64,000 nucleotides of DNA from an uncultured bacterium. Its GTDB lineage: Bacteria; Cyanobacteriota; Vampirovibrionia; Gastranaerophilales; Gastranaerophilaceae. Of this stretch, positions 1 to 64,000 are shown one piece after another; the stretch's first letter is position 1, and each line of letters begins with the position of its first letter. The translations under genes were made by a program, and so were the position numbers. Under the pieces are notes generated by a model. The model was not told where the DNA came from and made no database searches. It saw only the letters and a program-made list of their open reading frames with translations. The stretch lies in the NCBI GenBank assembly GCA_902763805.1, contig CACWTN010000002.1:62001-126000 (forward strand). The letters run 5' to 3'.

Positions 1-1654
1 AGGCAATAATTGCTTTGTTACCTTTTTCTTTGCCCATTTGTTTTATAGATTCAAGGGTTTGGGTTTTTTCATTAAATACTTTACCTGCTCCATCCGCTTT
101 TGATAATATTTTCTGCAGGTTACCGCCATTCTTGTCTATGTACTTACAGAAGTTAACCATTTTCTCTTTTGTATTAACGTTATCATATAATGCTGTAATC
201 TCAGCATTAGAAAGTACGTGAGCTTTGCTGTACGGATTAAATAAATCCAGTACGGTTTTAAATCCGTCTTTTGTTCTGTCTTTGTGCATCAGAACAAAAC
301 CTGAATTTTTCTCATAAGAAGTAACAAGAGCTCTTGTCATCATCGGAACCGCAAATACAACTGACAGAGAGGAGAATACATCTCTTATAATAATTTCCCA
401 AAGCTCTGTTAAATCTTTTTTGCCGGTTTTTTCATCAACCTGAGCACGGCTGTACGCTCTCATACAACGAGGAGTAATCAAGCCGAACAATGACAGACCT
501 GCCATAAGTGTGTTTGTGAAATTATGTCCGTTGTATTCAAGCTCTGAAGATACAAAACCTTTATTATTCTTATCAAGAAGTTTTCCTAACTTCTTGATAA
601 TACCAGAATCCTTACCCTTGAAGGATATGTTTTCCGATTTTGCTTCCGAATTTTCTTTCTTTCTTGCTCCGGGTGCAGTATTACTTCTCAGATAAAGTTT
701 AGGTAATACAGAAAGCACGCCGAGCGTAGCCGCAATCATTCCGACATTGATTAAAACTCTTTTACCTAAAGTACTGTGTTTCAGACTTTCAGCAACGGCA
801 CTGTCTAATTTGTCAAGATTTTTATTAAATTTAATTGCATCATCTGTGTATTTTATCAGACCTTCGAACGCTTTTTTTGTATCAAAAGTTTTTATATCTT
901 TTTCGCCGTACACACCAAATTTAATCTTTTGAAGCATATCCAGATTTGAATGACGGGTGTATGCAAGGTCGTTAATGTGAGAATTTATGTTATCCAGACA
1001 TTCAGCTCTGTACCGGCTTTTTCCCATAAATTTCTTAAGCTTTGCATCTTTCGGAATATTCTCATAATTTTCCAGCTGCTTCATTATGTATTTTACAGAA
1101 GCTTCCGTTTCCTCTTTTGCTTGTTCTCCCAGTGTTTGTTTAAGGATGTTTTCAATATTATTTTTATAAAATTCTGTTCTGAATTTTGATGAGTTTTTCA
1201 GAAGTTCTTTATTAAAACTTTCAGAGGATAACATTTCTTTCAGGCTGTTACCATATCTTTTAATCAGCTCTGAATTTACACCAATAGATTGTCCCATTGT
1301 TTTTGAAGCAAGATAGAGAGATAAAGGCGCAACCGCCATCATGCACGGACCTGTCAGACCTTCTCTGCCGAGAACTTCAAATCCTTCCTGAATGTTATAA
1401 TCACCGGTGACCTCTTTATCACGTAAAAAGCCTGCACAGGTTCTCGGAACTGTCATTCCAAGAAAGTCCTGAATTAGAAACAGCGCAAGAAAACCGCCGT
1501 TTTCTATTTTATTCATCAGCCAGCCTGATTTGTTCAGAAAACTGTCCACACCGCCTCTGAATGCCGGTGACGCATCGGCTTCTTTCTGCCTGTTTGCATT
1601 AACACCGGAATTCATATTTGGCAATATTATATTTTGAGTGTTATTAATTTCCAA
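1..1654 (-). CDS. Large orphan membrane-associated protein (3' end outside window)
   Basis: The reading frame is open from about 1654 down to the window edge, so only the first ~550 residues are visible. I do not recognise a family. A GAAAGG at 1665-1670 lies 10 nt before TTG 1654 and 4 nt before TTG 1660, whereas ATG 1613-1615 has no ribosome site, so a TTG start is preferred. Near the N-terminus is SPAFRGG (residues ~30-35), followed by a hydrophobic stretch. A second motif, NISFKGKD (~residues 341-348), again precedes a hydrophobic segment. The layout (N-terminal F-x-G, hydrophobic region, long charged helical region, second FKGKD, second hydrophobic region) matches the 21522-23549 protein, so the two are probably distant paralogs. 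Function unknown. Confidence 0.7.
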   Translation of the reverse strand, partial: MEINNTQNIILPNMNSGVNANRQKEADASPAFRGGVDSFLNKSGWLMNKIENGGFLALFLIQDFLGMTVPRTCAGFLRDKEVTGDYNIQEGFEVLGREGLTGPCMMAVAPLSLYLASKTMGQSIGVNSELIKRYGNSLKEMLSSESFNKELLKNSSKFRTEFYKNNIENILKQTLGEQAKEETEASVKYIMKQLENYENIPKDAKLKKFMGKSRYRAECLDNINSHINDLAYTRHSNLDMLQKIKFGVYGEKDIKTFDTKKAFEGLIKYTDDAIKFNKNLDKLDSAVAESLKHSTLGKRVLINVGMIAATLGVLSVLPKLYLRSNTAPGARKKENSEAKSENISFKGKDSGIIKKLGKLLDKNNKGFVSSELEYNGHNFTNTLMAGLSLFGLITPRCMRAYSRAQVDEKTGKKDLTELWEIIIRDVFSSLSVVFAVPMMTRALVTSYEKNSGFVLMHKDRTKDGFKTVLDLFNPYSKAHVLSNAEITALYDNVNTKEKMVNFCKYIDKNGGNLQKILSKADGAGKVFNEKTQTLESIKQMGKEKGNKAIIA

Positions 1655-1844
1655 AACCAATAGACCTTTCGAAATACATCCTATATATTAGATAAAGTAA
1701 TCAGGGGCATAAAATTTGACCTAAAACACATGACGTATTAACAAAATTTTACAATAACGTTTTTTACACTTAATCAGAAATACTTTTATTATTTACTCTT
1801 GCCCGTGATATAATTGAAGAAAGACAGAAAAGCGAGGGAAAAAC
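1655..1844. promoter_or_regulatory. Divergent intergenic region with extended -10 for ychF
   Basis: The region separates the minus-strand orphan from ychF. On the plus strand TATAAT at 1809-1814 is preceded by TG at 1806-1807, giving the extended -10 form TGnTATAAT; no good -35 is visible, as is usual for extended -10 promoters. GAGGG at 1834-1838 is the ychF ribosome binding site. Confidence 0.5.
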
Positions 1845-2942
1845 ATGTTAAGAGCCGGAATTGTAGGACTTCCGAATGTCGGAAAATCAACTTTATTTAA
1901 TGCACTGACTGCAACAAAAAATGCACAGAGCGCAAATTATCCGTTTTGTACAATAGAACCAAACGTAGGTGTTGTAACTGTGCCGGATGAAAGATTAAAA
2001 ATTCTGGCTGATTTATGCAAATCAAAAGAAATTATACCAACCGTTATAGAGTTTGTTGATATAGCAGGACTGGTAAAAGGTGCAAGCCATGGTGAAGGTC
2101 TGGGAAACCAATTCCTTCATAACATAAGAGAAGTTGATGCAATTATTCAGGTTGTAAGATGCTTTGATGACGAAAACACTATTCACGTTGAAGGAAAGGT
2201 TGACCCGATATCAGATATTGAAACTATTAATACAGAGCTTGCGCTTGCTGATATTGCCTCAATAGAAAGACGGCTTGCAAGGATATCAAAACAGGCTAAA
2301 GGCGGTGACAAAGAGGCAGTCCTTGAAAACAACGCTCTTATAAAACTTAACGACCTGCTTCAGGAAGGTCATTTTATAAATCTTAAAGACCACTTTAACG
2401 AAGACGAAATTGAGGTTATAAAACCGCTCAACCTTATGTCAGTAAAACCTGTTATTTACTGCGCTAACGTTTCAGAATTTGATTTGAAAGACGGCAACGA
2501 TTACACCAAACGGGTTGAAGAATACGCTAAAAAACAAGGTGCAGAAACAGTTATTATCTGCGCAAGAATAGAAGAAGAACTTGTTGAACTCGGCGAAGAA
2601 GGTGCAAAAGAATACCTTGCGGAACTCGGTATTACTGACAGCGGTATCGATAAAATGATTAAATCAGTTTACTCGCTTCTTAATCTTATAACATTTATTA
2701 CGGCAGGAGAAAAAGAAACCCGTGCATGGACCTGTTCAGCCGGAACAAAAGCTCCTCAGGCAGCAGGTGTTATTCACACGGACTTTGAAAAAGGATTCAT
2801 CAGAGCTGAAGTTACAAGCTATAAAGACTTTGTGGAAAATGGCTCTTATACAGCCTGCAAAGACAAAGGCGTAACCCGTCTTGAAGGAAAAGATTACATT
2901 GTACAGGATGGTGACATCGTTCACTTCAGATTTGCCGTGTAG
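1845..2942 (+). CDS. ychF: Redox-regulated ATPase YchF (Obg-family)
   Basis: 365 residues, the usual length for YchF/EngD. Walker A is GLPNVGKS at 8-15 and the G3 motif is DIAG at 72-75. The specificity motif is NVSE at 208-211 instead of NKxD, which is the known hallmark that makes this member of the Obg GTPases prefer ATP. A TGS domain fills the last ~85 residues. The family is cytosolic and ribosome-associated, and is linked to translation and oxidative stress. A GAGGG ribosome site supports the start. The 3' end overlaps the convergent gene at 2926-3222 by 17 nt. Confidence 0.97.
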   Translation: MLRAGIVGLPNVGKSTLFNALTATKNAQSANYPFCTIEPNVGVVTVPDERLKILADLCKSKEIIPTVIEFVDIAGLVKGASHGEGLGNQFLHNIREVDAIIQVVRCFDDENTIHVEGKVDPISDIETINTELALADIASIERRLARISKQAKGGDKEAVLENNALIKLNDLLQEGHFINLKDHFNEDEIEVIKPLNLMSVKPVIYCANVSEFDLKDGNDYTKRVEEYAKKQGAETVIICARIEEELVELGEEGAKEYLAELGITDSGIDKMIKSVYSLLNLITFITAGEKETRAWTCSAGTKAPQAAGVIHTDFEKGFIRAEVTSYKDFVENGSYTACKDKGVTRLEGKDYIVQDGDIVHFRFAV

Positions 2943-3222
2943 ATAATTTTGCCTCATTTATAACCCAGCCGTCAGAGCGGAAATGTGCATAATTATTTTT
3001 TCCCGCATATTTGACAGCGCAGGGGCTTGTTATCAGCCATTGCTGAAAAATTGTTAATGCTTTTTCCAAAAGAACCTTACCATACCTGCTTAACAATGTT
3101 TCATATTGATGCTCGGTCAGTATTACGGTATTAAACCCAGGAATTACAAATGTTGATATATAAGTATCACTTTTGGGTCTTCCGCCTTTTTCGCCGTTTA
3201 TTCTGAAACTTTTTTTCTTCAT
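2926..3222 (-). CDS. Small protein resembling phage replication-organizer C-termini
   Basis: 98 residues with a basic N-terminus, then the pattern LTxxxYxxLLxRYG (~37-50) and later NNYAHFRSDGWV (~76-87). This layout resembles the C-terminal domain of phage and plasmid replisome-organizer proteins (LTxxxYxxLxxxYG ... YxxHYATIxxWV); this is pattern recognition, not a search result. It starts one base inside the stop of the upstream 72-residue gene (TAATG), so the two are translationally coupled. The pair is transcribed away from the S24 repressor gene, which suggests it is the repressor's target operon. Origin may be a phage or conjugative element remnant. Confidence 0.5.
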   Translation of the reverse strand: MKKKSFRINGEKGGRPKSDTYISTFVIPGFNTVILTEHQYETLLSRYGKVLLEKALTIFQQWLITSPCAVKYAGKNNYAHFRSDGWVINEAKLSTRQI

Positions 3223-3440
3223 TATGCCTGCTCCGTTTTTGTGACAACAGGCTTTCCGTATTTTCTGACAAGCTCAATTACTATTTCTTTCATTCTGCAC
3301 TTAAAATTACTGCCCGAAAAATAAAATTTATAAACATTGCACTTTGAACAATTACAGCCAAGAAAATAGCATTCTTCTGCCGCAGGTGTCCAATTTTTAC
3401 ATATTGTTTCACTGCATGATACATTATATTTGTACCTCAT
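3222..3440 (-). CDS. Cysteine-rich small protein, possible metal-binding
   Basis: 72 residues with cysteines at 9, 14, 24, 29, 31, 34 and 48. The closely spaced C24/C29/C31/C34 group (CYFLGCNCSKC) could bind zinc or an iron-sulfur cluster. I do not recognise the family. GGAG lies 5 nt before the ATG. It is the first gene of a two-gene operon divergent from the S24-type regulator and starts just downstream of a clear minus-strand promoter (see 3441-3582). Confidence 0.55.
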   Translation of the reverse strand: MRYKYNVSCSETICKNWTPAAEECYFLGCNCSKCNVYKFYFSGSNFKCRMKEIVIELVRKYGKPVVTKTEQA

Positions 3441-3582
3441 AAAAACTCCAGCCCCTTTTCTTCAGTATGTGATAGATTTGACAAACTGTCAGATATATGA
3501 TTAAATATCAAGTATAATCTGACATCAATATATTAATTGTAAGATTATATGATACAAATGTCAAGATGTAATTTACAAAACG
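3441..3582. promoter_or_regulatory. Divergent operator/promoter region of the S24 repressor
   Basis: A minus-strand promoter reads TTGACA (3564-3559), 17 bp spacer, TACAAT (3541-3536), driving 3440-2926. The half-site TGACA/TGTCA recurs at 3479-3483, 3487-3491, 3520-3524 and 3559-3563. The first two form a perfect TGACA-AAC-TGTCA palindrome, and the last overlaps the minus-strand -35 box. Such spacing is what a dimeric CI/LexA-like repressor would bind to control both directions. TATAAT at 3513-3518 is a possible -10 for the plus-strand regulator gene. Binding is inferred. Confidence 0.5.
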
Positions 3583-4200
3583 ATGAAAATTGATGAACTT
3601 ATAAACTTAATATCAGTTAAGACAAGCAGTCCCGTTAGTCAGTCAATGCTTGCTTACAGTCTTGGAATAACACGCCAGACCGTAAGTAACAGAATTAAAA
3701 ATCAGAGCGAAGTTACCGTTTCTGAACTAAAAAAAATTGAAGAATATTTTAAGGTTAAAATTTTTGATTCTTCGGAAAATTCATCTGATATTGCATATAT
3801 TGATTACTATACAGATGTTTTTGCAAGCTGTGGAAATGGAAGCATAGTCTTTTCAAGCTCGAAAACAAAACTTCCAGTTCCGACGGCGATGATAAGCGGA
3901 TACTCAAAAAACAAGCTTTATTCGATGATAAATGCATCCGGAAACAGTATGTCGCCGACTATAGAACATGGCGATAAATTAATTGTAGAGCACTGGACGG
4001 GTGATCAGATTCAGGATAATAAAATTTATGTTTTCTGTTATAACAATGAGTTTTTTGTTAAACGTTTATCTAAAAATATTGATGAAATTATTATTAAATC
4101 AGATAATCCTGAATACAGAACACGCACAATTCCCGCAAAATCAATTAACGACCTTATTCTTGTAGGCAAAATTGTTGCTGCTATAAAATCTTTAGACTAG
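3583..4200 (+). CDS. CI/LexA-like repressor with S24 self-cleavage domain
   Basis: 205 residues. An XRE-type helix-turn-helix occupies ~18-58 (MLAYSLGITRQTVSNRI). The C-terminal peptidase S24 domain has the catalytic serine in GNSMSPT (S122) and lysine in FFVKRL (K160), 38 residues apart as in LexA and UmuD. A Cys-Gly at 83-84, inside a DVFASCGNGS segment typical of phage repressors, is a plausible self-cleavage site. All parts needed for RecA-stimulated derepression are therefore visible. It faces the small two-gene operon at 2926-3440 across an operator-rich gap. Its last 9 bases overlap the end of convergent aroA. It may be a phage-type immunity repressor or a chromosomal damage-response regulator. 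Confidence 0.9.
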   Translation: MKIDELINLISVKTSSPVSQSMLAYSLGITRQTVSNRIKNQSEVTVSELKKIEEYFKVKIFDSSENSSDIAYIDYYTDVFASCGNGSIVFSSSKTKLPVPTAMISGYSKNKLYSMINASGNSMSPTIEHGDKLIVEHWTGDQIQDNKIYVFCYNNEFFVKRLSKNIDEIIIKSDNPEYRTRTIPAKSINDLILVGKIVAAIKSLD

Positions 4201-5469
4201 TTTGTTAAAAAGTTCTTCAAATTCCGGAAAAGATATCTTTGTCCACTCAAAGCCGTTAATACCGATTTCTTTCTCTGCAATAAGTCCTGCAACATAAAAG
4301 CTCATAGCAAGTCTGTGGTCGTGATAGCTTTCAAGTTCTGCTCCGCCTTCAATTTTTGACTTGCCTTCTATAATAAATCCGTCAGTTTTTTCCGTAATAT
4401 TTATGCCGATTTTTGTAAGCTCGCTTACCAGACATCTTATTCTGTCAGACTCTTTATTTCGTAAATCTTCGGCATTCTTAACCACAGTCTGACCATCAGC
4501 CTGTGAAGCAAGAACGGCAATTACGGGGAGTTCATCAATGAGCTTCGGAATGTCCTCACCCTCAATTGTACAACCATTCAGATTCTCGCTGTACCGAACT
4601 CTTATATCACCCACAGGCTCACCCGACTCATTGTGTTCGTTTAGTATGCTTATTTCACCGGTCATTCGTTTTACAATATCAATAATACCGGCTCTTGTAG
4701 GATTTAGTCCGACATTTTTTATTATGAAATCAGAGTTTGGAACAATTAGTCCGGCGGCAATAAAAAATGCTGCAGAAGATATATCTCCGACTACGGTTAT
4801 ATCTTTTGCCTCAAGTTCAGAAGGACGTACTGTTACGCTTGTACCGTTTACTTTTATATCAGCCCCGAGATAATCCAATAAAAGTTCTGTATGGTTTCTT
4901 GAAACGTAGGGCTCTGTTACGGTTGTTTCACCTTCAGCATATAAGCCTGCAAGAAGGATGCATGATTTAACCTGAGCACTTGCTAACTTTGAGGTGTAAT
5001 TTATTCCCTTTAATTTACCCCCGTGAATGGTTAATGGTGCGTGTCCGTCAACAGATTCAATTTTTGCACCCATAAGCGTTAAGGGTTCAATTATTCTTTT
5101 CATTGGGCGTTTTGAAAGACTTTCGTCACCAATAATCACCGAATCGAAATTCTGCCCTGCAAGTATTCCCGAAACAAGCCTTGTTGTTGTTCCTGAATTT
5201 CCCGCATCAAGGGGAGAAAACGATTTTTTAAGCGTTCCGTCAGAGTTAACGCTTAATGTTTTTTTATCAATAAAATCAATATTAACACCAAGCTGCTTAA
5301 AAATATTCAGCGTTGAATGGCAATCAGCACCGCTCGAAAAGTTTCTGATTATACAATTCCCACTTGCAATTGAAGAAAACATCACTGCTCTGTGTGATAT
5401 AGACTTATCAGCAGGGATTGTGATTTCACCGCTTAATCCTTTATTGATTTTTTCAACTCTTTTTAACAT
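4192..5469 (-). CDS. aroA: 3-phosphoshikimate 1-carboxyvinyltransferase (EPSP synthase)
   Basis: 425 residues, the usual family length. It joins phosphoenolpyruvate to shikimate-3-phosphate, the sixth step of the shikimate pathway, in the cytosol. Visible signatures are the N-terminal DKSISHR (~21-27), DAGNSGTTTRL (~88-98), the RPM segment after GDESLSKRP, DELPVIAVLA with the catalytic aspartate, and DHRLAMS near the C-terminus. No strong ribosome site precedes the ATG. It overlaps the S24 repressor gene by 9 nt tail to tail. A chorismate mutase gene further along (47650-48000) uses chorismate from the same pathway. Confidence 0.97.
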   Translation of the reverse strand: MLKRVEKINKGLSGEITIPADKSISHRAVMFSSIASGNCIIRNFSSGADCHSTLNIFKQLGVNIDFIDKKTLSVNSDGTLKKSFSPLDAGNSGTTTRLVSGILAGQNFDSVIIGDESLSKRPMKRIIEPLTLMGAKIESVDGHAPLTIHGGKLKGINYTSKLASAQVKSCILLAGLYAEGETTVTEPYVSRNHTELLLDYLGADIKVNGTSVTVRPSELEAKDITVVGDISSAAFFIAAGLIVPNSDFIIKNVGLNPTRAGIIDIVKRMTGEISILNEHNESGEPVGDIRVRYSENLNGCTIEGEDIPKLIDELPVIAVLASQADGQTVVKNAEDLRNKESDRIRCLVSELTKIGINITEKTDGFIIEGKSKIEGGAELESYHDHRLAMSFYVAGLIAEKEIGINGFEWTKISFPEFEELFNKLV

Positions 5470-5584
5470 AAAACAATTTTACCATATTTGTAACAATTTT
5501 TTAACAAATAACATATATAATTAAAGTTTTTCTGAAAAATGCCGATAAAAAGAGAGTAAAGAAAAGACTTAGGGACGTGTTTTT

Positions 5585-5977
5585 ATGGTTTTGAGTATCG
5601 GTTCATATTTCGGATATGTGCCAAAGCCGGATGCAGAATGGCAAAGAATTATAGAAAAACTGTGGAAGGTTTACGGTATCCGCTCATCAGGAAGCAAAGC
5701 TCTTGATAAGCAGATTTTGCACGAACACGAACTCAAAGATGCGCAAAAAGAAGCTTCGGTACAAGAGGGTAAATACCTTACTGTCAACAGATTTGAGCAG
5801 GAAAAAATAATCAAGAAAAAAGAAGAAAAGAAAGCTGATACGGAAGTTAAAACTGATTCAGACGAGAAAAAAGGTGCAGAAACTTTGGGCAAGCAGATTT
5901 TTCTTGCCATTCAAATGAAGCAGAAACACGATATTGAAGAAAACAAAAAGAAACGCAATAATAAGTATCAGAGCTAG
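5585..5977 (+). CDS. Lysine/glutamate-rich orphan protein
   Basis: 130 residues, not recognised. The N-terminal ~45 residues contain aromatic residues (SYFGYVPKPDAEW...WKVYGIRSSG). The rest is strongly charged and likely helical, with a KKKEEKK stretch at ~78-84 and a basic tail. No signal peptide or membrane segment. A weak purine-rich AGGG lies ~10 nt before the ATG. It ends 2 nt before the stop of convergent kdsA. Confidence 0.6.
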   Translation: MVLSIGSYFGYVPKPDAEWQRIIEKLWKVYGIRSSGSKALDKQILHEHELKDAQKEASVQEGKYLTVNRFEQEKIIKKKEEKKADTEVKTDSDEKKGAETLGKQIFLAIQMKQKHDIEENKKKRNNKYQS

Positions 5978-5978
5978 A

Positions 5979-6788
5979 TTATCTCATCAGTTTAAAGATT
6001 TCATTACATTTTGAGAATACTTTTTCCGCATCTTTTAAGAACAGCATATTCGGACCGTCGCATAGTGCTTTGTCAGGATTTGGATGTACTTCAAAGAACA
6101 AAACGTCTGCTCCTGCCGCCATTGCACAATTTGCAAGGACAGGAACAAATCTTCTGTCACCACCTGTGGAATCACCGTTTGAACCCGGCATTTGAACACT
6201 GTGGGTTGCATCAAATACAACAGGATATCCGAACGCTTTCATAATAGGAATAGCACGGAAATCTGAAACAAGATTATTATATCCGAAGGTCACACCTCTA
6301 TCTGTAAGCAGAATTTGTTTATTTCCGCTGTCCTCAACTTTTTTAACCAGACTTTTCATCTGTTCGGGAGCTAAAAACTGACCTTTTTTGATATTAACAA
6401 TTTTACCTGTTTTAGCTGCAGCAACAAGCAAATCAGTTTGTCTGCAGAGGAATGCGGGAATTTGTATAATATCAGCAACTTCTGCTGCAATTTCCGCCTG
6501 TTCGGGAGTATGTATATCCGTAACTATCGGTACGTCAAATTCTTTTTTTATCTGAGCAAGGTACTCAAGACCTTTTTCCATACCAAGACCTCTGTATGAG
6601 GTAATTGATGAGCGGTTAGCTTTATCGTAAGAGCATTTGAAAACATAATTTATACCAAGTTTTTCACAAACCTTCTTTAAACCTTCTGCAGTTTCTCTCA
6701 TAATATCCAAACTTTCAACAGCACAAGGACCTGCAAGGATTGTTAATTTGTTTTTTCCAATATTGAAATCTCTTAATTTAATGCTCAT
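5979..6788 (-). CDS. kdsA: 3-deoxy-8-phosphooctulonate synthase (Kdo-8-P synthase)
   Basis: 269 residues from ATG 6788. This start has AAAGGA just upstream and follows the preceding gene; the longer in-frame extension would run into that gene in another frame and is rejected. KdsA condenses phosphoenolpyruvate with arabinose-5-phosphate to make the inner-core sugar Kdo. Typical features are [54 protein letters not shown] and [10 protein letters not shown]. It implies a Kdo-containing lipopolysaccharide, in line with lpxI and lpxB here. It lies 31 nt after the CoA-dehydratase activase gene and is probably co-transcribed with it. Confidence 0.96.
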
Positions 6789-6819
6789 ATTTGTCCTTTT
6801 TGTATTTCCCCCTTTAGCT

Positions 6820-7824
6820 CTAGCCGATATCCCATCTTCCGCAGGTACCGCCCCAGCGAGCAATAATATTACCTTTGATATCACCGATTTTCTGGACGTG
6901 TCCGATAGGTTCTGAGCCTTCAAGAATTGTAATAACTTCGCAGTTATTAGAACAGCCCGTACACTGACAGGTTACAGACTGGAAGTTCATATTACCTACT
7001 TCCCATCCTTTGAACTTAGTAGGAGTTTCTGTATACTGGTGATTTTCCATAGCCAAAAGTGCCGCACCGATTGCACCCATTGTCTGGTGATGGTCAGGAA
7101 CAACAACTTTCGCATTAAGCGCTTCTTCAAAAGCTTTAACCATGCCTGTATTAGAAGCAACACCACCCTGGAATGAGAAAATCGGAAGAAGTTCTTTACC
7201 AAGTGCCAGGTTGCTCAGATAGTTTCTGACTAATGCCTGACAAAGACCGTATAACAAGTCTTCAACAGGATAACCCAATTGCTGCTTGTGGATTAAGTCG
7301 GATTCAGCAAAAACGCCGCATCTTCCGGCAATACGCGCAGGATTGTCGGAACGGAGAGCTGTTTCACCGAATTTTTCAATAGGAACGTTAAGTCTTTGTG
7401 CCTGATGGTCTAAGAAACTTCCCGTACCTGCCGCACAAACTGTATTCATCGCAAAATCCGTAACAATACCGTCACGAAGAATAATAATTTTACTGTCTTG
7501 ACCACCGATTTCCAGAATTGTCTGAACTCCGGGAATATTTGTACTTGCAGCAACTGCGTGAGCGGTGATTTCGTTCTTAACAACATCAGCACCTACCAAT
7601 GCTCCTGCAAGGTTTCTTCCCGAGCCGGTTGTACCGACACCCTGAACACTATATTCGCAAAGCGCCTGACTGATTATATGTCTGAGACCGTCCTGAACCG
7701 CATCAACAGGCTTACCTGCTGTTTTAAGCATGTAAGAGTCAATATATTTACCCTTTTCATCAACTAATGCTAATTTGGTTGTAACGGAACCAACGTCTAT
7801 ACCTAAATATACATCTAAACTCAT
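6820..7824 (-). CDS. 2-hydroxyacyl-CoA dehydratase activase-type ATPase (BadF/HgdC family)
   Basis: 334 residues of the ASKHA-fold ATPase family that injects an electron into 2-hydroxyacyl-CoA dehydratases or benzoyl-CoA reductases. Seen: [14 protein letters not shown] at the N-terminus (phosphate 1 loop), [21 protein letters not shown] (phosphate 2), and the two conserved cysteines in [15 protein letters not shown] and [10 protein letters not shown] that hold a [4Fe-4S] cluster across the dimer. It is longer than HgdC (~260) and carries a C-terminal cysteine-rich tail ([10 protein letters not shown]). No dehydratase subunits are next to it; the downstream neighbour is kdsA. The substrate cannot be told from this window. 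Confidence 0.88.
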
Positions 7825-7910
7825 TTCTATTTACTTCCTCCGGATAGAATTATAACATAAACACTCGCTTTAACGGTGAGTTTATAAAAGAAACTAATGA
7901 CGCAAACTCT

Positions 7911-8555
7911 CTAATCTATGTAGATTAAAAAGTTTTTTAGGAAAAGTTTATCGCTTTCTGATAAATTTATGAATTTGAATACGTAGCGGTCTTCTCCTGT
8001 TTCGCCGCTAGTCTTATGAATACGTAAAAATTTTGAAACACAATCCATAACTTTTGACTCAAATTTAATCGACGGGATATCCGGCAATTTCATTGTTAAT
8101 TCAGCATGAAATTTTGTATAATTGTCAGGGATTGGTTTATTTGAGTAGAATGATATACCGCCCAGCGCCAAGTCATACGTTGTTGTATTAATTTCAAAAC
8201 CGTCATTAAATTTGATTATAAACGGAATACTTACCGCCTTTCTGGTACTTGTTCGAAGCTGTGCATAACTCCACTGTTTGGGTAGCTCCGTTATATAAAG
8301 AAGGTCAAACCCTGATACACTTGTATCCATTATTTTGACTTTTGAACGGTAAACACCTTCTTCTGTATATACAATAATTTCTGCAGGAGTTTTTTTCTTG
8401 GGTTTGTTAAAATCCAGAGAAATTTCTGTTGCAAAATAACATTCCTCTGTATCAAAGAAAAAAACCCTTGCAGGCTTCTTATACTTTTTATTTTCACTTG
8501 TATAAGCTATAAACATCGAACTGACATTCGGATCACGTAATAAATTCTTTCTCAT
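7911..8555 (-). CDS. PilZ domain protein (probable cyclic-di-GMP receptor)
   Basis: 214 residues. The N-terminal half (to ~95) is beta-rich and may be a YcgR-like partner domain. The C-terminal half has the PilZ pattern: RTSTRKAVSIP with the R-xxx-R cyclic-di-GMP contacts (~101-111), then DLALGGISF (~127-135) matching the D/NxSxxG motif. Family members respond to cyclic-di-GMP and tune motility or surface polysaccharide. A FliO-like gene at 50024-50833 suggests flagella are present. Transcribed alone, between kdsA's operon and the ribosomal genes. Confidence 0.8.
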   Translation of the reverse strand: MRKNLLRDPNVSSMFIAYTSENKKYKKPARVFFFDTEECYFATEISLDFNKPKKKTPAEIIVYTEEGVYRSKVKIMDTSVSGFDLLYITELPKQWSYAQLRTSTRKAVSIPFIIKFNDGFEINTTTYDLALGGISFYSNKPIPDNYTKFHAELTMKLPDIPSIKFESKVMDCVSKFLRIHKTSGETGEDRYVFKFINLSESDKLFLKNFLIYID

Positions 8556-8603
8556 TTTATTAATATACCTCGTCTTTTTCGCTATTATATCACATTAATA
8601 AAA

Positions 8604-8662
8604 TATAAAAAAGAAGATGAATTTTACAAAGTTATTTTGGTATATGTAGAATTCATCTTCTT
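8604..8662 (-). terminator. Terminator after rplR
   Basis: A 13-bp perfect inverted repeat, AAGAAGATGAATT at 8611-8623 and its complement at 8650-8662, with a 26-nt loop. In the minus direction it is followed by TTTT and a T/A-rich tract, so it can end the rpsH-rplF-rplR transcript. Confidence 0.6.
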
Positions 8663-8682
8663 TTATTAGTTAAATATCCGAA

Positions 8683-9051
8683 TTAGAACATCAAGCCTGC
8701 TTCTCTTGCTGCATCAGCGAGTGCTGCAACTCTTCCGTGGTATAAGAAGCCGCCTCTGTCAAATACAACACATTCAATACCTGCTGCTTTAGCTTTCTTA
8801 GCGATAGCTTCACCAACAACCTTAGCTGCTTCAATGTTACCGCCGTGAGCTAATTTTTCTTTCAGGTCTTTGTCAACAGATGATGCTGAAGCAATTGTTA
8901 CATGTTTTTCATCATCAATAAGCTGAGCATAAATGTGTTTTGTACTTCTATAAACTGCCAATCTCGGGAATTCAGTTGTTCCTGAAAGTTTAACCCTGAT
9001 TGACTGATGTCTTTTCTGAACTTTTGGTTTTCTAATTTCTTGTTTAATCAT
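8683..9051 (-). CDS. rplR: Large subunit ribosomal protein uL18
   Basis: 122 residues, full length for L18, which binds 5S rRNA. It has the basic N-terminus [18 protein letters not shown], then [18 protein letters not shown], and the C-terminal [24 protein letters not shown] typical of the family. It is the last gene of an rpsH-rplF-rplR trio; rpsE, which normally follows, is absent and a PilZ gene sits there instead. Confidence 0.98.
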
Positions 9052-9155
9052 TTCTTCTTTCCTTTCATACCCAAACCTTCTTGAAAAACCATATTCAAGG
9101 GTTTATGCGGGCGTTTACTGCTATTTATGCCTATGCGGCATATCGGCTAACTCTG

Positions 9156-9695
9156 TTATTTCTTACCAGCTTTACCGGCTTTACGTCTGATGTATTCACC
9201 TTCGTACTTAACACCTTTTCCTTTGTAAACTTCAGGAGGTCTTTTTCCTCTGATGAATGCTGCGATATCACCGACAGCCTGTTTGTTTGAACCGCTTACC
9301 GTAATCTTTGTGTTAGCTTCAACTGCAAAAGTAATACCTGCAGGAGCTTCGATGATTACAGGGTGAGAATAACCGAGTGCCATGTTAAGGTTTTTGCCTT
9401 CCATTGCTGCACGGTAACCAACACCAACGATTTCAAGCTTCTTTTCAAAACCCTTTGAAACACCTGTTACAGCATTTGCAATAAGAGTTCTGAATAAACC
9501 GTGAAGAGCGCCTGCTTTTCTGTCATCTGAATTTTGTTCAACGATGATTTGGTTTTCTTTCTGTGAAACTTTAACTTCATCTCTGAAAGAAACAGATTCG
9601 GTACCCTTAGGTCCTTTAACGGTAATTGTGTTACCTTCTATTTTTACTTCTACCCCTGATGGGATATCAATAGGTTTTTTACCAATACGTGACAT
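9156..9695 (-). CDS. rplF: Large subunit ribosomal protein uL6
   Basis: 179 residues from ATG 9695, which has AAAGGAG upstream and gives the normal MSRIGKKPI start; a longer in-frame extension is rejected. Family signatures include [20 protein letters not shown] and the C-terminal [19 protein letters not shown]6 sits near the sarcin-ricin loop and GTPase centre. Second gene of the rpsH-rplF-rplR group. Confidence 0.98.
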
Positions 9696-9790
9696 ATTAT
9701 TTTCTCCTTTAAATTTGTATATCGGCTTTTCTGTCAATTGAACCGATTTTAGTGTTATTAACTTAAACAGGTGTTTTCACACCGTCAATA

Positions 9791-10186
9791 CTAGTAGATG
9801 TAGCAAAGAACTTCGCCGCCAAGGTTTTCTTTTCTTGCTTTACGGTCAGTCAATAAACCTTTGCTTGTAGATACAATTGCTATACCCATACCGCCCATAA
9901 CCTGCGGTAAGTTTTTAGCTTTACAATAGCTTCTTAAACCAGGTTTTGAAACTCTCTTTAAGCTTGTGATAACAGGCTTGTTAGCTTCGTCATATTTTAA
10001 ATCAATAGACAAAGTCTTGAAATGTCCGTCAACCTTTTCTGAATAATCAGTAATATAACCTTCTTCTTTTAAAAGTTTAGCCAAAGCTACTTTTAATTTT
10101 GAAGACGGTAATTCTACTGACGGGTGAGAAACTACGTTAGCGTTTCTGATTCTTGTTAGCATATCTGCTATAGGATCTGTGTTCAT
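9791..10186 (-). CDS. rpsH: Small subunit ribosomal protein uS8
   Basis: 131 residues, full length. It begins [21 protein letters not shown] and ends with the family motif [21 protein letters not shown]...[10 protein letters not shown]8 binds 16S rRNA helix 21 and in other bacteria represses the spc operon. It is the first gene of its transcript here, preceded by a clear promoter at 10339-10367; rplE and rpsN, its usual upstream neighbours, are absent. Confidence 0.98.
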
Positions 10187-10338
10187 ACTGTTTTCCTTTA
10201 CTGTTATGGAGTAGTTTAAATAATTTTTGCCGAACGTGAGAAATCAGCATCTTTTTATTTACTTGCTCCGAGTACTCGTCACTTGCTGAACTAATTGGTG
10301 CTTCATTAAAAAGCGTCTTTCAGTAGTCTGACAAAGTT

Positions 10339-10367
10339 ATCTTAGCATGACCGTTTTTTTTATGCAA
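10339..10367 (-). promoter_or_regulatory. Promoter of the rpsH-rplF-rplR operon
   Basis: On the minus strand TTGCAT (10367-10362), a 17-bp spacer, and TAAGAT (10344-10339) preceded by TG one base before, that is an extended -10. Transcription would start near 10331, leaving a leader of ~145 nt before rpsH that could host ribosomal-protein feedback control. Confidence 0.6.
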
Positions 10368-10597
10368 GTGGGGAGATACATTTTAGACAGAATATTACCC
10401 GAGAAAATAAGTCAGGTTACTAATGTAACAACATACGTATTTTACGTTAAATATAATTATTAAATCTTTTTCATACTTCCAGCTATTCTTAATTCCAGGG
10501 GAGGGTAAATTTGTTTATTCTCCCTTTTTTTTTGACCGAACAACATCAATCCAAGGTAAAGGTATCTACAATCAAAACTTAGTTTCCCATTTTCCCC
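10368..10597. other. Intergenic stretch between the rpsH promoter and an orphan secreted-protein gene
   Basis: No convincing reading frame on either strand. It holds a plus-strand intrinsic terminator with a possible small RNA (10452-10533, listed separately). Otherwise it is AT-rich with a short GTTAC-taat-GTAAC repeat near 10416-10429. Confidence 0.5.
10452..10533 (+). ncRNA. Candidate small RNA ending in an intrinsic terminator
   Basis: An 11-bp hairpin (GGGAGGGTAAA at 10499-10509, loop TTTG, TTTATTCTCCC at 10514-10524, including two G-U pairs) is followed by nine T residues (10525-10533). This is a strong terminator in the plus direction, yet both neighbouring genes are on the minus strand and no plus-strand gene precedes it. 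A TATAAT at 10452-10457 could be a -10 giving a transcript of ~70 nt; no good -35 is visible. Confidence 0.35.
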
Positions 10598-11242
10598 CTA
10601 GCCTTGTTCTCTTAGCAAAAGAATGGCTGAGTTAATTTCTTCTTTTAAGTAATCAAGCTGCTGCTCAATGTTTGCCGGACTGTATATTGAACCGCTTTCG
10701 GTATAAGCCATATAACGCTGATATTTTGCTGCCTCTTTTCTGAGTTCCATAAGCGTTTTAACATATCTGTTAACTTCAATAAGTTTTCTGAAAGATTCGT
10801 AATAAGATTCAGGTTTCCCGTCATATTTTTGTATAAGGTAATCAATATTAACAGTCACGAGATTTCCTTTGGAAACAAAAAGCTGAACACTTTCGTTTTC
10901 ATCTATGCAATCGTACAATTTTTCAAGCATAGGAATAATATTATTCGCATCCGTAACATACTGAGAAGTTTTATCTTTTTTCTGAATAATATCTATAAAG
11001 GCAGGATTATCTTTCGGAACAGGTTTAAGTTCGGAAGGATTATCAAACTGCTGGGGTTCAAACATCGGTTCGGTAACCTGTATTTTCTTTTTTTCAATTT
11101 TACTTTCTATATCAGGGAGAGTTCCCGCATACCCTTTTCCCTGCAATTCTTTTTCAAGGGTTTTGTCTTTTTTATGCCAAAAGAATGCATGAGATGGCAG
11201 TGCAAAACTCAATATAATTAATAAAGCTGCTAATTTCTTCAT
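10598..11242 (-). CDS. Secreted orphan protein with signal peptide
   Basis: 214 residues. The N-terminus MKKLAALLIILSFALPSHA is a clear Sec signal peptide with likely cleavage after SHA. The mature part begins FFWHKKDK, has a proline-rich linker (~45-80), then a mainly helical C-terminal half with many charged residues. No family recognised. Probably periplasmic. It is followed on the same strand only by the non-coding 10.4-10.6 kb stretch. Confidence 0.7.
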   Translation of the reverse strand: MKKLAALLIILSFALPSHAFFWHKKDKTLEKELQGKGYAGTLPDIESKIEKKKIQVTEPMFEPQQFDNPSELKPVPKDNPAFIDIIQKKDKTSQYVTDANNIIPMLEKLYDCIDENESVQLFVSKGNLVTVNIDYLIQKYDGKPESYYESFRKLIEVNRYVKTLMELRKEAAKYQRYMAYTESGSIYSPANIEQQLDYLKEEINSAILLLREQG

Positions 11243-11281
11243 ATATATATTATATTTATTATTCAGGAAAAAATCAAAATT

Positions 11282-11641
11282 TTATTTTTTTAATAAAAAG
11301 TTTTTATATCGTAAACTTTGTATTTTATTTTCTTTTTCTTCCAGTTCATATGAATTTAAACCGTTAACAAAACCGAGTCGGTCATTCTCAGACATAAGCT
11401 TTTCAATTTTTTTCTCTGCAGATTCACAGCATAAGTTTAAAGTTCTGACCTTTTCTACAAGTGCTTCAATAATATCTTCGGCACTGCTTGATTTTATTTT
11501 AAAATCTTCTTTTATTAAATCCATAATCTCACTGGTTTTTCTTTGACATCTTACAGGCTTGGTAAGATGTTTTTTTACGAAATTCGTTCCGGCGTTTCCG
11601 TTAAAAACGATAGGTTTATGTACTTGTAATGATACTTTCAT
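11282..11641 (-). CDS. Orphan with N-terminal FNG motif and coiled coil
   Basis: 119 residues. It opens MKVSLQVHKPIVFNGNAG, an N-terminal pattern shared with other orphans in this window (MKVSQVTKTNFTAG at 44932, MRISSINV...PSFKG at 62633). From ~65 the protein is a charged heptad-like helix, probably a coiled coil (VRTLNLCCESAEKKIEKLMSE). AAGGAA precedes the ATG. It lies 14 nt after recR on the same strand. Function unknown. Confidence 0.65.
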   Translation of the reverse strand: MKVSLQVHKPIVFNGNAGTNFVKKHLTKPVRCQRKTSEIMDLIKEDFKIKSSSAEDIIEALVEKVRTLNLCCESAEKKIEKLMSENDRLGFVNGLNSYELEEKENKIQSLRYKNFLLKK

Positions 11642-11655
11642 CTGTATTCCTTCAA

Positions 11656-12252
11656 TTATAATTCCCGTCTGCCTTCTATAGCTCTTGCAATAGTTACTTC
11701 GTCAGCATATTCCAAATCAGCACCGACAGGCAGACCAAATGCAATTCTTGAAATTTTTATTCCGAACGGTTTAATAAGTTTTGTCAGATATAAACTTGTC
11801 GCTTCGCCTTCAACTGATGGAGAAAGAGCAAGAATAACTTCCTTAACTGCTTCATCCGTAAGCCTTGTAAGCAGTTCTTTTATCCTGATATCTTCGGCAC
11901 CGATACCGTCAATAGGAGAGATAAGTCCCTGTAAAACGTGGTACAAGCCTTTGTACTCGTTTGTTTTTTCAATAGCTATCAGGTCTTTTGTTTCTGCAAC
12001 AACGCAAATAACCGAACGGTTTCTGTTATTTGAAGAACAAATTTCGCATGGACTTTGAGTAGAAATGTTGTAACAAATCTCACAGGTTTTTGCGCTTCTT
12101 TTTGCCATAATTATTGTATTAGCAAATTTTTCCACCTCGCTCAGCGGCATTTTCAGTATCTGAAAAGCCATCCGCTGTGCCGATTTTGGTCCAACGGATG
12201 GAAATTTCTGAAACTGTTCTATTAATGCTGCTATAGATTTTGGATAAATCAC
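11656..12252 (-). CDS. recR: Recombination mediator RecR
   Basis: 198 residues, the normal length. RecR works with RecF/RecO in gap repair. Visible are the helix-hairpin-helix at ~10-30 (FQKFPSVGPKSAQRMAF), a four-cysteine zinc finger (CEICYNISTQSPCEIC, ~56-71), and a Toprim domain with VVAETKDL and SPSVEGEATS. The start codon is GTG at 12252. It follows ybaB on the same strand by 13 nt, the standard recR context. recF is also present at 42821. Confidence 0.97.
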   Translation of the reverse strand: MIYPKSIAALIEQFQKFPSVGPKSAQRMAFQILKMPLSEVEKFANTIIMAKRSAKTCEICYNISTQSPCEICSSNNRNRSVICVVAETKDLIAIEKTNEYKGLYHVLQGLISPIDGIGAEDIRIKELLTRLTDEAVKEVILALSPSVEGEATSLYLTKLIKPFGIKISRIAFGLPVGADLEYADEVTIARAIEGRREL

Positions 12253-12265
12253 TTTATCTTAACCT

Positions 12266-12601
12266 CTAAAACAGTCCCGGAATAGAAATACCGCCTGTTA
12301 CGGCTTTCATTCTTTCTTCCATAACGGATTGTGCCTTTGAAGAAGTCTGATTAATTGCTGCCGTAATCAAATCTTCAAGCATTTCTATTGTATCTTCTGA
12401 AACAGAAGACGGATTTTCTGGATTTATAGCTTCTGCAGAAAGTTTAATTGACTTAAAAATACCCTTACCGTCACATATAACTTTTACAGAACCATTTCCT
12501 GCTTCGCCTGAGATTTCCATTTGGTTAAGTTCTTCCTGAGCTTCTTTTAATCTCTTTTGAATATTCTGAGCCTGTTTCATCATGTTCATCATGTTCATCA
12601 T
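12266..12601 (-). CDS. ybaB: YbaB/EbfC nucleoid-associated protein
   Basis: 111 residues. Family features are the N-terminal KQAQNIQKRLKEAQEEL, VKVICDGKGIFKSIKLS and the C-terminal MKAVTGGISIPGLF. These small dimers bind DNA and are usually encoded next to recR, as here. The start has AAGGAG 8 nt upstream. The first codons repeat ATGATGAAC, giving several alternative in-frame ATGs, the first being favoured by spacing. Confidence 0.95.
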   Translation of the reverse strand: MMNMMNMMKQAQNIQKRLKEAQEELNQMEISGEAGNGSVKVICDGKGIFKSIKLSAEAINPENPSSVSEDTIEMLEDLITAAINQTSSKAQSVMEERMKAVTGGISIPGLF

Positions 12602-12626
12602 AATAAAAATCTCCTTATGTACTTAA

Positions 12627-13385
12627 TTAAATCTGGTCTTCAATCTTTGACATCAAATCATCGTCAATATCAAAGTTTGCATAAACGTTCTGAACATCAT
12701 CGTGTTCTTCAAGTCTGCCTAATAAACGCATAATATTAACCGCAGTTTTTTCATCAGTAATCTCAATTGTATTTTGAGGTACTCTTGTGAATTCAGCGGT
12801 AACAGCTTTAAAACCTTCTTTTTCAAGTCCTTCTGCTATAGGCTGAAGGTTAGGAATAGAAGTATAAACCTTGTATTCGTCTTCTTCCTCAACAATATCA
12901 TCCGCATCAAGATTAATTGCTGCTTCAAAAAGTGCATCAAAATCGACATCTTCTTTTTCAAAAGTTATGCAGCCTTTTTTATCAAACATATAACCGACGC
13001 AGCCTGTTTCACCGAGGTTGCCGTTAAATTTTGTGAAATAACTTCTGATATCGCCTGCTGTTCTGTTTTTGTTATCGGTCATTGCTTCAATAACAACTGC
13101 AACGCCGCCTGCTGCATATCCTTCATAAGTCATTTCGTCGTAATTTTCATTGTTACCTGCGCCAGAGCCCTTTTCAATAGCACGTTTGATATTATCGTTT
13201 GGAAGTCCTGCCGCTTTAGCTTTTTCAATTGCTGTTCTCAAACGGAAGTTACCTGCAGGATCAGGTCCGCCGAGTTTTGATGCAACAATAAGTTCTCTTG
13301 AATATTTCTGAAACTCAGCTGCTCTGAGTGAGTCTGTTTTTGCTTTTTTATGTTTAATCGTTGACCATTTTGAGTGTCCGCTCAT
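12627..13385 (-). CDS. yebC: YebC/PmpR family regulator
   Basis: 252 residues, full length. It begins MSGHSKWSTIKHKKAKTDS and contains PNDNIKRAIEKGSGA, YEGYAAGGVAVVIEAMTDNKNRT and the acidic C-terminal region, all typical of YebC. Members act as DNA-binding regulators and, more recently, as translation factors easing proline stretches. A GGGGG run precedes the ATG. It lies directly upstream of ybaB-recR. Confidence 0.96.
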   Translation of the reverse strand: MSGHSKWSTIKHKKAKTDSLRAAEFQKYSRELIVASKLGGPDPAGNFRLRTAIEKAKAAGLPNDNIKRAIEKGSGAGNNENYDEMTYEGYAAGGVAVVIEAMTDNKNRTAGDIRSYFTKFNGNLGETGCVGYMFDKKGCITFEKEDVDFDALFEAAINLDADDIVEEEDEYKVYTSIPNLQPIAEGLEKEGFKAVTAEFTRVPQNTIEITDEKTAVNIMRLLGRLEEHDDVQNVYANFDIDDDLMSKIEDQI

Positions 13386-13515
13386 AAGTTATATCCCCCT
13401 TTTGTGTATTTGGGCACGGAAGTCCATTTACTCCTTACCCCCGGCTTTAAAATTGTAATCTAAAGGTATTAAAAAGGCAAGATAAATATACGATTTACGT
13501 CATATAACATTACAA

Positions 13516-14547
13516 TTAAGGCCTGATTAAAAACTTAATCGCATTACCTTCGATATGCTGTTCCATCGCCCATTCAACTTTTTCAAGCGGAAGTTCTGCA
13601 GTAATAAGTTTTTCAACTTCAACTTCACCTGATGCAATGTAGTCAAGTGCCTGTCTGAAATATTTTGGGGTATGGTGAAATACGCTCATCAGCTTAATAT
13701 CACCGTAATGCATTTTAGTAGTATCAAAAGTTACCGTTGAACCTGATTTGCAGCCGCCAAAGAAATGAACGGTACCGCCAGGGCGGACACAGGAGAATAC
13801 TCTTTCCCACATTTCTGGAAGTCCTACACATTCAACTGCAACGTCCAAGCCTTTTCCTTCTTCGGTAAAATCTTTGAAGATTTTCTCAGGGTTAGGATAT
13901 TTTTTCAAATCAACAACTTCATCAGCATAACTGAACTCTTCCGCAAGTTTCAATTTTATCGGATTTCTGCCTGCCGCAATAACCCTTGCTCCCTTTAATT
14001 TTGCAAGCCTTGCGAACATAAGACCTATAGGTCCTATTCCGATTACACCTACTGTATCACCAGGCTTTATCCCTGTTCTTTCAACACCGTGAACAACATT
14101 AGCCAACGGTTCTGCAAACGCTGCCTTGTGGAACGGAAGCGAATCAGGTAAAATTATCGTATTTTTCTTAACTATTCTTTCTGGAACAACAATATATTCA
14201 GCATAAGCTCCGTTTAATAAATCAAGGTTTTCGCAGAGGTTGTATTCACCTCTTTTGCAGTAAAAACATTCGCCGCACGGAGCTGAGTTAGCGCAAACAA
14301 CTCTGTCACCAACTTTCACATTTGTTACACCTTCCGCAACTTTTGCAACGGTTCCTGCAAATTCGTGTCCAAAGCCTGAAGGGATGCTTTTTATTAAAAC
14401 AGGATGACCTCTCCTGAAGGTTTTTACATCGGTTCCGCAGGTAAGCGCAGCACCTATTTTTACAAGGATTTCACCTTTTTCCAAAGGCTTAATCATTGTT
14501 TCTTCATACTTTATATTCTGAGGTCCGTAAAATAAAACAGCTTTCAT
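13516..14547 (-). CDS. Zinc-dependent medium-chain alcohol/polyol dehydrogenase
   Basis: 343 residues of the MDR family. Catalytic-zinc ligands lie in LTCGTDVKTF and GHEFAGTV (~35-70). The structural zinc loop has four cysteines (CGECFYCKRGEYNLC, ~92-106). The NAD-binding Rossmann motif is GVIGIGPIGLMFARL (~167-181). The sequence resembles L-threonine and sorbitol dehydrogenases, but the substrate cannot be set from motifs. It lies 6 nt downstream of lgt on the same strand. Confidence 0.9.
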   Translation of the reverse strand: MKAVLFYGPQNIKYEETMIKPLEKGEILVKIGAALTCGTDVKTFRRGHPVLIKSIPSGFGHEFAGTVAKVAEGVTNVKVGDRVVCANSAPCGECFYCKRGEYNLCENLDLLNGAYAEYIVVPERIVKKNTIILPDSLPFHKAAFAEPLANVVHGVERTGIKPGDTVGVIGIGPIGLMFARLAKLKGARVIAAGRNPIKLKLAEEFSYADEVVDLKKYPNPEKIFKDFTEEGKGLDVAVECVGLPEMWERVFSCVRPGGTVHFFGGCKSGSTVTFDTTKMHYGDIKLMSVFHHTPKYFRQALDYIASGEVEVEKLITAELPLEKVEWAMEQHIEGNAIKFLIRP

Positions 14548-14553
14548 TCTTTA

Positions 14554-15339
14554 TTAACCCTGCTTTTTAAAGTTATTAATCAATAACAGTGTAACTGATA
14601 AAACTATTATACCAACAGATACAGCAATTGCAACAGGAATACCGCCGATATATCTTATGCTGTCTATGCGGATATTTTCAACAACTATCCTTGCCGCCGA
14701 ATACAAAATCAGATATATAAGTGCAAGATTACCTTCTTTTTGGTATTTCCCTGTTTTTGCAAAATACAACAATATCCCAAATATAATTAAATCCAAAATA
14801 CTTTCATACAAAAATGCAGGATGGTAGTATCCGACATTTTGGAACGGAATATGCCTGTACGGGGGTGCTATATAAAGTTTCCATGGTAAATTTGTCGGAA
14901 GTCCGTATGCTTCGGAGTTAAAAAAGTTTCCCCATCTTCCGATAGCCTGACCGAGAGCAAGACCTGTAACCGAAACGTCACAGAGCTTTTTAATGCTGAG
15001 TTTATGCCTTAGAGCATAGATTATTAATCCGATAAATCCTCCTGCTATCGCTCCGTGAATAGATATTCCTCCGTGTCTTACCGCCAGGATTTCAGTCGGA
15101 AATCTGAGATAAAAATCATAATCAAGCAGGCAGTAATAAAGTCTTGCGCCGATGATGCCGAATATAATTAAATACGGTGCAAGGTCGATTATTGTTTCTT
15201 TTTTCAGTTCAAAATACTTTGTACCCAGCCAATCTGACAAAAGTGTACCTGCTGCGATAGCGAAAGCCAGAATTACACCATAATAATATATATGAACACC
15301 GAATACGGTGCATAAGATTTGTGACGGAGCCGTAAACAT
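14554..15339 (-). CDS. lgt: Prolipoprotein diacylglyceryl transferase
   Basis: 261 residues, inner-membrane protein with about seven hydrophobic segments. It attaches diacylglycerol to the lipobox cysteine of prolipoproteins. Signatures are YYGVILAFA, HGGISIHGAIAGG and GRWGNFFNSEAYG, the Lgt signature with its essential arginine. It lies 13 nt after a gene for a lipobox protein (15353-15919), so enzyme and a likely substrate share an operon. Confidence 0.97.
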   Translation of the reverse strand: MFTAPSQILCTVFGVHIYYYGVILAFAIAAGTLLSDWLGTKYFELKKETIIDLAPYLIIFGIIGARLYYCLLDYDFYLRFPTEILAVRHGGISIHGAIAGGFIGLIIYALRHKLSIKKLCDVSVTGLALGQAIGRWGNFFNSEAYGLPTNLPWKLYIAPPYRHIPFQNVGYYHPAFLYESILDLIIFGILLYFAKTGKYQKEGNLALIYLILYSAARIVVENIRIDSIRYIGGIPVAIAVSVGIIVLSVTLLLINNFKKQG

Positions 15340-15352
15340 TATATCTTCTTTC

Positions 15353-15919
15353 TTATTTCTTTTCGTTTTCTGCTATGAATTCTTCGGATTGTTTAATCAT
15401 TTCTTCTACAGTTTCACGGTCCTGAGTATCAGGCACATTTTGAAGATATTTCTGCAGATTTTCTATTGCAGACTTTTTCAAAGCAATTACACTATCTTTA
15501 TCAAGTTTTACAACTTCTCTTTTTATATCAATATTTTCTTTTTCTGTATCAACAGTTGCGGTTTCTTCAACTTCCGCTTTTTCGTAAGCATCGTCTGCCA
15601 TACCGATTTGGGCAACACCTAAAGAATAATAAAAATCATAAAAATCTGGTTTTATTTTTATTCCGTTTTCAAGTGCATCAATTGCAACGTCGTACTTGTT
15701 AGCACCAATTGCTGCAACCCCGAGATTATAATAAGTCTGATACATTGTATTATCCAAATCTAGACTTGCCTGCAGACGGTTCATAGCTGATTCATAATCA
15801 CCCTTCTGCATATACTCAGAAGCTTTGTTATTAAGCTCCTGAACGGCTATGTTGTTGATACATGCTGTTGTAATTACCGCTATAAATAATATAGATACTA
15901 TTAATAAGGCTTTTTTCAT
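15353..15919 (-). CDS. TPR-repeat lipoprotein
   Basis: 188 residues from ATG 15919; an in-frame TTG at 15934 is an alternative start. The N-terminus MKKALLIVSILFIAVITTAC is a lipoprotein signal with lipobox VITTAC, so the mature protein is lipid-anchored. Residues ~30-105 contain two to three TPR units (ASEYMQKGDYESAMNRL, YQTYYNLGVAAIGANKYDVAI, YDFYYSLGVAQIG). The C-terminal third is a charged helix. Such proteins often scaffold envelope complexes. Co-transcribed with lgt. Confidence 0.85.
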   Translation of the reverse strand: MKKALLIVSILFIAVITTACINNIAVQELNNKASEYMQKGDYESAMNRLQASLDLDNTMYQTYYNLGVAAIGANKYDVAIDALENGIKIKPDFYDFYYSLGVAQIGMADDAYEKAEVEETATVDTEKENIDIKREVVKLDKDSVIALKKSAIENLQKYLQNVPDTQDRETVEEMIKQSEEFIAENEKK

Positions 15920-16062
15920 CTCTCTATTTCCCAATAAAAATCTCTCTTACTGTCAAATTTTATTACACACAAGCATAATAATCAAGTTTGTAAAGAATTA
16001 AGCATGGGGGAGGGTAAATATAAAATATGCTAATACTTAATACTAAATAAAATAGCAAAAAT

Positions 16063-16389
16063 CTATTCTTTCATGAGACTTCTTACGACATTATATAAAA
16101 TATCCAGCTTTTCAGGCTTTTTAGCAATAACTTCCAAGTTATTTTTTATTTCGTTGAGTATTTCTTCAGACGGCTTAAGGTGATTGGTTGAAAACAGTTC
16201 TTCTGTTGTTGTATTTAAAGCTTTTACTAATTTATCCAAAGTTTCAGCCGTAACGAAATTCTCGCCTATTTCAATACCGCTCAGCGTTCGTTGTGATATA
16301 TCAACAGCCTCTGAGAGCTGTTCTTGTGTCAGCCCCCTGTTAATTCGCATACGTTTAATTTTTCTGCCTAATTCTTCTTTTACACCCAT
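16063..16389 (-). CDS. XRE-family transcriptional regulator
   Basis: 108 residues. A standard lambda-repressor-type HTH spans ~8-65 (RINRGLTQEQLSEAVDISQRTLSGIEIGE). The C-terminal ~40 residues are helical with no known ligand domain. Transcribed divergently from the beta-barrel-like gene at 16620; the gap holds palindromes that may be its operators. Confidence 0.88.
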   Translation of the reverse strand: MGVKEELGRKIKRMRINRGLTQEQLSEAVDISQRTLSGIEIGENFVTAETLDKLVKALNTTTEELFSTNHLKPSEEILNEIKNNLEVIAKKPEKLDILYNVVRSLMKE

Positions 16390-16437
16390 AAGCTCACCAA
16401 TAATATACGTTTTATTTCATAAAATTTACAAATTATG

Positions 16438-16487
16438 AACTTAAGAGTATTTTATATTAAGTTTTGTAAACCTGTAACGAGGCGTTA
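16438..16487. promoter_or_regulatory. Candidate operators between the XRE regulator and barrel gene
   Basis: Two inverted repeats stand out: AACTTAA (16438-16444) with TTAAGTT (16457-16463), and the perfect 13-bp TAACG-agg-CGTTA (16475-16487). Either could bind the adjacent XRE dimer. Function inferred from symmetry and position only. Confidence 0.35.
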
Positions 16488-16619
16488 TATCTATATTTTA
16501 GATTTTTAGCAATTTAATTTCGTAATTTAAGGCAATTTCTAAAAAGATAAATACTTTATATATACATAAGAACTAAAAACAAAAAGTTTACACGAGAATA
16601 TAAAAAAAGGAGAAAGAGT

Positions 16620-17348
16620 ATGACAAACCCGGTATTCAAAAATGTAAAAGTTACAGGTTACACAGGAGTGCAAGCAGGAATCATCAACAATTCCGCAAAA
16701 GAAAAATTTTTAAACACAGGTGCCGTTTTAGGCGGTGAGGCTCGATACAAAGGAGCTTTTGCAAGAGCTCAGGTAATGGGCGGTACAGCAATAGGTGCAG
16801 AAGCACAACTTGGATATGAATTTGATTTAGGAAAAAATATGGGACTTGAGCTTAGTGCAAAAACTCAAATGTATAAAAATTTAGTCAGCGATTTAGGCAG
16901 CACAACTCATACTGCAGAGTTCCATCACAATGCAGAATATTCAATAGTTAACGAACAGGGACAAACTGAAATCATAAATCAATCTTTTGATGAAAATCAT
17001 ACATCATCTTGGAACCATAGCATGCAACAAACAGGCTTGAAAGCCCAGCTTAATTTTGGTTCTGAAAAAGCTCGTTTCGGAGTTAGTATTGAAGCAGGTA
17101 CAAGAAATAGCCAAAGACCAAACATTAGTTATTCCTCTGATATTAACTCTAATATTGATATAAAAAATGGTGATAAAATTGTTAATGTACAAAATTTGGC
17201 ACAAGTAACTGCAGTTAACGTTGATAATGGAGCAAAAGGTTATGTAACACCTACATTAACAGCAAAAGTAAATCTTGGAAAAGGTTTTTCACTTAATGCT
17301 AATGCAGATTTGTACCAAGGTCAGGCAGGAATCAGATATAACTTCTAA
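16620..17348 (+). CDS. Beta-barrel-like outer-membrane-type protein without signal peptide
   Basis: 242 residues. From ~30 on the sequence alternates short amphipathic strands (ARAQVMGGTAIGAEAQLGYEF, GLELSAKTQMY, GLKAQLNFG, RFGVSIEAGTRN, YVTPTLTAKVNLG, FSLNANADLYQGQAGIRYNF) and ends in phenylalanine, as outer-membrane barrels do. There is no hydrophobic signal peptide: the start MTNPVFKNVKVTGYTG follows a strong AAAGGAG and no better upstream start is visible. It contains the NPVFKN variant of the local F-x motif. Family not recognised. Ends at a strong terminator. Confidence 0.65.
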   Translation: MTNPVFKNVKVTGYTGVQAGIINNSAKEKFLNTGAVLGGEARYKGAFARAQVMGGTAIGAEAQLGYEFDLGKNMGLELSAKTQMYKNLVSDLGSTTHTAEFHHNAEYSIVNEQGQTEIINQSFDENHTSSWNHSMQQTGLKAQLNFGSEKARFGVSIEAGTRNSQRPNISYSSDINSNIDIKNGDKIVNVQNLAQVTAVNVDNGAKGYVTPTLTAKVNLGKGFSLNANADLYQGQAGIRYNF

Positions 17349-17364
17349 AATGAATATCAATAAT

Positions 17365-17397
17365 AAAAAAAGCGTTCAATATTGAACGCTTTTTTTT
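17365..17397. terminator. Bidirectional terminator
   Basis: Palindrome GCGTTCAATATTGAACGC at 17372-17389, with seven A before and eight T after. Serves the barrel gene (plus) and oadB (minus, stop at 17419). Confidence 0.85.
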
Positions 17398-17418
17398 GTT
17401 AATATATTTTATTTACCC

Positions 17419-18615
17419 TTAGTGGCATAATGCAAGCAGAACGCCTGCTGCAACAGCAGAACCGATTACACCTGATACGTTCGGTCCCATTGCGTGCATT
17501 AGTAAGAAGTTTTGAGGGTTAGCCTCAAGACCTACCTTATTAGCAACACGGGCTGCCATCGGAACAGCAGAAACACCTGCAGCACCGATAAGCGGGTTAA
17601 CCTTTGTTTTTGAACAGAGGTTCATTAGTTTTGCCATCAAAACACCTGCTGCTGTTGCAAGTGAGAATGCTATGATACCAAGTATCAAAATAAACAGTGT
17701 CTGAACAGTTAAGAACTGTCCTGCAGAAAGTTTTGAACCTACTGACAAGCCTAAGAATATTGTAACAATATTGATTAAGGCATTTTGCATAGTGTCAGAA
17801 AGTCTTTCAACAACACCGCATTCTTTACACAAGTTACCGAAGCATAATGCACCAAGTAAAGGACAAGCACTTGGCAGTAAGATTACGCAGAGAAGTAATA
17901 TCATAAGCGGGAATACAATTTTTTCTCTCTTTGATACTTCTCTCAACTGCTCCATCTGAATTTCACGTTCTTGTTTTGTAGTAAAGAACTTCATTATAGG
18001 CGGCTGTATAACAGGAACCAATGCCATATAAGAATATGCTGCAACGGCAATAGGTCCGAGTAAGTTTTCAGCAAGTTTTGTTGTTACATAAATTGAAGTC
18101 GGACCATCAGCACCGCCAATAATACCAATTGATGCAGCTTCAGGAAGCGTAAATCCGAACAGGCAGTATGCCATCAAAAGTGCACCAAAAATACCAAACT
18201 GAGCGGCACCGCCTAAAAGTGCCATCTTAGGGTTTGCAATCAACGGACCGAAGTCTGTCATTGCACCAACACCCATAAAGATTATTAACGGGAACAAGCC
18301 TTTGTGAATACCTGCTTCAAAGATAATTCCCAAAAATCCGTTCGGACCTGCGATTTCTTCACCCAAAGGCATCGGAATGTTTGATAACAAACCGCCGAAT
18401 GCAATAGGTACAAGAAGCAACGGTTCAAACTGTTTCTTAATACCAAGCCACAGCAGGAACAAGCAGATTAAAATCATAATCCATTGTCCGTGAGCTGCCA
18501 ATATTTGTTCAAACCCTGAAACTTCACTATTTGCAAATGCATTTTGTGCAGAATGCACAAAACCCATTATACCTGTCGTTTCCCAGAGGGTATGTAAACC
18601 ATCTACTATATTCAT
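17419..18615 (-). CDS. oadB: Sodium-translocating decarboxylase beta subunit
   Basis: 398 residues, about ten membrane segments. This subunit decarboxylates carboxybiotin and couples that to Na+ export. Family hallmarks: [39 protein letters not shown] (with the Na+ site aspartate), and [16 protein letters not shown]...[18 protein letters not shown]. Motifs do not separate oxaloacetate, methylmalonyl- or glutaconyl-CoA types; the alpha subunit next door points to oxaloacetate or pyruvate carboxyltransfer. Last gene of birA-oadG-oadA-oadB, 13 nt after oadA. Confidence 0.95.
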
Positions 18616-18628
18616 TTACCTTTCCCCC

Positions 18629-20437
18629 TTAACCTATAACTACCATAGCCTGACCTGTTACAACCTTATCTCCCTGAGAAACTAAGATTGAGTTTACAGT
18701 TCCTGCTTTTGGTGATTTAACTTCTGTTTCCATCTTCATAGCTTCAACAACAAGAAGAACATCGCCTTCTGCAACTTCCTGACCTTCTGAAACTTCTATA
18801 CGAAGTACGTTACCAGGAAGTCCTGCTTTGATTTCTTCGCCTTCACCTGATGAAGCTGAACCTTTAGCTTCAATACCTGATTTAACATCTATATCATAAG
18901 CTTTGCCGTTAACGGTTGCTTTATTATCACCTTCAAGCTTAACAGCATAAGCTTTGCCGTTAACCTTAACTGTGTATTCGCCTGAAGCGTTTGCAGAAGC
19001 TGCAGTTTTCGGAGCGTCTGCTTTAACTTTATTAACGGATACCTGACCTTTACCGAGTAAGAAGTCAATACCTTTATCAACGTTACCGTCTTTGCATGCG
19101 CAAGCGATAAACAAGTTTTCATCAGTAATCGGCAGACCTGCTGCTTTAAGTCTTTCTGTTGCTGCCGCAATACCTTTTTCAGGGTCTTTTTCGTTTAGGT
19201 CAACAACTTTTTCTGTTGTAGGCTGTAAACCTGTTTTTTCTTCAGCCCATTTAACCAGTTCAGGATCAGGTTCGCAAGGTGTTTTACCAAAGTAACCGAG
19301 TAACATTTTTGCATAACCGGGGTTAGCCTGTTCCCAAGGATGTTCGGTAATTGCGTTCAGGAATGATTGCTGAGCATAGAACTGAGATACAGGAGTTACG
19401 GAAGTAGCATATCCGCCTCTTTCAACAACTTCCTTCATATTAGCAATAAGTTTCGGGAATTTGTCTAACATACCCATATCTTTCAACTGGTTAACAGTTG
19501 TTGCTGTTGCACCACCCGGAAGCGGAGCCTGAATAAGAATCGGGTTAACTGCTAAAGAAATCGGTGAAAGCGGATAATCTTTCATACATTCTTTGAAGAT
19601 TTCTTCAGTTTCCATAATCTTCTTGATATCCAAACCTAAATCGTATTCGGTACCTCTGAGAGCGTGCCACATAGAAATAATATCAGGTTGTCCCGTACCG
19701 CCGGAAACAGGTTTCATAGCCAAATCGATACCGTCAGCACCGCCGTCAAGAGCAGCAAGATAAGCTGCCAGACCGGTACCGGCTGTTTCATGTGAATGGA
19801 ATCTGATGTGAGCATCCCCGCCCAAAAGTTCACGAGCCATCTTAACAGTTTCATAAACTTTTCTCGGGTGAGAAGTACCTGATGCATCTTTGAATGCCAA
19901 AGAATCAAACGGCAAGCCGCTATCAAGAATGTTTCGCAAAACTCTTTCATAGAAAGCAACATCGTGAGCGCCTTCGCAGCCATACGGAAGTTCCATCATT
20001 GTAATAGTAACTTCGTGTTTTAAGCCGTATTTCTTAATTGAGTTAGCTGAGTCGATTAAGTTGTTAACATCGTTTAATGCATCAAAGTTTCTGATTACAT
20101 TAACACCGTGTTTTGCAAATGTTTTTGCGTGAAGGTCAATTACATCTCTTGGCTGAGAATTTAAACCTACAACATTTACGCCTCTTGCGAGAGATTGAAG
20201 AACAACATCAGGACCTACAGCCTCTCTTATTTTGTCCATTGTTTCAAAAGCATTTTCATTACAGAAGAAAATCGGAGCCTGAAATCTTGCACCGCCTGCT
20301 GTTTCAAAATGTTTAAGACCTGCGCCTACAGCTGACTGAAGAGCAGGAATAAAATCATCTACGAGAACCTTTGCCCCGAAGATAGATTGGAAACCGTCAC
20401 GAAAAGACGTATCCATTACCTTGATTAATTTTGTCAT
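18629..20437 (-). CDS. oadA: Oxaloacetate decarboxylase alpha subunit (biotin-carrying)
   Basis: 602 residues. An N-terminal TIM-barrel carboxyltransferase domain begins VMDTSFRDGFQS with metal and substrate residues; KDASGT carries the catalytic lysine and RFHSHETAGTG the metal-binding histidines. A conserved PYC/OAD linker domain follows (~300-450). After a flexible alanine-rich linker, a biotinyl domain has EAMKM with the biotinylated lysine at 568. It transfers CO2 from oxaloacetate to biotin for OadB. Pyruvate carboxylase subunit B is the alternative reading, less likely given OadB and OadG beside it. Confidence 0.94.
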   Translation of the reverse strand: MTKLIKVMDTSFRDGFQSIFGAKVLVDDFIPALQSAVGAGLKHFETAGGARFQAPIFFCNENAFETMDKIREAVGPDVVLQSLARGVNVVGLNSQPRDVIDLHAKTFAKHGVNVIRNFDALNDVNNLIDSANSIKKYGLKHEVTITMMELPYGCEGAHDVAFYERVLRNILDSGLPFDSLAFKDASGTSHPRKVYETVKMARELLGGDAHIRFHSHETAGTGLAAYLAALDGGADGIDLAMKPVSGGTGQPDIISMWHALRGTEYDLGLDIKKIMETEEIFKECMKDYPLSPISLAVNPILIQAPLPGGATATTVNQLKDMGMLDKFPKLIANMKEVVERGGYATSVTPVSQFYAQQSFLNAITEHPWEQANPGYAKMLLGYFGKTPCEPDPELVKWAEEKTGLQPTTEKVVDLNEKDPEKGIAAATERLKAAGLPITDENLFIACACKDGNVDKGIDFLLGKGQVSVNKVKADAPKTAASANASGEYTVKVNGKAYAVKLEGDNKATVNGKAYDIDVKSGIEAKGSASSGEGEEIKAGLPGNVLRIEVSEGQEVAEGDVLLVVEAMKMETEVKSPKAGTVNSILVSQGDKVVTGQAMVVIG

Positions 20438-20483
20438 TTTTATTTCCTCACTTTTTATTATGTTATTTTCTTTTAACCTTTAA

Positions 20484-20717
20484 TTATTTACCCTTAAACA
20501 TAGCAGCAACTATAGCAGCCGCAACTTCAGAATCATCACTGCTTACAGCCTTTTTAACATTTGCTGCCGCAGGAACTGCCTCAGGGAAAATTTCGTTCAG
20601 TTTTCTGACAACCTTTGACATAATGAACATTAAAATTATCATTAAGCACAAAAAAGAAAGTACTGTCCCCATGCCGATAAGCATTGCCGACAAACCTTCA
20701 ATTAACAATTCGTTCAT
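20484..20717 (-). CDS. oadG: Decarboxylase gamma subunit (OadG)
   Basis: 77 residues: one N-terminal membrane helix (MLIGMGTVLSFLCLMIILMFIMS), a KVVRKLNEIFP segment, and a short C-terminal tail with SDDSEVAAAIVAAM, as in OadG subunits that hold the alpha and beta parts together. Its ATG overlaps the birA stop by 4 nt (ATGA), with a GGAG inside birA, so translation is coupled to birA. Confidence 0.9.
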   Translation of the reverse strand: MNELLIEGLSAMLIGMGTVLSFLCLMIILMFIMSKVVRKLNEIFPEAVPAAANVKKAVSSDDSEVAAAIVAAMFKGK

Positions 20718-21433
20718 AAAATATCTCCTATTAAAAGTATATGTTCTTTGTTTTCTTTATCTACCAGTTTTAACGCACCGTTTTCAGTTACATCAACAGC
20801 TTTCCCCTCATAAGTTTTGTCAAAAACTTTTACGGATACGTATTTATTGAGGAACTCAGCTCTTTTTTTATAATCTTCTCTTATTAAACCAAATCCTTCC
20901 TCAATAAATTTATTATAATATAAACAAAACTTATCAGTAACTTTTTTTAAGAAAATATCTTTATCAATAAATTTTCCCGTTTCAATATTCAGAGATGTTG
21001 CAGGCTGGTCAATATTATCAAGAATTTCCTGAGGAACATTAAGATTAACGCCAAAGCCCAGCACAATTCCCTTTAAAAAAGCACCTTCGTTTACCCCCTC
21101 AGCCAAAATACCCGATATTTTCTTCCCGTTAACCCGAATATCATTCGGCCATTTAATTTTCGGAACAATTCCATATTCCTCAAAAACTTCGGCAAGGACT
21201 ACGCATAAAAGCTGTGTCAGGTTTGAATACACCTCTTTCATTTGGTTAGAAGGCTTCAAAACGATACTTGCATAAATATTATCTTCTCCTGCGTAGCTCC
21301 ACTTTCTCTGAAGTCTGCCCCTGCCGGCAGTCTGCTTGTATGTATACACAACAGTTTTGTCGGGGATATTATTTATTCCCTCTTTTGCAAATTTATTTGT
21401 TGAATCAATCTCTTCCAGGTACAAAAATCTCAT
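20714..21433 (-). CDS. birA: Biotin-protein ligase
   Basis: 239 residues from ATG 21433 (MRFLYLEEIDSTNKFAKE); the longer in-frame extension is unlike the family. Seen: EIDSTNKFA, the biotin/ATP loop GRGRLQRKW, IKWPNDIRVNGKKISGILAE and a C-terminal SH3-like cap. No N-terminal DNA-binding domain, so it is a ligase only, not a BirA repressor. It biotinylates the OadA lysine. Its coupling to oadG places enzyme and substrate in one operon. Confidence 0.94.
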   Translation of the reverse strand: MRFLYLEEIDSTNKFAKEGINNIPDKTVVYTYKQTAGRGRLQRKWSYAGEDNIYASIVLKPSNQMKEVYSNLTQLLCVVLAEVFEEYGIVPKIKWPNDIRVNGKKISGILAEGVNEGAFLKGIVLGFGVNLNVPQEILDNIDQPATSLNIETGKFIDKDIFLKKVTDKFCLYYNKFIEEGFGLIREDYKKRAEFLNKYVSVKVFDKTYEGKAVDVTENGALKLVDKENKEHILLIGDIL

Positions 21434-21521
21434 ACAACTGATTATATTACAAACAGCTTTCGCAAAAAATACCGCCCTTTTAAGGACGGTATCATTTATA
21501 TTATACAACGCATTAAGATAA

Positions 21522-23549
21522 TTACGAATCAATTCCGTTCGGATTTAGAGCCAGCTCTCTTGCGCGTCTTTTTTCTGCACGTCTTTCGTTGTACCAGTCA
21601 CCTATCTTGTTAGCAACAGGAGTTATAAGAACCGGTGATACATAACGGTAAACTGTTGTGAATATTAACAAGCTTGCAAGAACTCTGATACCCTTAATCT
21701 TTTCAGATAAAGTTTTAAGCTGTGCTTCCGTATACGGTTTGCCTGTTTTTGCCTGAATCTGTCTCTGCAGGTCTGCATAACGGTATTCATTCTTTTTAAC
21801 AAAATTGTTTAATTTTGAATCAGCTGTATAAGCAAGCAGTGTCGGTACGAAGAAACATAACACTTGGTTAATTGCAAGCGTTACACGTTTATCGGAATCC
21901 AAATCTTTTTTGGTAAGAGTCTGCTGAACATAAACGCTGCTTGTGATAGCTGAACCGACTGTTGACATATGAGCGGTCAGTTTGCCGGGAAGCTGTGCCA
22001 ATTTTCCTGAATATTTATGAATTGTAGGATTCTTTATAACCCATGCACCAAATGTTTTACCGATAAATTTAACAAATTTTGACGGCTCATCTTTTCCCTT
22101 GAATGCAACCTGAGTTTTTTCTTCAGGCTTAACCTGAGCGGTTTCATCTGCCGGTTTTGCAGCCTGTGCCTGAACAGCATCAGATTTTTTATGTTTTTCA
22201 AGGTGGAATACTTTCTTAAGAACCCAAGGTATCATTGCAATTGTTGTTGCTGCAATCGGAATTCTGAATGCCAAATCAGGAAGCCATTCAATAACTTTCA
22301 TTTGTCCTTCGTTGCAGGCATCTGCTTCTACCATTTTGTTATCAATAGGAGTTCCAAGCTTTCCGTTAACTCCGTTATCCTGATATGATATGAATTTATA
22401 TTCCTTATCCTTCTTATCAAATCTTTTCAAACCAGTTCTTCTTGGTCTGTAATCAGCTGTTTCTAATTCAGAAGCAACGTGTACTGTGTCCAAATCAAGT
22501 TTAAACTGTTTTCCGTCAACGGTTTTCCATTCTCTGAAATCTTTCACCAGGTTGTGATCAGCATTTGTATAAACAGATTCTATATCAAGTTTTCCCCAGT
22601 TATTATCTTTAGAATCCTTGATTAATTTTTCCAGATATTCATAATTCAAATCTCTGAGAAGGAATTGTGTTTCACCAAATCCTTTTTCTTTAACAAGAAT
22701 ACCGAGATTTCTCATGTCAATTGCATCATAAAGGCTTCTTCCGTCTTTCAATACAACATCATTGAATGATTTGCCGTATTGTTTTGCCCAATCCACATCA
22801 ACTTTCAGAACGTTTCTGAAGGTTTCTTCTGATGCATCACCTAGCTGGGTAAATTTAGGAAGTTTGTCTACAAGCTTGATATCATCAACAAATTTGTTAC
22901 CCAAATAATCTTTCCAGTGTTTTTTGCTAAGTCTTTTACCTGCAGCATCAGTAATTGAGTTAATATCTACATGCGGATGCAGACGTTGTATAACTTCCTT
23001 GCTCATATTTTGAATAAGATGTGCCTGAGCATATTTACCGCCCTGCTTGAACGGATATGTCAGCGGAGTTGTCAAAACGAACCCTGCAATACCTGATGAT
23101 ATTGAGTGAGCTGCAGCATATTTATTATTAGTCTTCCCTTCTTTGTCCGGCATAAACATAATTGTTACCGGTCTTAATACTGTACAAACTATTGCTGCCA
23201 AACCTGCCTGAGTAATCGGACCGAAGTTTGATATCTTCAGCATATTATCAAAAAGGGTTCCAGTTAAAAAACTGTCCCCCTTTTTCCTCTCCGGCAGGGG
23301 CTCAATTTTGATATCCCCAACCTTCTTTTTAGTTGTATTTATAATCTTCACGGCATCCTTTATTGTAGGTCCTTTCTTTCCAAAAGAAATAGACGTACTC
23401 AGTGAGCTCTCCTTATCAGCCGATAACTTCGGCATGAGCATTTGCTCCGAATAATTTTTTAACCTAAAGTCCTTAGACGATACATTGTTGGTTGATAGCT
23501 GATTGCGTTGTACTAAAGAGTTTAGATTTTGCGTTGTATGAATCTTCAT
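21522..23549 (-). CDS. Large orphan membrane protein with two FKG-type motifs
   Basis: 675 residues from MKIHTTQNL; in-frame ATG 23552 and TTG 23561 are alternatives, with GGAAA just upstream. No known family. Order: a polar N-terminus with SISFGKKG (~54-60); a hydrophobic region (ITQAGLAAIVCTVLRPVTIMFM, ~115-136; then SSGIAGFVLTTPLTYPF); a long charged domain (~170-430); a membrane segment (IPIAATTIAMIPWVL); a VAFKGKDEPSKF motif (~490); then three or so hydrophobic segments and a basic tail RRAEKRRARE. Organisation parallels the protein at 1-1654. It lies 88 nt upstream of birA. Confidence 0.75.
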   Translation of the reverse strand: MKIHTTQNLNSLVQRNQLSTNNVSSKDFRLKNYSEQMLMPKLSADKESSLSTSISFGKKGPTIKDAVKIINTTKKKVGDIKIEPLPERKKGDSFLTGTLFDNMLKISNFGPITQAGLAAIVCTVLRPVTIMFMPDKEGKTNNKYAAAHSISSGIAGFVLTTPLTYPFKQGGKYAQAHLIQNMSKEVIQRLHPHVDINSITDAAGKRLSKKHWKDYLGNKFVDDIKLVDKLPKFTQLGDASEETFRNVLKVDVDWAKQYGKSFNDVVLKDGRSLYDAIDMRNLGILVKEKGFGETQFLLRDLNYEYLEKLIKDSKDNNWGKLDIESVYTNADHNLVKDFREWKTVDGKQFKLDLDTVHVASELETADYRPRRTGLKRFDKKDKEYKFISYQDNGVNGKLGTPIDNKMVEADACNEGQMKVIEWLPDLAFRIPIAATTIAMIPWVLKKVFHLEKHKKSDAVQAQAAKPADETAQVKPEEKTQVAFKGKDEPSKFVKFIGKTFGAWVIKNPTIHKYSGKLAQLPGKLTAHMSTVGSAITSSVYVQQTLTKKDLDSDKRVTLAINQVLCFFVPTLLAYTADSKLNNFVKKNEYRYADLQRQIQAKTGKPYTEAQLKTLSEKIKGIRVLASLLIFTTVYRYVSPVLITPVANKIGDWYNERRAEKRRARELALNPNGIDS

Positions 23550-23639
23550 CATAGTTTCCAATCTAATTTATGTCCCTACACAATCATATTAAAACAAAGC
23601 AAAAAAATTTTTGCTAATTCGTTAAAATATTGTTACAAT

Positions 23640-23667
23640 TTGAGAAAAAACAGCCTGAATGTATAAT
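23640..23667 (+). promoter_or_regulatory. Promoter of the secreted protein at 23689
   Basis: TTGAGA at 23640-23645, a 16-bp spacer, TATAAT at 23662-23667, ending 21 nt before the ATG. Confidence 0.6.
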
Positions 23668-23688
23668 GAATATAGGAATTAAGAAGGT

Positions 23689-24543
23689 ATGAAAAATCAA
23701 AAAAGCCTATTAAGAATTGTAACAATTACACTTTTTGTACAAATATTATGTACATGGCATGCTTTTGCGTTTGATTTAGACATGACCGTGGAAGACGATA
23801 TACGCAAAAATTACAACTCATCTAAGCTTGTAAAAGATACTAATACTGATGAACTTGACGAACTGCCGGAGCTGCCGGATAAGTTAAAACAGCAAAAAAC
23901 GGAATATTCAGCTAATAATAAAAATACGGTTGTTTCTGCACCAAAAATTCAGATTTATGAAAAAGGCAGTAAAAAAATTGTTAAAGGAACATCTGTTGAT
24001 GTTGTTAACAGTACAAAAATATCCGACTGGCAGACAAAAGGCACGGTTGTAAAATTTAAAACCCCGTCTGTTGTTTATACAAAAAGGTATACAATACCTG
24101 CAGGTACTGTTTTTACAGGGGAGATTGTTGAATCTCACCAGCCGCAGGTTTCCTGTAACGGGGGACTTGTTGTTATAAAAGTCAGAAGTATAACCGTGAA
24201 TAGTGGTACTTATCAGCTTAATGCCTATGTAACAAGGGCTGACGGTAAAATAATATTCTTAAATAATATAAAAGGCGAACGTACTTATCTCAAAACGATG
24301 TGGAAAAAAGGAAATTGGGGTCGTTCTTTGTTTGGCAGAATGATGACGCTTACGATAAACCTCGGAGGAGAAGGTTCAACCGTTCTGCTGTCGCCATTTC
24401 CGTTTTTGTACGGTACACTTTGTTTTGGCGCAAATACCCTTGTGTCTCCAATAACAGCATTCTTCCAGAAAGGAAAACACGTTTCAATCCCTGCAGGAAG
24501 CAGATTTAAGATAAAATTGCTGGAAGATGCTTATATTGACTAA
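23689..24543 (+). CDS. Secreted beta-rich envelope protein, function unknown
   Basis: 284 residues. Signal peptide at 1-28 (LLRIVTITLFVQILCTWHAFA). A charged linker (~30-90) leads to a beta-rich domain with VKFKTPSVVYTKRYTIPAGTVFTGEIVES, whose IPAGTxFxGxI element resembles VirB10/TrbI-like folds; this is only a local resemblance. A glycine-rich hydrophobic stretch (~220-255) and IPAGSRFKIKLLED close the protein. Two IPAG elements suggest a strand-hairpin platform. Single gene with its own promoter and terminator. Confidence 0.7.
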   Translation: MKNQKSLLRIVTITLFVQILCTWHAFAFDLDMTVEDDIRKNYNSSKLVKDTNTDELDELPELPDKLKQQKTEYSANNKNTVVSAPKIQIYEKGSKKIVKGTSVDVVNSTKISDWQTKGTVVKFKTPSVVYTKRYTIPAGTVFTGEIVESHQPQVSCNGGLVVIKVRSITVNSGTYQLNAYVTRADGKIIFLNNIKGERTYLKTMWKKGNWGRSLFGRMMTLTINLGGEGSTVLLSPFPFLYGTLCFGANTLVSPITAFFQKGKHVSIPAGSRFKIKLLEDAYID

Positions 24544-24551
24544 TAAAAACG

Positions 24552-24590
24552 AAAAAGCCAATACTTTCGTATGGCTTTAGTTTTGGGGTT
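24552..24590 (+). terminator. Intrinsic terminator
   Basis: AAAGCC (24554-24559), bulged A, ATAC, loop TTTC, GTAT, GGCTTT (24573-24578), then a T-rich tract. Follows the secreted protein gene by 10 nt. Confidence 0.7.
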
Positions 24591-24617
24591 TTTGTATATG
24601 TATGTATATTTTTGAGC

Positions 24618-24863
24618 CTATATCTCAATAAACAAGCGCCTGCCAACGATATTTGGCTGGTTGTTGTAATAACCGGCAAAATAACCGCCGGCTACAGGTC
24701 TGTTTTGACCGTAAAATTCAAACGGATTTCGTCCTTGCGCTGAAACAAAAGGATTTCCGGCTTCCGCAGCAAACGGATTTGAACCGGCTCTCCTGACCGC
24801 CTGGGTTTGTACCATAGGTGTTGATGATAAAACATTTGCTAATAATTTTACGATTCCTGCCAT
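24618..24863 (-). CDS. Small orphan with three NPF motifs
   Basis: 81 residues. SNPFAAEAGNPFVSAQGRNPF (~28-48) is shown here as three Asn-Pro-Phe units ten residues apart. The C-terminus is glycine/tyrosine-rich (GGYFAGYYNNQPN) and ends IVGRRLFIEI. No signal peptide and no family recognised. AAAGG lies 11 nt before the ATG. Confidence 0.6.
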   Translation of the reverse strand: MAGIVKLLANVLSSTPMVQTQAVRRAGSNPFAAEAGNPFVSAQGRNPFEFYGQNRPVAGGYFAGYYNNQPNIVGRRLFIEI

Positions 24864-25181
24864 ATTCAGTTAAACCTTTCTTGGTTAACTTTTAATGATT
24901 TATTGTTCAAAGTCAACATCCTCATCGGAAGAAATGAAAATAACTTTAAAAAATTTTTAAAAAACTCAACCAAATGTATTAGGGCAGATAAAAAATAACA
25001 AAAGGCTTCTAATGAACTCTTTTTGTATTGTGTACAGAACAATGGCTTAGTCCGTATGTAGAAAAATGCTGCTAAACGTCATATTCAACTGCAGTACAAG
25101 ACGTTTGCCGGCAAATATAAAAAATCAATGCATAAGAGAATCCGTTGTAATTTAACATACAAATCAAGATGAAATTAACTG
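24864..25181. other. Non-coding gap next to the kinase-regulator chimera
   Basis: No gene recognised on either strand. It contains the inverted repeat AAACGTC (25074-25080) / GACGTTT (25100-25106), overlapping a perfect 12-bp palindrome TTTGCCGGCAAA (25104-25115), unusually GC-rich for its surroundings. A GTTAA-type inverted repeat lies close upstream of the NPF protein. The stretch may be decayed sequence. Confidence 0.4.
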
Positions 25182-25646
25182 TTAGATTGTAGATATGTTT
25201 GTTGTTTTATTTACTATCGGCAAAATAAACCCAAAAATATTGTGATTATCCTCAAAACTTTTTGCATAAATGTCACCATTATGAGCATCAATAATTTGTT
25301 TCGATAAATATAATCCGAGTCCTACTCCTACTTTATTGAATTTTGCTGCGTGCGAAACATATTTTTTAAACAGGTTATTCATTGTTTCAGGATTTATATA
25401 TGCACTTTCATTTTTCGCCTCAAAGCCAATACCATTTTCATCTTGCCTTATAGTAACATCTATCTGAGTATTATCGTATGCGTATGAGATAGCGTTTCCT
25501 AAAATATTTGTAAGAACTCTTTTTATCTGCATTCTGTCACCTTCTATATTTATTTCAGGATAATCTTTCATTGCTTGTTTGTATGTAACTCTTGTAAGTA
25601 AATAGTCTTCTACTATATATACTGATATTCTTTTTTCATTATTCAT
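25182..25646 (-). pseudogene. Response-regulator/histidine-kinase deletion chimera
   Basis: 154 residues in one open frame. Residues 1-35 (RISVYIVEDYLLTRVTYKQAM) are the start of a receiver domain with its acidic pocket but no phosphorylatable aspartate. From ~36 (GDRMQIKRVLTNILGNAISYA) it is the ATPase domain of a sensor kinase: N box at N51, F box NLFKKY, G2 box VGVGLGLYLSKQI, but no dimerisation helix with the phospho-histidine and no clear DxGxG box. The kinase half resembles the intact kinase at 48574-49911. Best read as an in-frame deletion joining an upstream regulator gene to a downstream kinase gene; it may still be expressed. Confidence 0.7.
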
Positions 25647-25781
25647 TTATATGATTATCCTATTTTACCTAGCTATAAGGCTATTATCCAACTGGATAAT
25701 AAATTAAATTTAATAATTATGTAATTATAAGCTAAAATACAGTAAATAAAAAATGTGGCTTTTAAACAGAAAGGATTTATT

Positions 25782-26067
25782 ATGAGTTTATTTATACAAA
25801 ATACAATTAACAATACAAATTACGAATATGATAAGAACATCAAAGATGACCTTCAAGGGTTATCATTTAAAGCCGGAGGCTTTTTCGGCTGAACGCGAAA
25901 TTGTAGAGAAAATCAGAACAATGCCGGATAATATATTTAAAGAACAAGCAGAGTTTTTGAAATTTTGCAAAAGCATAAACATTACTCCTAAGATATCCAG
26001 CGCAATAAAACATAGACTGGCAGAAGTATGGCAAACTAAAGCGAATTCTAAAAGCTTTATTGGATAA
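25782..26067 (+). pseudogene. Two overlapping frames of one small FKG-motif gene
   Basis: An ideal AAAGGA precedes ATG 25782, which opens only a 36-codon frame ending at TGA 25892 (MSLFIQNTINN...). The next frame (+1), with ATG 25828, gives 79 residues containing the canonical MTFKGYHLK, then a helical region (REIVEKIRTMPDNIFKEQAEFL) to 26067, but has no ribosome site. An N-terminus like the first frame joined to the second would match other FKG-motif orphans, so one indel between ~25830 and 25890 is likely. Programmed frameshifting is possible but unsupported. Confidence 0.45.
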
Positions 26068-26130
26068 CATTTGTGCTAATTTTGCACATAATTTAATAAA
26101 ATAACAAAATGTAGCTAACTATGAGAAGGA

Positions 26131-26355
26131 AATGATTAATGTTCCAACTTATTCTGAATTCGACAGACAGTGCCTAGCGAGTTTATCTTAATTGAATGTT
26201 GTTTAATTAATAATTACAATATTTTGTGTCGGAATGATCAAAATTTATCATTGTACTTGATATTTCTTCAAGCACAAATGATTAATATCGGTGCAAAAGA
26301 GTTCAAAAAACAAGACAAAAGTGCAAGAACAGACTGGCAAATCTCTACACTATAA
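26131..26355 (+). pseudogene. Probable frameshifted small orphan gene
   Basis: GAGAAGGAA precedes ATG 26131, whose frame gives MINVPTYSEFDRQCLASLS and stops at TAA after 19 codons. The overlapping +1 frame continues LIECCLINNYNILCRNDQNLSLY...AQMINIGAKEFKKQDKSARTDWQISTL to the stop at 26355. Together they look like one helical protein broken by an indel near 26185. No family recognised. Confidence 0.35.
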
Positions 26356-26437
26356 ATCTGCCTCTATTACCCTAAAATTAGGCATATTTGCCTTAAAAAG
26401 TCGCATCTAATGTCCACAGAAACTATATACTTGAAAT
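26356..26437. other. Gap before the tRNA block
   Basis: AT-rich sequence, no gene or repeat seen. Confidence 0.4.
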
Positions 26438-26470
26438 AAAAAAGAAGGCAGATAAACCGCCTTCTTTTTT
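26438..26470 (-). terminator. Terminator of the tRNA transcript
   Basis: GAAGGC (26444-26449) pairs with GCCTTC (26459-26464), flanked by A6 and T6. It lies just downstream (minus direction) of tRNA-Tyr. Confidence 0.75.
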
Positions 26471-26473
26471 ATT

Positions 26474-26556
26474 TGGGCAGGGGTGGATTCGAACCACCGT
26501 ACCCTCTCGAGAACAGATTTACAGTCTGTCGCCTTTAGCCACTCGGCCACCTACCC
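26474..26556 (-). tRNA. tRNA-Tyr (GTA)
   Basis: 83 nt with a 7-bp acceptor stem (GGGTAGG with CCTGCCC), long variable arm, GTTCGAATC T-loop and anticodon GTA in GACTGTAAATC. The 3' CCA is not encoded. Last of three minus-strand tRNAs. Confidence 0.95.
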
Positions 26557-26574
26557 ATATTAAGTTTTAAAATT

Positions 26575-26646
26575 TGCCTTTGACGGGATTTGAACCCGTG
26601 GCCTCTCCCTTACCAAGGGAGTGCGCTACCCCTGCGCCACAAAGGC
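26575..26646 (-). tRNA. tRNA-Thr (GGT)
   Basis: 72 nt. Acceptor stem GCCTTTG with CAAAGGC, anticodon stem CTCCC/GGGAG and loop TTGGTAA giving GGT, T-loop TTCAAAT, discriminator A. CCA not encoded. Its 5' half is copied, with an insert, in the tandem repeat just upstream (26647-26883). Confidence 0.95.
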
Positions 26647-26883
26647 TTGTCCCATCTATGTTTTAGTTGTCATTGCAGTATTTTTGAGACCCAAGGGAGT
26701 GCTGCTACCCTCCCTCCATTCGAAACGATACTTAATCGTTTCTCTGGAGTCCTTGCCACAAAGGCTTGTCCCATCTATGTTTTAGTTGTCATTGCAGTAT
26801 TTTGAGAACCAAGGGAGTGCTGCTACCCTCCCTCCATTCGAAACGATACTTAATCGTTTCTCTGGAGTCCTTGCCACAAAGGC
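26647..26883. repeat. Tandem ~119-bp repeat made from a tRNA-Thr 5' half
   Basis: Two near-identical units, 26647-26765 (119 bp) and 26766-26883 (118 bp), plus the first 10 bp of a third. On the minus strand each unit starts with the first bases of the adjacent tRNA-Thr(GGT) (GCCTTTGTGGC) and resumes its D-stem to anticodon-loop part (GGGTAGCAGCACTCCCTTGG), with a ~43-bp insert between. The insert holds a hairpin: GAAACGAT (26722-26729), loop ACTTA, ATCGTTTC (26735-26742), with outer CTCCA/TGGAG pairs. No T-arm half is present, so neither unit is a functional tRNA. Confidence 0.85.
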
Positions 26884-26910
26884 TTGTCCCATCATAATTC
26901 TTTAAAAAAA

Positions 26911-26982
26911 AGCCGGTAATAGGAATCGAACCTACAACCTACGGTTTACAAAACCGTTGCTCTACCGTTGAGCTATACCGGC
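26911..26982 (-). tRNA. tRNA-Thr (TGT)
   Basis: 72 nt. Perfect acceptor stem GCCGGTA/TACCGGC, D-arm GCTC...GAGC, anticodon stem ACGGT/ACCGT with loop TTTGTAA giving TGT, T-loop TTCGATT. CCA not encoded. First of the three tRNAs in the minus direction. Confidence 0.95.
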
Positions 26983-27238
26983 AACAAAATTTATCTTATA
27001 GTAAACAATATTGACTGTCAAGAGGTCAGCTCAAAAGACAAAATCTAACGATAAGTTTCTTGTATAATTTAAAGATTTTCAGTAGCCGTTCTCAAAATTA
27101 TAATACTTTTTAGTAGGTTTATTACAGATTAATATAATATTATTTCTACCTTGATTTTTGCTATTAAAATATTCATGATATCATTTATACAGATAGAAAA
27201 TTAAAGAATTTTAAATCGTCAGTATTGGAGTTTAGAGA
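26983..27238. other. AT-rich gap between tRNA block and polysaccharide cluster
   Basis: No gene seen. It must hold the promoter of the tRNAs (minus) and of the glycan operon (plus). A TTGATT at 27151-27156 and a palindrome ATGATATCAT at 27175-27184 are visible, but no well-spaced -35/-10 pair. Confidence 0.35.
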
Positions 27239-29089
27239 ATGGATGGCGCAGGATATACAGACAGAATGTATAAAGATTTAAAGGATTATCTTGTAACGGA
27301 AGAAAGCAATACCGTTAAAGTATCTGTTATTGTTCCGTGCTATAACGTAGAAAAATATATAGAAGAATGTTTAACCTCACTAATTAAACAAACATTTAAA
27401 GATATTGAAATTATTTGTATAAACGACGGTTCTACTGACAACACTCCTGATCTACTGCAGGTTTTCAACAAGCTGGACACAAGAATCAAAGTAATTAACC
27501 AAAAAAACGGCGGACTTTCCTGTGCCAGAAATACCGGAATTGATAACGCAAAAGGCGAATATATTTGTTTTCTGGACTCGGATGACTGGATTAGCACAAA
27601 TTTTATTGAAAAACTTTATGATGCAATAAAAAGGAATGATGCGGATATTGCTGCCGGAACGATTGTCAGATGGAGAAAAAGCCACCAAAAATTCAGAGTA
27701 CATTATACAGAAGAAAGAGTTTTTGAATCTCTGAAAGACAAGCTTGAAGCCTGTTCAATTCCGAAATGCTGCTATGTTTGGAACAAATTATACAAGACCG
27801 ATTTGGTTAAAAATTACAAGTTCAGAGAGGGCGTATTTTTTGAGGATATGCTCTGGACGCCAAATATTTTAAAAAATTCCGGAAAGCTCGTTACAGTGCC
27901 GAATGTATGTCATTTTTACAGAGTAAACAATTCTTCTATAGTAAAGAAAAAACCGACAGAAAAGAAACAACAGGATTTATACAATTCTAAAAAATATATA
28001 ATCAGCTTTTTTGAAGAAAACAATCTGTTTTTATCAGAAAAATCAAAAATGCTGACTAAATCAAAAAAATATTTGTTAGGCATACCGATTATAAAAATAA
28101 AGGAATACAATAATGTCGACACTACATTGCTATTTGGGTTTATTCCTGTGCGCAGAAGTCTGTCAAAAAAAACTTTTTTAGTTTTTAATACAGCTTGTTT
28201 TGGTGATAACTTGGTTTGTAATGCTTTATGTCAAAATATTAAAAGAATTTACCCTGATTCTAAAGTTGTATTTATTGCAGATAAACCTTTTGCTGATGTT
28301 GTACGACATCAAAAAGATGTAGACGACGTTGTTATATATGATAAAAATGGAGAGCACAAAGGTATAAGAGGATTTTTTAAATTCTTGTCAAATTTTCGAT
28401 ACAAAAATTCGTATGCTGCTATAATCACAACAAGAAATGCCCGTAACTATTGGCTTTCTGTTTTGTCCGGGGCAGAACATGTAGTAAAAGGGAAAAAACT
28501 GCAGTTAAACTCTATTTCGGCACAGGAACAAATACTTAATCAGCTTAAATATATAACAAAAGAACCATTAATAAATGTTCCCATAAAATATGAAACTAAT
28601 AGCGAATTACCTGATAATTTAAAAAAAGAATTGCCAAAGGACAAAAAATATATAGCCTTATGCGCTCTAACAAAAAATCCTCCCAAAGATATGCCGATAC
28701 AAACAGCTATAGATATTATTGAAAAATTATCTCAAGACTATAAAATTATTTTTACAGGAGTTGGAAGTGATTGTTTAAATTATGCGGAACTTTTAAAAAG
28801 TGCCGGTTGTGATTTTATAGATTTAGTTAATAAAACATCTGTCTATGAACTGGCACTAGTTCTAAGGCAGTGCTGCGGTTTAATAAGTGTAGATACTGGT
28901 ACTATGCATCTCGGATATGCGCTGAATATTCCCACTATTGCAATTTTTTATGAACGAATCACGTTAAAGTGCTGGGCTCCTGATAAAGATATTTATCCTT
29001 GTACAAATGTTTTATTCCAACCGAGTTCTGAAGATATCGTAAACTGCGCATTAAATAAAAATTTTAAGGAGGTGTCAACTTGCCTTTAA
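27239..29089 (+). CDS. Two-domain glycosyltransferase, GT2-GT9 fusion
   Basis: 616 residues. Residues ~27-260 form a GT2 (GT-A) transferase: VSVIVPCYNVEKYIEECL, INDGSTDNT, GGLSCARNTGI and the metal-binding FLDSDDW. A short linker (LLGIPIIKIKEYNN...LFGFIPVRR) leads to a GT9 heptosyltransferase-like GT-B domain (~315-610): NTACFGDNLVCNALCQNIKR, DKNGEHKG and the C-terminal SVDTGTMHLGYALNIPTIAIFY. One chain may add two sugars in succession to a lipopolysaccharide or similar glycan. Start has a weak GGAG. First gene of the cluster next to the tRNAs; overlaps the next gene by 10 nt. Confidence 0.9.
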   Translation: MDGAGYTDRMYKDLKDYLVTEESNTVKVSVIVPCYNVEKYIEECLTSLIKQTFKDIEIICINDGSTDNTPDLLQVFNKLDTRIKVINQKNGGLSCARNTGIDNAKGEYICFLDSDDWISTNFIEKLYDAIKRNDADIAAGTIVRWRKSHQKFRVHYTEERVFESLKDKLEACSIPKCCYVWNKLYKTDLVKNYKFREGVFFEDMLWTPNILKNSGKLVTVPNVCHFYRVNNSSIVKKKPTEKKQQDLYNSKKYIISFFEENNLFLSEKSKMLTKSKKYLLGIPIIKIKEYNNVDTTLLFGFIPVRRSLSKKTFLVFNTACFGDNLVCNALCQNIKRIYPDSKVVFIADKPFADVVRHQKDVDDVVIYDKNGEHKGIRGFFKFLSNFRYKNSYAAIITTRNARNYWLSVLSGAEHVVKGKKLQLNSISAQEQILNQLKYITKEPLINVPIKYETNSELPDNLKKELPKDKKYIALCALTKNPPKDMPIQTAIDIIEKLSQDYKIIFTGVGSDCLNYAELLKSAGCDFIDLVNKTSVYELALVLRQCCGLISVDTGTMHLGYALNIPTIAIFYERITLKCWAPDKDIYPCTNVLFQPSSEDIVNCALNKNFKEVSTCL

Positions 29090-30801
29090 TCTCTATAATT
29101 ATACCTGTTTACAATTGTGAAAAATATTTATCCCGATGTCTGGATAGTGTTATTAATCAAACATTTAAAGATACCGAAATATTATGCATTGACTGTGGCT
29201 CTACAGATAATTCATTAAATATTCTGCATATATATGCCCAAAACGATTCCCGCATATCTATTATTAATCAAGAAGGAACAACACAAAATGCGGTTAAAAA
29301 TAAAGGTATTGAAATTGCAAATGGTAAGTATATCACTTTTATAGAAAGCAATGTTTGGTTAAATAATGAATATTGTAAACTATTATATGATGCTATAGAA
29401 GAATTTGATGTTGATATATCTACCGCAGGCATTGTCTGTAAAAACAGTAAAAACGGCAATTTACAATTTCAGACTGTATCAGAGTATCGTGACGTAAACG
29501 ATATTATCAAAGTTTTGAATGGGAATTATAGTGCTGTCGGAAAACTGTTTCGTACAAAAAAAATAAAGAATATTAGTTTTAAAGAAGATTTTTTTTATGA
29601 AGATATTTCATATATTATACGGGTTATTGATAAATGTCCGTCATTAGTAACAGTTCCAAACGCATTATATTTTTGTGAAAAGCAAAAAGAAAAACTAACT
29701 GAAAAATGTAAAAATGATATTATAGAAAACCGACTTGAAGCAATAAAATACGCTAATGAACATTATATCAAAATAAATAATTTGATTATAAATAATAGGT
29801 ATTTTTTCTTTGAAAAAAAAATATATACAGATAGAGAAGAATTTTATTTTTGCGGATCAAAAATTTTTACTAAAGTTATTGACTATAATCCAAATAAGAT
29901 TTTTGTAATACTAATACTTGCATGTTTTGGAGATATTTTGGTAAGAAATGCTCTTGTTCAAAACATAAAAAGAATATTTCCAACATCAAAAGTTGTATTT
30001 ATAGTAGACAAGCCTTGGGTCGAAGTAGCAAAATACTCTAAAGATGTAGATGAAGTTTATGCATTTGATAAAAAAGGCGAACACAAAGGTTTATTTGGCA
30101 TGTTTAAATTTGTTAATAAGTTTCCATACAAGAAAATGGATTACTTATTGCCAATGCATTTAACTGCAAGGATTAAAATACTGATAAAATTATTAAGACC
30201 AAAATTACTGTTAAATGGTTCATCTGGTAATACAATGCAAGAATTGTGCATATCTTATTTAGATAGCATAACTAATAAAAAAACAGTAAATGTACCTATA
30301 AAATATCAACCGAATTTCAATTTGTCGCAAGAGTTAGAACAAGTCTTTAAAGAAGGAAATCGTTACATAGCATTATGCACAACTTCTAAGTTGCCGGAAA
30401 AAGATATGCCAGTAAATATTGCTATAGATCTTGTAAATAAACTGAATTGCGAAAATTATAATGTAATTTACACAGGAGTTGGTGAAAAGGCAAAAGTATA
30501 CGCTGAGACATTGAAAAATAATAATTGCAGATTTATCAATCTTGTAAATAAAACATCGATACAAGAACTTGCAGGTGTAATAAAAAGGTGTAATGCTTTA
30601 ATAAGTGTTGATACCGGTACAATGCATTTAGGTTATGCGATTCAAGTTCCTACAGTTTGCATTTTTTATAAAAAAAATGTTATACAACTATGGGCGCCGG
30701 ATGAAAAGTTATACGGAAATGTAAAAGTGATAAGTTCTAATTATTCTGCTGAAAACATATTTAGTAAACTTGAACAAATTCTTGAGGTTGCTTATGAATA
30801 A
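29080..30801 (+). CDS. Second GT2-GT9 fusion glycosyltransferase
   Basis: 573 residues, paralog of the preceding gene. TTG start at 29080 with AAGGAGGTG upstream. GT2 half: ISIIIPVYNCEKYLSRCL, DCGSTDNS; the usual DSDDW is changed to IESNVWL (~88), so the metal-binding DxD is missing and the GT2 half may be inactive. GT9 half: LACFGDILVRNALVQNIKRIFP, DKKGEHKG, SVDTGTMHLGYAIQVPTVCIFY intact. Visibly more AT-rich than its sister. Overlaps both neighbours. Confidence 0.88.
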   Translation: MPLISIIIPVYNCEKYLSRCLDSVINQTFKDTEILCIDCGSTDNSLNILHIYAQNDSRISIINQEGTTQNAVKNKGIEIANGKYITFIESNVWLNNEYCKLLYDAIEEFDVDISTAGIVCKNSKNGNLQFQTVSEYRDVNDIIKVLNGNYSAVGKLFRTKKIKNISFKEDFFYEDISYIIRVIDKCPSLVTVPNALYFCEKQKEKLTEKCKNDIIENRLEAIKYANEHYIKINNLIINNRYFFFEKKIYTDREEFYFCGSKIFTKVIDYNPNKIFVILILACFGDILVRNALVQNIKRIFPTSKVVFIVDKPWVEVAKYSKDVDEVYAFDKKGEHKGLFGMFKFVNKFPYKKMDYLLPMHLTARIKILIKLLRPKLLLNGSSGNTMQELCISYLDSITNKKTVNVPIKYQPNFNLSQELEQVFKEGNRYIALCTTSKLPEKDMPVNIAIDLVNKLNCENYNVIYTGVGEKAKVYAETLKNNNCRFINLVNKTSIQELAGVIKRCNALISVDTGTMHLGYAIQVPTVCIFYKKNVIQLWAPDEKLYGNVKVISSNYSAENIFSKLEQILEVAYE

Positions 30802-31705
30802 ATTATTTTTCTATAAAGATTTAGATTCACACTACGTTTTGAATATTATGGGAATAAGACTTTGTATAAAACACAAATGCAAATTTAAGTACACAGAAGC
30901 GCCTGCCGTTGGAGTTAATACAGATTCAAAAAGAGAACCGAAACTGATAATTTCTCTTGCCAGTTATCCGGCAAGAATAAAAACGGTGCACATTACAATA
31001 AATACTTTGTTACAGCAAACATTAAAACCGGACAAAGTTATTTTGTGGCTTGCACAAGAACAGTTTCCGAATGCTGAGAAAGACTTACCAAAAGATTTAT
31101 TAAGGTTAAAAGAGTACGGTTTGGAAATAGAATGGTGTGAAGACGATGTTAAATCATACAAAAAGCTTGTTCCGGCATTAATAAAATACCCTGATGATAT
31201 AATTGTAACAGCCGATGACGATGTTTATTACCAGCCTAACATGCTTGAATCACTATATAATGCGTACTTAAAAAATCCGCAAAATATTTATGTAAAGCGC
31301 TCTGTTAAACTCCATTTAAACAATGGTTATCCGGAAGGAATTTCAAGCCGCAAATATTTTTATAAGCATTTAACAGAGCCGAGTTATTTTAATCAAATTA
31401 TGGGCGGGAGTGGCTGTTTGTATCCGCCACATTCATTGTATAAAGACTGTACTGATACTGATATAATCCGCAGTACAATCCCTACTCATGATGATGCGTA
31501 CTTTTGGTCTATGGCTGTTTTAAACAGAACAAAAATACAGGTTGTCGGCGGATTTGACGAAAACTTGTATTTCGTGGATGGAACGCAAGATATTGGTTTA
31601 ATGCATACAAACAAAAGAGGACAAGAAGGTATTCAATTAGAAGACGCTTATAAAATAATGATAAACAGATATCCCAATATTTTAAACATTTTAAATGAAC
31701 ATTAA
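30794..31705 (+). CDS. Glycosyltransferase-like protein (GT-A type)
   Basis: 303 residues from ATG 30794, which overlaps the previous stop and has GAGG upstream. LIISLASYPARIKTVHITINTLLQQTLKPDKVILWL and YPDDIIVTADDDVYYQPNML resemble the surface-polysaccharide transferase family seen in capsule clusters; ADDDV would be the DxD metal site. A C-terminal HDDAYFWSMAVLNRTKI segment fits a catalytic base region. Donor and acceptor unknown. Ends the first part of the glycan operon; a 105-nt gap with a 17-bp palindrome follows. Confidence 0.78.
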   Translation: MNKLFFYKDLDSHYVLNIMGIRLCIKHKCKFKYTEAPAVGVNTDSKREPKLIISLASYPARIKTVHITINTLLQQTLKPDKVILWLAQEQFPNAEKDLPKDLLRLKEYGLEIEWCEDDVKSYKKLVPALIKYPDDIIVTADDDVYYQPNMLESLYNAYLKNPQNIYVKRSVKLHLNNGYPEGISSRKYFYKHLTEPSYFNQIMGGSGCLYPPHSLYKDCTDTDIIRSTIPTHDDAYFWSMAVLNRTKIQVVGGFDENLYFVDGTQDIGLMHTNKRGQEGIQLEDAYKIMINRYPNILNILNEH

Positions 31706-31710
31706 TGCTA

Positions 31711-31727
31711 TAACAATTTTATTGTTA
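31711..31727. repeat. 17-bp palindrome after the first glycan operon block
   Basis: TAACAAT-ttt-ATTGTTA, perfect arms. No T-run follows, so it is not an intrinsic terminator; possibly a regulator site upstream of fdtA. Confidence 0.35.
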
Positions 31728-31810
31728 CAAATCTTGATAAAACGTCATAAAAATAGCACTTTTATGATAAAATTAAAAAGTAGCAGGTATTTAAGAATTG
31801 TATAACTGGT

Positions 31811-32209
31811 ATGAATTATAGACTGATAGATTTAAAAGTTCACGGTGATGAGAGAGGCAAATTAATTTCTCTAGAAGGAATGAAAAACATTCCTTTTGAG
31901 ATAAAAAGGGTTTATTGGATTTTTGACACCTTGCCGAGTCAGGACAGAGGAATGCATGCTCATAAAAAAATGGAACAGATAATTGTAGCAATGGATGGCG
32001 CTTGTCAATTTGTTTTGGATGACGGAAAAACGAGAGAAAAAGTTTGGTTGAATCGTCCTGATCAAGGGCTTTATATAGGCAGAAATATGTGGAGAGAAAT
32101 GAAAAACTTCTCTTACGGGTGTAAACTTATGGTTTTAGCGAATGATTATTATGAGGAAAAAGAATATATAAGAGACTATAATGATTTTTTAAAAGAGGTA
32201 AATGAATGA
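31811..32209 (+). CDS. fdtA: dTDP-4-keto-6-deoxyglucose 3,4-ketoisomerase (FdtA/QdtA-like)
   Basis: 132 residues, cupin fold. The family pattern is clear: [33 protein letters not shown] with the active-site histidines, FVLDDGK, and the C-terminal MWREMKNFS...[11 protein letters not shown]. FdtA makes dTDP-6-deoxy-xylo-hex-3-ulose (Fuc3NAc route), QdtA the glucose epimer (Qui3NAc route); the sequence here does not settle which. FdtB-like and FdtC-like genes are nearby. Overlaps the next gene by 4 nt (ATGA). Confidence 0.85.
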
Positions 32210-32643
32210 TACACCCTCTTTCAGATGTTCAAAGTAAAAATATAGGGGAAAATACGAATATATGGCAATTTTGTGTAGTTTTGCCTGATGCAAAAATTGG
32301 AGAAAATTGTAATATTTGTTCAAATTGTTTTATAGAAAATGACGTTGTAATTGGTAATAATGTAACTATTAAAAACGGCGTCAGCATATATGACGGGATA
32401 ACGATAGAAGACAATGTTTTTGTTGGACAAAATGCAACTTTTTGTAATGATAAGCATCCAAAATCTAAAAACAAATATTTTAAGCTTGAGCCAATTATTA
32501 TTAAACAAGGTGCAACTATCGGTGCAAATGCAACTATACTTCCCGGAATTACAATTGGCAGAAATGCAACAGTAGCAGCTGGCGCAGTAGTATTAAATAA
32601 CGTAGCTGATAATGAAACATATATAGGGAAAAATAAAAAATGA
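32206..32643 (+). CDS. fdtC: Hexapeptide-repeat sugar N-acetyltransferase (FdtC-like)
   Basis: 145 residues of left-handed beta-helix with hexapeptide repeats ([59 protein letters not shown]). The NDKHP segment carries the putative catalytic histidine as in FdtC/QdtC. It probably acetylates the 3-amino group of the dTDP-sugar made by FdtA and the 36029-37114 aminotransferase. The usual C-terminal GNPAKxI is replaced by IGKNKK and a TGA stop, so the tail may be slightly shortened. Confidence 0.8.
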
Positions 32644-32733
32644 TTTGAAACAAATGTCGCATAACACAAATTAGATAAAGATCAGGTCGAAATATTTGAA
32701 AGAAAAAATTAAGTTGATAAGAGCAGGGTATTA

Positions 32734-33582
32734 ATGGAAAATTTTATAAAAAGATTATTTTTTATATTAATCAATTTGATCCCAAATAAAGAATTAAGAC
32801 ATAAATTAAGGGATTATTATAACAAAAATTGTAGCACATATTATTTTGTCATTGATCCGTCTATTATAAAAAAGGAAGTTTTTCTAAAAAACAAGGATAA
32901 ATATAATACAGTTGTTTTGGGTTCATCTCACTGTGAATATGCCTTTAATCCTGAATTCTTTGATGTTCCGGCTTTTAATTTCGGATTAAACAGTGCAGAC
33001 AATATTACTATGTATTATATATACAAAGAATTAATTAAAAAATCAGACATAAAAAATATTGTTGTAATGTATGATGTATTTTCTAAAGGTAGCAACAATT
33101 CAGCAAGAAGCGATTTTAGAAATGGTTTTCTGCACCAAAAATATATTTTGGGTGTAAATTATGAACAGTCTGATAAAAGAATTGAGAAATTTTGTAAAAA
33201 ACATGCAAAAAAACTTTTAAAAAGTATTGATTATGAATACTCTGGCTATAAAAAATCTGACACAGATACACTGCCAACAAGTAATAAAGACGAAAGGTGT
33301 GCAATACATTTAAAATTACATAACAAACCAAGCAAAGAGATTTGGATAGAAAAACTTGCTAAAGAGTGCAATGAGGACAGTAAACATTTAGTATTATTGC
33401 TATCTCCCGCACAACCTTGCTATAAAAACAAAATGCCTCCTATGTGTGATTTGTTTAATGATATAATCACTAGAATGCTTTCTATGAGCGGATTACGCGG
33501 GAGGGTGATAGACTTCTATTCAACAGATTTCTTTAATAATGAGAGTTATTGGATAGATATGGATCACTTGAATAATAAATGA
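32734..33582 (+). pseudogene. SGNH-like protein with an apparent premature TGA
   Basis: 282 residues. VVLGSSHCEYAFNP (~67-80) has the serine motif of SGNH hydrolase/acyltransferase-like proteins, and DMDHLNNK near the end holds the D-x-x-H pair. The frame stops at TGA 33580-33582, but the same frame continues after it as AEVFTKKLCEEMKNLNLI to TAG at 33639. Family members read HLNxxGAxxFT here, so the TGA most likely replaces a glycine GGA codon. Loss is only 18 residues, so partial function is possible. Likely role: O-acyl or similar modification of the glycan. Confidence 0.65.
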
Positions 33583-33668
33583 GCGGAAGTTTTTACAAAA
33601 AAATTATGTGAAGAAATGAAAAACTTAAATCTTATATAGAAGCAATTATAGAAAAATAAAGAGGTGAT

Positions 33669-34517
33669 GTGGTGAAAATTCTAGTAACTGGAGCAAACGG
33701 ATATATTGGATCTCATGTTGTAGACAAGCTTATCAATATGAATCATGAGGTTATTGCTGTTGATTTTAACAACAACAAAATTAATCCCAAGGCAAAGTAT
33801 TTAAATGTTGATATCTTAAACGAAGCTAATCAAAAAAATTTATACGAAATACTGCAAAAGCCGGATTGTGCAATGCACCTTGCTTGGCAGGATGGATTTA
33901 ATCATTATGCGCAAAGTCATATTAACAACATGGTTGCTCATTTTAATTTTATAAAAAACTTAATTGATTCAGGAATTAAATCCGTATCAGTTATGGGAAC
34001 TGCACATGAAATCGGATATCACGAAGGAAAAATCACCGAAAATACTCCCTGCAATCCGCTTTCATACTACGGAATTGCTAAAAATACTCTGAGAGAACTT
34101 GTTTTTGTATATTCAAAAGATAAATCCGTTTCAATTAAATGGCTCAGAGCATATTATATTACAGGTGACGACAGAAATAATCATTCTGTATTCACAAAAA
34201 TGCTTGAAGCTGATGAAAAAGGGCAGGAAGAATTCCCTTTTACCAAGGGTACAAATCAATTTGATTTTATTGATATAAATGAGCTTGCGTTACAAATTGC
34301 AACTGCTTCCGTGCAAAACAATATTGATGGAATAATCAATGTTTGTTCGGGTGAACCTGTTGCGCTTAAAGATAAAGCGGAAGAGTTTATAAAAGAAAAT
34401 AATTTAAAAATCAAATTGCAATTGGGCGTCTTTCCGCAGCGAAAATATGATTCTCCGGTTGTGTACGGAGATAACTTAAAAATAAAACAAATTTTGGAGA
34501 ATTACTATGAATCCTAA
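33669..34517 (+). CDS. NAD-dependent sugar epimerase/dehydratase
   Basis: 282 residues, extended short-chain dehydrogenase fold. GTG start with GAGGTGAT upstream; two consecutive GTG codons (33669, 33672) are possible starts. [12 protein letters not shown] is the NAD-binding motif; catalytic residues would be the Thr/Ser in [12 protein letters not shown] and the YYGIAKN tyrosine/lysine pair. Nucleotide-sugar product unknown. Overlaps the downstream fusion gene by 11 nt. Confidence 0.85.
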
Positions 34518-36003
34518 AATATCAGTATTAGTTCCTGTTTATAACGGCGGTGAATTTTTAAAAAAACTTGTTGAATGTCTACAGAATCAAACATTTAAAG
34601 ACTTTGAAGTTATTTTTGTTGATGATTCATCAACGGATGGTTCTATGGAGTATTTACAAGAGCTTGCTAAAACCGATACAAGAATAAAGCCGATACACAG
34701 AGAAACCAAGGGCGGAACCGCAATAAAAGGTATTGTATATGGTCTGCCGTATTGTAACGGAGAATATTTTTTCTATTCATCCCAAGATGATTTACTAGAT
34801 AATGACTGCCTTGAAAAACTATATAATAAAGCTGTTGAAACAGGTGCAGACATAGTTGTACCGGACATGGTTTGGTTCTATGATGACGGAAAAGACCATG
34901 GCGGATTATATGCCCCTGATGACGATTATGAACAGGAAATGTCCGGCAAGGACGCCTTTTTGCTTTCCCTCGATTGGAGAATTCACGCTTTTAATTTAAG
35001 AAAAATGGATTTTGCAAAAAAAATCGGCTGGGACGCTTTATACTACAACAGCTGCGAATATGCTTCCAGAATTCATTATTTCTTTGCCAACAAAGTTGTG
35101 TTTTCCGATGCTAAAACATATTACAGACAGAACAATACCAATGCAATTACAAAAAATAAGATTAAACCATTTAAACTTGAAACAATGTTAACAGACTTAA
35201 GGTTAATAGAGTTTATGATTGATAACGGTTTAACCAACGTTCCGGAATTTAAGCTTGTTTACAAACGGGTTCCTAAAGAATTCCGCTCTTATCGAAGACA
35301 CGGTTGGCGTGTATTTACAAAGGATGAAAAGGCGGAAGCCAGAAGAATATTTAATAAAGTTCAGCAAGAGTATTCAAAACTTGCATCAAAAAGTAAAAAT
35401 CTTGATTTTAAATTAAGATCATTTTTACTTAATTTGAAAAATTTTAAACGTCCGAACAGAAAAAAGCAGTATGAAAATACTGTAATGCTTGCACGTCAAT
35501 TGACTTGCAAAGTCGGAAGATGCACATATTGCGGAGAAGATATTAACATACAAAATCCGCAGACAACAATCGGCAGTTTTTGTTCGCTAGCAAGCCATAT
35601 TACCATTGGACCTGGCGATCATCCATTGGATTATATGTCAACTTCATCATTTTTCTATTTAGATGATTTGGGGTGGAACGAAGGTTATCACGAAATACGC
35701 ATAAAACCTTGCCACATAGGAAATGACGTTTGGATTGGGAATAATGTCTTTATCAAGGGAGGAGTTACAATTGGTGACGGAGCTGTAATTGCCGCAGGTG
35801 CTGTTTTAGTAAAAGATGTCCCTCCATACTCCGTCGTCGGAGGAGTCCCGGCTAGAATTATCAAGTATCGTTTTAATGAAAACATAATAAAGGATTTTCT
35901 TGAACTCAAATGGTGGGATTTAGATGATGATATTATCAAGACTCTTCCATTTAAAGAACCTGAAAAATGTATTGAGATTTTAAAACAAGTACGAGAGAAA
36001 TAA
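34507..36003 (+). CDS. GT2 glycosyltransferase fused to a sugar O-acetyltransferase
   Basis: 498 residues. N-terminal GT2 domain (~1-230): [37 protein letters not shown] as the DxD-like motif. The C-terminal domain (~345-480) is a xenobiotic-acetyltransferase-type left-handed beta-helix: [22 protein letters not shown] with the likely catalytic histidine, [54 protein letters not shown]. The fusion suggests one protein adds a sugar and acetylates it. Within the overlapping glycan operon. Confidence 0.9.
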
Positions 36004-36028
36004 GTTTATAATAAAAGGAATATATAGT

Positions 36029-37114
36029 ATGATTAAATTTTTAGATTTGGAAAAAGTAAATAACAGATTTAGAAAAGAAATTGATAACAGGATAAAATCA
36101 ATTTTAGACGAAGGGTGGTACCTTCTTGGAAAATGGGATGCCGCATTTGAACAGCATTTTGCAAATTATTGCGGAGTAAAGCACTGTATAGGATGTGCAA
36201 ACGGACTTGACGCATTAAATTTAATTATAAGAGCTTATGGATTTGGCCCGGGAGACGAAATTATTGTTCCTGCAAATACATATATTGCATCAATTTTAGC
36301 AATATCAGAAAACGGCTGTACACCGGTTCTGGTTGAACCTGATATAAATACTTACAATATCAATCCTGATTTAATTGAAGAAAAAATTACTGAAAGAACA
36401 AAAGCAATAATGGTTGTTCACCTTTATGGTCAGGCGGTTCAGATGGAAAAAATCTGGGAACTGGCTAAAAAACATAATCTGAAAATTATTGAAGATTCTG
36501 CTCAGGCTCACGGTGCTATTTACAAAGATAATCGTACAGGCCATTTGGGTGATGCATCAGGATTTTCATTCTATCCGGGTAAAAATCTGGGCTGTATGGG
36601 TGACGGAGGCTGTGTTACCACGAATGATGATGAGTTGGCGGCCAAAGTCCGCGCAATTGCAAACTATGGTTCACATATAAAGTATCATAATCTTTACAAA
36701 GGATTTAACTCAAGATTAGATGAAATTCAGGCTGCAATATTAGACACTAAGCTCCCTATGCTGGACGATGATAATGAACGCAGAAGAAATATCTCAAAAT
36801 ATTACAGAGAAAATATCAAAAATATTAAAATTATTCTTCCAAAAACCTATGATGAAAACTCTCATGTATGGCATGTTTTTGCAGTCAAATGCAAAGAGCG
36901 TGATAACCTTCAGGAATATTTAAAGCAAAACGATATTCAAACGCTTATTCATTATCCAATTCCACCGCATAAACAGCTTGCCTACAAAGAATGGAATGAT
37001 TTAAGTTTCCCTGTAACGGAAGAAATTCATAATACCATATTATCATTACCTATTTCTCCTGTTATGACAGATGAAGAAGTTGAAAGAGTTGTGGAGGTAA
37101 TTAATGAGTATTAA
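36029..37114 (+). CDS. fdtB: PLP-dependent sugar 3-aminotransferase (FdtB/QdtB-like)
   Basis: 361 residues of the DegT/DnrJ/EryC1 family. [42 protein letters not shown] and [16 protein letters not shown] with the Schiff-base lysine at 185; [10 protein letters not shown] is also conserved. The combination with FdtA-like (31811) and FdtC-like (32206) genes indicates conversion of a dTDP-3-keto-6-deoxyhexose to the 3-amino sugar. AAAAGGAA precedes the start. Overlaps the next gene by 11 nt. Confidence 0.9.
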
Positions 37115-38183
37115 AGTTTCTGTTCTGGTAACTGCATACAACCAAGAAAAGTATATTCAAGATTGCATAAACAGCATACTTAATCAGACATACCAAAATT
37201 TTGAAATAATTATTAATAATGATTGTTCTACTGACAGAACCTCTGAAAAAATTAATGAAATAAAAGATTCAAGAATAAAAATGCACAATTCTGAGTATAA
37301 CCAAGGAATAAACGCTGCGCTTAATAATGCTTATGCATTGTCTGACGGAGATTTAATAGTATTTATGGGCGGAGATGACATGTCCAAACCAAATCATTTG
37401 GAAACTGTAGTAAACTTCTTTGAAAATAATCCGGATGTCGATGTTACATATTGTAATTTAGCTAAAATTGATGAAAATAACAATAATTACCGATTTCGAA
37501 AAAAATATATAATAAATGTTCTTGATAAAGATTTGCTTCATTACGGTTTACTAAAGGGTAACTTTGGAATCTCTCCAGGAATGGCTGTCAAAAGATCTTT
37601 TTTTGAAAAAATAGTACCGCTTCCATACTCGTTAGTAAATTACCAAGATGTTAAAATGCATTTTGAACTTTTAGCCGCAGGAGCAAAATTTGCACAAATA
37701 GAAGATAAACTTGTTGATTACCGCATTTGCAGTAATAACATTTCCAAACCAAATTTGATTACAAAACTTCGTTCCAAATTAGAAACAGATTTTTTGATGG
37801 ATACTTTTTTTAAAATTACCGATATTAATATACTGGAAAAATCTTTTGAAAAAGAGATTATACAAACCGGTATAAAACCATACCCCGAGACACTTTCATA
37901 TTTTTACGGAAGAATGGCAATGTTATCCCAAAATTGTGATGTAATTGCTTGGGGATATCGTAAAATTGTTGAATTTATGTCAACTAAAGAAAACTTTAAT
38001 CTGGTAAATCAAAGATACGGACTGGAGTTTAAAGACTTTTTAAAACTTGTGGCAGCCTCGGAAAATTCATTTTTTGCAAAAGGTCTGAAATACAAAAAAG
38101 CTTTTAATATTACCTTAGTGATCTCAATATTATTAAGTTTAGTTGCCGTAACATTTGCTGCACTGTTTTTTATTCAAAATTAA
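37104..38183 (+). CDS. GT2 glycosyltransferase with C-terminal membrane helix
   Basis: 359 residues. GT2 core: [59 protein letters not shown] with the metal site in GGDD. The middle part is helical; the last ~25 residues ([22 protein letters not shown]) form a membrane anchor. Last gene of the plus-strand glycan cluster. Sugar specificity unknown. Confidence 0.88.
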
Positions 38184-38201
38184 TGACAAATTATTCTTAA
38201 C

Positions 38202-38924
38202 TTACATATACTTTTCAAACACGTTATTTATGCCGGGAACTTCCACAAATCCGAAGCGTTCAAGCAGTTTGTCAACCCCGTATTCTTTATCATAACCGCC
38301 GATTACCAATGTTGAGTTCCTGTCCATTTTGTTAGACAGGTTTGCAGCAAGTCTGTACTCATCTCCGCTTTTCAGGTAATGCCAGAAATTTCTTGCAAGT
38401 AAAACCGTATTATCAAACCTCATATACCTGATATCGTCCATTATGTCATGTTTTGAAAATTTAACCAAATCCTTTATATTGTCTTTTGCCGTAATTGTTT
38501 TTGCATTTTCTGACAAATCAAAATAATCAAAAAAATCCCTCCCGGCAAAAAAGTTTATTCTCGGAAACTCTGTAGAATGGACATTATAAACACCCTTCTT
38601 TGCATAATCCAAATGATTTTTGACAACATCCCTTGCATCAATCGGCAAAAATTTTGAAGCCCCCTCTCTGCCAAGCATTTTAAGCATCATAACAACCAAC
38701 GAAAAAGCTTCTTCTCCGTCTGAGCAGGCATGGTCAATAACATTTACCTTTTCTGCATTTTTATATTTTCTGTTCAAAAAATCAACAAAATAATCATAAT
38801 CCAGGTCATACCTGAACAAACACGTATCACCGCGGTTTATAACAAGTCCTGCCTTATTTTTTATCGGGTTTTTAAAAGCATTAAAACTCGGGTTGTAACC
38901 GTTTACCGGATTTATATTAATCAT
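38202..38924 (-). CDS. CheR-like methyltransferase-fold orphan with N-terminal F motif
   Basis: 240 residues. It starts MININPVNGYNPSFNAFKN, another local F-motif N-terminus. The body resembles the CheR SAM-dependent fold: VIDHACSDGEEAFSLVVMM matches the WSAGCSTGEEPYS loop, LPIDARD the second acidic strand, and DNTVLLARNFWHYL the FDLIFCRNVLIYF element. Key glycine of the SAM loop is retained as GEE only, so binding is uncertain. No chemotaxis genes adjoin. Convergent with the glycan cluster. Confidence 0.6.
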   Translation of the reverse strand: MININPVNGYNPSFNAFKNPIKNKAGLVINRGDTCLFRYDLDYDYFVDFLNRKYKNAEKVNVIDHACSDGEEAFSLVVMMLKMLGREGASKFLPIDARDVVKNHLDYAKKGVYNVHSTEFPRINFFAGRDFFDYFDLSENAKTITAKDNIKDLVKFSKHDIMDDIRYMRFDNTVLLARNFWHYLKSGDEYRLAANLSNKMDRNSTLVIGGYDKEYGVDKLLERFGFVEVPGINNVFEKYM

Positions 38925-38968
38925 ATTATGTCAAAAACTTATAAAAAACTTTTTTGCTATCTGCATAC

Positions 38969-39250
38969 TTACATAACTTTCTTATTGGAAAAATCTTCTG
39001 ATTTTTTCAGAATTTTTTCGCCTAAACCAATGACTATTTTTCCGAATTTCGGATGTCTCTTTATCATTGGCGTAATTTTATCAATAAGATTAAAAATAAA
39101 ATTGTGCAGCGAATTAAAATGAGAGTCCTTCATTACATTTTTGCCGCTGTATGCAACTTCGGTTTTATTAACCGTTTCTCGTTTAAAAAGTTTAGCTTTT
39201 GCTCTTTTATGTACGTTTAGAGTTCCTACTTTGTCAAGTTTGACTAGCAT
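38969..39250 (-). CDS. Small basic orphan
   Basis: 93 residues, lysine-rich, no family recognised. Contains VAYSGKNVM (~32-40), a weak variant of the F/Y-x-G-K motif seen in neighbours. C-terminal half is amphipathic helical. In a run of three minus-strand orphans. Confidence 0.5.
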   Translation of the reverse strand: MLVKLDKVGTLNVHKRAKAKLFKRETVNKTEVAYSGKNVMKDSHFNSLHNFIFNLIDKITPMIKRHPKFGKIVIGLGEKILKKSEDFSNKKVM

Positions 39251-39346
39251 AAATGTATATCTCCTGCCCGTTATTTATTTTACATATTAATTGTAAAACA
39301 AACACTATTTATTGTCCATGCCATTTTGGATAATTTTTTAACAAAA

Positions 39347-39373
39347 CAGCAGCAATAAATTTTATTGCTGCTG
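39347..39373 (-). terminator. Terminator of the 39405-39776 gene
   Basis: 13-bp perfect stem CAGCAGCAATAAA (39347-39359) / TTTATTGCTGCTG (39361-39373), followed in the minus direction by TTTTGTT. Confidence 0.7.
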
Positions 39374-39404
39374 CTTCTTCAGGTATATTACGAGAATATG
39401 TATA

Positions 39405-39776
39405 TTATGCTGCGAATATATTTGTTAAATTATAATCTATTTCAAAATCCAGAAGTTCTGCTTTTGAATTTTCATCATCATAATTGCCCAGCTTTTCCCA
39501 AAGTTCACCAAGAACGTATTGTTTTCTTTTGTCATTGGCATGTGAGTTTAAGTATTTTAAAGTTTCTTTTAAAGAATTACTCATGGTAATTTGGGTTGAT
39601 GATGTTAAAATATCCAAACCAATGTTTTTCTTGCCGGAAGAGTATAAATTCAGGCTTTTTGCGAGTTTGTCTGCTTTATCTTTTTCAGCTCCGTCCTTCT
39701 GCAAAATTTGTTTAGCTCTGTCTCTGAGAAAATCTCTGTTTTCAAATCCCATTGATGTTGATACGTTTATACCCAT
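39405..39776 (-). CDS. Small helical orphan
   Basis: 123 residues starting MGINVSTSMGFENRDFLRD, an N-terminus of the same style as the F-motif orphans. The rest is charged and helical. No family recognised; has its own terminator. Confidence 0.55.
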   Translation of the reverse strand: MGINVSTSMGFENRDFLRDRAKQILQKDGAEKDKADKLAKSLNLYSSGKKNIGLDILTSSTQITMSNSLKETLKYLNSHANDKRKQYVLGELWEKLGNYDDENSKAELLDFEIDYNLTNIFAA

Positions 39777-39883
39777 TGCTTTATCCCTTTTTTTAGAGGT
39801 GCCTTTGCTGTCTTTCCCTTTTCTGATTTAGTTATCGGCATTATTCTTGTAAACTTTAATGTTTTAGCGCATTTTTTCAAGAA

Positions 39884-39911
39884 TTGTTACAAATCTTAAT
39901 ATTAGTATAAA
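39884..39911 (+). promoter_or_regulatory. Promoter of lpxI-lpxB
   Basis: TTGTTA (39884-39889), 16-bp spacer, TATAAA (39906-39911). Confidence 0.45.
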
Positions 39912-39967
39912 AAAAGCATATTCAGAGGACATTTATAGTATTATAAGAAAAGAATTGGGAGGAAATA

Positions 39968-40783
39968 ATGTCTGTTGTTTTAGAACAAAAACAAGGTTTA
40001 ATAGCAGGTGACGGGCTCTTACCCGTTAAAATGGCTCAGTATGCAAAAGAAAACGGTTTTGATGTTGTTGCAATATCATTATCGGATGACAACTATAAAC
40101 AGTTAAAAAAATATTGTTCTAAAGTTTATTCATTCTGTCCGGGAGAAGCTCTGAAGATTGAAAAAGTTTTAAAAGATGAAGGCATTAAACAGTTAACGTT
40201 TTTGGGTAAAGTCAGCAAAACCGTAATTCTTAAACGCCCGAAATTTGATTCTAAGGCATTGGACTTTATCAAAAAAGCAGTCAGATTAAATGATGATAAA
40301 GTTATGCTGATGCTTATCGAAGAACTTGAAGCTATCGGTATAACAATATTAGACCAAACTTTATTTATAAAAAATCTTATGATTCCGTCAGGTGTGCTTG
40401 GCAAAATTCAGCCGACACAAGAACAGGTTGACGATGTCAATTACGGATACTGGCTTGCTAAAGAAACAGGAAAGCTGGATATCGGACAATCCGTTGTTAT
40501 TAAGGATAAAATGATTATGGCGGTTGAAGCAATTGAAGGCACGGACAAATGTATCAAGCGCGGTTGTAAAATTGCAAAGAAGAATTCGCGTATAATTAAA
40601 GTTGCTAAACCATCTCAGGACAAGAGATTTGATATACCCGCAATCGGACTTCGTACATTAAAAACGATGAAAAAGTACAAGGCGGATTTAATAGCTGTTG
40701 AAGCAGGGGAAACAATTATTGTTGATAAAGAAGAAGTTGTAAAATATGCTGACAGACACGGCATTGTTGTAATGGCAGTATAG
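39968..40783 (+). CDS. lpxI: UDP-2,3-diacylglucosamine pyrophosphatase LpxI
   Basis: 271 residues, normal for LpxI (DUF1009), which hydrolyses UDP-2,3-diacylglucosamine to lipid X in lipid A synthesis and replaces LpxH in many bacteria. Seen: GLIAGDGLLPVKMAQYAKENG, LGKVSKTVILKRPKFDSKAL, QSVVIKDKMIMAVEAIEGTD and KPSQDKRFDIPAIGLRTL, the conserved catalytic C-terminal region. Strong GGGAGGAAA before the ATG. Followed directly by lpxB, the next enzyme of the pathway. Confidence 0.95.
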   Translation: MSVVLEQKQGLIAGDGLLPVKMAQYAKENGFDVVAISLSDDNYKQLKKYCSKVYSFCPGEALKIEKVLKDEGIKQLTFLGKVSKTVILKRPKFDSKALDFIKKAVRLNDDKVMLMLIEELEAIGITILDQTLFIKNLMIPSGVLGKIQPTQEQVDDVNYGYWLAKETGKLDIGQSVVIKDKMIMAVEAIEGTDKCIKRGCKIAKKNSRIIKVAKPSQDKRFDIPAIGLRTLKTMKKYKADLIAVEAGETIIVDKEEVVKYADRHGIVVMAV

Positions 40784-40834
40784 CCGGGAGTGCTTCAAAA
40801 ACCATCCTTTTTGTTCATAGGGTACGGAGGAAAG

Positions 40835-41956
40835 TTGAAAAAAGTATTTATTATCACAGGTGAGTATTCAGGCGATATCCATGGGGGAAAGGTTGCAGGG
40901 ATTCTGAAGGAAAAAATGCCTGATATAGTTATCGAAGGTATCGGAGGTGAAAATCTTGAAAAAGCCGGTGCTAAGCTTTTTTGTGACCATTCCAAAATGT
41001 CAGGTTTCGGTCTGAGTTTGAAAATGATTATTGACCACCTTTCACTAGAAAAACGTGTCTGTGATTACATACTTAACGAGTTTAAGCCTGATTTGGTTTT
41101 ATGTATTGATTACGGAACTTTTAATCTGAGGGTAGCAAAAAGACTAAAGGGGCATGGCATAAAAGTTTTCCATTATATTCCGCCTCAGGTTTGGGCTAGC
41201 AGAAAATGGCGGATAAAGGGAATAAAAAAATACGTTGATAAAGTTCTTTGTATTTTCCCGTTTGAAGAAAGCATGTACAGGGAATACGGAATTGATGTTC
41301 ATTACTGCGGTCATCCGCTTATAAAACAGCTTCCTGAAAAAGCTGACAGGATAAAGTTTTTTGAAGACCACGGGCTTGATATAAACAGACCTTTGGTTTC
41401 TGTGTTTCCGGGTTCACGCCCGCTTGAACTTAAATTTCTTGCAGATACTCTTATCGGGGGTGCTAAACTATTACAGAAAAAACATCCTGAACTTCAGTTC
41501 TGCATATCGCATGCGCCCAATCTGAGCGACAATATTTTTGATAAATACATTAAAAATACCGATTTCAAAGTAATTAAAGGCGAGAATCAGGCTCTGTTAA
41601 GTGTTTCTGATTCTCTTATACTGGCTTCCGGAACAGTGGCTCTGGAAGCATCTCTGTATCAGGTTCCGCTTATTATCGGATACAAAGGTCCGTGGATTTT
41701 ATTTTTATTATATCTGATTTTCAGATGTATAAAAAAGATTTCTCTTCCAAATATCGTAACAAATGAGGATATCGTTCCGGAACTTCTTCAGACAAAGTTT
41801 ACAAAAGAAAATATATGTTATGAAACAGAGCGAATGCTTTATGATGAAGAATACAGAAAAGATGTTATTGAAAAACTCGGGCATGTGAGAGCTAAACTTT
41901 CGGATAAGTATTCGGCAGAAGAAGCTGCCAACTGTATTATCAGTGCATTAAATTAA
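40835..41956 (+). CDS. lpxB: Lipid-A-disaccharide synthase
   Basis: 373 residues from TTG 40835, directly after GGAGGAAAG and giving the family start KKVFIITGEYSGDIHGG; a GTG at 40790 would add an atypical extension. GT19 family, joins lipid X to UDP-diacylglucosamine. Motifs: GEYSGD, GIGGENLEKAG, IPPQVWASRKWR, VFPGSRPLELK and SGTVALEASLYQVPLIIGYKGPW. Peripheral membrane enzyme. Second gene of lpxI-lpxB, ended by a terminator. Confidence 0.96.
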   Translation: MKKVFIITGEYSGDIHGGKVAGILKEKMPDIVIEGIGGENLEKAGAKLFCDHSKMSGFGLSLKMIIDHLSLEKRVCDYILNEFKPDLVLCIDYGTFNLRVAKRLKGHGIKVFHYIPPQVWASRKWRIKGIKKYVDKVLCIFPFEESMYREYGIDVHYCGHPLIKQLPEKADRIKFFEDHGLDINRPLVSVFPGSRPLELKFLADTLIGGAKLLQKKHPELQFCISHAPNLSDNIFDKYIKNTDFKVIKGENQALLSVSDSLILASGTVALEASLYQVPLIIGYKGPWILFLLYLIFRCIKKISLPNIVTNEDIVPELLQTKFTKENICYETERMLYDEEYRKDVIEKLGHVRAKLSDKYSAEEAANCIISALN

Positions 41957-41974
41957 ACTTAAAACCAAAAGAAA

Positions 41975-42005
41975 AACCCCGAGAGTGTCGGGGATTTAAA
42001 TTTTC
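41975..42005 (+). terminator. Terminator after lpxB
   Basis: CCCCGA (41977-41982), loop GAGTG, TCGGGG (41988-41993), then A/T-rich sequence with TTTT. Confidence 0.65.
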
Positions 42006-42079
42006 TACAACCTTATCTAACCTTACATATATATAAAGTATTTTTCTCTTTAGAAATTGCCTGTTTACTGAAAATATAT

Positions 42080-42646
42080 TTATCCTTGTTTCATTATTTG
42101 CTTTTTAGCGCATTCAAGCATTGTTTCGACAAGAGCTGAATTTGCATAAATATTCATTCCCGCACTTTGTAATACCTGTTTTAATCTCGTTTCCCACATG
42201 GAATAAACCGCTTCTGATGGCATATTAAGAGTTTTTCCTATAAGCAGAAGTTCTTTATAGTCAACAGGAACCGGAAGTGCGCCTCTAAGAACATCAACCA
42301 TATCCTGGCGTTTTTTTCTCGGGAACGCTTTTAAAAACGAAACAACGGACATTTTGTTTTCTTTCATAAAATCTTTTATAGTTTCAACAGTTTCATCAAT
42401 AAGAATCGGCTCCTGCGGAATTTTATATTCATCAAACTCCTCCGGCTCAACCTCCATAACTGTTGCAATACGTTCTATTGTCGTACTTCTTGTTGAAAAT
42501 GATACCGTTTCATCAATAAGATTATAAACGTAAGATAATGTAACCCCTATCATTTCTGCAAAATCCCGTTTATGCAGAGCATTCTTTTCAAGAAATGCAG
42601 ATACTTTTTCCGAACTCTTTTGCGGTATTATTTGTTTTGTTTTCAT
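42080..42646 (-). CDS. HTH-type regulator
   Basis: 188 residues from ATG 42646 (GAGG 6 nt upstream). An XRE-like HTH spans ~15-65 (FAEMIGVTLSYVYNLIDETVSFSTRSTTIERIATVM), followed by VEPEEFDEYKIPQEP. The C-terminal half repeats a similar helical unit (FLKAFPRKKRQDMVDVLRGALPVPVDYKELLLIGKTLNM), so it may hold two DNA-binding-like modules. Target unknown. Divergent from recF. Confidence 0.75.
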   Translation of the reverse strand: MKTKQIIPQKSSEKVSAFLEKNALHKRDFAEMIGVTLSYVYNLIDETVSFSTRSTTIERIATVMEVEPEEFDEYKIPQEPILIDETVETIKDFMKENKMSVVSFLKAFPRKKRQDMVDVLRGALPVPVDYKELLLIGKTLNMPSEAVYSMWETRLKQVLQSAGMNIYANSALVETMLECAKKQIMKQG

Positions 42647-42820
42647 TTCTGACCTCACTTTTTTATCAGGATTTGTACAACATTAAAATAATTTGATATA
42701 ACAATTTTCATAACCCCGTGTTTTCCCTCCGACAGATTAATTAATAAAAAATGTAAAATAATAAACAAAACTTTTTGTTAAATTCACTCAGAGCTGAATT
42801 TTTAATGTTATAATTTATCT

Positions 42821-43903
42821 ATGAAAATAAAGAGATTGGGGCTTAAAAATTACAGGAATTGTGAGAATGCTGAACTGGAGTTTCCTTCCGTCAAAACTCT
42901 TATAATAGGTAAAAACGCACAGGGTAAAACAAATATTCTGGAAAGTATTTATTTTTTGTCTGATTTGAAAAGTCCCAGAACTTCAACTGTTTCAGATTTA
43001 ATTCAGTTTAACAAGCCTCAATTTGAAATAAATGCTGAGGTATATAAAAATGACACGGATATAGAACTGGATTGTCTTTATACATCAGAGAAAAAAAGAG
43101 AGCTTAAAATAAACAAAGTTAAGTCTTCAACAAAGGATTTTAAACTTGTTGTCAAAACTGTTCTTTTTTCGACAAAAGATATGCTGTTATTAAGAGGAGC
43201 TCCTGAGGACAGAAGAAATTGGCTTGACAGAGCTATTTCCCAGATTTACCCTGCTTATGACGAAAGGCTTTCAAAGTACGACAAAATCAGAATCCAGAAA
43301 AATAATCTGCTGAAACAGGAAGTTATTGACGAAGCACTTTACGATATTTATAACGAACAGCTTGTAATAACAGGTGCTAATATAATTTATTTGAGAAAAA
43401 AATACCTGAAAGAAATTGAAAAAATTGCGGCAGAGAAACACAAAACAATTAGTGAAGCGGAAGTCTTTTCTCTGAATTATACATGTCCGAAAGATGAGAT
43501 TGAAGAAATTTCAGAATACTTAAAACAGGAGCTTGCTGAACGCAGGCGTGAAGAATTTGCACGTCATCAGGCATGTGTCGGCCCGCACAGAGATGATATA
43601 GAGTTTAGAATTAACGGTGTTGATGCAGCAAAATTTGCTTCACAGGGGCAGCAGAGAACGCTTGTTTTATCGCTGAAACTGTCAGAACTTGAAATTATAA
43701 AAGAAAAAACGGGAATTTATCCGATATTATTGCTTGACGATGTTCTGGCAGAACTTGATGACAAACGGCAAAATTATTTGCTCAAATCAATTGATGAAAA
43801 TTCACAAACAATAATTACTTCAGTTGATACATTATTATTTGAGCAGGAATTCTTAAAAGATGTTACAATATATAATGTTGAAAACGGAAAAATTAGGAGT
43901 TAG
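42821..43903 (+). CDS. recF: DNA gap repair protein RecF
   Basis: 360 residues, SMC-like ABC ATPase. Walker A IGKNAQGKTN (~30-39), signature SQGQQRTLVLSLKLSE and Walker B PILLLDDVLAELD. Acts with RecR (11656) and RecO to load RecA. Not next to dnaA/dnaN/gyrB here; galE follows 6 nt later. No clear ribosome site. Confidence 0.96.
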   Translation: MKIKRLGLKNYRNCENAELEFPSVKTLIIGKNAQGKTNILESIYFLSDLKSPRTSTVSDLIQFNKPQFEINAEVYKNDTDIELDCLYTSEKKRELKINKVKSSTKDFKLVVKTVLFSTKDMLLLRGAPEDRRNWLDRAISQIYPAYDERLSKYDKIRIQKNNLLKQEVIDEALYDIYNEQLVITGANIIYLRKKYLKEIEKIAAEKHKTISEAEVFSLNYTCPKDEIEEISEYLKQELAERRREEFARHQACVGPHRDDIEFRINGVDAAKFASQGQQRTLVLSLKLSELEIIKEKTGIYPILLLDDVLAELDDKRQNYLLKSIDENSQTIITSVDTLLFEQEFLKDVTIYNVENGKIRS

Positions 43904-43909
43904 GAATAT

Positions 43910-44908
43910 ATGATATTAGTTACAGGCGGAGCCGGATATATTGGAAGTCATCTTGTTATGGAGCTGTTAAAACAGGGAAAAGACGTAATAGTCTTTGACA
44001 GTCTTGAGCTTGGACATATTGAAACAATAGAAACCCTCAGACAGTACGGCAATTTGAAGTTTATAAAGGGGAACCTCAAAAATATTGATGACATAAGAGG
44101 TGCTTTTATGTTGAACAAAGACATAGAAGCCGTCGTACACTTTGCAGCATATTCTCAGGTTGCAGAAAGTGTTAAAAATCCGCAAAAATATTATTATAAC
44201 AATGTTTACGGAACACTTAACCTCCTTAATGCGATGCTGGAATTCGGTGTTAAGAAAATAGTATTTTCATCAACTGCGGCAACTTATGGAGAACCCGTTT
44301 ATACTCCCATTGATGAAAAACATCCGCAAAATCCGATTAATCCGTACGGAACGACTAAATTAATTATTGAAAAAATAATGGATGATTATGATAAAGCATA
44401 CGGTTTAAAATCAGTAAGATTGAGATATTTTAATGTGGCAGGTGCAAATTCAGACGGAAAAATCGGAGAATGGCATGAACCGGAAACTCACCTTATACCA
44501 AATGTTCTCAAGGCAAGTTCTTTCAAATCATTCAAGATGTTCGGAACCAATTATGATACCGCAGACGGTACGTGCGTAAGAGATTATATCAATGTAGAAG
44601 ACCTTGCGGACGCTCATGTTAAGGCTCTTGAGTATCTCAAAAACGGCGGTGATACAAACTATTTTAATCTTGGTACAAAAACAGGTAACAGTGTAAAGGA
44701 AGTTTTTGCGGCATGTGAAAGTGTAAAAGGAACGTCAATACCTTTAGAAATCTGTCCGCGCAGAGAAGGAGATCCGGCAGAGCTTGTCGCGGATAACACT
44801 AAAGCCCGTGAAGTATTGGGCTGGACACCTAAAAATGATTTAAAATACAGTATTAAAACAGCATACGAATGGGAAAATAACTTGAAAAAACTGCAAAATA
44901 TGGTATAA
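43910..44908 (+). CDS. galE: UDP-glucose 4-epimerase
   Basis: 332 residues. NAD motif GGAGYIGSHL at the N-terminus, SSTAATYGEP with the catalytic serine/threonine, NPYGTTKLIIEKI with the tyrosine-lysine pair, RYFNVAGA and CVRDYINVEDLADAHV. Interconverts UDP-glucose and UDP-galactose, feeding surface glycans. Likely shares a transcript with recF. Confidence 0.95.
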   Translation: MILVTGGAGYIGSHLVMELLKQGKDVIVFDSLELGHIETIETLRQYGNLKFIKGNLKNIDDIRGAFMLNKDIEAVVHFAAYSQVAESVKNPQKYYYNNVYGTLNLLNAMLEFGVKKIVFSSTAATYGEPVYTPIDEKHPQNPINPYGTTKLIIEKIMDDYDKAYGLKSVRLRYFNVAGANSDGKIGEWHEPETHLIPNVLKASSFKSFKMFGTNYDTADGTCVRDYINVEDLADAHVKALEYLKNGGDTNYFNLGTKTGNSVKEVFAACESVKGTSIPLEICPRREGDPAELVADNTKAREVLGWTPKNDLKYSIKTAYEWENNLKKLQNMV

Positions 44909-44931
44909 CTGATTTGTATCAGGAGAGGTAT

Positions 44932-45258
44932 ATGAAAGTATCGCAAGTCACCAAAACAAATTTTACAGCAGGAAGTATTTATTTAAAAAATATTGATTCA
45001 AATGAAATTAAGAGTTTGAATGCTATAAGAAAAATTGCGGAAGATAAAAATATTGATTTTTTTATCTCTAAAAGAGAAGATTCATTTTACCTTCCTACTC
45101 ATAATATGTATCTGCTCTTTGCAAACAGACTTGGCGGAATGCACACTGCAGCGTGCGAGCTTGTGGATAAAAAGACAGGTTTAAGTAAATTATCGGTAAG
45201 GCTATACAATTCGGCAGTAAATATGATGGAAAAAATAGAGAAAAATCTTACAAAATAA
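44932..45258 (+). CDS. Small orphan with N-terminal NFTAG motif
   Basis: 108 residues from ATG 44932 with AGGAGAGG upstream. Opens MKVSQVTKTNFTAGSIYLKN, close in style to 11282-11641 and 62633-62950. The rest is a compact alpha/beta sequence (DKNIDFFISKREDSFYLPTHNMYLLFANR) without known family. Downstream of galE; ends at a terminator. Confidence 0.65.
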   Translation: MKVSQVTKTNFTAGSIYLKNIDSNEIKSLNAIRKIAEDKNIDFFISKREDSFYLPTHNMYLLFANRLGGMHTAACELVDKKTGLSKLSVRLYNSAVNMMEKIEKNLTK

Positions 45259-45292
45259 AAAAATCGGATATTATATAATATCCGATTTTTTT
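45257..45292. terminator. Bidirectional terminator between orphan and lysS
   Basis: 22-bp palindrome TCGGATATTATATAATATCC (45264 onward) flanked by A7 and T7; serves the plus-strand orphan and minus-strand lysS. Confidence 0.85.
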
Positions 45293-45311
45293 ATTTCAGT
45301 TTTTGTTTGAT

Positions 45312-46853
45312 TTATCCTTCAACTTTTTTCAGTGTCGGGAATGCAATTACGTCACGAATTGTAGGTGAGTTGGTAAGTAACATTACCAAACGGTCAATTC
45401 CCATACCCATACCGCCTGTCGGAGCTAAACCGTATTCAAGCGCATTGATATAATCTTCATCAATTGACATTGCTTCTTCATCACCGTTAGCTTTAGCAAG
45501 AGCCTGTGCCTCAAATCTGTGGCGCTGGTCTATTGGGTCAGTAAGTTCAGAGAATGCGTTTGCAAGTTCCCAGCCGTTAACTCTTGTTTCAAATCTTTCC
45601 GTTAACCTGTCGTTATCTCTGTGAACTTTTGCAAGCGGAGAGATTTCTCTCGGATAATCAATAATATGAACAGGCTGAATGAGTGAAGGTTCAACTTTTT
45701 CTTCAAATACTGCTTCAATAATTTGTCCCCAGTTCATTTGTTCATCAACTTCTACGTGAAGTTCTTTTGCTTTTTCAAAGGCTTCTTTTGCAGTAAAAAA
45801 TTCACCGAAATCAATGCCTGTTTTTTCCTTAATTCCGCCTATCATAGTTTTTCTGTCCCACGGAGGTGTTAAGTCGATTAAGTTATCGCCGTACTGAACC
45901 TTCATAGTTCCGAGAACTTCCTGCGCAACATAAGCTACAAGATTTTCAGTTAATGTCATCATTTCATTGTAATCAACATATGACTGATAAAGTTCTATCA
46001 TTGTAAACTCTGGGTTGTGACGTGTATCAATACCTTCGTTACGGAAACATCTTGAAAGTTCAAATATTTTGTCGTTCAAACCGCCGACCATAAGTCTTTT
46101 TAAGTGGAGTTCGGGAGCGATTCTTAAAGTCAAATCCATATCAAGGGCATTATGGTGAGTTATAAATGGTCTTGCGTTAGCACCTGATGCCTGTGTGTGA
46201 AGCATAGGAGTTTCAACTTCGATAAAACCTTTGTTGTATAAATATTCACGAACCTTTTGTATAATTAAACTTCTTTTGCGTAGTGTATCTCTTGTTGATT
46301 CGTTAACAATTAAGTCCAGATATCTCTGACGGTATTTTGTTTCTGTGTCAGACATATTGTGATAAGATTTTAAAGTTTCAAGTTTTTCTTCGCTGATTTG
46401 TTTATTCGGAAGCGGAAGCAATGACTTTGAAAGCATAGTAAATTCAGTTGCTTTTATTGACAGTTCGCCTCTGGGGGTTCTTCTGATGGTCCCCGTGAAA
46501 CCTAAAATATCGCCGATATCAACAAGTTTAAGAGTTTTAACCATATCAGGATCCATATTTTCTTTGTGAGAAAATATCTGGATTTTTCCCGTTGTATCCA
46601 TAAGGTCAATAAACATACCGGTGTTTCTTATTGCCATTACACGGCCTGCAACAGAATATTTATCTTCGGTTTCTTCGCCTGCCGGTAAATCTTTATATTT
46701 TTCCTGAAGTTCTGCAGCATTTGCATTTCTTTCAAACACATAAGGATAAGGATTTATTCCTTTATCTGCAAGGTCAGCAAGTTTTTGAATTCTTGTTTGT
46801 CTGATTTGTTCTTTTGCCGAATTTACCGGCTTTACGTGTTCTGTTGTTGTCAT
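45312..46853 (-). CDS. lysS: Lysyl-tRNA synthetase, class II
   Basis: 513 residues. An OB-fold anticodon-binding domain (~60-170, VAGRVMAIRNTGMFIDL) is followed by the class II core: motif 1 FIEVETPMLH, motif 2 FRNEGIDTRHNPEFTMIELY, motif 3 GLAPTGGMGMGIDRLVMLLT. Charges tRNA-Lys in the cytosol. Full length. Confidence 0.98.
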   Translation of the reverse strand: MTTTEHVKPVNSAKEQIRQTRIQKLADLADKGINPYPYVFERNANAAELQEKYKDLPAGEETEDKYSVAGRVMAIRNTGMFIDLMDTTGKIQIFSHKENMDPDMVKTLKLVDIGDILGFTGTIRRTPRGELSIKATEFTMLSKSLLPLPNKQISEEKLETLKSYHNMSDTETKYRQRYLDLIVNESTRDTLRKRSLIIQKVREYLYNKGFIEVETPMLHTQASGANARPFITHHNALDMDLTLRIAPELHLKRLMVGGLNDKIFELSRCFRNEGIDTRHNPEFTMIELYQSYVDYNEMMTLTENLVAYVAQEVLGTMKVQYGDNLIDLTPPWDRKTMIGGIKEKTGIDFGEFFTAKEAFEKAKELHVEVDEQMNWGQIIEAVFEEKVEPSLIQPVHIIDYPREISPLAKVHRDNDRLTERFETRVNGWELANAFSELTDPIDQRHRFEAQALAKANGDEEAMSIDEDYINALEYGLAPTGGMGMGIDRLVMLLTNSPTIRDVIAFPTLKKVEG

Positions 46854-46928
46854 TATCTCAAGTCCTCATTTTTTATTTATATTAACAATAATATGGTAAC
46901 ATAAACATATTTGTGTTAGCATACACGT

Positions 46929-47270
46929 ATGAAGATTTTATCACTGGCTAATGAAATAAGGAATGATGTAACCACCTCCGGTATGAAAATACGCAGGGCA
47001 ACTACAACAGGTTATAATATTGCCGACAGATCTGCAAAAATTCATAAACTTGGAAATTTTCGCAGATATCTGAGCATATCAAGAAGTGTCGGAAGTAAAA
47101 TAATAAAAAGCACTACAAGAAAAGAAATACCGTATGTTGCTGGAGCTATCGGTATGTTTATTCCGCTTCCTTTTGCCTGTCCTGTTATGATGGGACTTGG
47201 TTTTTTATTGGTAGGTCTTAGTAATTTCGCAGTCCGTAGGGACAAACAAAATTTGGATGTGAATGCTTAA
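46929..47270 (+). CDS. Small membrane orphan
   Basis: 113 residues. A basic N-terminal half (KIRRATTTGYNIADRSAKIHKLGNF) leads to one or two membrane segments (~70-103, VAGAIGMFIPLPFACPVMMGLGFLLVGLSNFAV). No signal peptidase site. Family not recognised. Its stop overlaps the convergent response-regulator gene by 4 nt. Confidence 0.6.
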   Translation: MKILSLANEIRNDVTTSGMKIRRATTTGYNIADRSAKIHKLGNFRRYLSISRSVGSKIIKSTTRKEIPYVAGAIGMFIPLPFACPVMMGLGFLLVGLSNFAVRRDKQNLDVNA

Positions 47271-47653
47271 CTGGCGAGCAGAGTTTTGTACGCTTCAAGA
47301 GAATGCATAGCGGTTGATTTCGGAAGATATTCAACTCCGTAGTGTTCCGCGATAAATTTTGACTGCATAGAAGCTGATATTATTATAATTTTCGTATTCA
47401 GATATGCCGGAAGATTTTTTGCCTGTTCAATAAGCCATTCACCTGCCATTTTCGGGGCATAATCATCCTCCATCTGCATGTCGGTAAGTATTATGTCAAA
47501 CGGGGCAGAATTGTGTTCAAGAAGCAAACTGTACCCTTCCTGTGCAGAATCGGCAGTTACTACAACCGTATCTTTCCCCAAAACTTCATAAACCGCCTGC
47601 GTATTATAATTTCTCCAGCCAAGCTGATCATCTGCTATAAGTATTTTTTTCAT
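47267..47653 (-). CDS. Stand-alone receiver-domain response regulator
   Basis: 128 residues, a single CheY-like receiver without output domain. Acidic pair D8/D9, phospho-acceptor D58 (IILTDMQ), conserved serine S93-95 region (IISAS) and K112 (LPKST). Last gene of a four-gene operon with the kinase at 48574-49911, its likely partner. ATG overlaps the aroH stop by 4 nt. Confidence 0.9.
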   Translation of the reverse strand: MKKILIADDQLGWRNYNTQAVYEVLGKDTVVVTADSAQEGYSLLLEHNSAPFDIILTDMQMEDDYAPKMAGEWLIEQAKNLPAYLNTKIIIISASMQSKFIAEHYGVEYLPKSTAMHSLEAYKTLLAS

Positions 47654-48000
47654 TTTCTTAAATCTTTTGCTCCGTCTAAGTACACAAACTCGGGCTCAAA
47701 ATTTTCACTGCAGTTTACAACGATAAGAACTCTGATGCATTTAGCAAGACCTGTCGGAACAGCCATTTCATTCATACACATCATTGGAACTTCTTTCCAT
47801 TTAAGATTTATTCTTGCATACTTTGCAGGAAAATCAGCATTTAAATCTTTTGTGACAGTAAAAATAACGTGAGATATGGTATCAACTTCTATGTTATTTT
47901 TTTCCAAAATTGTCTGCAAAAGTTTAATTGTAGCCGCACCTATCGCTTCCGGTGTATTTTCTTCTGCGGTTATTGCACCACGAATTCCTTTTGTAATCAT
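47650..48000 (-). CDS. aroH: Chorismate mutase, AroH type
   Basis: 116 residues, trimeric AroH fold as in Bacillus. ITKGIRGAITAEENTPEAIGAAT, VIFTVTKDLNADFPAKYAR and the conserved RVLIVVN are visible, including the active-site arginines. Converts chorismate to prephenate for Phe/Tyr. AGGAGG before ATG. Oddly placed between a Nudix gene and a receiver gene. Confidence 0.92.
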   Translation of the reverse strand: MITKGIRGAITAEENTPEAIGAATIKLLQTILEKNNIEVDTISHVIFTVTKDLNADFPAKYARINLKWKEVPMMCMNEMAVPTGLAKCIRVLIVVNCSENFEPEFVYLDGAKDLRK

Positions 48001-48010
48001 ATAAAACCTC

Positions 48011-48568
48011 CTAGTCAGTATTTTCTCTTAAATAAAATAAACCTGCAAGTGTTTGCGCAGCAATCACAGCGCCATTTTCTTCCTGCTCTCTGAGCCAGGG
48101 GTAAATATCTTTTATATTTACCAATACTCTGTCAACAATAACTCCGCCGTCATCAACAGGTTTCTGTATAATTTCGTACTTATTGATGTATGCAATTGCA
48201 ATCGTGCAGGTCTCAGATACACAGCCGGGAGAACTTGCCGCTCTGCGTGTTTTTATATCTATTCTGTCGGCTTTTAGTCCTGCTTCCTCAAGAAGTTCCG
48301 CTCTTATTGCGTCTTCAATACTTTCACCCTCTCTTTCGTCACCGACAAGTCCCGCAGGAACAGCAATTGAACGAGTTGCAATCCTTTCTGCAACAAGAGG
48401 AGGACGCTCTTCTATAATAAATAGAACCTTCTCTTTTTCAATTACGGGAACTATTATTACCACGTCTTTTGCGTTCGGTCTGTGAGCGTAAACCCAATCA
48501 TTTCCCGTTTTTGATTTTGTACTTTTCAACTGAAGATATTTAGTATCATATAAAATATTTTCGTTCAA
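48011..48568 (-). CDS. Nudix hydrolase (ADP-ribose pyrophosphatase-like)
   Basis: 185 residues, TTG start at 48568 with GGAG 11 nt upstream. Nudix box GLVGDEREGESIEDAIRAELLEEAGL (given here by its key parts GDE...AELLEEAGL) has the EExxEE-type metal residues, but alanine replaces the usual box arginine. Substrate probably an ADP-sugar or similar, not provable. Starts 6 nt after the kinase gene stop. Confidence 0.85.
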   Translation of the reverse strand: MNENILYDTKYLQLKSTKSKTGNDWVYAHRPNAKDVVIIVPVIEKEKVLFIIEERPPLVAERIATRSIAVPAGLVGDEREGESIEDAIRAELLEEAGLKADRIDIKTRRAASSPGCVSETCTIAIAYINKYEIIQKPVDDGGVIVDRVLVNIKDIYPWLREQEENGAVIAAQTLAGLFYLRENTD

Positions 48569-48573
48569 AACTT

Positions 48574-49911
48574 TTATTCTCCAATATAAATATTATCATT
48601 TGAACCTGCCGGAATTTTGACAGAAAACTCCGTATATTCGTTTTCTACACTTTCAACTGTCAAATCCCCGCCATGTGCTTTTGCAATTTGGAAAGACAGG
48701 AACAAACCCAAACCTGTGCCAATTTTTCTGAATTTTTTTGCCGCAGAATAATACTTGTTAAAAATCTTTCCGATGTCCTCTTTTGATATGCCTTTTCCGT
48801 AATCTTTTACCTTTATTACAATATATTTAGGAATTTCACCTATTGATATTTCTATTGGCGATTTAGATTCACTGTATGATATAGCGTTTTGGATAAGGTT
48901 TTTGATAACTCTTTTCAGCTGAACTCTGTCAGCCAAAACCCTTATATCTCTTGAGGAGTTTAAACGTAAAACGTTTTTTGACTTATCTGCTATCGGACGC
49001 ATCTCATTAATAATTTCTTCTATAAAACCTTGAAGCATGATGTTTTCACGGTAAAGCCTTATCGTTTGGTTTCTGTACTTATACGTATCAAGTACAATTT
49101 GCACCAAGTCGAGGAGTTCTCTGTTTGAAGCCTGCATGTTTTTAAGAGCAATCTCCTGTTTCTCTGTCACTTTACCGAAACTTTCATTCAAAAACAATTC
49201 GAGCATGTTTGTTTCCGCAATAATAGGAACTTTTAAATCATGTGTAAGAGTTGCAACAAAATCTTCCTTCAGGTTTTCAAGCTCTTTTTGGTCAGTAACA
49301 TTCTTTAACACTATAACATAGCGTTTTTTCTTATCTTCCAGTTTCAGCTCAACCGTACTTGCGGAAAAAACTGAAGTTCTGTCCGTAAAAACAGTAACTT
49401 CCGTTTCATCCAAATCAAAAAATGTGGTATTGGCAGGTATTCCCACGTAGTCTGTTAATAATTCACCAATAAGATGGCTTCCTTCTGTTTCAAACCATTT
49501 GCTGATTTTTGCGGTTGTTCTGAGAATCCTCAGGTTTTCATCGACAACAGCAAGCCCGTCTGACAATGAGTTAATAACTGCTTCCAGCAGTTTATTTTGT
49601 CTGTGAAGTTCTGTTTGGGTTTCTGCAACCATATTTTCTCTGTCGTGCAGAGTTTCAATCATTCGGTTTAAGCTCTCTGCCAAAGGTTCTGAATTAGGCA
49701 GTTCCGCTTTTTCAATCTTCTTTGTCAAATCGCCGTAACGAACTGAGTTGATTGTTTTTGTAACCGCACCAAGATAATCATTTATTTTAAGCCAGCTTTT
49801 GGACGTGCGTCTTGCCGATACAAACAGAGTTATCAAAATAATTAATACAATTGCATTAATAACATGGATATATAAGAAATTCCCTGCCGTTATTCCGCTT
49901 AAAAACTCCAT
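48574..49911 (-). CDS. Membrane sensor histidine kinase
   Basis: 445 residues. One N-terminal membrane helix (~13-33), a HAMP-like/helical linker, a PAS domain (~110-205, LEAVINSLSDGLAVVDENLRIL), HisKA with phospho-histidine H224 (ATLTHDLKVPI), and HATPase with N box NLIQNAISYS, G1 KDYGKGIS, F box IFNKYYSAAKKF and G2 GTGLGLFLS. Class I kinase with intracellular PAS sensing. First gene of kinase-Nudix-aroH-receiver operon. Confidence 0.93.
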   Translation of the reverse strand: MEFLSGITAGNFLYIHVINAIVLIILITLFVSARRTSKSWLKINDYLGAVTKTINSVRYGDLTKKIEKAELPNSEPLAESLNRMIETLHDRENMVAETQTELHRQNKLLEAVINSLSDGLAVVDENLRILRTTAKISKWFETEGSHLIGELLTDYVGIPANTTFFDLDETEVTVFTDRTSVFSASTVELKLEDKKKRYVIVLKNVTDQKELENLKEDFVATLTHDLKVPIIAETNMLELFLNESFGKVTEKQEIALKNMQASNRELLDLVQIVLDTYKYRNQTIRLYRENIMLQGFIEEIINEMRPIADKSKNVLRLNSSRDIRVLADRVQLKRVIKNLIQNAISYSESKSPIEISIGEIPKYIVIKVKDYGKGISKEDIGKIFNKYYSAAKKFRKIGTGLGLFLSFQIAKAHGGDLTVESVENEYTEFSVKIPAGSNDNIYIGE

Positions 49912-50023
49912 ACTTATTCAGTTCCTTTTTTTTTTGATACGTTACAAAATACTAAGAAATATAACTAAATTTCACCACATTTTATTTTTATGATATAATT
50001 ATAACAGATAAAAGGTAAGTTGA

Positions 50024-50833
50024 ATGAAAAAGATTTTCGGGATATTTTTGGGAGCTGTGTGTTGGGTTAACGTCCTGACTGTTTGTGCTGCAGAAAAGTT
50101 TGAAGTTCTTCCCGACTTACCTGAACCGTTGTCGGCAGCACAGGCTTCATCAATTTCAACAACAGCTGATTCCGCCAATACGTTAACACAAAATGTCGGT
50201 CAGGAACCGAATTTTATGTCAGTAATCTTTTCATTAGTATTTGTTATTCTGCTTATCTATGCAACGGGAATTATTTATGCGAAGCTCAACAAAGCGGGAC
50301 TTAAAACCCTTAAAAAACACATGGGTGATACGGATGATTCCAGAGTTACCGTAATTTCAACAACGCCTTTAGGCAGTAACAAAACACTGCACGTTGTTGA
50401 ATTGAACGGAAAACGCATGCTTCTCGGAGCTTCTGCAAATTCAATTGACCTCATTAAAGATTTGGGAACATATCCGCCCCCTGAAGTCGAAGAAGGTGAA
50501 TTCTCAAAAATTGAAATTCCGAATATAAGAATTCCGAAAATTGAAATTCCAAAGATAGAATTTCCCAATATTGGTTTTACAAGAGCATCCAAAAAGGCAG
50601 ATACTGAGGAAAATACTCAGACTGAAGTTAACAATGAAAAGGAATATGATGAAGATTTTGTTATCTCGGATATCTATGAAGATAATTCGGATGGCATTAT
50701 AGATAAACTGTTTACTCCGCCAAACCAGCAAAAAGAAGATGCTGCCGAAGTAAAACAGGAAAACGGCTCAAAAGAAAAAGTTCTGCATTCTGTTGACCCT
50801 GATGACTATGCTTTGTATAAAAAGTATCTGTAG
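50024..50833 (+). CDS. fliO: FliO-like flagellar export protein with IPKIE repeats
   Basis: 269 residues. Signal peptide (1-23), then a membrane helix (~66-88, VIFSLVFVILLIYATGIIYA) and the FliO pattern VTVISTTPLGSNKTLHVVELNGKRMLLGASANSIDLIKDL (~110-150). FliO helps assemble FliPQR at the flagellar export gate. After it comes a short repeat IEIP-NIRIP-KIEIP-KIEFP-NIG (~167-187) and an acidic cytoplasmic tail, longer than usual for FliO. No other flagellar genes are here. Followed by a NeuB-like gene 31 nt later. Confidence 0.75.
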   Translation: MKKIFGIFLGAVCWVNVLTVCAAEKFEVLPDLPEPLSAAQASSISTTADSANTLTQNVGQEPNFMSVIFSLVFVILLIYATGIIYAKLNKAGLKTLKKHMGDTDDSRVTVISTTPLGSNKTLHVVELNGKRMLLGASANSIDLIKDLGTYPPPEVEEGEFSKIEIPNIRIPKIEIPKIEFPNIGFTRASKKADTEENTQTEVNNEKEYDEDFVISDIYEDNSDGIIDKLFTPPNQQKEDAAEVKQENGSKEKVLHSVDPDDYALYKKYL

Positions 50834-50864
50834 TCTTGTGGTTATGTTTTAAAGAGGAGTTAAA

Positions 50865-51734
50865 ATGAAAAAAACTGTCACAATAAAAAACAAAAAAATC
50901 GGAGACGGATTTCCGTGTTTTATTATTGCGGAAATAGGGATTAATCATAACGGTTCTATAGATTTGGCAAAGAAAATGATAGATATCGCTATCACTACCG
51001 GTTGTGATGCGGTTAAGTTCCAAAAAAGAACCATAGAAGTTGTTTATACTCCGGAAGAACTTGCAAAAGAAAGAAAAAGTGTATTCGGCAATACAAACGG
51101 GGATTTGAAACGCGGACTGGAGTTCGGAGTAAAAGAATATAAAGAAATCGACAGATATTGTAAAGATAAAGGTATTATCTGGTTTGCATCATGCTGGGAC
51201 GAAAATTCTGTTGATTTTATTGAAAGGTTTGATCCGCCCTGCTATAAAATTGCATCAGCATCTCTTACGGATGATAATCTTTTGAAACATACAAAATCAA
51301 AAGGTAAACCGATTATATTATCAACAGGCATGAGTACAATGAAACAGATTAAACACGCAGTTTCAATTCTGGGAGAAGATAATCTGGTTCTTATGCACTG
51401 CACGTCAACATATCCGTCAAATGCGGAAGAAACAAATCTTAGAGTAATTTCTGAATGGAAAAATGAGTTTTCATGTCCAATTGGTTATTCGGGACATGAA
51501 AGAGGTATTACTCCGTCAGTGCTGGCAGTTGCAATGGGTGCAAATGCTGTTGAACGCCATATAACGATAGACAGAACTAACTGGGGATCTGATCAGGCAG
51601 CAAGTTTAGAAACGGCAGGACTTTATCACATGGTTCGTGATATAAGACAAACTCCGATTTTGCTGGGTGACGGTAAAAAGGTTGTTTACCCGAGAGAATT
51701 GCCGATTATAGATAAATTACGCAGGGTTAAGTAA
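50865..51734 (+). CDS. NeuB-family nonulosonate (phosphate) synthase
   Basis: 289 residues. TIM barrel: IIAEIGINHNG, AVKFQKR, FDPPCYKIASASLTD, ILSTGMST, HCTSTYP, GYSGHERG and AVERHITIDR are NeuB signatures. The C-terminal SAF/antifreeze domain present in most NeuB, LegI and PseI proteins is missing (length 289 against ~340). It condenses phosphoenolpyruvate with a hexosamine or mannose derivative. The next gene is a KdsC-like phosphatase, so the product may be a 9-phosphate. AGAGGAG precedes ATG. Confidence 0.85.
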   Translation: MKKTVTIKNKKIGDGFPCFIIAEIGINHNGSIDLAKKMIDIAITTGCDAVKFQKRTIEVVYTPEELAKERKSVFGNTNGDLKRGLEFGVKEYKEIDRYCKDKGIIWFASCWDENSVDFIERFDPPCYKIASASLTDDNLLKHTKSKGKPIILSTGMSTMKQIKHAVSILGEDNLVLMHCTSTYPSNAEETNLRVISEWKNEFSCPIGYSGHERGITPSVLAVAMGANAVERHITIDRTNWGSDQAASLETAGLYHMVRDIRQTPILLGDGKKVVYPRELPIIDKLRRVK

Positions 51735-51736
51735 GA

Positions 51737-52222
51737 ATGGCAATAAAGTTACCTAAAACAATTAAATTTATAATAACCGATTTTGACGGAGTTTGTACTG
51801 ACAACTGTGTTTATATTGATGCAGACGGGAATATGTCAAGAAAAGTTAATTTTAAAGACATTATGGGTTTTAGTCTGCTGAAGAAAAACGGATATAAAGT
51901 AGGTATAATTTCAGGAGAAAAAAATTCCGCCATAGAAAAAGTTCAGGCGACTTTTAATATTGATGAGGTTCATCAGGATATCAGAATAAAACTTGATGTT
52001 GTTAAATCAATTGTCGAAAAGTATAATCTGAAAGACGACGAGTTTTTATACATTGGAGATGATGTAAACGATTACGATTCATTATGCTTTGCCAAATACA
52101 GAATCACCGTTCCTGATGCAGTTCAGAAAATCAAAGACATAGAGGGAATACAGGTTACTGACAAAAGAGGCGGAGAAGGCGCCTTCAGAGAAGTTGTTGA
52201 TGCAGTGCTGAATGCAGAATAA
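51737..52222 (+). CDS. KdsC-like HAD phosphatase
   Basis: 161 residues, C0 HAD family without cap. DFDGVCTDN holds the nucleophile, ISGEKN motif II, GDDVNDYDS motif IV. Family acts on Kdo-8-P, or on sialic/KDN 9-phosphates in Bacteroides-type pathways. Its position 2 nt after the NeuB-like gene argues for a nonulosonate phosphate substrate; Kdo-8-P (kdsA is at 5979) remains possible. Confidence 0.85.
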   Translation: MAIKLPKTIKFIITDFDGVCTDNCVYIDADGNMSRKVNFKDIMGFSLLKKNGYKVGIISGEKNSAIEKVQATFNIDEVHQDIRIKLDVVKSIVEKYNLKDDEFLYIGDDVNDYDSLCFAKYRITVPDAVQKIKDIEGIQVTDKRGGEGAFREVVDAVLNAE

Positions 52223-52242
52223 ATTTTTCTTTTAAACGGCAG

Positions 52243-53481
52243 CTATACTGCGCAGATATAAGCATCAATATCTTCCTGCGTATTCATCTCTGTTGCACAA
52301 ACCAGTATTCTGTTTTTATCAAGCTTAATACCGCCTAAAATATTTGCATCTTTTAGTTTTTTAAGGAATAAATCGGAATCAGAAACTTCTATAACGAATT
52401 CATTATAGAACGCACTATTAAGAGTTTTTATACCTTTTTCCGCAAGTTTTTCTGATAGTCTGTGAGCGTTATTTGCACAAATAATACCTGTTTCTTTAAA
52501 TCCTTTTTCCCCGATAAGACTTAAATACAGCGTTGCGGATAAAGCAATTAATGACTGATTTGAACAAATGTTACTGGTTGCTTTTTCTCTTTTAATATGC
52601 TGTTCTCTAGTCTGAATTGTCAGTGTAAATGCCTGTTTTCCGTCAGCATCAAGGGTTCTTCCGACAAGTCTTCCCGGCATTTGACGCATATACTGTTCTT
52701 TGCAGGCTATATATCCGGCATGTGGTCCGCCAAAATTAACAGGAATACCCAAAGCTTGGATATCTCCTACAGTAATATCCGCTTCAACTGGCGGTTTTAT
52801 AACAGAAAGTGCTGACAGATTTGCACATACGATAAATACTGTGTCTGGTTTAACGAGAGTTTCAATCTCTCCGTAATAATCCGGGTACTGAACCAGTACA
52901 CAGCAGCCGTCAGATACATTTTGCGGAAGTTCGTCAAACCATGCAAGTTCAATATTCTGAGCCCAAGCATAAGTTTTAATAACTTCTTTGTATTCCGGGT
53001 TAAGCTTGTTTGACACGTATGCCTTATTAAATTTGCCTCTTGATATACGGTGTGCCATAAGAATTGCTTCAGCGCAGGCAGAACCTCCGTCATACATTGA
53101 TGCATTTGCGATGTCCATACCTGTTATTCTTGATATCATTGTCTGATATTCGTAAATTATCTGTAATGTTCCCTGCGAGATTTCAGGCTGATAAGGCGTA
53201 TATGCTGTTAAAAACTCAAATCTTTGTGCGACATAATTAACAGCCGCCGGAATAAATTTGTTATAAACTCCACCGCCCAGAAAAGATATGTATTCCGTCT
53301 TGTTTTTCTTCGCAAGAGATTTGACTTTCCGCTGTGTTTCAAGCTCGCTTAACGGGTTTTCCATATTAAATCCGTCAAACTTTACAGGAATTTGCCTGAA
53401 TAAATCATCAGTGGTTTTCATATTTAGTGATGATAACATCTCTTGTCTGGTATCATCGGTATGTGCAATAAAATTTTTCAT
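52243..53481 (-). CDS. gcvPA: Glycine dehydrogenase (decarboxylating) subunit 1
   Basis: 412 residues. FLGGGVYNKFIPAAVNYVAQRFEFLTAYTPYQPEISQGTLQ is the GcvPA start region; NASMYDGGSA and GIPVNFGGPHAGY are conserved. GcvPA and GcvPB together form the PLP P-protein of the glycine cleavage system. gcvPB, which usually follows, is absent here; the next gene is convergent. Starts 2 nt after gcvH. Confidence 0.95.
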   Translation of the reverse strand: MKNFIAHTDDTRQEMLSSLNMKTTDDLFRQIPVKFDGFNMENPLSELETQRKVKSLAKKNKTEYISFLGGGVYNKFIPAAVNYVAQRFEFLTAYTPYQPEISQGTLQIIYEYQTMISRITGMDIANASMYDGGSACAEAILMAHRISRGKFNKAYVSNKLNPEYKEVIKTYAWAQNIELAWFDELPQNVSDGCCVLVQYPDYYGEIETLVKPDTVFIVCANLSALSVIKPPVEADITVGDIQALGIPVNFGGPHAGYIACKEQYMRQMPGRLVGRTLDADGKQAFTLTIQTREQHIKREKATSNICSNQSLIALSATLYLSLIGEKGFKETGIICANNAHRLSEKLAEKGIKTLNSAFYNEFVIEVSDSDLFLKKLKDANILGGIKLDKNRILVCATEMNTQEDIDAYICAV

Positions 53482-53483
53482 TC

Positions 53484-53858
53484 TTATTCAACTTCTTCTT
53501 TGTAATCGGAATAATCCAGTAAATCGGCAAGCTCAACCTGATCTGCTTTTGAATCAATTTTTACAAGCCATTTGTCTGCATAATTTTCGTCATTCAAAAG
53601 TTCAGGACTATTTGCAATTTCTTCATTAATTTCAACAACCTTGCCTGATATCGGCATATAAATTTCAGATGCTGCCTTAACGGATTCAATGGTTGCAAAA
53701 ACTTCTCCCTTTGCAAATTCTGCTTCTGTTTCGGGAAGCTCTACAAATACGATATCACCAAGCTGGTCAATGGCATAATCTGTAATTCCTACTTCATATA
53801 CACCGTCTTTTTCAAGTATGTATTCGTGAGTTTTTGTGCAAAGCATATTCTCATCCAT
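53484..53858 (-). CDS. gcvH: Glycine cleavage H-protein
   Basis: 124 residues. Lipoyl-lysine K61 in ATIESVKAASEIY; GDIVFVELPE and VNEELxxxPELLN-type segments (EINEEIANSPELLNDENYADKWLV) match the family. Shuttles the aminomethyl group between P, T and L proteins. AAGGAG before ATG. Confidence 0.97.
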   Translation of the reverse strand: MDENMLCTKTHEYILEKDGVYEVGITDYAIDQLGDIVFVELPETEAEFAKGEVFATIESVKAASEIYMPISGKVVEINEEIANSPELLNDENYADKWLVKIDSKADQVELADLLDYSDYKEEVE

Positions 53859-53885
53859 AAGTTTTTCTCCTTATATATTGTTATA

Positions 53886-54989
53886 TTATCCTTTGTTATG
53901 TTTTTCCACAAACGGAAGTTTGACAATCTCGGCATCGTGCAATTTTTCACGTATCATGATTTGAATTGTAGAGCCAACAGTCAATTTGTCAAGCACCGGC
54001 GCATTAATGTATGCTAACCCGATATTATCACCTCTTGTCGGCGACACTCCGCCTGATGTTACAATTCCGATTTTCTCTCCTTTAGAAAAAACTTCATATT
54101 CGTGTCTGGCAATAGATTTGTCAAGCATTCTGAAACCGAATAACTTTTTGGTTACACCGTTTTTTATCTGCTCCATAATAACCTGCTTGCCGTTATAATC
54201 TTCCGTTTTATCCTTTGGAACAGACCAGGAAAGTCCGGCTTCAATTGGAGTTGTATTTTCGTTTAAATCATTACCGTACAGATGAAGCGCTGCTTCAAGT
54301 CTTAAAGAATCTCTTGCTCCAAGACCGATTGGTTTAACTCCGCAGGCCTTTCCTGCTTCAAGAAGTTTATCCCAAAGTGTTACGGCAAACTCATTTTTTA
54401 CAAGAAGCTCAACTCCGTCTTCGCCTGTATAACCGGTTCTTGATATCCACAAATCTATATTAAATAATTTACCTTGCTTAATTGAGAAGAACGGAGGTAA
54501 ATCTTTTTCTCCGTTACTTCTTATAAGATTACAGGCTTTTGGTCCCTGTACTGCTATAAGAGAATATTTATGAGAAATGTTTTCTATCTCAACATCAAAC
54601 CCTGTCTGATTTCTTGTCATCCAGTTTAAATCTTCATCAACTCTTGATGCGTTGGCAATTATTAAATACTTATTGTCTTCAAGTTTGTATATAATCAGGT
54701 CATCTATCAAACCTCCGTTTTTATTCGGAAGCTGACAGTATACAGCTTTTGTATCAGTTAATTTTGATATGTTCTGCGGAACAATTTTATTAAGGAATGC
54801 AAGTGCATCCTTTCCGTGTACTATAAGTTCACCCATGTGAGAAACATCAAAAAGCCCTGCATTTTCTCTTACGGTTTTATGTTCTTCTAAAATAGAAGAA
54901 TACTGAACCGGCATATCCCAACCTGCAAAATCTACCATTCTTGCACCCAACTCAACGTGTCTGTCATGCAAAAAAGTTTGTTTTGTCAT
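53886..54989 (-). CDS. gcvT: Aminomethyltransferase (glycine cleavage T-protein)
   Basis: 367 residues from ATG 54989 (GGGAG upstream; TTG 54995 is an alternative). MVDFAGWDMPVQY, FDVSHMGE, GYTGEDGVELL, GLGARDSLRLEAALHLYGNDL and GVTSGG-like IVTSGGVSPT are family signatures. Transfers the methylene group to tetrahydrofolate. First gene of gcvT-gcvH-gcvPA. Confidence 0.97.
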   Translation of the reverse strand: MTKQTFLHDRHVELGARMVDFAGWDMPVQYSSILEEHKTVRENAGLFDVSHMGELIVHGKDALAFLNKIVPQNISKLTDTKAVYCQLPNKNGGLIDDLIIYKLEDNKYLIIANASRVDEDLNWMTRNQTGFDVEIENISHKYSLIAVQGPKACNLIRSNGEKDLPPFFSIKQGKLFNIDLWISRTGYTGEDGVELLVKNEFAVTLWDKLLEAGKACGVKPIGLGARDSLRLEAALHLYGNDLNENTTPIEAGLSWSVPKDKTEDYNGKQVIMEQIKNGVTKKLFGFRMLDKSIARHEYEVFSKGEKIGIVTSGGVSPTRGDNIGLAYINAPVLDKLTVGSTIQIMIREKLHDAEIVKLPFVEKHNKG

Positions 54990-55067
54990 AATCAATACTC
55001 CCTAATTTATATACATATTCTCTTTTATAAATGCATGATATGTCAAGAGGGGCGGAAAATATTGTAA

Positions 55068-56198
55068 TTATTGTGTTACAACGCTTAACACTTCTTCAAA
55101 ATCTTCAAGGGAACAATCTGCGGTTAAAGAGATTCTTAACCTTGAAGTTCCTTCGGGTACTGTCGGCGGTCTTATGGCAGGAATGTAGTACCCCATCGAG
55201 CGAAGCTGTTCTGAAACTTCAACAGTTTTTTTGTTATCACCGATTACAAGCGGTATGATATGAGTTTTTGAGGGCGTATTTATACCGCGAAGCCTTAAAG
55301 AAGCGTGAACAGCCTTTACAAGCTTCAGGAGCTTCTTTTTTTGTGATTTTATATAATCTGATTTCTCAGTTAACAGCCAGTTTGACCATGCAATGTTTAC
55401 GGGCGGAATTGATGTTGAAAAAATAAATGAGCGCGCTTTATTAATCAAATAGGATATAATTTGCTTATTCGATACACAGAATGCGCCAAAAGAGCCTACC
55501 GCTTTCCCGAATGTTGCGGTAATTATATCAACATCTTTTCCGTAACACATACCCGATAAGTGATTTCCGAAGGCACAAAATGCGTGCGCTTCATCTATCA
55601 TTAACAGACAATTATATTTGTTTTTAAGCTCAATAAGCTTGTCGATATCGGTTGTATCACCATCCATACTGAAAACTGATTCGGATATAATTATTGCTCT
55701 TTTATAATTTCCGCGCTTTTTGCTAAGCATTTTTTCAAGATGGTTATAATCAAGATGTTTGTATCTGAAAAAATCCCCTTTTGCAAGCTGCATACCGTCA
55801 ATAATGCTTGCATGATTAAGTTTATCCGAAAATACAACATCACCTTTATCGATAAGAGCTGATATAACACCGAGGTTAGCCTGATAACCCGTATTAAAAA
55901 TCAGGGCAGCTTCCTTCCCGAAAATGTCTGCAACCGTCTTCTCAAGCTCTTTATATTCAGGTGATGAGCCTGTTAATAAACGGGCTGAAGCAGCCGAAAA
56001 AAGAGAATTATTTTTTGATAAAAATTCTTCTCTCAAACTGTCTTTTGTACTTATTCCCAAGTAGTCATTTGAGGCAAAATTAACATATTCAACCCCGTCC
56101 ACAATAATCTTGCCGTCAGATTTAGCTTCGACATCAGGTATTGTTCTGAACTGATTATTACTTTTTAACTTTTCAATTTCTTCCGCTATTCTGTCCAT
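55068..56198 (-). CDS. bioF: 8-amino-7-oxononanoate synthase-like (BioF)
   Basis: 376 residues, PLP alpha-oxoamine synthase. NFASNDYLGIS, FNTGYQANLGVISAL, DEAHAFCAFG and TFGKAVGSFGAF with the PLP lysine. AONS makes the first dedicated biotin intermediate; glycine C-acetyltransferase (Kbl) is the close alternative, and the nearby glycine cleavage genes do not decide this. A biotin role fits the biotin-dependent pump at 17.4-21.4 kb. Lies 8 nt after the protease gene. Confidence 0.82.
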   Translation of the reverse strand: MDRIAEEIEKLKSNNQFRTIPDVEAKSDGKIIVDGVEYVNFASNDYLGISTKDSLREEFLSKNNSLFSAASARLLTGSSPEYKELEKTVADIFGKEAALIFNTGYQANLGVISALIDKGDVVFSDKLNHASIIDGMQLAKGDFFRYKHLDYNHLEKMLSKKRGNYKRAIIISESVFSMDGDTTDIDKLIELKNKYNCLLMIDEAHAFCAFGNHLSGMCYGKDVDIITATFGKAVGSFGAFCVSNKQIISYLINKARSFIFSTSIPPVNIAWSNWLLTEKSDYIKSQKKKLLKLVKAVHASLRLRGINTPSKTHIIPLVIGDNKKTVEVSEQLRSMGYYIPAIRPPTVPEGTSRLRISLTADCSLEDFEEVLSVVTQ

Positions 56199-56205
56199 AT
56201 TAGTT

Positions 56206-57432
56206 TTACTTTTGGTTTAAAATCTCTTTTGCTTTTTCGAGCTGAATGTCAGGCTTGTTTTCAATGATAAAATCCAAATCAGTACCTATTTCTATATCGG
56301 GCTTAATGCCAAGTTTGTTAATATCAGTCCCGTTTGGAGTAAGGTATCTGGCTATGGTAACATTTACGCCGGTACTGTTAGGAAGCGGAACTATTTTTTG
56401 TACCAATCCTTTTCCGAAAGTTGTATTACCAACTAAAGTAGCTTTATGTGTGTCTTTCAGCGCACCAGAAAGAATCTCGCTTGCGCTTGCACTCGTTCCG
56501 TTAACAAGTACGACTACCGGCTTATTAAGAGGATTACCCTCGTCTTTTGCCTTTATAGTCTTTTTATTCCCGTTACGGTATATTATGTCAACGATAGTTC
56601 CTTTATTAATAAATCTGTCGGCTATAAAAACCGCATTATCAAGAAGTCCGCCCGTATTGCCCCGCAGGTCAATTATAAGTGAATCTGCATCTTTTGTATT
56701 GTTCAGTGCTTCTATAAATTCATTTGGTGTAGAACCGCTCATAAAGCTTATTATTTTGATATATCCGATATGATTATCAAGCATTGAACTTTTTACGGAC
56801 TTAATCTTGATTTCCTTACGTTTGATAATCTTTGTAAGTTTTGTCCCTTCTCTCAAAATGGTCAGCTCTACTACGCTGTTTTCAGGACCTCTTACCATGG
56901 AGGCAACCTCTGAAATATTCATACCGCCGATATCTTTACCGTCAACGTGGGTAATTATATCTCCTTGTTTTAACTGCGCAAAATCAGCCGGTGTCCCCGG
57001 AATTACGTTGAAAATTTCGGTTTTTCCCGAATTTGAATATATGTTTACTCCAATACCGTATATTTTTGAGTTGATAGAGATGGTTAATTCTTCAAACTCT
57101 TTTTGTGTCATAAATCTTGTATACGGTTCATCAAGACTTGCAATCATTGTATCAATTGCAACTTTTGCGTCATCCTGCGTTTTTATTTTTCCCTGATATC
57201 TTGTCCGCCATCTGTTCCAATTCTGATGATTTAAGCCGGGTTCGTAATATTCTTTGCTTATAACTCTCCACGTTCTGTCAAACAGACGCTGGGGAGTTAT
57301 CTCATCATCATTAATCATTTCCTGGCTCAAAAAATAAGAGTTTGTCCGTGTAAATCTGGATAAGAATACATTATTGAAAATGACTAATATTAAAACGGAT
57401 AATATAAAAATTAATAATTGCTTTTTCTTCAT
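56206..57432 (-). CDS. ctp: C-terminal processing protease (S41, CtpA/Prc)
   Basis: 408 residues. N-terminal membrane anchor/signal (~5-25), a PDZ domain (~125-200, GIGVNIYSNSGKTEIFNVIPGTPADFAQLKQGDIITHVDG) and the S41 core with LRGNTGGLLDNA, NGTSASASEILSGAL (catalytic serine) and NTTFGKGLVQ (catalytic lysine). Periplasmic protease trimming protein C-termini. Co-oriented with bioF. Confidence 0.94.
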   Translation of the reverse strand: MKKKQLLIFILSVLILVIFNNVFLSRFTRTNSYFLSQEMINDDEITPQRLFDRTWRVISKEYYEPGLNHQNWNRWRTRYQGKIKTQDDAKVAIDTMIASLDEPYTRFMTQKEFEELTISINSKIYGIGVNIYSNSGKTEIFNVIPGTPADFAQLKQGDIITHVDGKDIGGMNISEVASMVRGPENSVVELTILREGTKLTKIIKRKEIKIKSVKSSMLDNHIGYIKIISFMSGSTPNEFIEALNNTKDADSLIIDLRGNTGGLLDNAVFIADRFINKGTIVDIIYRNGNKKTIKAKDEGNPLNKPVVVLVNGTSASASEILSGALKDTHKATLVGNTTFGKGLVQKIVPLPNSTGVNVTIARYLTPNGTDINKLGIKPDIEIGTDLDFIIENKPDIQLEKAKEILNQK

Positions 57433-57516
57433 ATCTCAATTTAACATCAAGGAGCAAATATAAGCAATAGACTTTGAGTTATTTACATGCTGATTATAAA
57501 AAGTTTTAGCATTTTA

Positions 57517-58191
57517 CTACTTACATTCAAAACCGGGAGATGTAAGAGGTAAATTTTTGTATCCGTTATTTGCGTATACTGTCTTTTTAATATATTTGTT
57601 CGTATTGTTTCCTTTTTCCAAAAGCTGTTTTAAAATGTTTTCTCTTGTTACAAGAGAAGAATCCAAATTATTAGATTCAGGGTACAATTTCAGAATTTCC
57701 GTCCAAACAGTTGCTTCCATAGTCCAGGCATAAGTTTCTTCGCTCAGAGAGTTGTACTCATCCTGATGCAGAGCTTCGTGAGCAAGAAGTGCGGCGAGCG
57801 CTCCGGGCGGTGCATATTTATGTTTCGGGTTTATAAATATCTGTAATTTACCTTTTTTCTTCCAACCGATAGCATCAAAAGTCGAATATGCTTCATCAAT
57901 TTCAGACAAGTCTTTAAACTGGATTTTTACCGGGTACTGAGTTACATTGTATCCGAGAATTGCCCGTCTCGAAAAGTCTCCTGAAGTTCCTTTCAACATA
58001 TCAAGTGCAACGTGAAAAATCTGTTCCTTTGAAACCTTCTCATATTCGGGTGATATGCTGTCTATATATTCCTGTGAATATTTTGCAGGCAATTTTATAA
58101 CATCTGGAACAGGCTCAAAATTCTTGGCAAAAGCAGGGCAGGAAAATGCCGTAAATAAAAGAATCAGTACCAGAGAAAATACTTTTTTCAT
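57517..58191 (-). CDS. Secreted zincin-like protein
   Basis: 224 residues. Signal peptide with cleavage after PAFA (~22). HEALH at 138-142 is a HExxH zinc motif within LAALLAHEALHQDEYNS, and glutamates at 151-159 (SEETYAWTMEATVW) could give the third zinc ligand of a gluzincin. LQIFINPKHKYAPPGALAALLAHE fits a secreted metallopeptidase. Family not identified. Single gene upstream of the rplJ leader on the opposite strand. Confidence 0.75.
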   Translation of the reverse strand: MKKVFSLVLILLFTAFSCPAFAKNFEPVPDVIKLPAKYSQEYIDSISPEYEKVSKEQIFHVALDMLKGTSGDFSRRAILGYNVTQYPVKIQFKDLSEIDEAYSTFDAIGWKKKGKLQIFINPKHKYAPPGALAALLAHEALHQDEYNSLSEETYAWTMEATVWTEILKLYPESNNLDSSLVTRENILKQLLEKGNNTNKYIKKTVYANNGYKNLPLTSPGFECK

Positions 58192-58265
58192 ACCTTCAGA
58201 AAATCCTCACTTTTATATTATTATATACTTTTCAATTATTAAAAGTCAAAAAGCAAAAACCATGC

Positions 58266-58294
58266 TTGACATTTAAATTTGTCTTTGTTAACAT
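58266..58294 (+). promoter_or_regulatory. Promoter of rplJ-rplL
   Basis: TTGACA (58266-58271), 17-bp spacer, TAACAT (58289-58294). A near-consensus -35. Confidence 0.75.
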
Positions 58295-58300
58295 CAGAAC

Positions 58301-58473
58301 ATAATCGCAGACAGTTAGTATCCTGTTGGGATTTAAATGTAAAAAGCTAACCGAGATTACCTTAGATATAAATAGCTTATATAGTATGGTATGGATTTTG
58401 CGATTAAAAAAGATTGCGAAATCTTTTTTGTATGAAAACAGGTCGAAATAATACATAAACAAAGGAGCAAAAA
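58301..58473 (+). promoter_or_regulatory. L10-type ribosomal protein leader
   Basis: A ~170-nt untranslated leader before rplJ. Its middle (around CTGTTGGGATTTAAATG and GCTAACCGAGATTACC) resembles the L10(L12)4-binding leader that gives autoregulation. A 10-bp stem with a GCGA tetraloop and U6 3' arm (58406-58429) could act as attenuator or structural element. Identification is by position and partial features. Confidence 0.55.
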
Positions 58474-58995
58474 ATGTCAACAAAAGCTTTTAAAGACGAT
58501 AAGATAAAACTTATCAAAGAAAAAGTTGATAAAGCCCAAGTTGCTATTGTTACCGAATACAAAGGTCTGAGCGTTGAAGAAATCACAAAACTCAGAAGAG
58601 CACTTCAAAAAGACGGCGGTGATTACATGGTTACAAAAAATACCCTTGCAAAAATCGCTATCAAAGGAACTCCTTATGAAGTTCTTGCAGATTCTTTAAA
58701 AGGACCTATTGCTATTGCATTTGGTTTTGAAGATCAGGTAGCACCTGCAAAAGCTTTATCTAAATTTATCAAAGAAACTAAGAAGGGTGAAATCTTAGGA
58801 GCAGCTCTTGACGGTCAGTTATTGTCAGCAGCTGAAGCTAAAGCATTGGCAAATATTCCTTCAAAAGAAGAAATCTACGCAAAAATGCTTGGCTGTATCA
58901 ACTCACCTGCTACCGGCATTGTCGGCGGTATCAACGGCGTTATGTCAGCTCTTGTCAGAGCTGTTGCAGCTGTCAGAGATCAAAAATCTGCTTAA
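58474..58995 (+). CDS. rplJ: Large subunit ribosomal protein uL10
   Basis: 173 residues. Family features: VDKAQVAIVTEYKGLSVEEITKLRRALQKDGGDYMVTKNTLAKIA and ALANIPSKEEIYAKMLGCINSPATGIVG. Anchors the L7/L12 stalk. AAAGGAG before ATG. rplK-rplA, the usual upstream genes, are absent. Confidence 0.98.
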   Translation: MSTKAFKDDKIKLIKEKVDKAQVAIVTEYKGLSVEEITKLRRALQKDGGDYMVTKNTLAKIAIKGTPYEVLADSLKGPIAIAFGFEDQVAPAKALSKFIKETKKGEILGAALDGQLLSAAEAKALANIPSKEEIYAKMLGCINSPATGIVGGINGVMSALVRAVAAVRDQKSA

Positions 58996-59055
58996 GATGC
59001 GCATAATACCAAATTAATACGTACTACAACAAATAAAAAAATAAAGGAGAAAATC

Positions 59056-59433
59056 ATGAGTGTAGAAGCAATTTTAGAATCAATTGAAAAATTAACATTA
59101 TTAGAAGCTGCTGAATTAGTTAAAGCTATGGAAGAAAAATTCGGCGTATCTGCAGCTGCTCCTGTAGCTGTAGCTGCTGCTCCGGCTGCTGCTGGTGCTG
59201 CTCCTGCTGAAGAAGCTGCTTCTGAAGTTAACGTTATCTTAGCATCAGTTCCTGCTGATAAGAAAATCGCAGTTCTTAAAGAAGTTCGTGCTATTACAGG
59301 TCTTGGCTTGAAAGAAGCTAAAGATTTAGTAGACGGCGCTCCTAAGGCTGTTAAAGAACAGGTTAAGAAAGAAGATGCTGAAGCTATCAAGAAACAACTT
59401 GAAGCAGCAGGCGCTACTGTTGAAATCAAGTAG
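59056..59433 (+). CDS. rplL: Large subunit ribosomal protein bL12
   Basis: 125 residues. N-terminal dimerisation domain, alanine-rich hinge (~36-55) and C-terminal factor-binding domain [35 protein letters not shown] before ATG. Second gene of rplJ-rplL. Confidence 0.98.
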
Positions 59434-59455
59434 TTTGACATTATTTGCTAAAACT

Positions 59456-59495
59456 AAAAACTCTAAAACCGAATATTCGGTTTTAGAGTTTTTTT
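59456..59495 (+). terminator. Terminator of rplJ-rplL
   Basis: Long perfect hairpin CTCTAAAACCGAA ... TTCGGTTTTAGAG (59461-59488) followed by seven T. Confidence 0.9.
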
Positions 59496-59588
59496 AATAA
59501 TTTGAAATTTAGTCTTACTGTTTGGTATAATAAATCTGTCGATTAACATATAATATTCTCACATTCTCGTTTTCTTATAACGAAAAAT

Positions 59589-60404
59589 GTGCGAGGGGGC
59601 ATTCTGAAAGTCTATTATAAAGCAACATTTACATACAAAATAATACGGGCGCTTGAGCAAACTGTAACGGAGCTTATTTCAACGCTCGGTCAGATTGTAA
59701 TTTTCGGAATAGAATTTCTGAAGGGATTAAAAAATAAACCAACAACATTTAAAGAGCTTATGTATCAGTGTTATCGTTTTGGCGTTACGTCGCTTCCGAT
59801 AACATTGTCTATTGTTGGTATGACTTCAATAATTGTTGCTATGCAGGTGGCCGGAGAAATGGTAAAGCAAGGTGCCGGCAACTATGTAGGAATGCTCGTT
59901 GCAATACTTATGGTAAGGGAAGAAGCTGTCATAATGGCAGGTTTTGCTATTATATCAATGATAGGTTCATCACTTGCTTCTGAAATTGCAACAATGAAAG
60001 TTACGGAACAGATAGATGCGATAACAGTTTTAAAAGTTAATCCTGTCCACTATCTTTTTACACCCAGAGTGCTTGCGGGAACGCTTATGATGCCGGTTGT
60101 TGTAATAATATCATCGCTTGTTGGTATTATTGGCGGAGCAGTTGCTTCAAACCTTGTTTCAGGACTAACTTTCAAGGCGTATTTTGATTCTGTTTGGTTC
60201 GGACTTAATACACACGATTTGAATGTATGTATTATGAAATCATTTGCGTTTGGTTTTGTAATATCCTTAATAAGCTGTTCATGCGGAATGGAAGCGCGCG
60301 ACGGTGCAAAAGGAGTGGGACTTGCTACAACAAAAGCCGTAGTCTGGTCATTTGTTGCAATAGTTATAGTTGATTTAATCTTTGCGGCAGCTTGTTTCTA
60401 TTGA
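59589..60404 (+). CDS. mlaE: MlaE-type lipid ABC transporter permease
   Basis: 271 residues, MlaE/TGD1 family, five to six membrane segments. GVTSLPITLSIVGMTSIIVAMQVAGEM, REEAVIMAGFAIISMIGSSLASEIATMKVTEQIDAITVLKVNPVHYLFTPRVLAGTLMMP and the C-terminal GAKGVGLATTKAVV are diagnostic. Start is uncertain: GTG 59589 lacks a ribosome site, while GAGG at 59593-59596 is well spaced for a CTG at 59604. First of mlaE-mlaF-mlaD, which moves phospholipid between membranes. Confidence 0.93.
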   Translation: MRGGILKVYYKATFTYKIIRALEQTVTELISTLGQIVIFGIEFLKGLKNKPTTFKELMYQCYRFGVTSLPITLSIVGMTSIIVAMQVAGEMVKQGAGNYVGMLVAILMVREEAVIMAGFAIISMIGSSLASEIATMKVTEQIDAITVLKVNPVHYLFTPRVLAGTLMMPVVVIISSLVGIIGGAVASNLVSGLTFKAYFDSVWFGLNTHDLNVCIMKSFAFGFVISLISCSCGMEARDGAKGVGLATTKAVVWSFVAIVIVDLIFAAACFY

Positions 60405-60419
60405 TTATCTGGAGAAAAC

Positions 60420-61136
60420 ATGAGTATAGAAGTAAAAAATTTAGTTAAAACATTTGATAAAAAAGTAATACTGGATAACATTTCCTTTAGAGTTGATGAC
60501 GGAAAAATTCTTTCCATTATAGGCTTTAGCGGTTCGGGAAAAAGCACGGTTCTGAAGTTGATAAGCGGTTTATTGGAAAAAGATTCGGGAGAGATTATTA
60601 CAACAGGCGGCGACATTGCCATGGTGTTCCAGTATTCTGCTCTTTTTGATTCGCTTAATGTTTTTGACAATATATCTTTTGCGCTTCAGGAAAGGAAAGA
60701 TTTAAGAGGCAAATACACAAGAAAAGAGCTTGAAAAAATAGTTGCGGAAAAACTTGAACTTGTCGGTTTGTCAGGTATTGAAAATAAGTATCCGTCAGAA
60801 CTTTCCGGCGGTATGCAGAAGCGTGTCAGCTTCGCAAGAGCTATTGTTACCGAACCGAAAATTATTCTGTATGATGAACCTACGGCAGGCCTTGACCCTA
60901 TATCATCAACCCTGATAGAAGACTATATTGTAAGGCTGAAAAATGAAACGAATGCAGCATCAATAGTTGTAACTCACCAAATGTCAACTATTCGTAGGAC
61001 GGCTGATTCGGTACTAATGTTGTATAATGGACATGCAGTTTTTGAAGGTTCGCCCGATGAATTGTGCAGAGAGGAAACTCCGTATACACGTCAGTTTGTG
61101 GAAGCAGCTATTGACGGACCAATGAAAATGAATTAA
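60420..61136 (+). CDS. mlaF: MlaF-type ABC ATPase
   Basis: 238 residues. Walker A GFSGSGKST (~36-44), Q loop FQYSALFDSL, signature LSGGMQKRVSFARA, Walker B ILYDEPTAGLDP and switch histidine VTHQM. Energises MlaE. Sits 15 nt after mlaE and 14 nt before mlaD. Confidence 0.95.
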   Translation: MSIEVKNLVKTFDKKVILDNISFRVDDGKILSIIGFSGSGKSTVLKLISGLLEKDSGEIITTGGDIAMVFQYSALFDSLNVFDNISFALQERKDLRGKYTRKELEKIVAEKLELVGLSGIENKYPSELSGGMQKRVSFARAIVTEPKIILYDEPTAGLDPISSTLIEDYIVRLKNETNAASIVVTHQMSTIRRTADSVLMLYNGHAVFEGSPDELCREETPYTRQFVEAAIDGPMKMN

Positions 61137-61150
61137 CGAGGAATGTAATC

Positions 61151-62506
61151 ATGAAAATATCACCCGCATTAAAAGTCGGTTTATTAACGATAGTATCTTT
61201 AACAATTCTGTTATTCACAATTTTGTGGGTAAAAGGCAGAGCGTTTTCTTCTGCGGAAAGAATTGAAGTACAGTTCAAAGATGTAAACGGTATGCGTCCT
61301 GGTTCGGGTGTACAGATGATGGGTATGAGAGTCGGACAGGTAGAAGAAATTACCCCGGTTGTAAACGGTGAGTCAAGTTATGTAAAAATGAAATTTGTTA
61401 TTACTCAGCCGGGAATTGAAATACCAAAAGCTTCAACATTAAGTATTCAGCAGTCCGGTTTAATTGGTGAACAATTCCTTGAAATTACCCCTCCGAAATT
61501 AAGATCAGTATTTATTCCTGTTGTTAATCAGGATTTGATTATCAAAGATGCTCCGGTCGAGATTAAACTTGATGACAAACTGTATGACGTCGGTAAAGTA
61601 AAGAAATCTCAAATTATGAGTTCAAAGCTGGTTCCTGTAGAACTCTCAGATACCGTAAAAACTCAGTATGCATATAAGGTTGATTATGTGGTAACACTTC
61701 CCGGGTTAAGACTTCCTCACTTTATGAAGGGAGAAGTTGTAACGGTTGATAATGTAAAGAAATTAAGAGTTCAGCCTCTTGATGGCTCAGCTCTACCGTA
61801 TCCGCAGCAGACTTCGCCTTATACTATTGTAGAGCCGATGAGGATAGCTGACTTTATGGATTTGCAGTATAAGGCTGCCGAATCTTTGACAGAGATGAGC
61901 AAAATGGTTAACGACCTTATGAATGACAAGATGGTTGCCGAAATCAGACAATCAGTTACAAACTTTAAGGAGTTAACAGCACAGGCAACTACTACTCTCC
62001 AAAAAACAGAAAAGCTTATTGATGCATCAAGAAATGATATAGATGCAATTTTGTGGATGATGAGTGATGTTGCAAACAACTTTAATAAATTGGCAACAAA
62101 TATTAACGGCATTATTGGTGATGAGAAATTTAAACCGACATTGTATCAAGCTGCTGATTCATTTGCAAAACTTTCAGATGCCTTAACACCGATTATCGGC
62201 GCAGTTGATGCAAAAGCTTTTGCCGAAGACTTAAATGCTGTTATGACAAATATGAATGAAATATCTACTGCCGTAAATAAAATGACAAAAGATGAAAAAC
62301 TTAAAACAAAAATTACAACATCTATAGACAATCTGAATACAACAATGTGCGAAGTTACAATGGCTCTTGAAACAATAAACGGTCAAAACGGAGAGAAAGA
62401 AAACCTGAAACAGATTATGACTGATGCATCAGAAACAGTATCTAACTTAAAGAAATTCTCTGAAAAATTGAATAAGAGATTCCTGTTGTTCAGACTGTTG
62501 TTCTGA
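61151..62506 (+). CDS. mlaD: MCE-domain lipid-binding protein (MlaD/TGD2-like)
   Basis: 451 residues. One N-terminal membrane helix (~8-26) and an MCE domain (~37-125, IEVQFKDVNGMRPGSGVQMMGMRVGQVEEI). The rest is long: a second beta-rich part (~150-240), then a helical region of ~200 residues (MSKMVNDLMNDKMVAEI...) resembling the cyanobacterial/plant TGD2 style more than the 180-residue E. coli MlaD. Likely spans periplasm carrying lipids. Stop codon TGA. Confidence 0.92.
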   Translation: MKISPALKVGLLTIVSLTILLFTILWVKGRAFSSAERIEVQFKDVNGMRPGSGVQMMGMRVGQVEEITPVVNGESSYVKMKFVITQPGIEIPKASTLSIQQSGLIGEQFLEITPPKLRSVFIPVVNQDLIIKDAPVEIKLDDKLYDVGKVKKSQIMSSKLVPVELSDTVKTQYAYKVDYVVTLPGLRLPHFMKGEVVTVDNVKKLRVQPLDGSALPYPQQTSPYTIVEPMRIADFMDLQYKAAESLTEMSKMVNDLMNDKMVAEIRQSVTNFKELTAQATTTLQKTEKLIDASRNDIDAILWMMSDVANNFNKLATNINGIIGDEKFKPTLYQAADSFAKLSDALTPIIGAVDAKAFAEDLNAVMTNMNEISTAVNKMTKDEKLKTKITTSIDNLNTTMCEVTMALETINGQNGEKENLKQIMTDASETVSNLKKFSEKLNKRFLLFRLLF

Positions 62507-62632
62507 TTTCGGTATACGTTTATCCCAAAATAATACTTTAGAGTGATTGACAAATATTTTGTTTGGGGTTATCCTTACAAAGTACCGAGATATAAAGATT
62601 ATTATAGATTTAGCGAGAAAGGAGCGTGTGTG

Positions 62633-62950
62633 ATGAGAATTAGCTCTATAAATGTTGCACTACCAAAAAATTACAATTATCAGACAAAAGTAAGAGAGAC
62701 ACAGGCTCGCAATATTAATATTGAACAACCGTCTTTCAAAGGTGTTAAGGCAGGACTGTTGGCTACAGCAGGCGGTATAATTGGTGCAGCGGTAGGAACC
62801 GTTTTAACAGGCGGAGTTCTTGTTCCGTTTATGCTTGCAGGTGCAGGTACTATTATAGGCGGTGAATACGGAATTAAAGACGAACCGCATAGTGATGAGT
62901 ATGGTGTTCCATATAATGACGGACCTTCAAGTTTTGATTATATAGGATAA
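62633..62950 (+). CDS. Glycine-zipper orphan with PSFKG motif
   Basis: 105 residues from ATG 62633 with AAAGGAG upstream; a longer in-frame extension is rejected. Opens MRISSINVALPKNYNYQ, then EQPSFKGVKAG (F35-K36-G37), directly followed by a glycine-zipper membrane-like segment GGIIGAAVGTVLTGG and a polar tail. Function unknown; best example of the shared motif. Confidence 0.7.
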   Translation: MRISSINVALPKNYNYQTKVRETQARNINIEQPSFKGVKAGLLATAGGIIGAAVGTVLTGGVLVPFMLAGAGTIIGGEYGIKDEPHSDEYGVPYNDGPSSFDYIG

Positions 62951-62969
62951 AACAAATATATAGTTTTGT

Positions 62970-63004
62970 AAAAAAACACTGTATGTTGTGTACAGTGTTT
63001 TTTT
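62970..63004 (+). terminator. Intrinsic terminator
   Basis: AAAACACTGTA (62973-62983) / TACAGTGTTTT (62991-63001) with a T-run to 63004. Confidence 0.85.
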
Positions 63005-63044
63005 ATTGCGCTAAAATGTTTATAGTGTGTATGAGGGGATTATA

Positions 63045-63848
63045 ATGTTGGAAAAAACCGTAAAACTGATTAATGAAAAGATAGGTGATTTTAAGCCTGA
63101 GTTAGGTATAATCTTAGGCTCAGGTCTGGGTGAACTTGCAGATGAATACTGCGACATATCTATTGATTATAAAGATGTTCCGGGTTTTGAAGTTTCTACG
63201 GTGAGCGGTCATAAAGGAAGATTGGTCTTTGCGGAAATTAACGGTAAAAATGTTGTTATGATGCAAGGGCGCTTTCATTTTTATGAAGGTCATTCGATTC
63301 AAAAAGTTGTTTATCCAGTTAAAGTAATGAGAAAACTTGGGGTTAAAAATCTGATAATAACAAATGCTGCCGGCGGAGTAAATCCGTCGTTTAATCCGTC
63401 TGATTTAATGGTTATAACAGACCACATTAACTTTATGGGACAAAATCCGTTAATCGGGATAAACGATGATTCCATTGGCACAAGGTTCCCTGATATGAGT
63501 GAGGTTTACACTCCTGAGTATGTTGATTTGGTAAAGAAAATCGGAAACGAGTTAGGTATTGATTTGCAGGAAGGCGTTTATATGGCGCTTACTGGACCTT
63601 CTTATGAAACTCCTGCAGAAGTAAGAATGGCAGGTATAATAGGAGCGGATGCTGTTGGTATGTCAACAGTTCCAGAAGCCATGGTTGCAGCATGGGCAGG
63701 TATGAAAGTAATAGGATTAAGCTGTATTTGCAACTCTGCAGCAGGTGTAAGCACTGTCGGATTATCGCATGATGATGTAATCAAAGCTGCAAATAAAGCT
63801 AAAGATAAGTTCAAAAAACTGGTTGTTGAGGTAATTAAAAGAATATAA
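63045..63848 (+). CDS. punA: Purine nucleoside phosphorylase (trimeric class)
   Basis: 267 residues from ATG 63045 with GAGGGG upstream. [69 protein letters not shown] and CNSAAGVS are diagnostic. Cleaves guanosine/inosine-type nucleosides with phosphate for salvage. Stop and next start overlap (TAATG). Confidence 0.96.
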
Positions 63849-64000
63849 TGCGCCTGGATAAATTTTTAAAAGTTTCAAGATTAATAAAACGCAGAACGGT
63901 TGCCAATACTGTTTCTGAAATGGGTAAAGTTATCGTTAACGGTAATCCGGCAAAACCTGCGAAACAATTAAAAGTTGGTGATATAATCGAAATAGAGTAT
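63848..64000 (+). CDS. S4-domain RNA-binding protein, RqcP/Hsp15 type (3' end outside window)
   Basis: 51 residues visible. [20 protein letters not shown] is the S4 RNA-binding start shared by RqcP (YabO) and Hsp15; [24 protein letters not shown] completes most of the S4 fold. RqcP helps recycle nascent chains stuck on 50S subunits. Overlaps the phosphorylase gene by one base, so translation is coupled. Confidence 0.85.

Follow-up and report, generated by a model that had tools for sequence, protein, structure and literature searches.

A tandem array of split tRNA-Thr copies as a probable local case of small hairpin elements at tRNA genes of Candidatus Gastranaerophilales

Organization of the tRNA-Thr Locus

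The stretch of DNA analysed here, referred to as the window, comprises 64,000 nucleotides and, like all sequences used in this work, derives from a draft metagenome assembly. A pattern scan of named genomes places its host in Candidatus Gastranaerophilales (Melainabacteria), a group of non-photosynthetic relatives of cyanobacteria. A tRNA operon on the minus strand of the window reads in the order promoter-like sequence, tRNA-Thr(TGT), two repeat units, tRNA-Thr(GGT), tRNA-Tyr and an inverted repeat. The units, of 118 and 119 bp, are thus located between the two threonine tRNA genes; they are detected by Tandem Repeats Finder as an array at 26636-26893 (period 118, 2.2 copies, 98% match) and are 99-100% identical to each other in a repeat search of the window, differing by one substitution and one indel. 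The features of the locus, in the direction of the operon, are the following:

26993..27021, minus strand: putative sigma-70-like promoter of the tRNA operon, TTGACA-17-TAAGAT (consensus scan)
26911..26982, minus strand: tRNA-Thr(TGT), first gene of the operon (ARAGORN; Rfam 76 bits)
26884..26893, minus strand: leader copy GATGGGACAA 5′ of unit 1 (repeat search)
26766..26883, minus strand: unit 1 (118 nt), made of a tRNA-Thr(GGT) 5′ copy, core A, a D-arm/anticodon 5′ copy, tail and leader copy (repeat search, Tandem Repeats Finder)
26873..26883, minus strand: segment X of unit 1, GCCTTTGTGGC, copy of tRNA nt 1-11 (exact match)
26829..26872, minus strand: core A hairpin of unit 1, AAGGACTCC-AGAG-AAACGAT-TAAGT-ATCGTTT-CGAAT-GGAGGGA (model R1, 65.6 bits, G000:C2:88829-88874; fold)
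26808..26828, minus strand: segment Y2 of unit 1, sense copy of tRNA nt ~16-36, GGGTAGCAGCACTCCCTTGGT (repeat family D3)
26776..26791, minus strand: degenerate boxA-like tail of unit 1, TGACAACTAAAACATA, with weak likeness to TTGAMAAYTRAATA of other arrays and rRNA operons
26766..26775, minus strand: leader copy GATGGGACAA 5′ of unit 2 (repeat search)
26647..26765, minus strand: unit 2 (119 nt), with its parts ordered as in unit 1 (repeat search, Tandem Repeats Finder)
26755..26765, minus strand: segment X of unit 2, GCCTTTGTGGC, copy of tRNA nt 1-11 (exact match)
26711..26754, minus strand: core A hairpin of unit 2 (model R1, 65.6 bits, G000:C2:88711-88756)
26690..26710, minus strand: segment Y2 of unit 2, sense copy of tRNA nt ~16-36 (repeat family D3)
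26657..26672, minus strand: degenerate boxA-like tail of unit 2, TGACAACTAAAACATA, with weak likeness to TTGAMAAYTRAATA
26647..26656, minus strand: leader copy GATGGGACAA 5′ of the real tRNA-Thr(GGT) (repeat search)
26575..26646, minus strand: tRNA-Thr(GGT), the intact gene imitated by the units (ARAGORN; Rfam 72.7 bits)
26473..26557, minus strand: tRNA-Tyr(GTA), last gene of the operon (ARAGORN)
26434..26474, minus strand: 16-bp inverted repeat, likely terminator of the operon (repeat search, I1); the consensus scan that gave the promoter does not list it

Each unit consists, on the minus strand, of GCCTTTGTGGC, a 44-nt hairpin insert (AAGGACTCCAGAGAAACGATTAAGTATCGTTTCGAATGGAGGGA), GGGTAGCAGCACTCCCTTGGT, an A/T-rich tail and GATGGGACAA. 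The first of these segments is identical to nt 1-11 of tRNA-Thr(GGT) and GGGTAGCAGCACTCCCTTGGT corresponds to nt ~16-36 with a single base change. An exact 11-nt match to the tRNA start together with a 13-nt match to the D-arm/anticodon region, occurring twice beside the parent gene, is not due to chance. The leader GATGGGACAA, shared by the units and the real tRNA-Thr(GGT), forms part of the repeat, and therefore the unit includes duplicated sequence from upstream of the gene. A first-pass annotation of this DNA had described two units beside tRNA-Thr(GGT), each carrying its 5′ part split by a hairpin; the present analysis arrives at the same anatomy, and the limits of the units (26766-26883 and 26647-26765) add up to the 26647-26883 that had been reported. 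That the copy number might be an assembly artefact had been raised there. Since the two copies differ and the array sits inside a 175-kb contig, they do not represent a simple assembly duplicate. At the same Thr locus of relatives, one unit is found in G005, G008 and G011, and two in G021. Elsewhere in the window, short tandem repeats occur at 50498-50565 and 59150-59220 (15/30-bp and CTG-rich).

Two Types of Hairpin Cores

The insert of the window units belongs to a family of hairpin cores that can replace one another and come in two types: core A, AAGGACTCC-hairpin-GGA.GG, and core B, ACTCTGCCG-hairpin-GAGAGG. A covariance model of the insert (R1, core A) finds 7 places with E < 0.001 in the genome of the window, and detects core A in 54 of 65 genomes of the genus and in 119 of 286 genomes of the order, distributed over 23 of 50 genera. 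Core B is present in 185 of the 289 genomes sampled from the class: by our own count of the listing, 184 of the 188 genomes of the window's family carry it, along with one genome from another family of the order, and none was found in the other families sampled. Cores are present in nearly all sampled genomes of the window's family (Candidatus Gastranaerophilales), mostly in tandem and 5′ of the tRNA genes for Pro, Leu, Ile2/Met, Val, Lys and Thr. A search of 37 relative genomes located the window insert repeatedly 5′ of other tRNAs, namely Pro(GGG), Pro(CGG), Leu(GAG), Leu(TAA) and Ile2/Met(CAT). The search near other tRNAs that the first-pass annotation had proposed thus locates the insert in front of many of them, and its proviso that the insert might exist nowhere else does not hold, as the insert recurs in the same genome and in relatives. 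Many arrays end contigs, and they may therefore be a cause of broken assemblies.

These observations bear on the simplest account of the locus, namely that a duplicated tRNA 5′ end gained a hairpin by chance and was copied in tandem by slippage, with no wider meaning. The near identity of the window units and the variable number of tandem copies among relatives fit such a history, and tandem duplication, also put forward earlier, does account for the copy number. However, many different tRNAs across the family show this core with the same point of insertion and the same tail motif, which contradicts slippage as an explanation of anything other than the last doubling in the window, and as a full account we regard it as very improbable.

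Rfam holds no family for the window or for 25 loci, where only tRNA, 5S, RNase P and SRP RNAs reach gathering scores (on the window stretch, only tRNAs do), and no paper on such repeats was found among the open-access literature. A population of hairpin elements at tRNA leaders across this family is apparently undescribed.

Insertion Sites and Exchange of Cores

Among 91 core A copies with readable surroundings in an unbiased pattern scan, 69 are situated 5′ of a tRNA on its strand, at a distance of up to 700 bp, 7 flank the 3′ end of a tRNA in antisense orientation, and for the other 15 there is no tRNA nearby. Sense insertions are found mostly after tRNA nt 11 (with TGGC or AGC 5′ of the core) and sometimes in the D-loop, and antisense insertions lie ~10 nt from the tRNA 3′ end, as seen at tRNAs Met, Glu, Tyr and Arg. 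At the loci inspected by eye, the tRNA stays intact thanks to a direct duplication of about 20 to 107 bp. In a similar arrangement seen in two genomes (L046 and L075), core A is located in a broken 5S rRNA copy adjoining an intact 5S; the broken copy at L046:400-1249 (minus strand) also holds further hairpin inserts. Core A is likewise found in interspersed repeats unrelated to tRNAs, and core B can be nested inside core A elements. Two further observations concern composite repeats. Upstream of tRNA-Leu(TAA) in L230 and L234, the loop of core B contains another palindromic repeat (GCGGAAACGAGC...CAAGAA). L138, L144, L146, L165, L170 and L182 represent large GC-rich intergenic interspersed repeats, often GCGGATTT...AATCCAAGA, some of which contain core A while others do not.

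The cores are at the least exchangeable, and probably mobile. Identical 45-nt cores occur with up to 6 different left flanks, some are common to three genera, and the core A of the window has an unchanged copy at tRNA-Leu(GAG) in another genome. At tRNA-Leu(TAA), either core A or core B occupies the same point of otherwise similar units, and the unit is present in about half of the genomes of the genus (judged by match span); in other genomes of the genus the same promoter is followed immediately by an empty site. The same element with unrelated flanks, together with empty sites in relatives, is what a transposable element would leave. Identical cores across genera, antisense insertions at tRNA 3′ ends, insertions outside tRNAs and empty sites thus suggest a very small mobile hairpin element. 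Of the explanations offered earlier, the nearest is that of a palindromic element which entered a copy of the tRNA, since the core reappears between unrelated flanks at numerous places, both in tRNAs and outside them. The idea of repeated integration is right in part: it agrees with the fixed insertion sites, but no integrase or att logic was found.

Several candidate movers were considered. The units, of ~90-240 bp, carry no integrase and have no room for a gene. A reverse transcriptase was rejected, because RVT_1 gives no match in the genome of the window, nor in the high-copy genomes G067, G071, G162 and G128. The Y1 (RAYT) transposases show a suggestive correlation and nothing further: they occur in 6 of 10 core-bearing and in 0 of 8 core-free genomes, but some core-bearing genomes lack them, and the Y1 genes of the window's genome and of relatives are flanked by palindromes that differ from the cores (e.g., TAGGTCGGGTTTTAACCCGAC), a core-like sequence being found beside a Y1 gene in G128 only. 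The genome of the window has a single REP-type Y1 transposase gene between inverted TAGGTCGGGTTTTAACCCGAC palindromes (L283:1540-2082, C1 ~323.5 kb).

Antisense Segments and Predicted RNA Folds

Most units at Pro, Leu, Ile2/Met and Lys end with an antisense copy of the D-arm of their own tRNA (nt ~8-24), Thr and Val units being the exceptions. Complementarity to the local D-arm beats the best of 50 shuffles in 92 of 131 units, with a mean score of 21 versus 11. Where Pro tRNAs have GCAGTTTGG in place of GCAGCTTGG, the antisense usually changes accordingly, and the Pro(CGG) and Pro(GGG) units of G007 have their constant part in common but differ in the antisense, each fitting its own tRNA. The window's Thr units have no significant antisense in the shuffle test; by eye, it is better preserved in the Thr unit of G005. 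The antisense also covers the short tRNA segment which the core replaces in the unit, so it cannot stem from pairing within the unit alone. Two readings of its origin remain: it may be a copy of the target made during insertion, or it may be maintained by selection for base pairing.

The antisense might also act as a guide, the RNA or single-stranded DNA of the element pairing across the insertion point of an intact target and directing insertion there, in a manner reminiscent of group II introns and bridge-RNA elements. In most arrays, and for both orientations, the antisense does reach across the insertion point, and insertion positions are fixed; yet once it had jumped, a guide should still fit its former target, whereas each copy fits its present one. 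Leader duplications of such length would also be unexpected for a system of this kind, and the cores could be linked to no nuclease, reverse transcriptase or recombinase. We consider a guide function improbable.

When unit and tRNA are folded together, the D-arm is predicted to pair with the unit in 53 of 77 cases, versus ~17 of 77 with shuffled tails, with a mean gain of 8 kcal/mol. The acceptor strand is captured as well, and since this also happens with shuffled tails, it follows from the 5′ copy alone. The 5′ copy and the antisense are thus predicted to rearrange the tRNA; these are equilibrium folds, and co-transcriptional folding and proteins may prevent the rearrangement. As for the cores, the G.U at the base of the core A stem is kept in 65 of 123, and core B stems vary with compensation while retaining the tandem G.A in 13-14 and a G.G mismatch in 26 of 65 distinct cores. 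An asymmetry of G.U over A.C pairs was also considered as a sign of selection at the RNA level. The first count gave 52 versus 7 by a procedure biased against A.C, and fairer counts were weaker or mixed (24 versus 8; core B, 15 versus 7); core A in fixed register is uninformative for this asymmetry, and these counts are not used as proof.

The folds bear on the possibility that the arrays are cis-regulatory leader RNAs, in which the antisense arm would pair either with the unit's own sense arms, leaving the tRNA free, or with the nascent D-arm, blocking the cloverleaf. Invasion would start from the unpaired stretch complementary to the tRNA segment replaced by the core, and the core itself would act as a sensor or as a protein-binding site. 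Such a leader would explain why the antisense fits the local tRNA, including the segment missing from the unit, why predicted folds trap the D-arm far more often than with shuffled tails, and why the G.U, tandem G.A and G.G mismatch of the cores are conserved amid compensatory changes; a promoter upstream and a boxA-like motif downstream would also be in place. It is harder to reconcile with the patchy occurrence within the genus (about half of the genomes at Leu(TAA)), with the Thr units, in which good antisense is absent, and with the normally essential single tRNA genes that lie behind arrays. Besides, units of the same architecture also occur outside tRNA genes and, in antisense orientation, at the 3′ ends of tRNAs, places in which this form of control would be senseless. 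We deem regulation of this kind unlikely, although it is the main rival of the model favored below. In its most developed version, a new class of leader RNA with tandem 5′-mimic units, a matched D-arm antisense with a toehold, an exchangeable sensor or protein-binding core and boxA would tune individual tRNAs across the family, a proposal that we hold to be unlikely.

The boxA-like Motif

Many units end in TTGAMAAYTRAATA just 5′ of the leader. With up to 1 mismatch, this boxA-like motif is found 0-18 nt (median 8) 5′ of the tRNA in 63 of 110 arrays, as compared with 13 of 71 tRNAs without a core and ~0 in shuffles. The same motif (TTGACAACTGCATA, TTGAAAATTACATA, TTTGAAAATTGCATA, TTGACAACAGAATA) is present in the 16S leader and/or the 16S-23S spacer of those genomes of the family whose rRNA is assembled, which are the places of boxA in rRNA operons (PMC10250234). 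The rRNA operon of the window's genome was not found in its assembly, and the 16S leaders of relatives were compared instead. By sequence the tails of the arrays thus agree with the boxA of the family's rRNA leaders and spacers, and those of the window's Thr units agree poorly (TGACAACTAAAACATA). A boxA pattern gives 4 matches in the window's genome versus 3 for the reversed control, hence no enrichment, 3 of the 4 being in leaders of tRNAs with core B units. It seems plausible from its sequence and position that the motif helps the polymerase through untranslated arrays. The first-pass annotation misses both the antisense D-arm copy and the boxA-like motif, which are clear in relatives and weak or decayed at the window locus.

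Some tRNA-Tyr, Gly(TCC) and Leu(TAA) loci without a recognised core also have a boxA-like motif shortly 5′ of the tRNA. One leader unit upstream of tRNA-Leu(TAA) (L221) has antisense and a boxA-like tail around a core-less structured body that resembles the Pro/Leu(GAG) units.

A Model for the Arrays

The reading that we favor, and consider probable, is that the window array is a local case of small exchangeable hairpin elements which colonize tRNA genes across the family, its copy number having then changed by tandem duplication. A hairpin core of 40-50 nt, A or B, sits in a truncated 5′ copy of the tRNA, in the D-stem after nt 11, and the duplicated leader plus nt 1-11 keeps an intact tRNA downstream. 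In the Pro, Leu, Ile2/Met and Lys arrays, which are the majority, the inverted D-arm copy would allow the unit to close as a hairpin from which the core protrudes as a side branch. The arrays are probably transcribed, since they are placed between the promoter and the tRNA. The boxA-like motif just 5′ of the tRNA may assist the polymerase along the untranslated leader, with RNase P expected to cleave where the real tRNA, the last of the series, begins. The element would be kept harmless by duplication of its target, by closing on itself and by boxA, and tandem duplication would multiply the units.

The mobility of the elements, the transcription of the arrays, the processing of the transcripts and the notion that arrays are tolerated rather than needed are inferred. 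Selection for an RNA function could account equally well for the exchange of cores at a fixed site and for the conservation of boxA and antisense. On the folding predictions, moreover, the antisense would hinder the tRNA in its own folding, a conflict not expected of a harmless passenger.

What the sequences do show is the anatomy and distribution of the units, the exchangeability of their cores, the complementarity of the antisense and the boxA-like motif. They reveal minimal hairpin elements that occur family-wide and have tRNA-gene leaders as their preferred home. Most copies carry a target-matched inverted piece, which makes them a tractable case of how a gene-less 45-nt element spreads and is tolerated in essential RNA genes. 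If the antisense were functional, it would represent a new way of controlling individual tRNAs.

Comparison with Known Systems

One of the closest parallels is found in the REPINs and REP elements and their RAYT (Y1) transposases (PMC3116915, PMC3733652). Like these, the cores are very small, non-coding, palindromic, intergenic and present in many copies and tandem clusters, and were likely moved in trans. Unlike them, the cores prefer tRNA genes, in which their position is fixed, and come with the target copied in inverted form, and they differ from the palindromes that flank the Y1 genes of the family.

The small dispersed repeats of Nostoc, which PMC3116915 mentions, are very small mobile repeats of cyanobacteria, tens of bases long, which form hairpins and are nested in other repeats. 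By description, the cores resemble them in size, hairpins, nesting and the related phylum of the host, whereas the tandem tRNA leaders, the target-matched sense and antisense parts and the boxA-like motif set the arrays apart.

The tail TTGAMAAYTRAATA invites comparison with the boxA antitermination signals of rRNA leaders (PMC10250234, PMC4807359), as in many units it matches the 16S leaders and spacers of the same family; a boxA in function would also bind NusB-S10 and prevent Rho termination. The tail differs in being located 0-18 nt 5′ of a tRNA and repeated with each hairpin unit. Finally, the arrays share with T-box riboswitches a structured leader that could interact with tRNA, but they precede the tRNA gene itself, are complementary to the D-arm and have no Rfam match.
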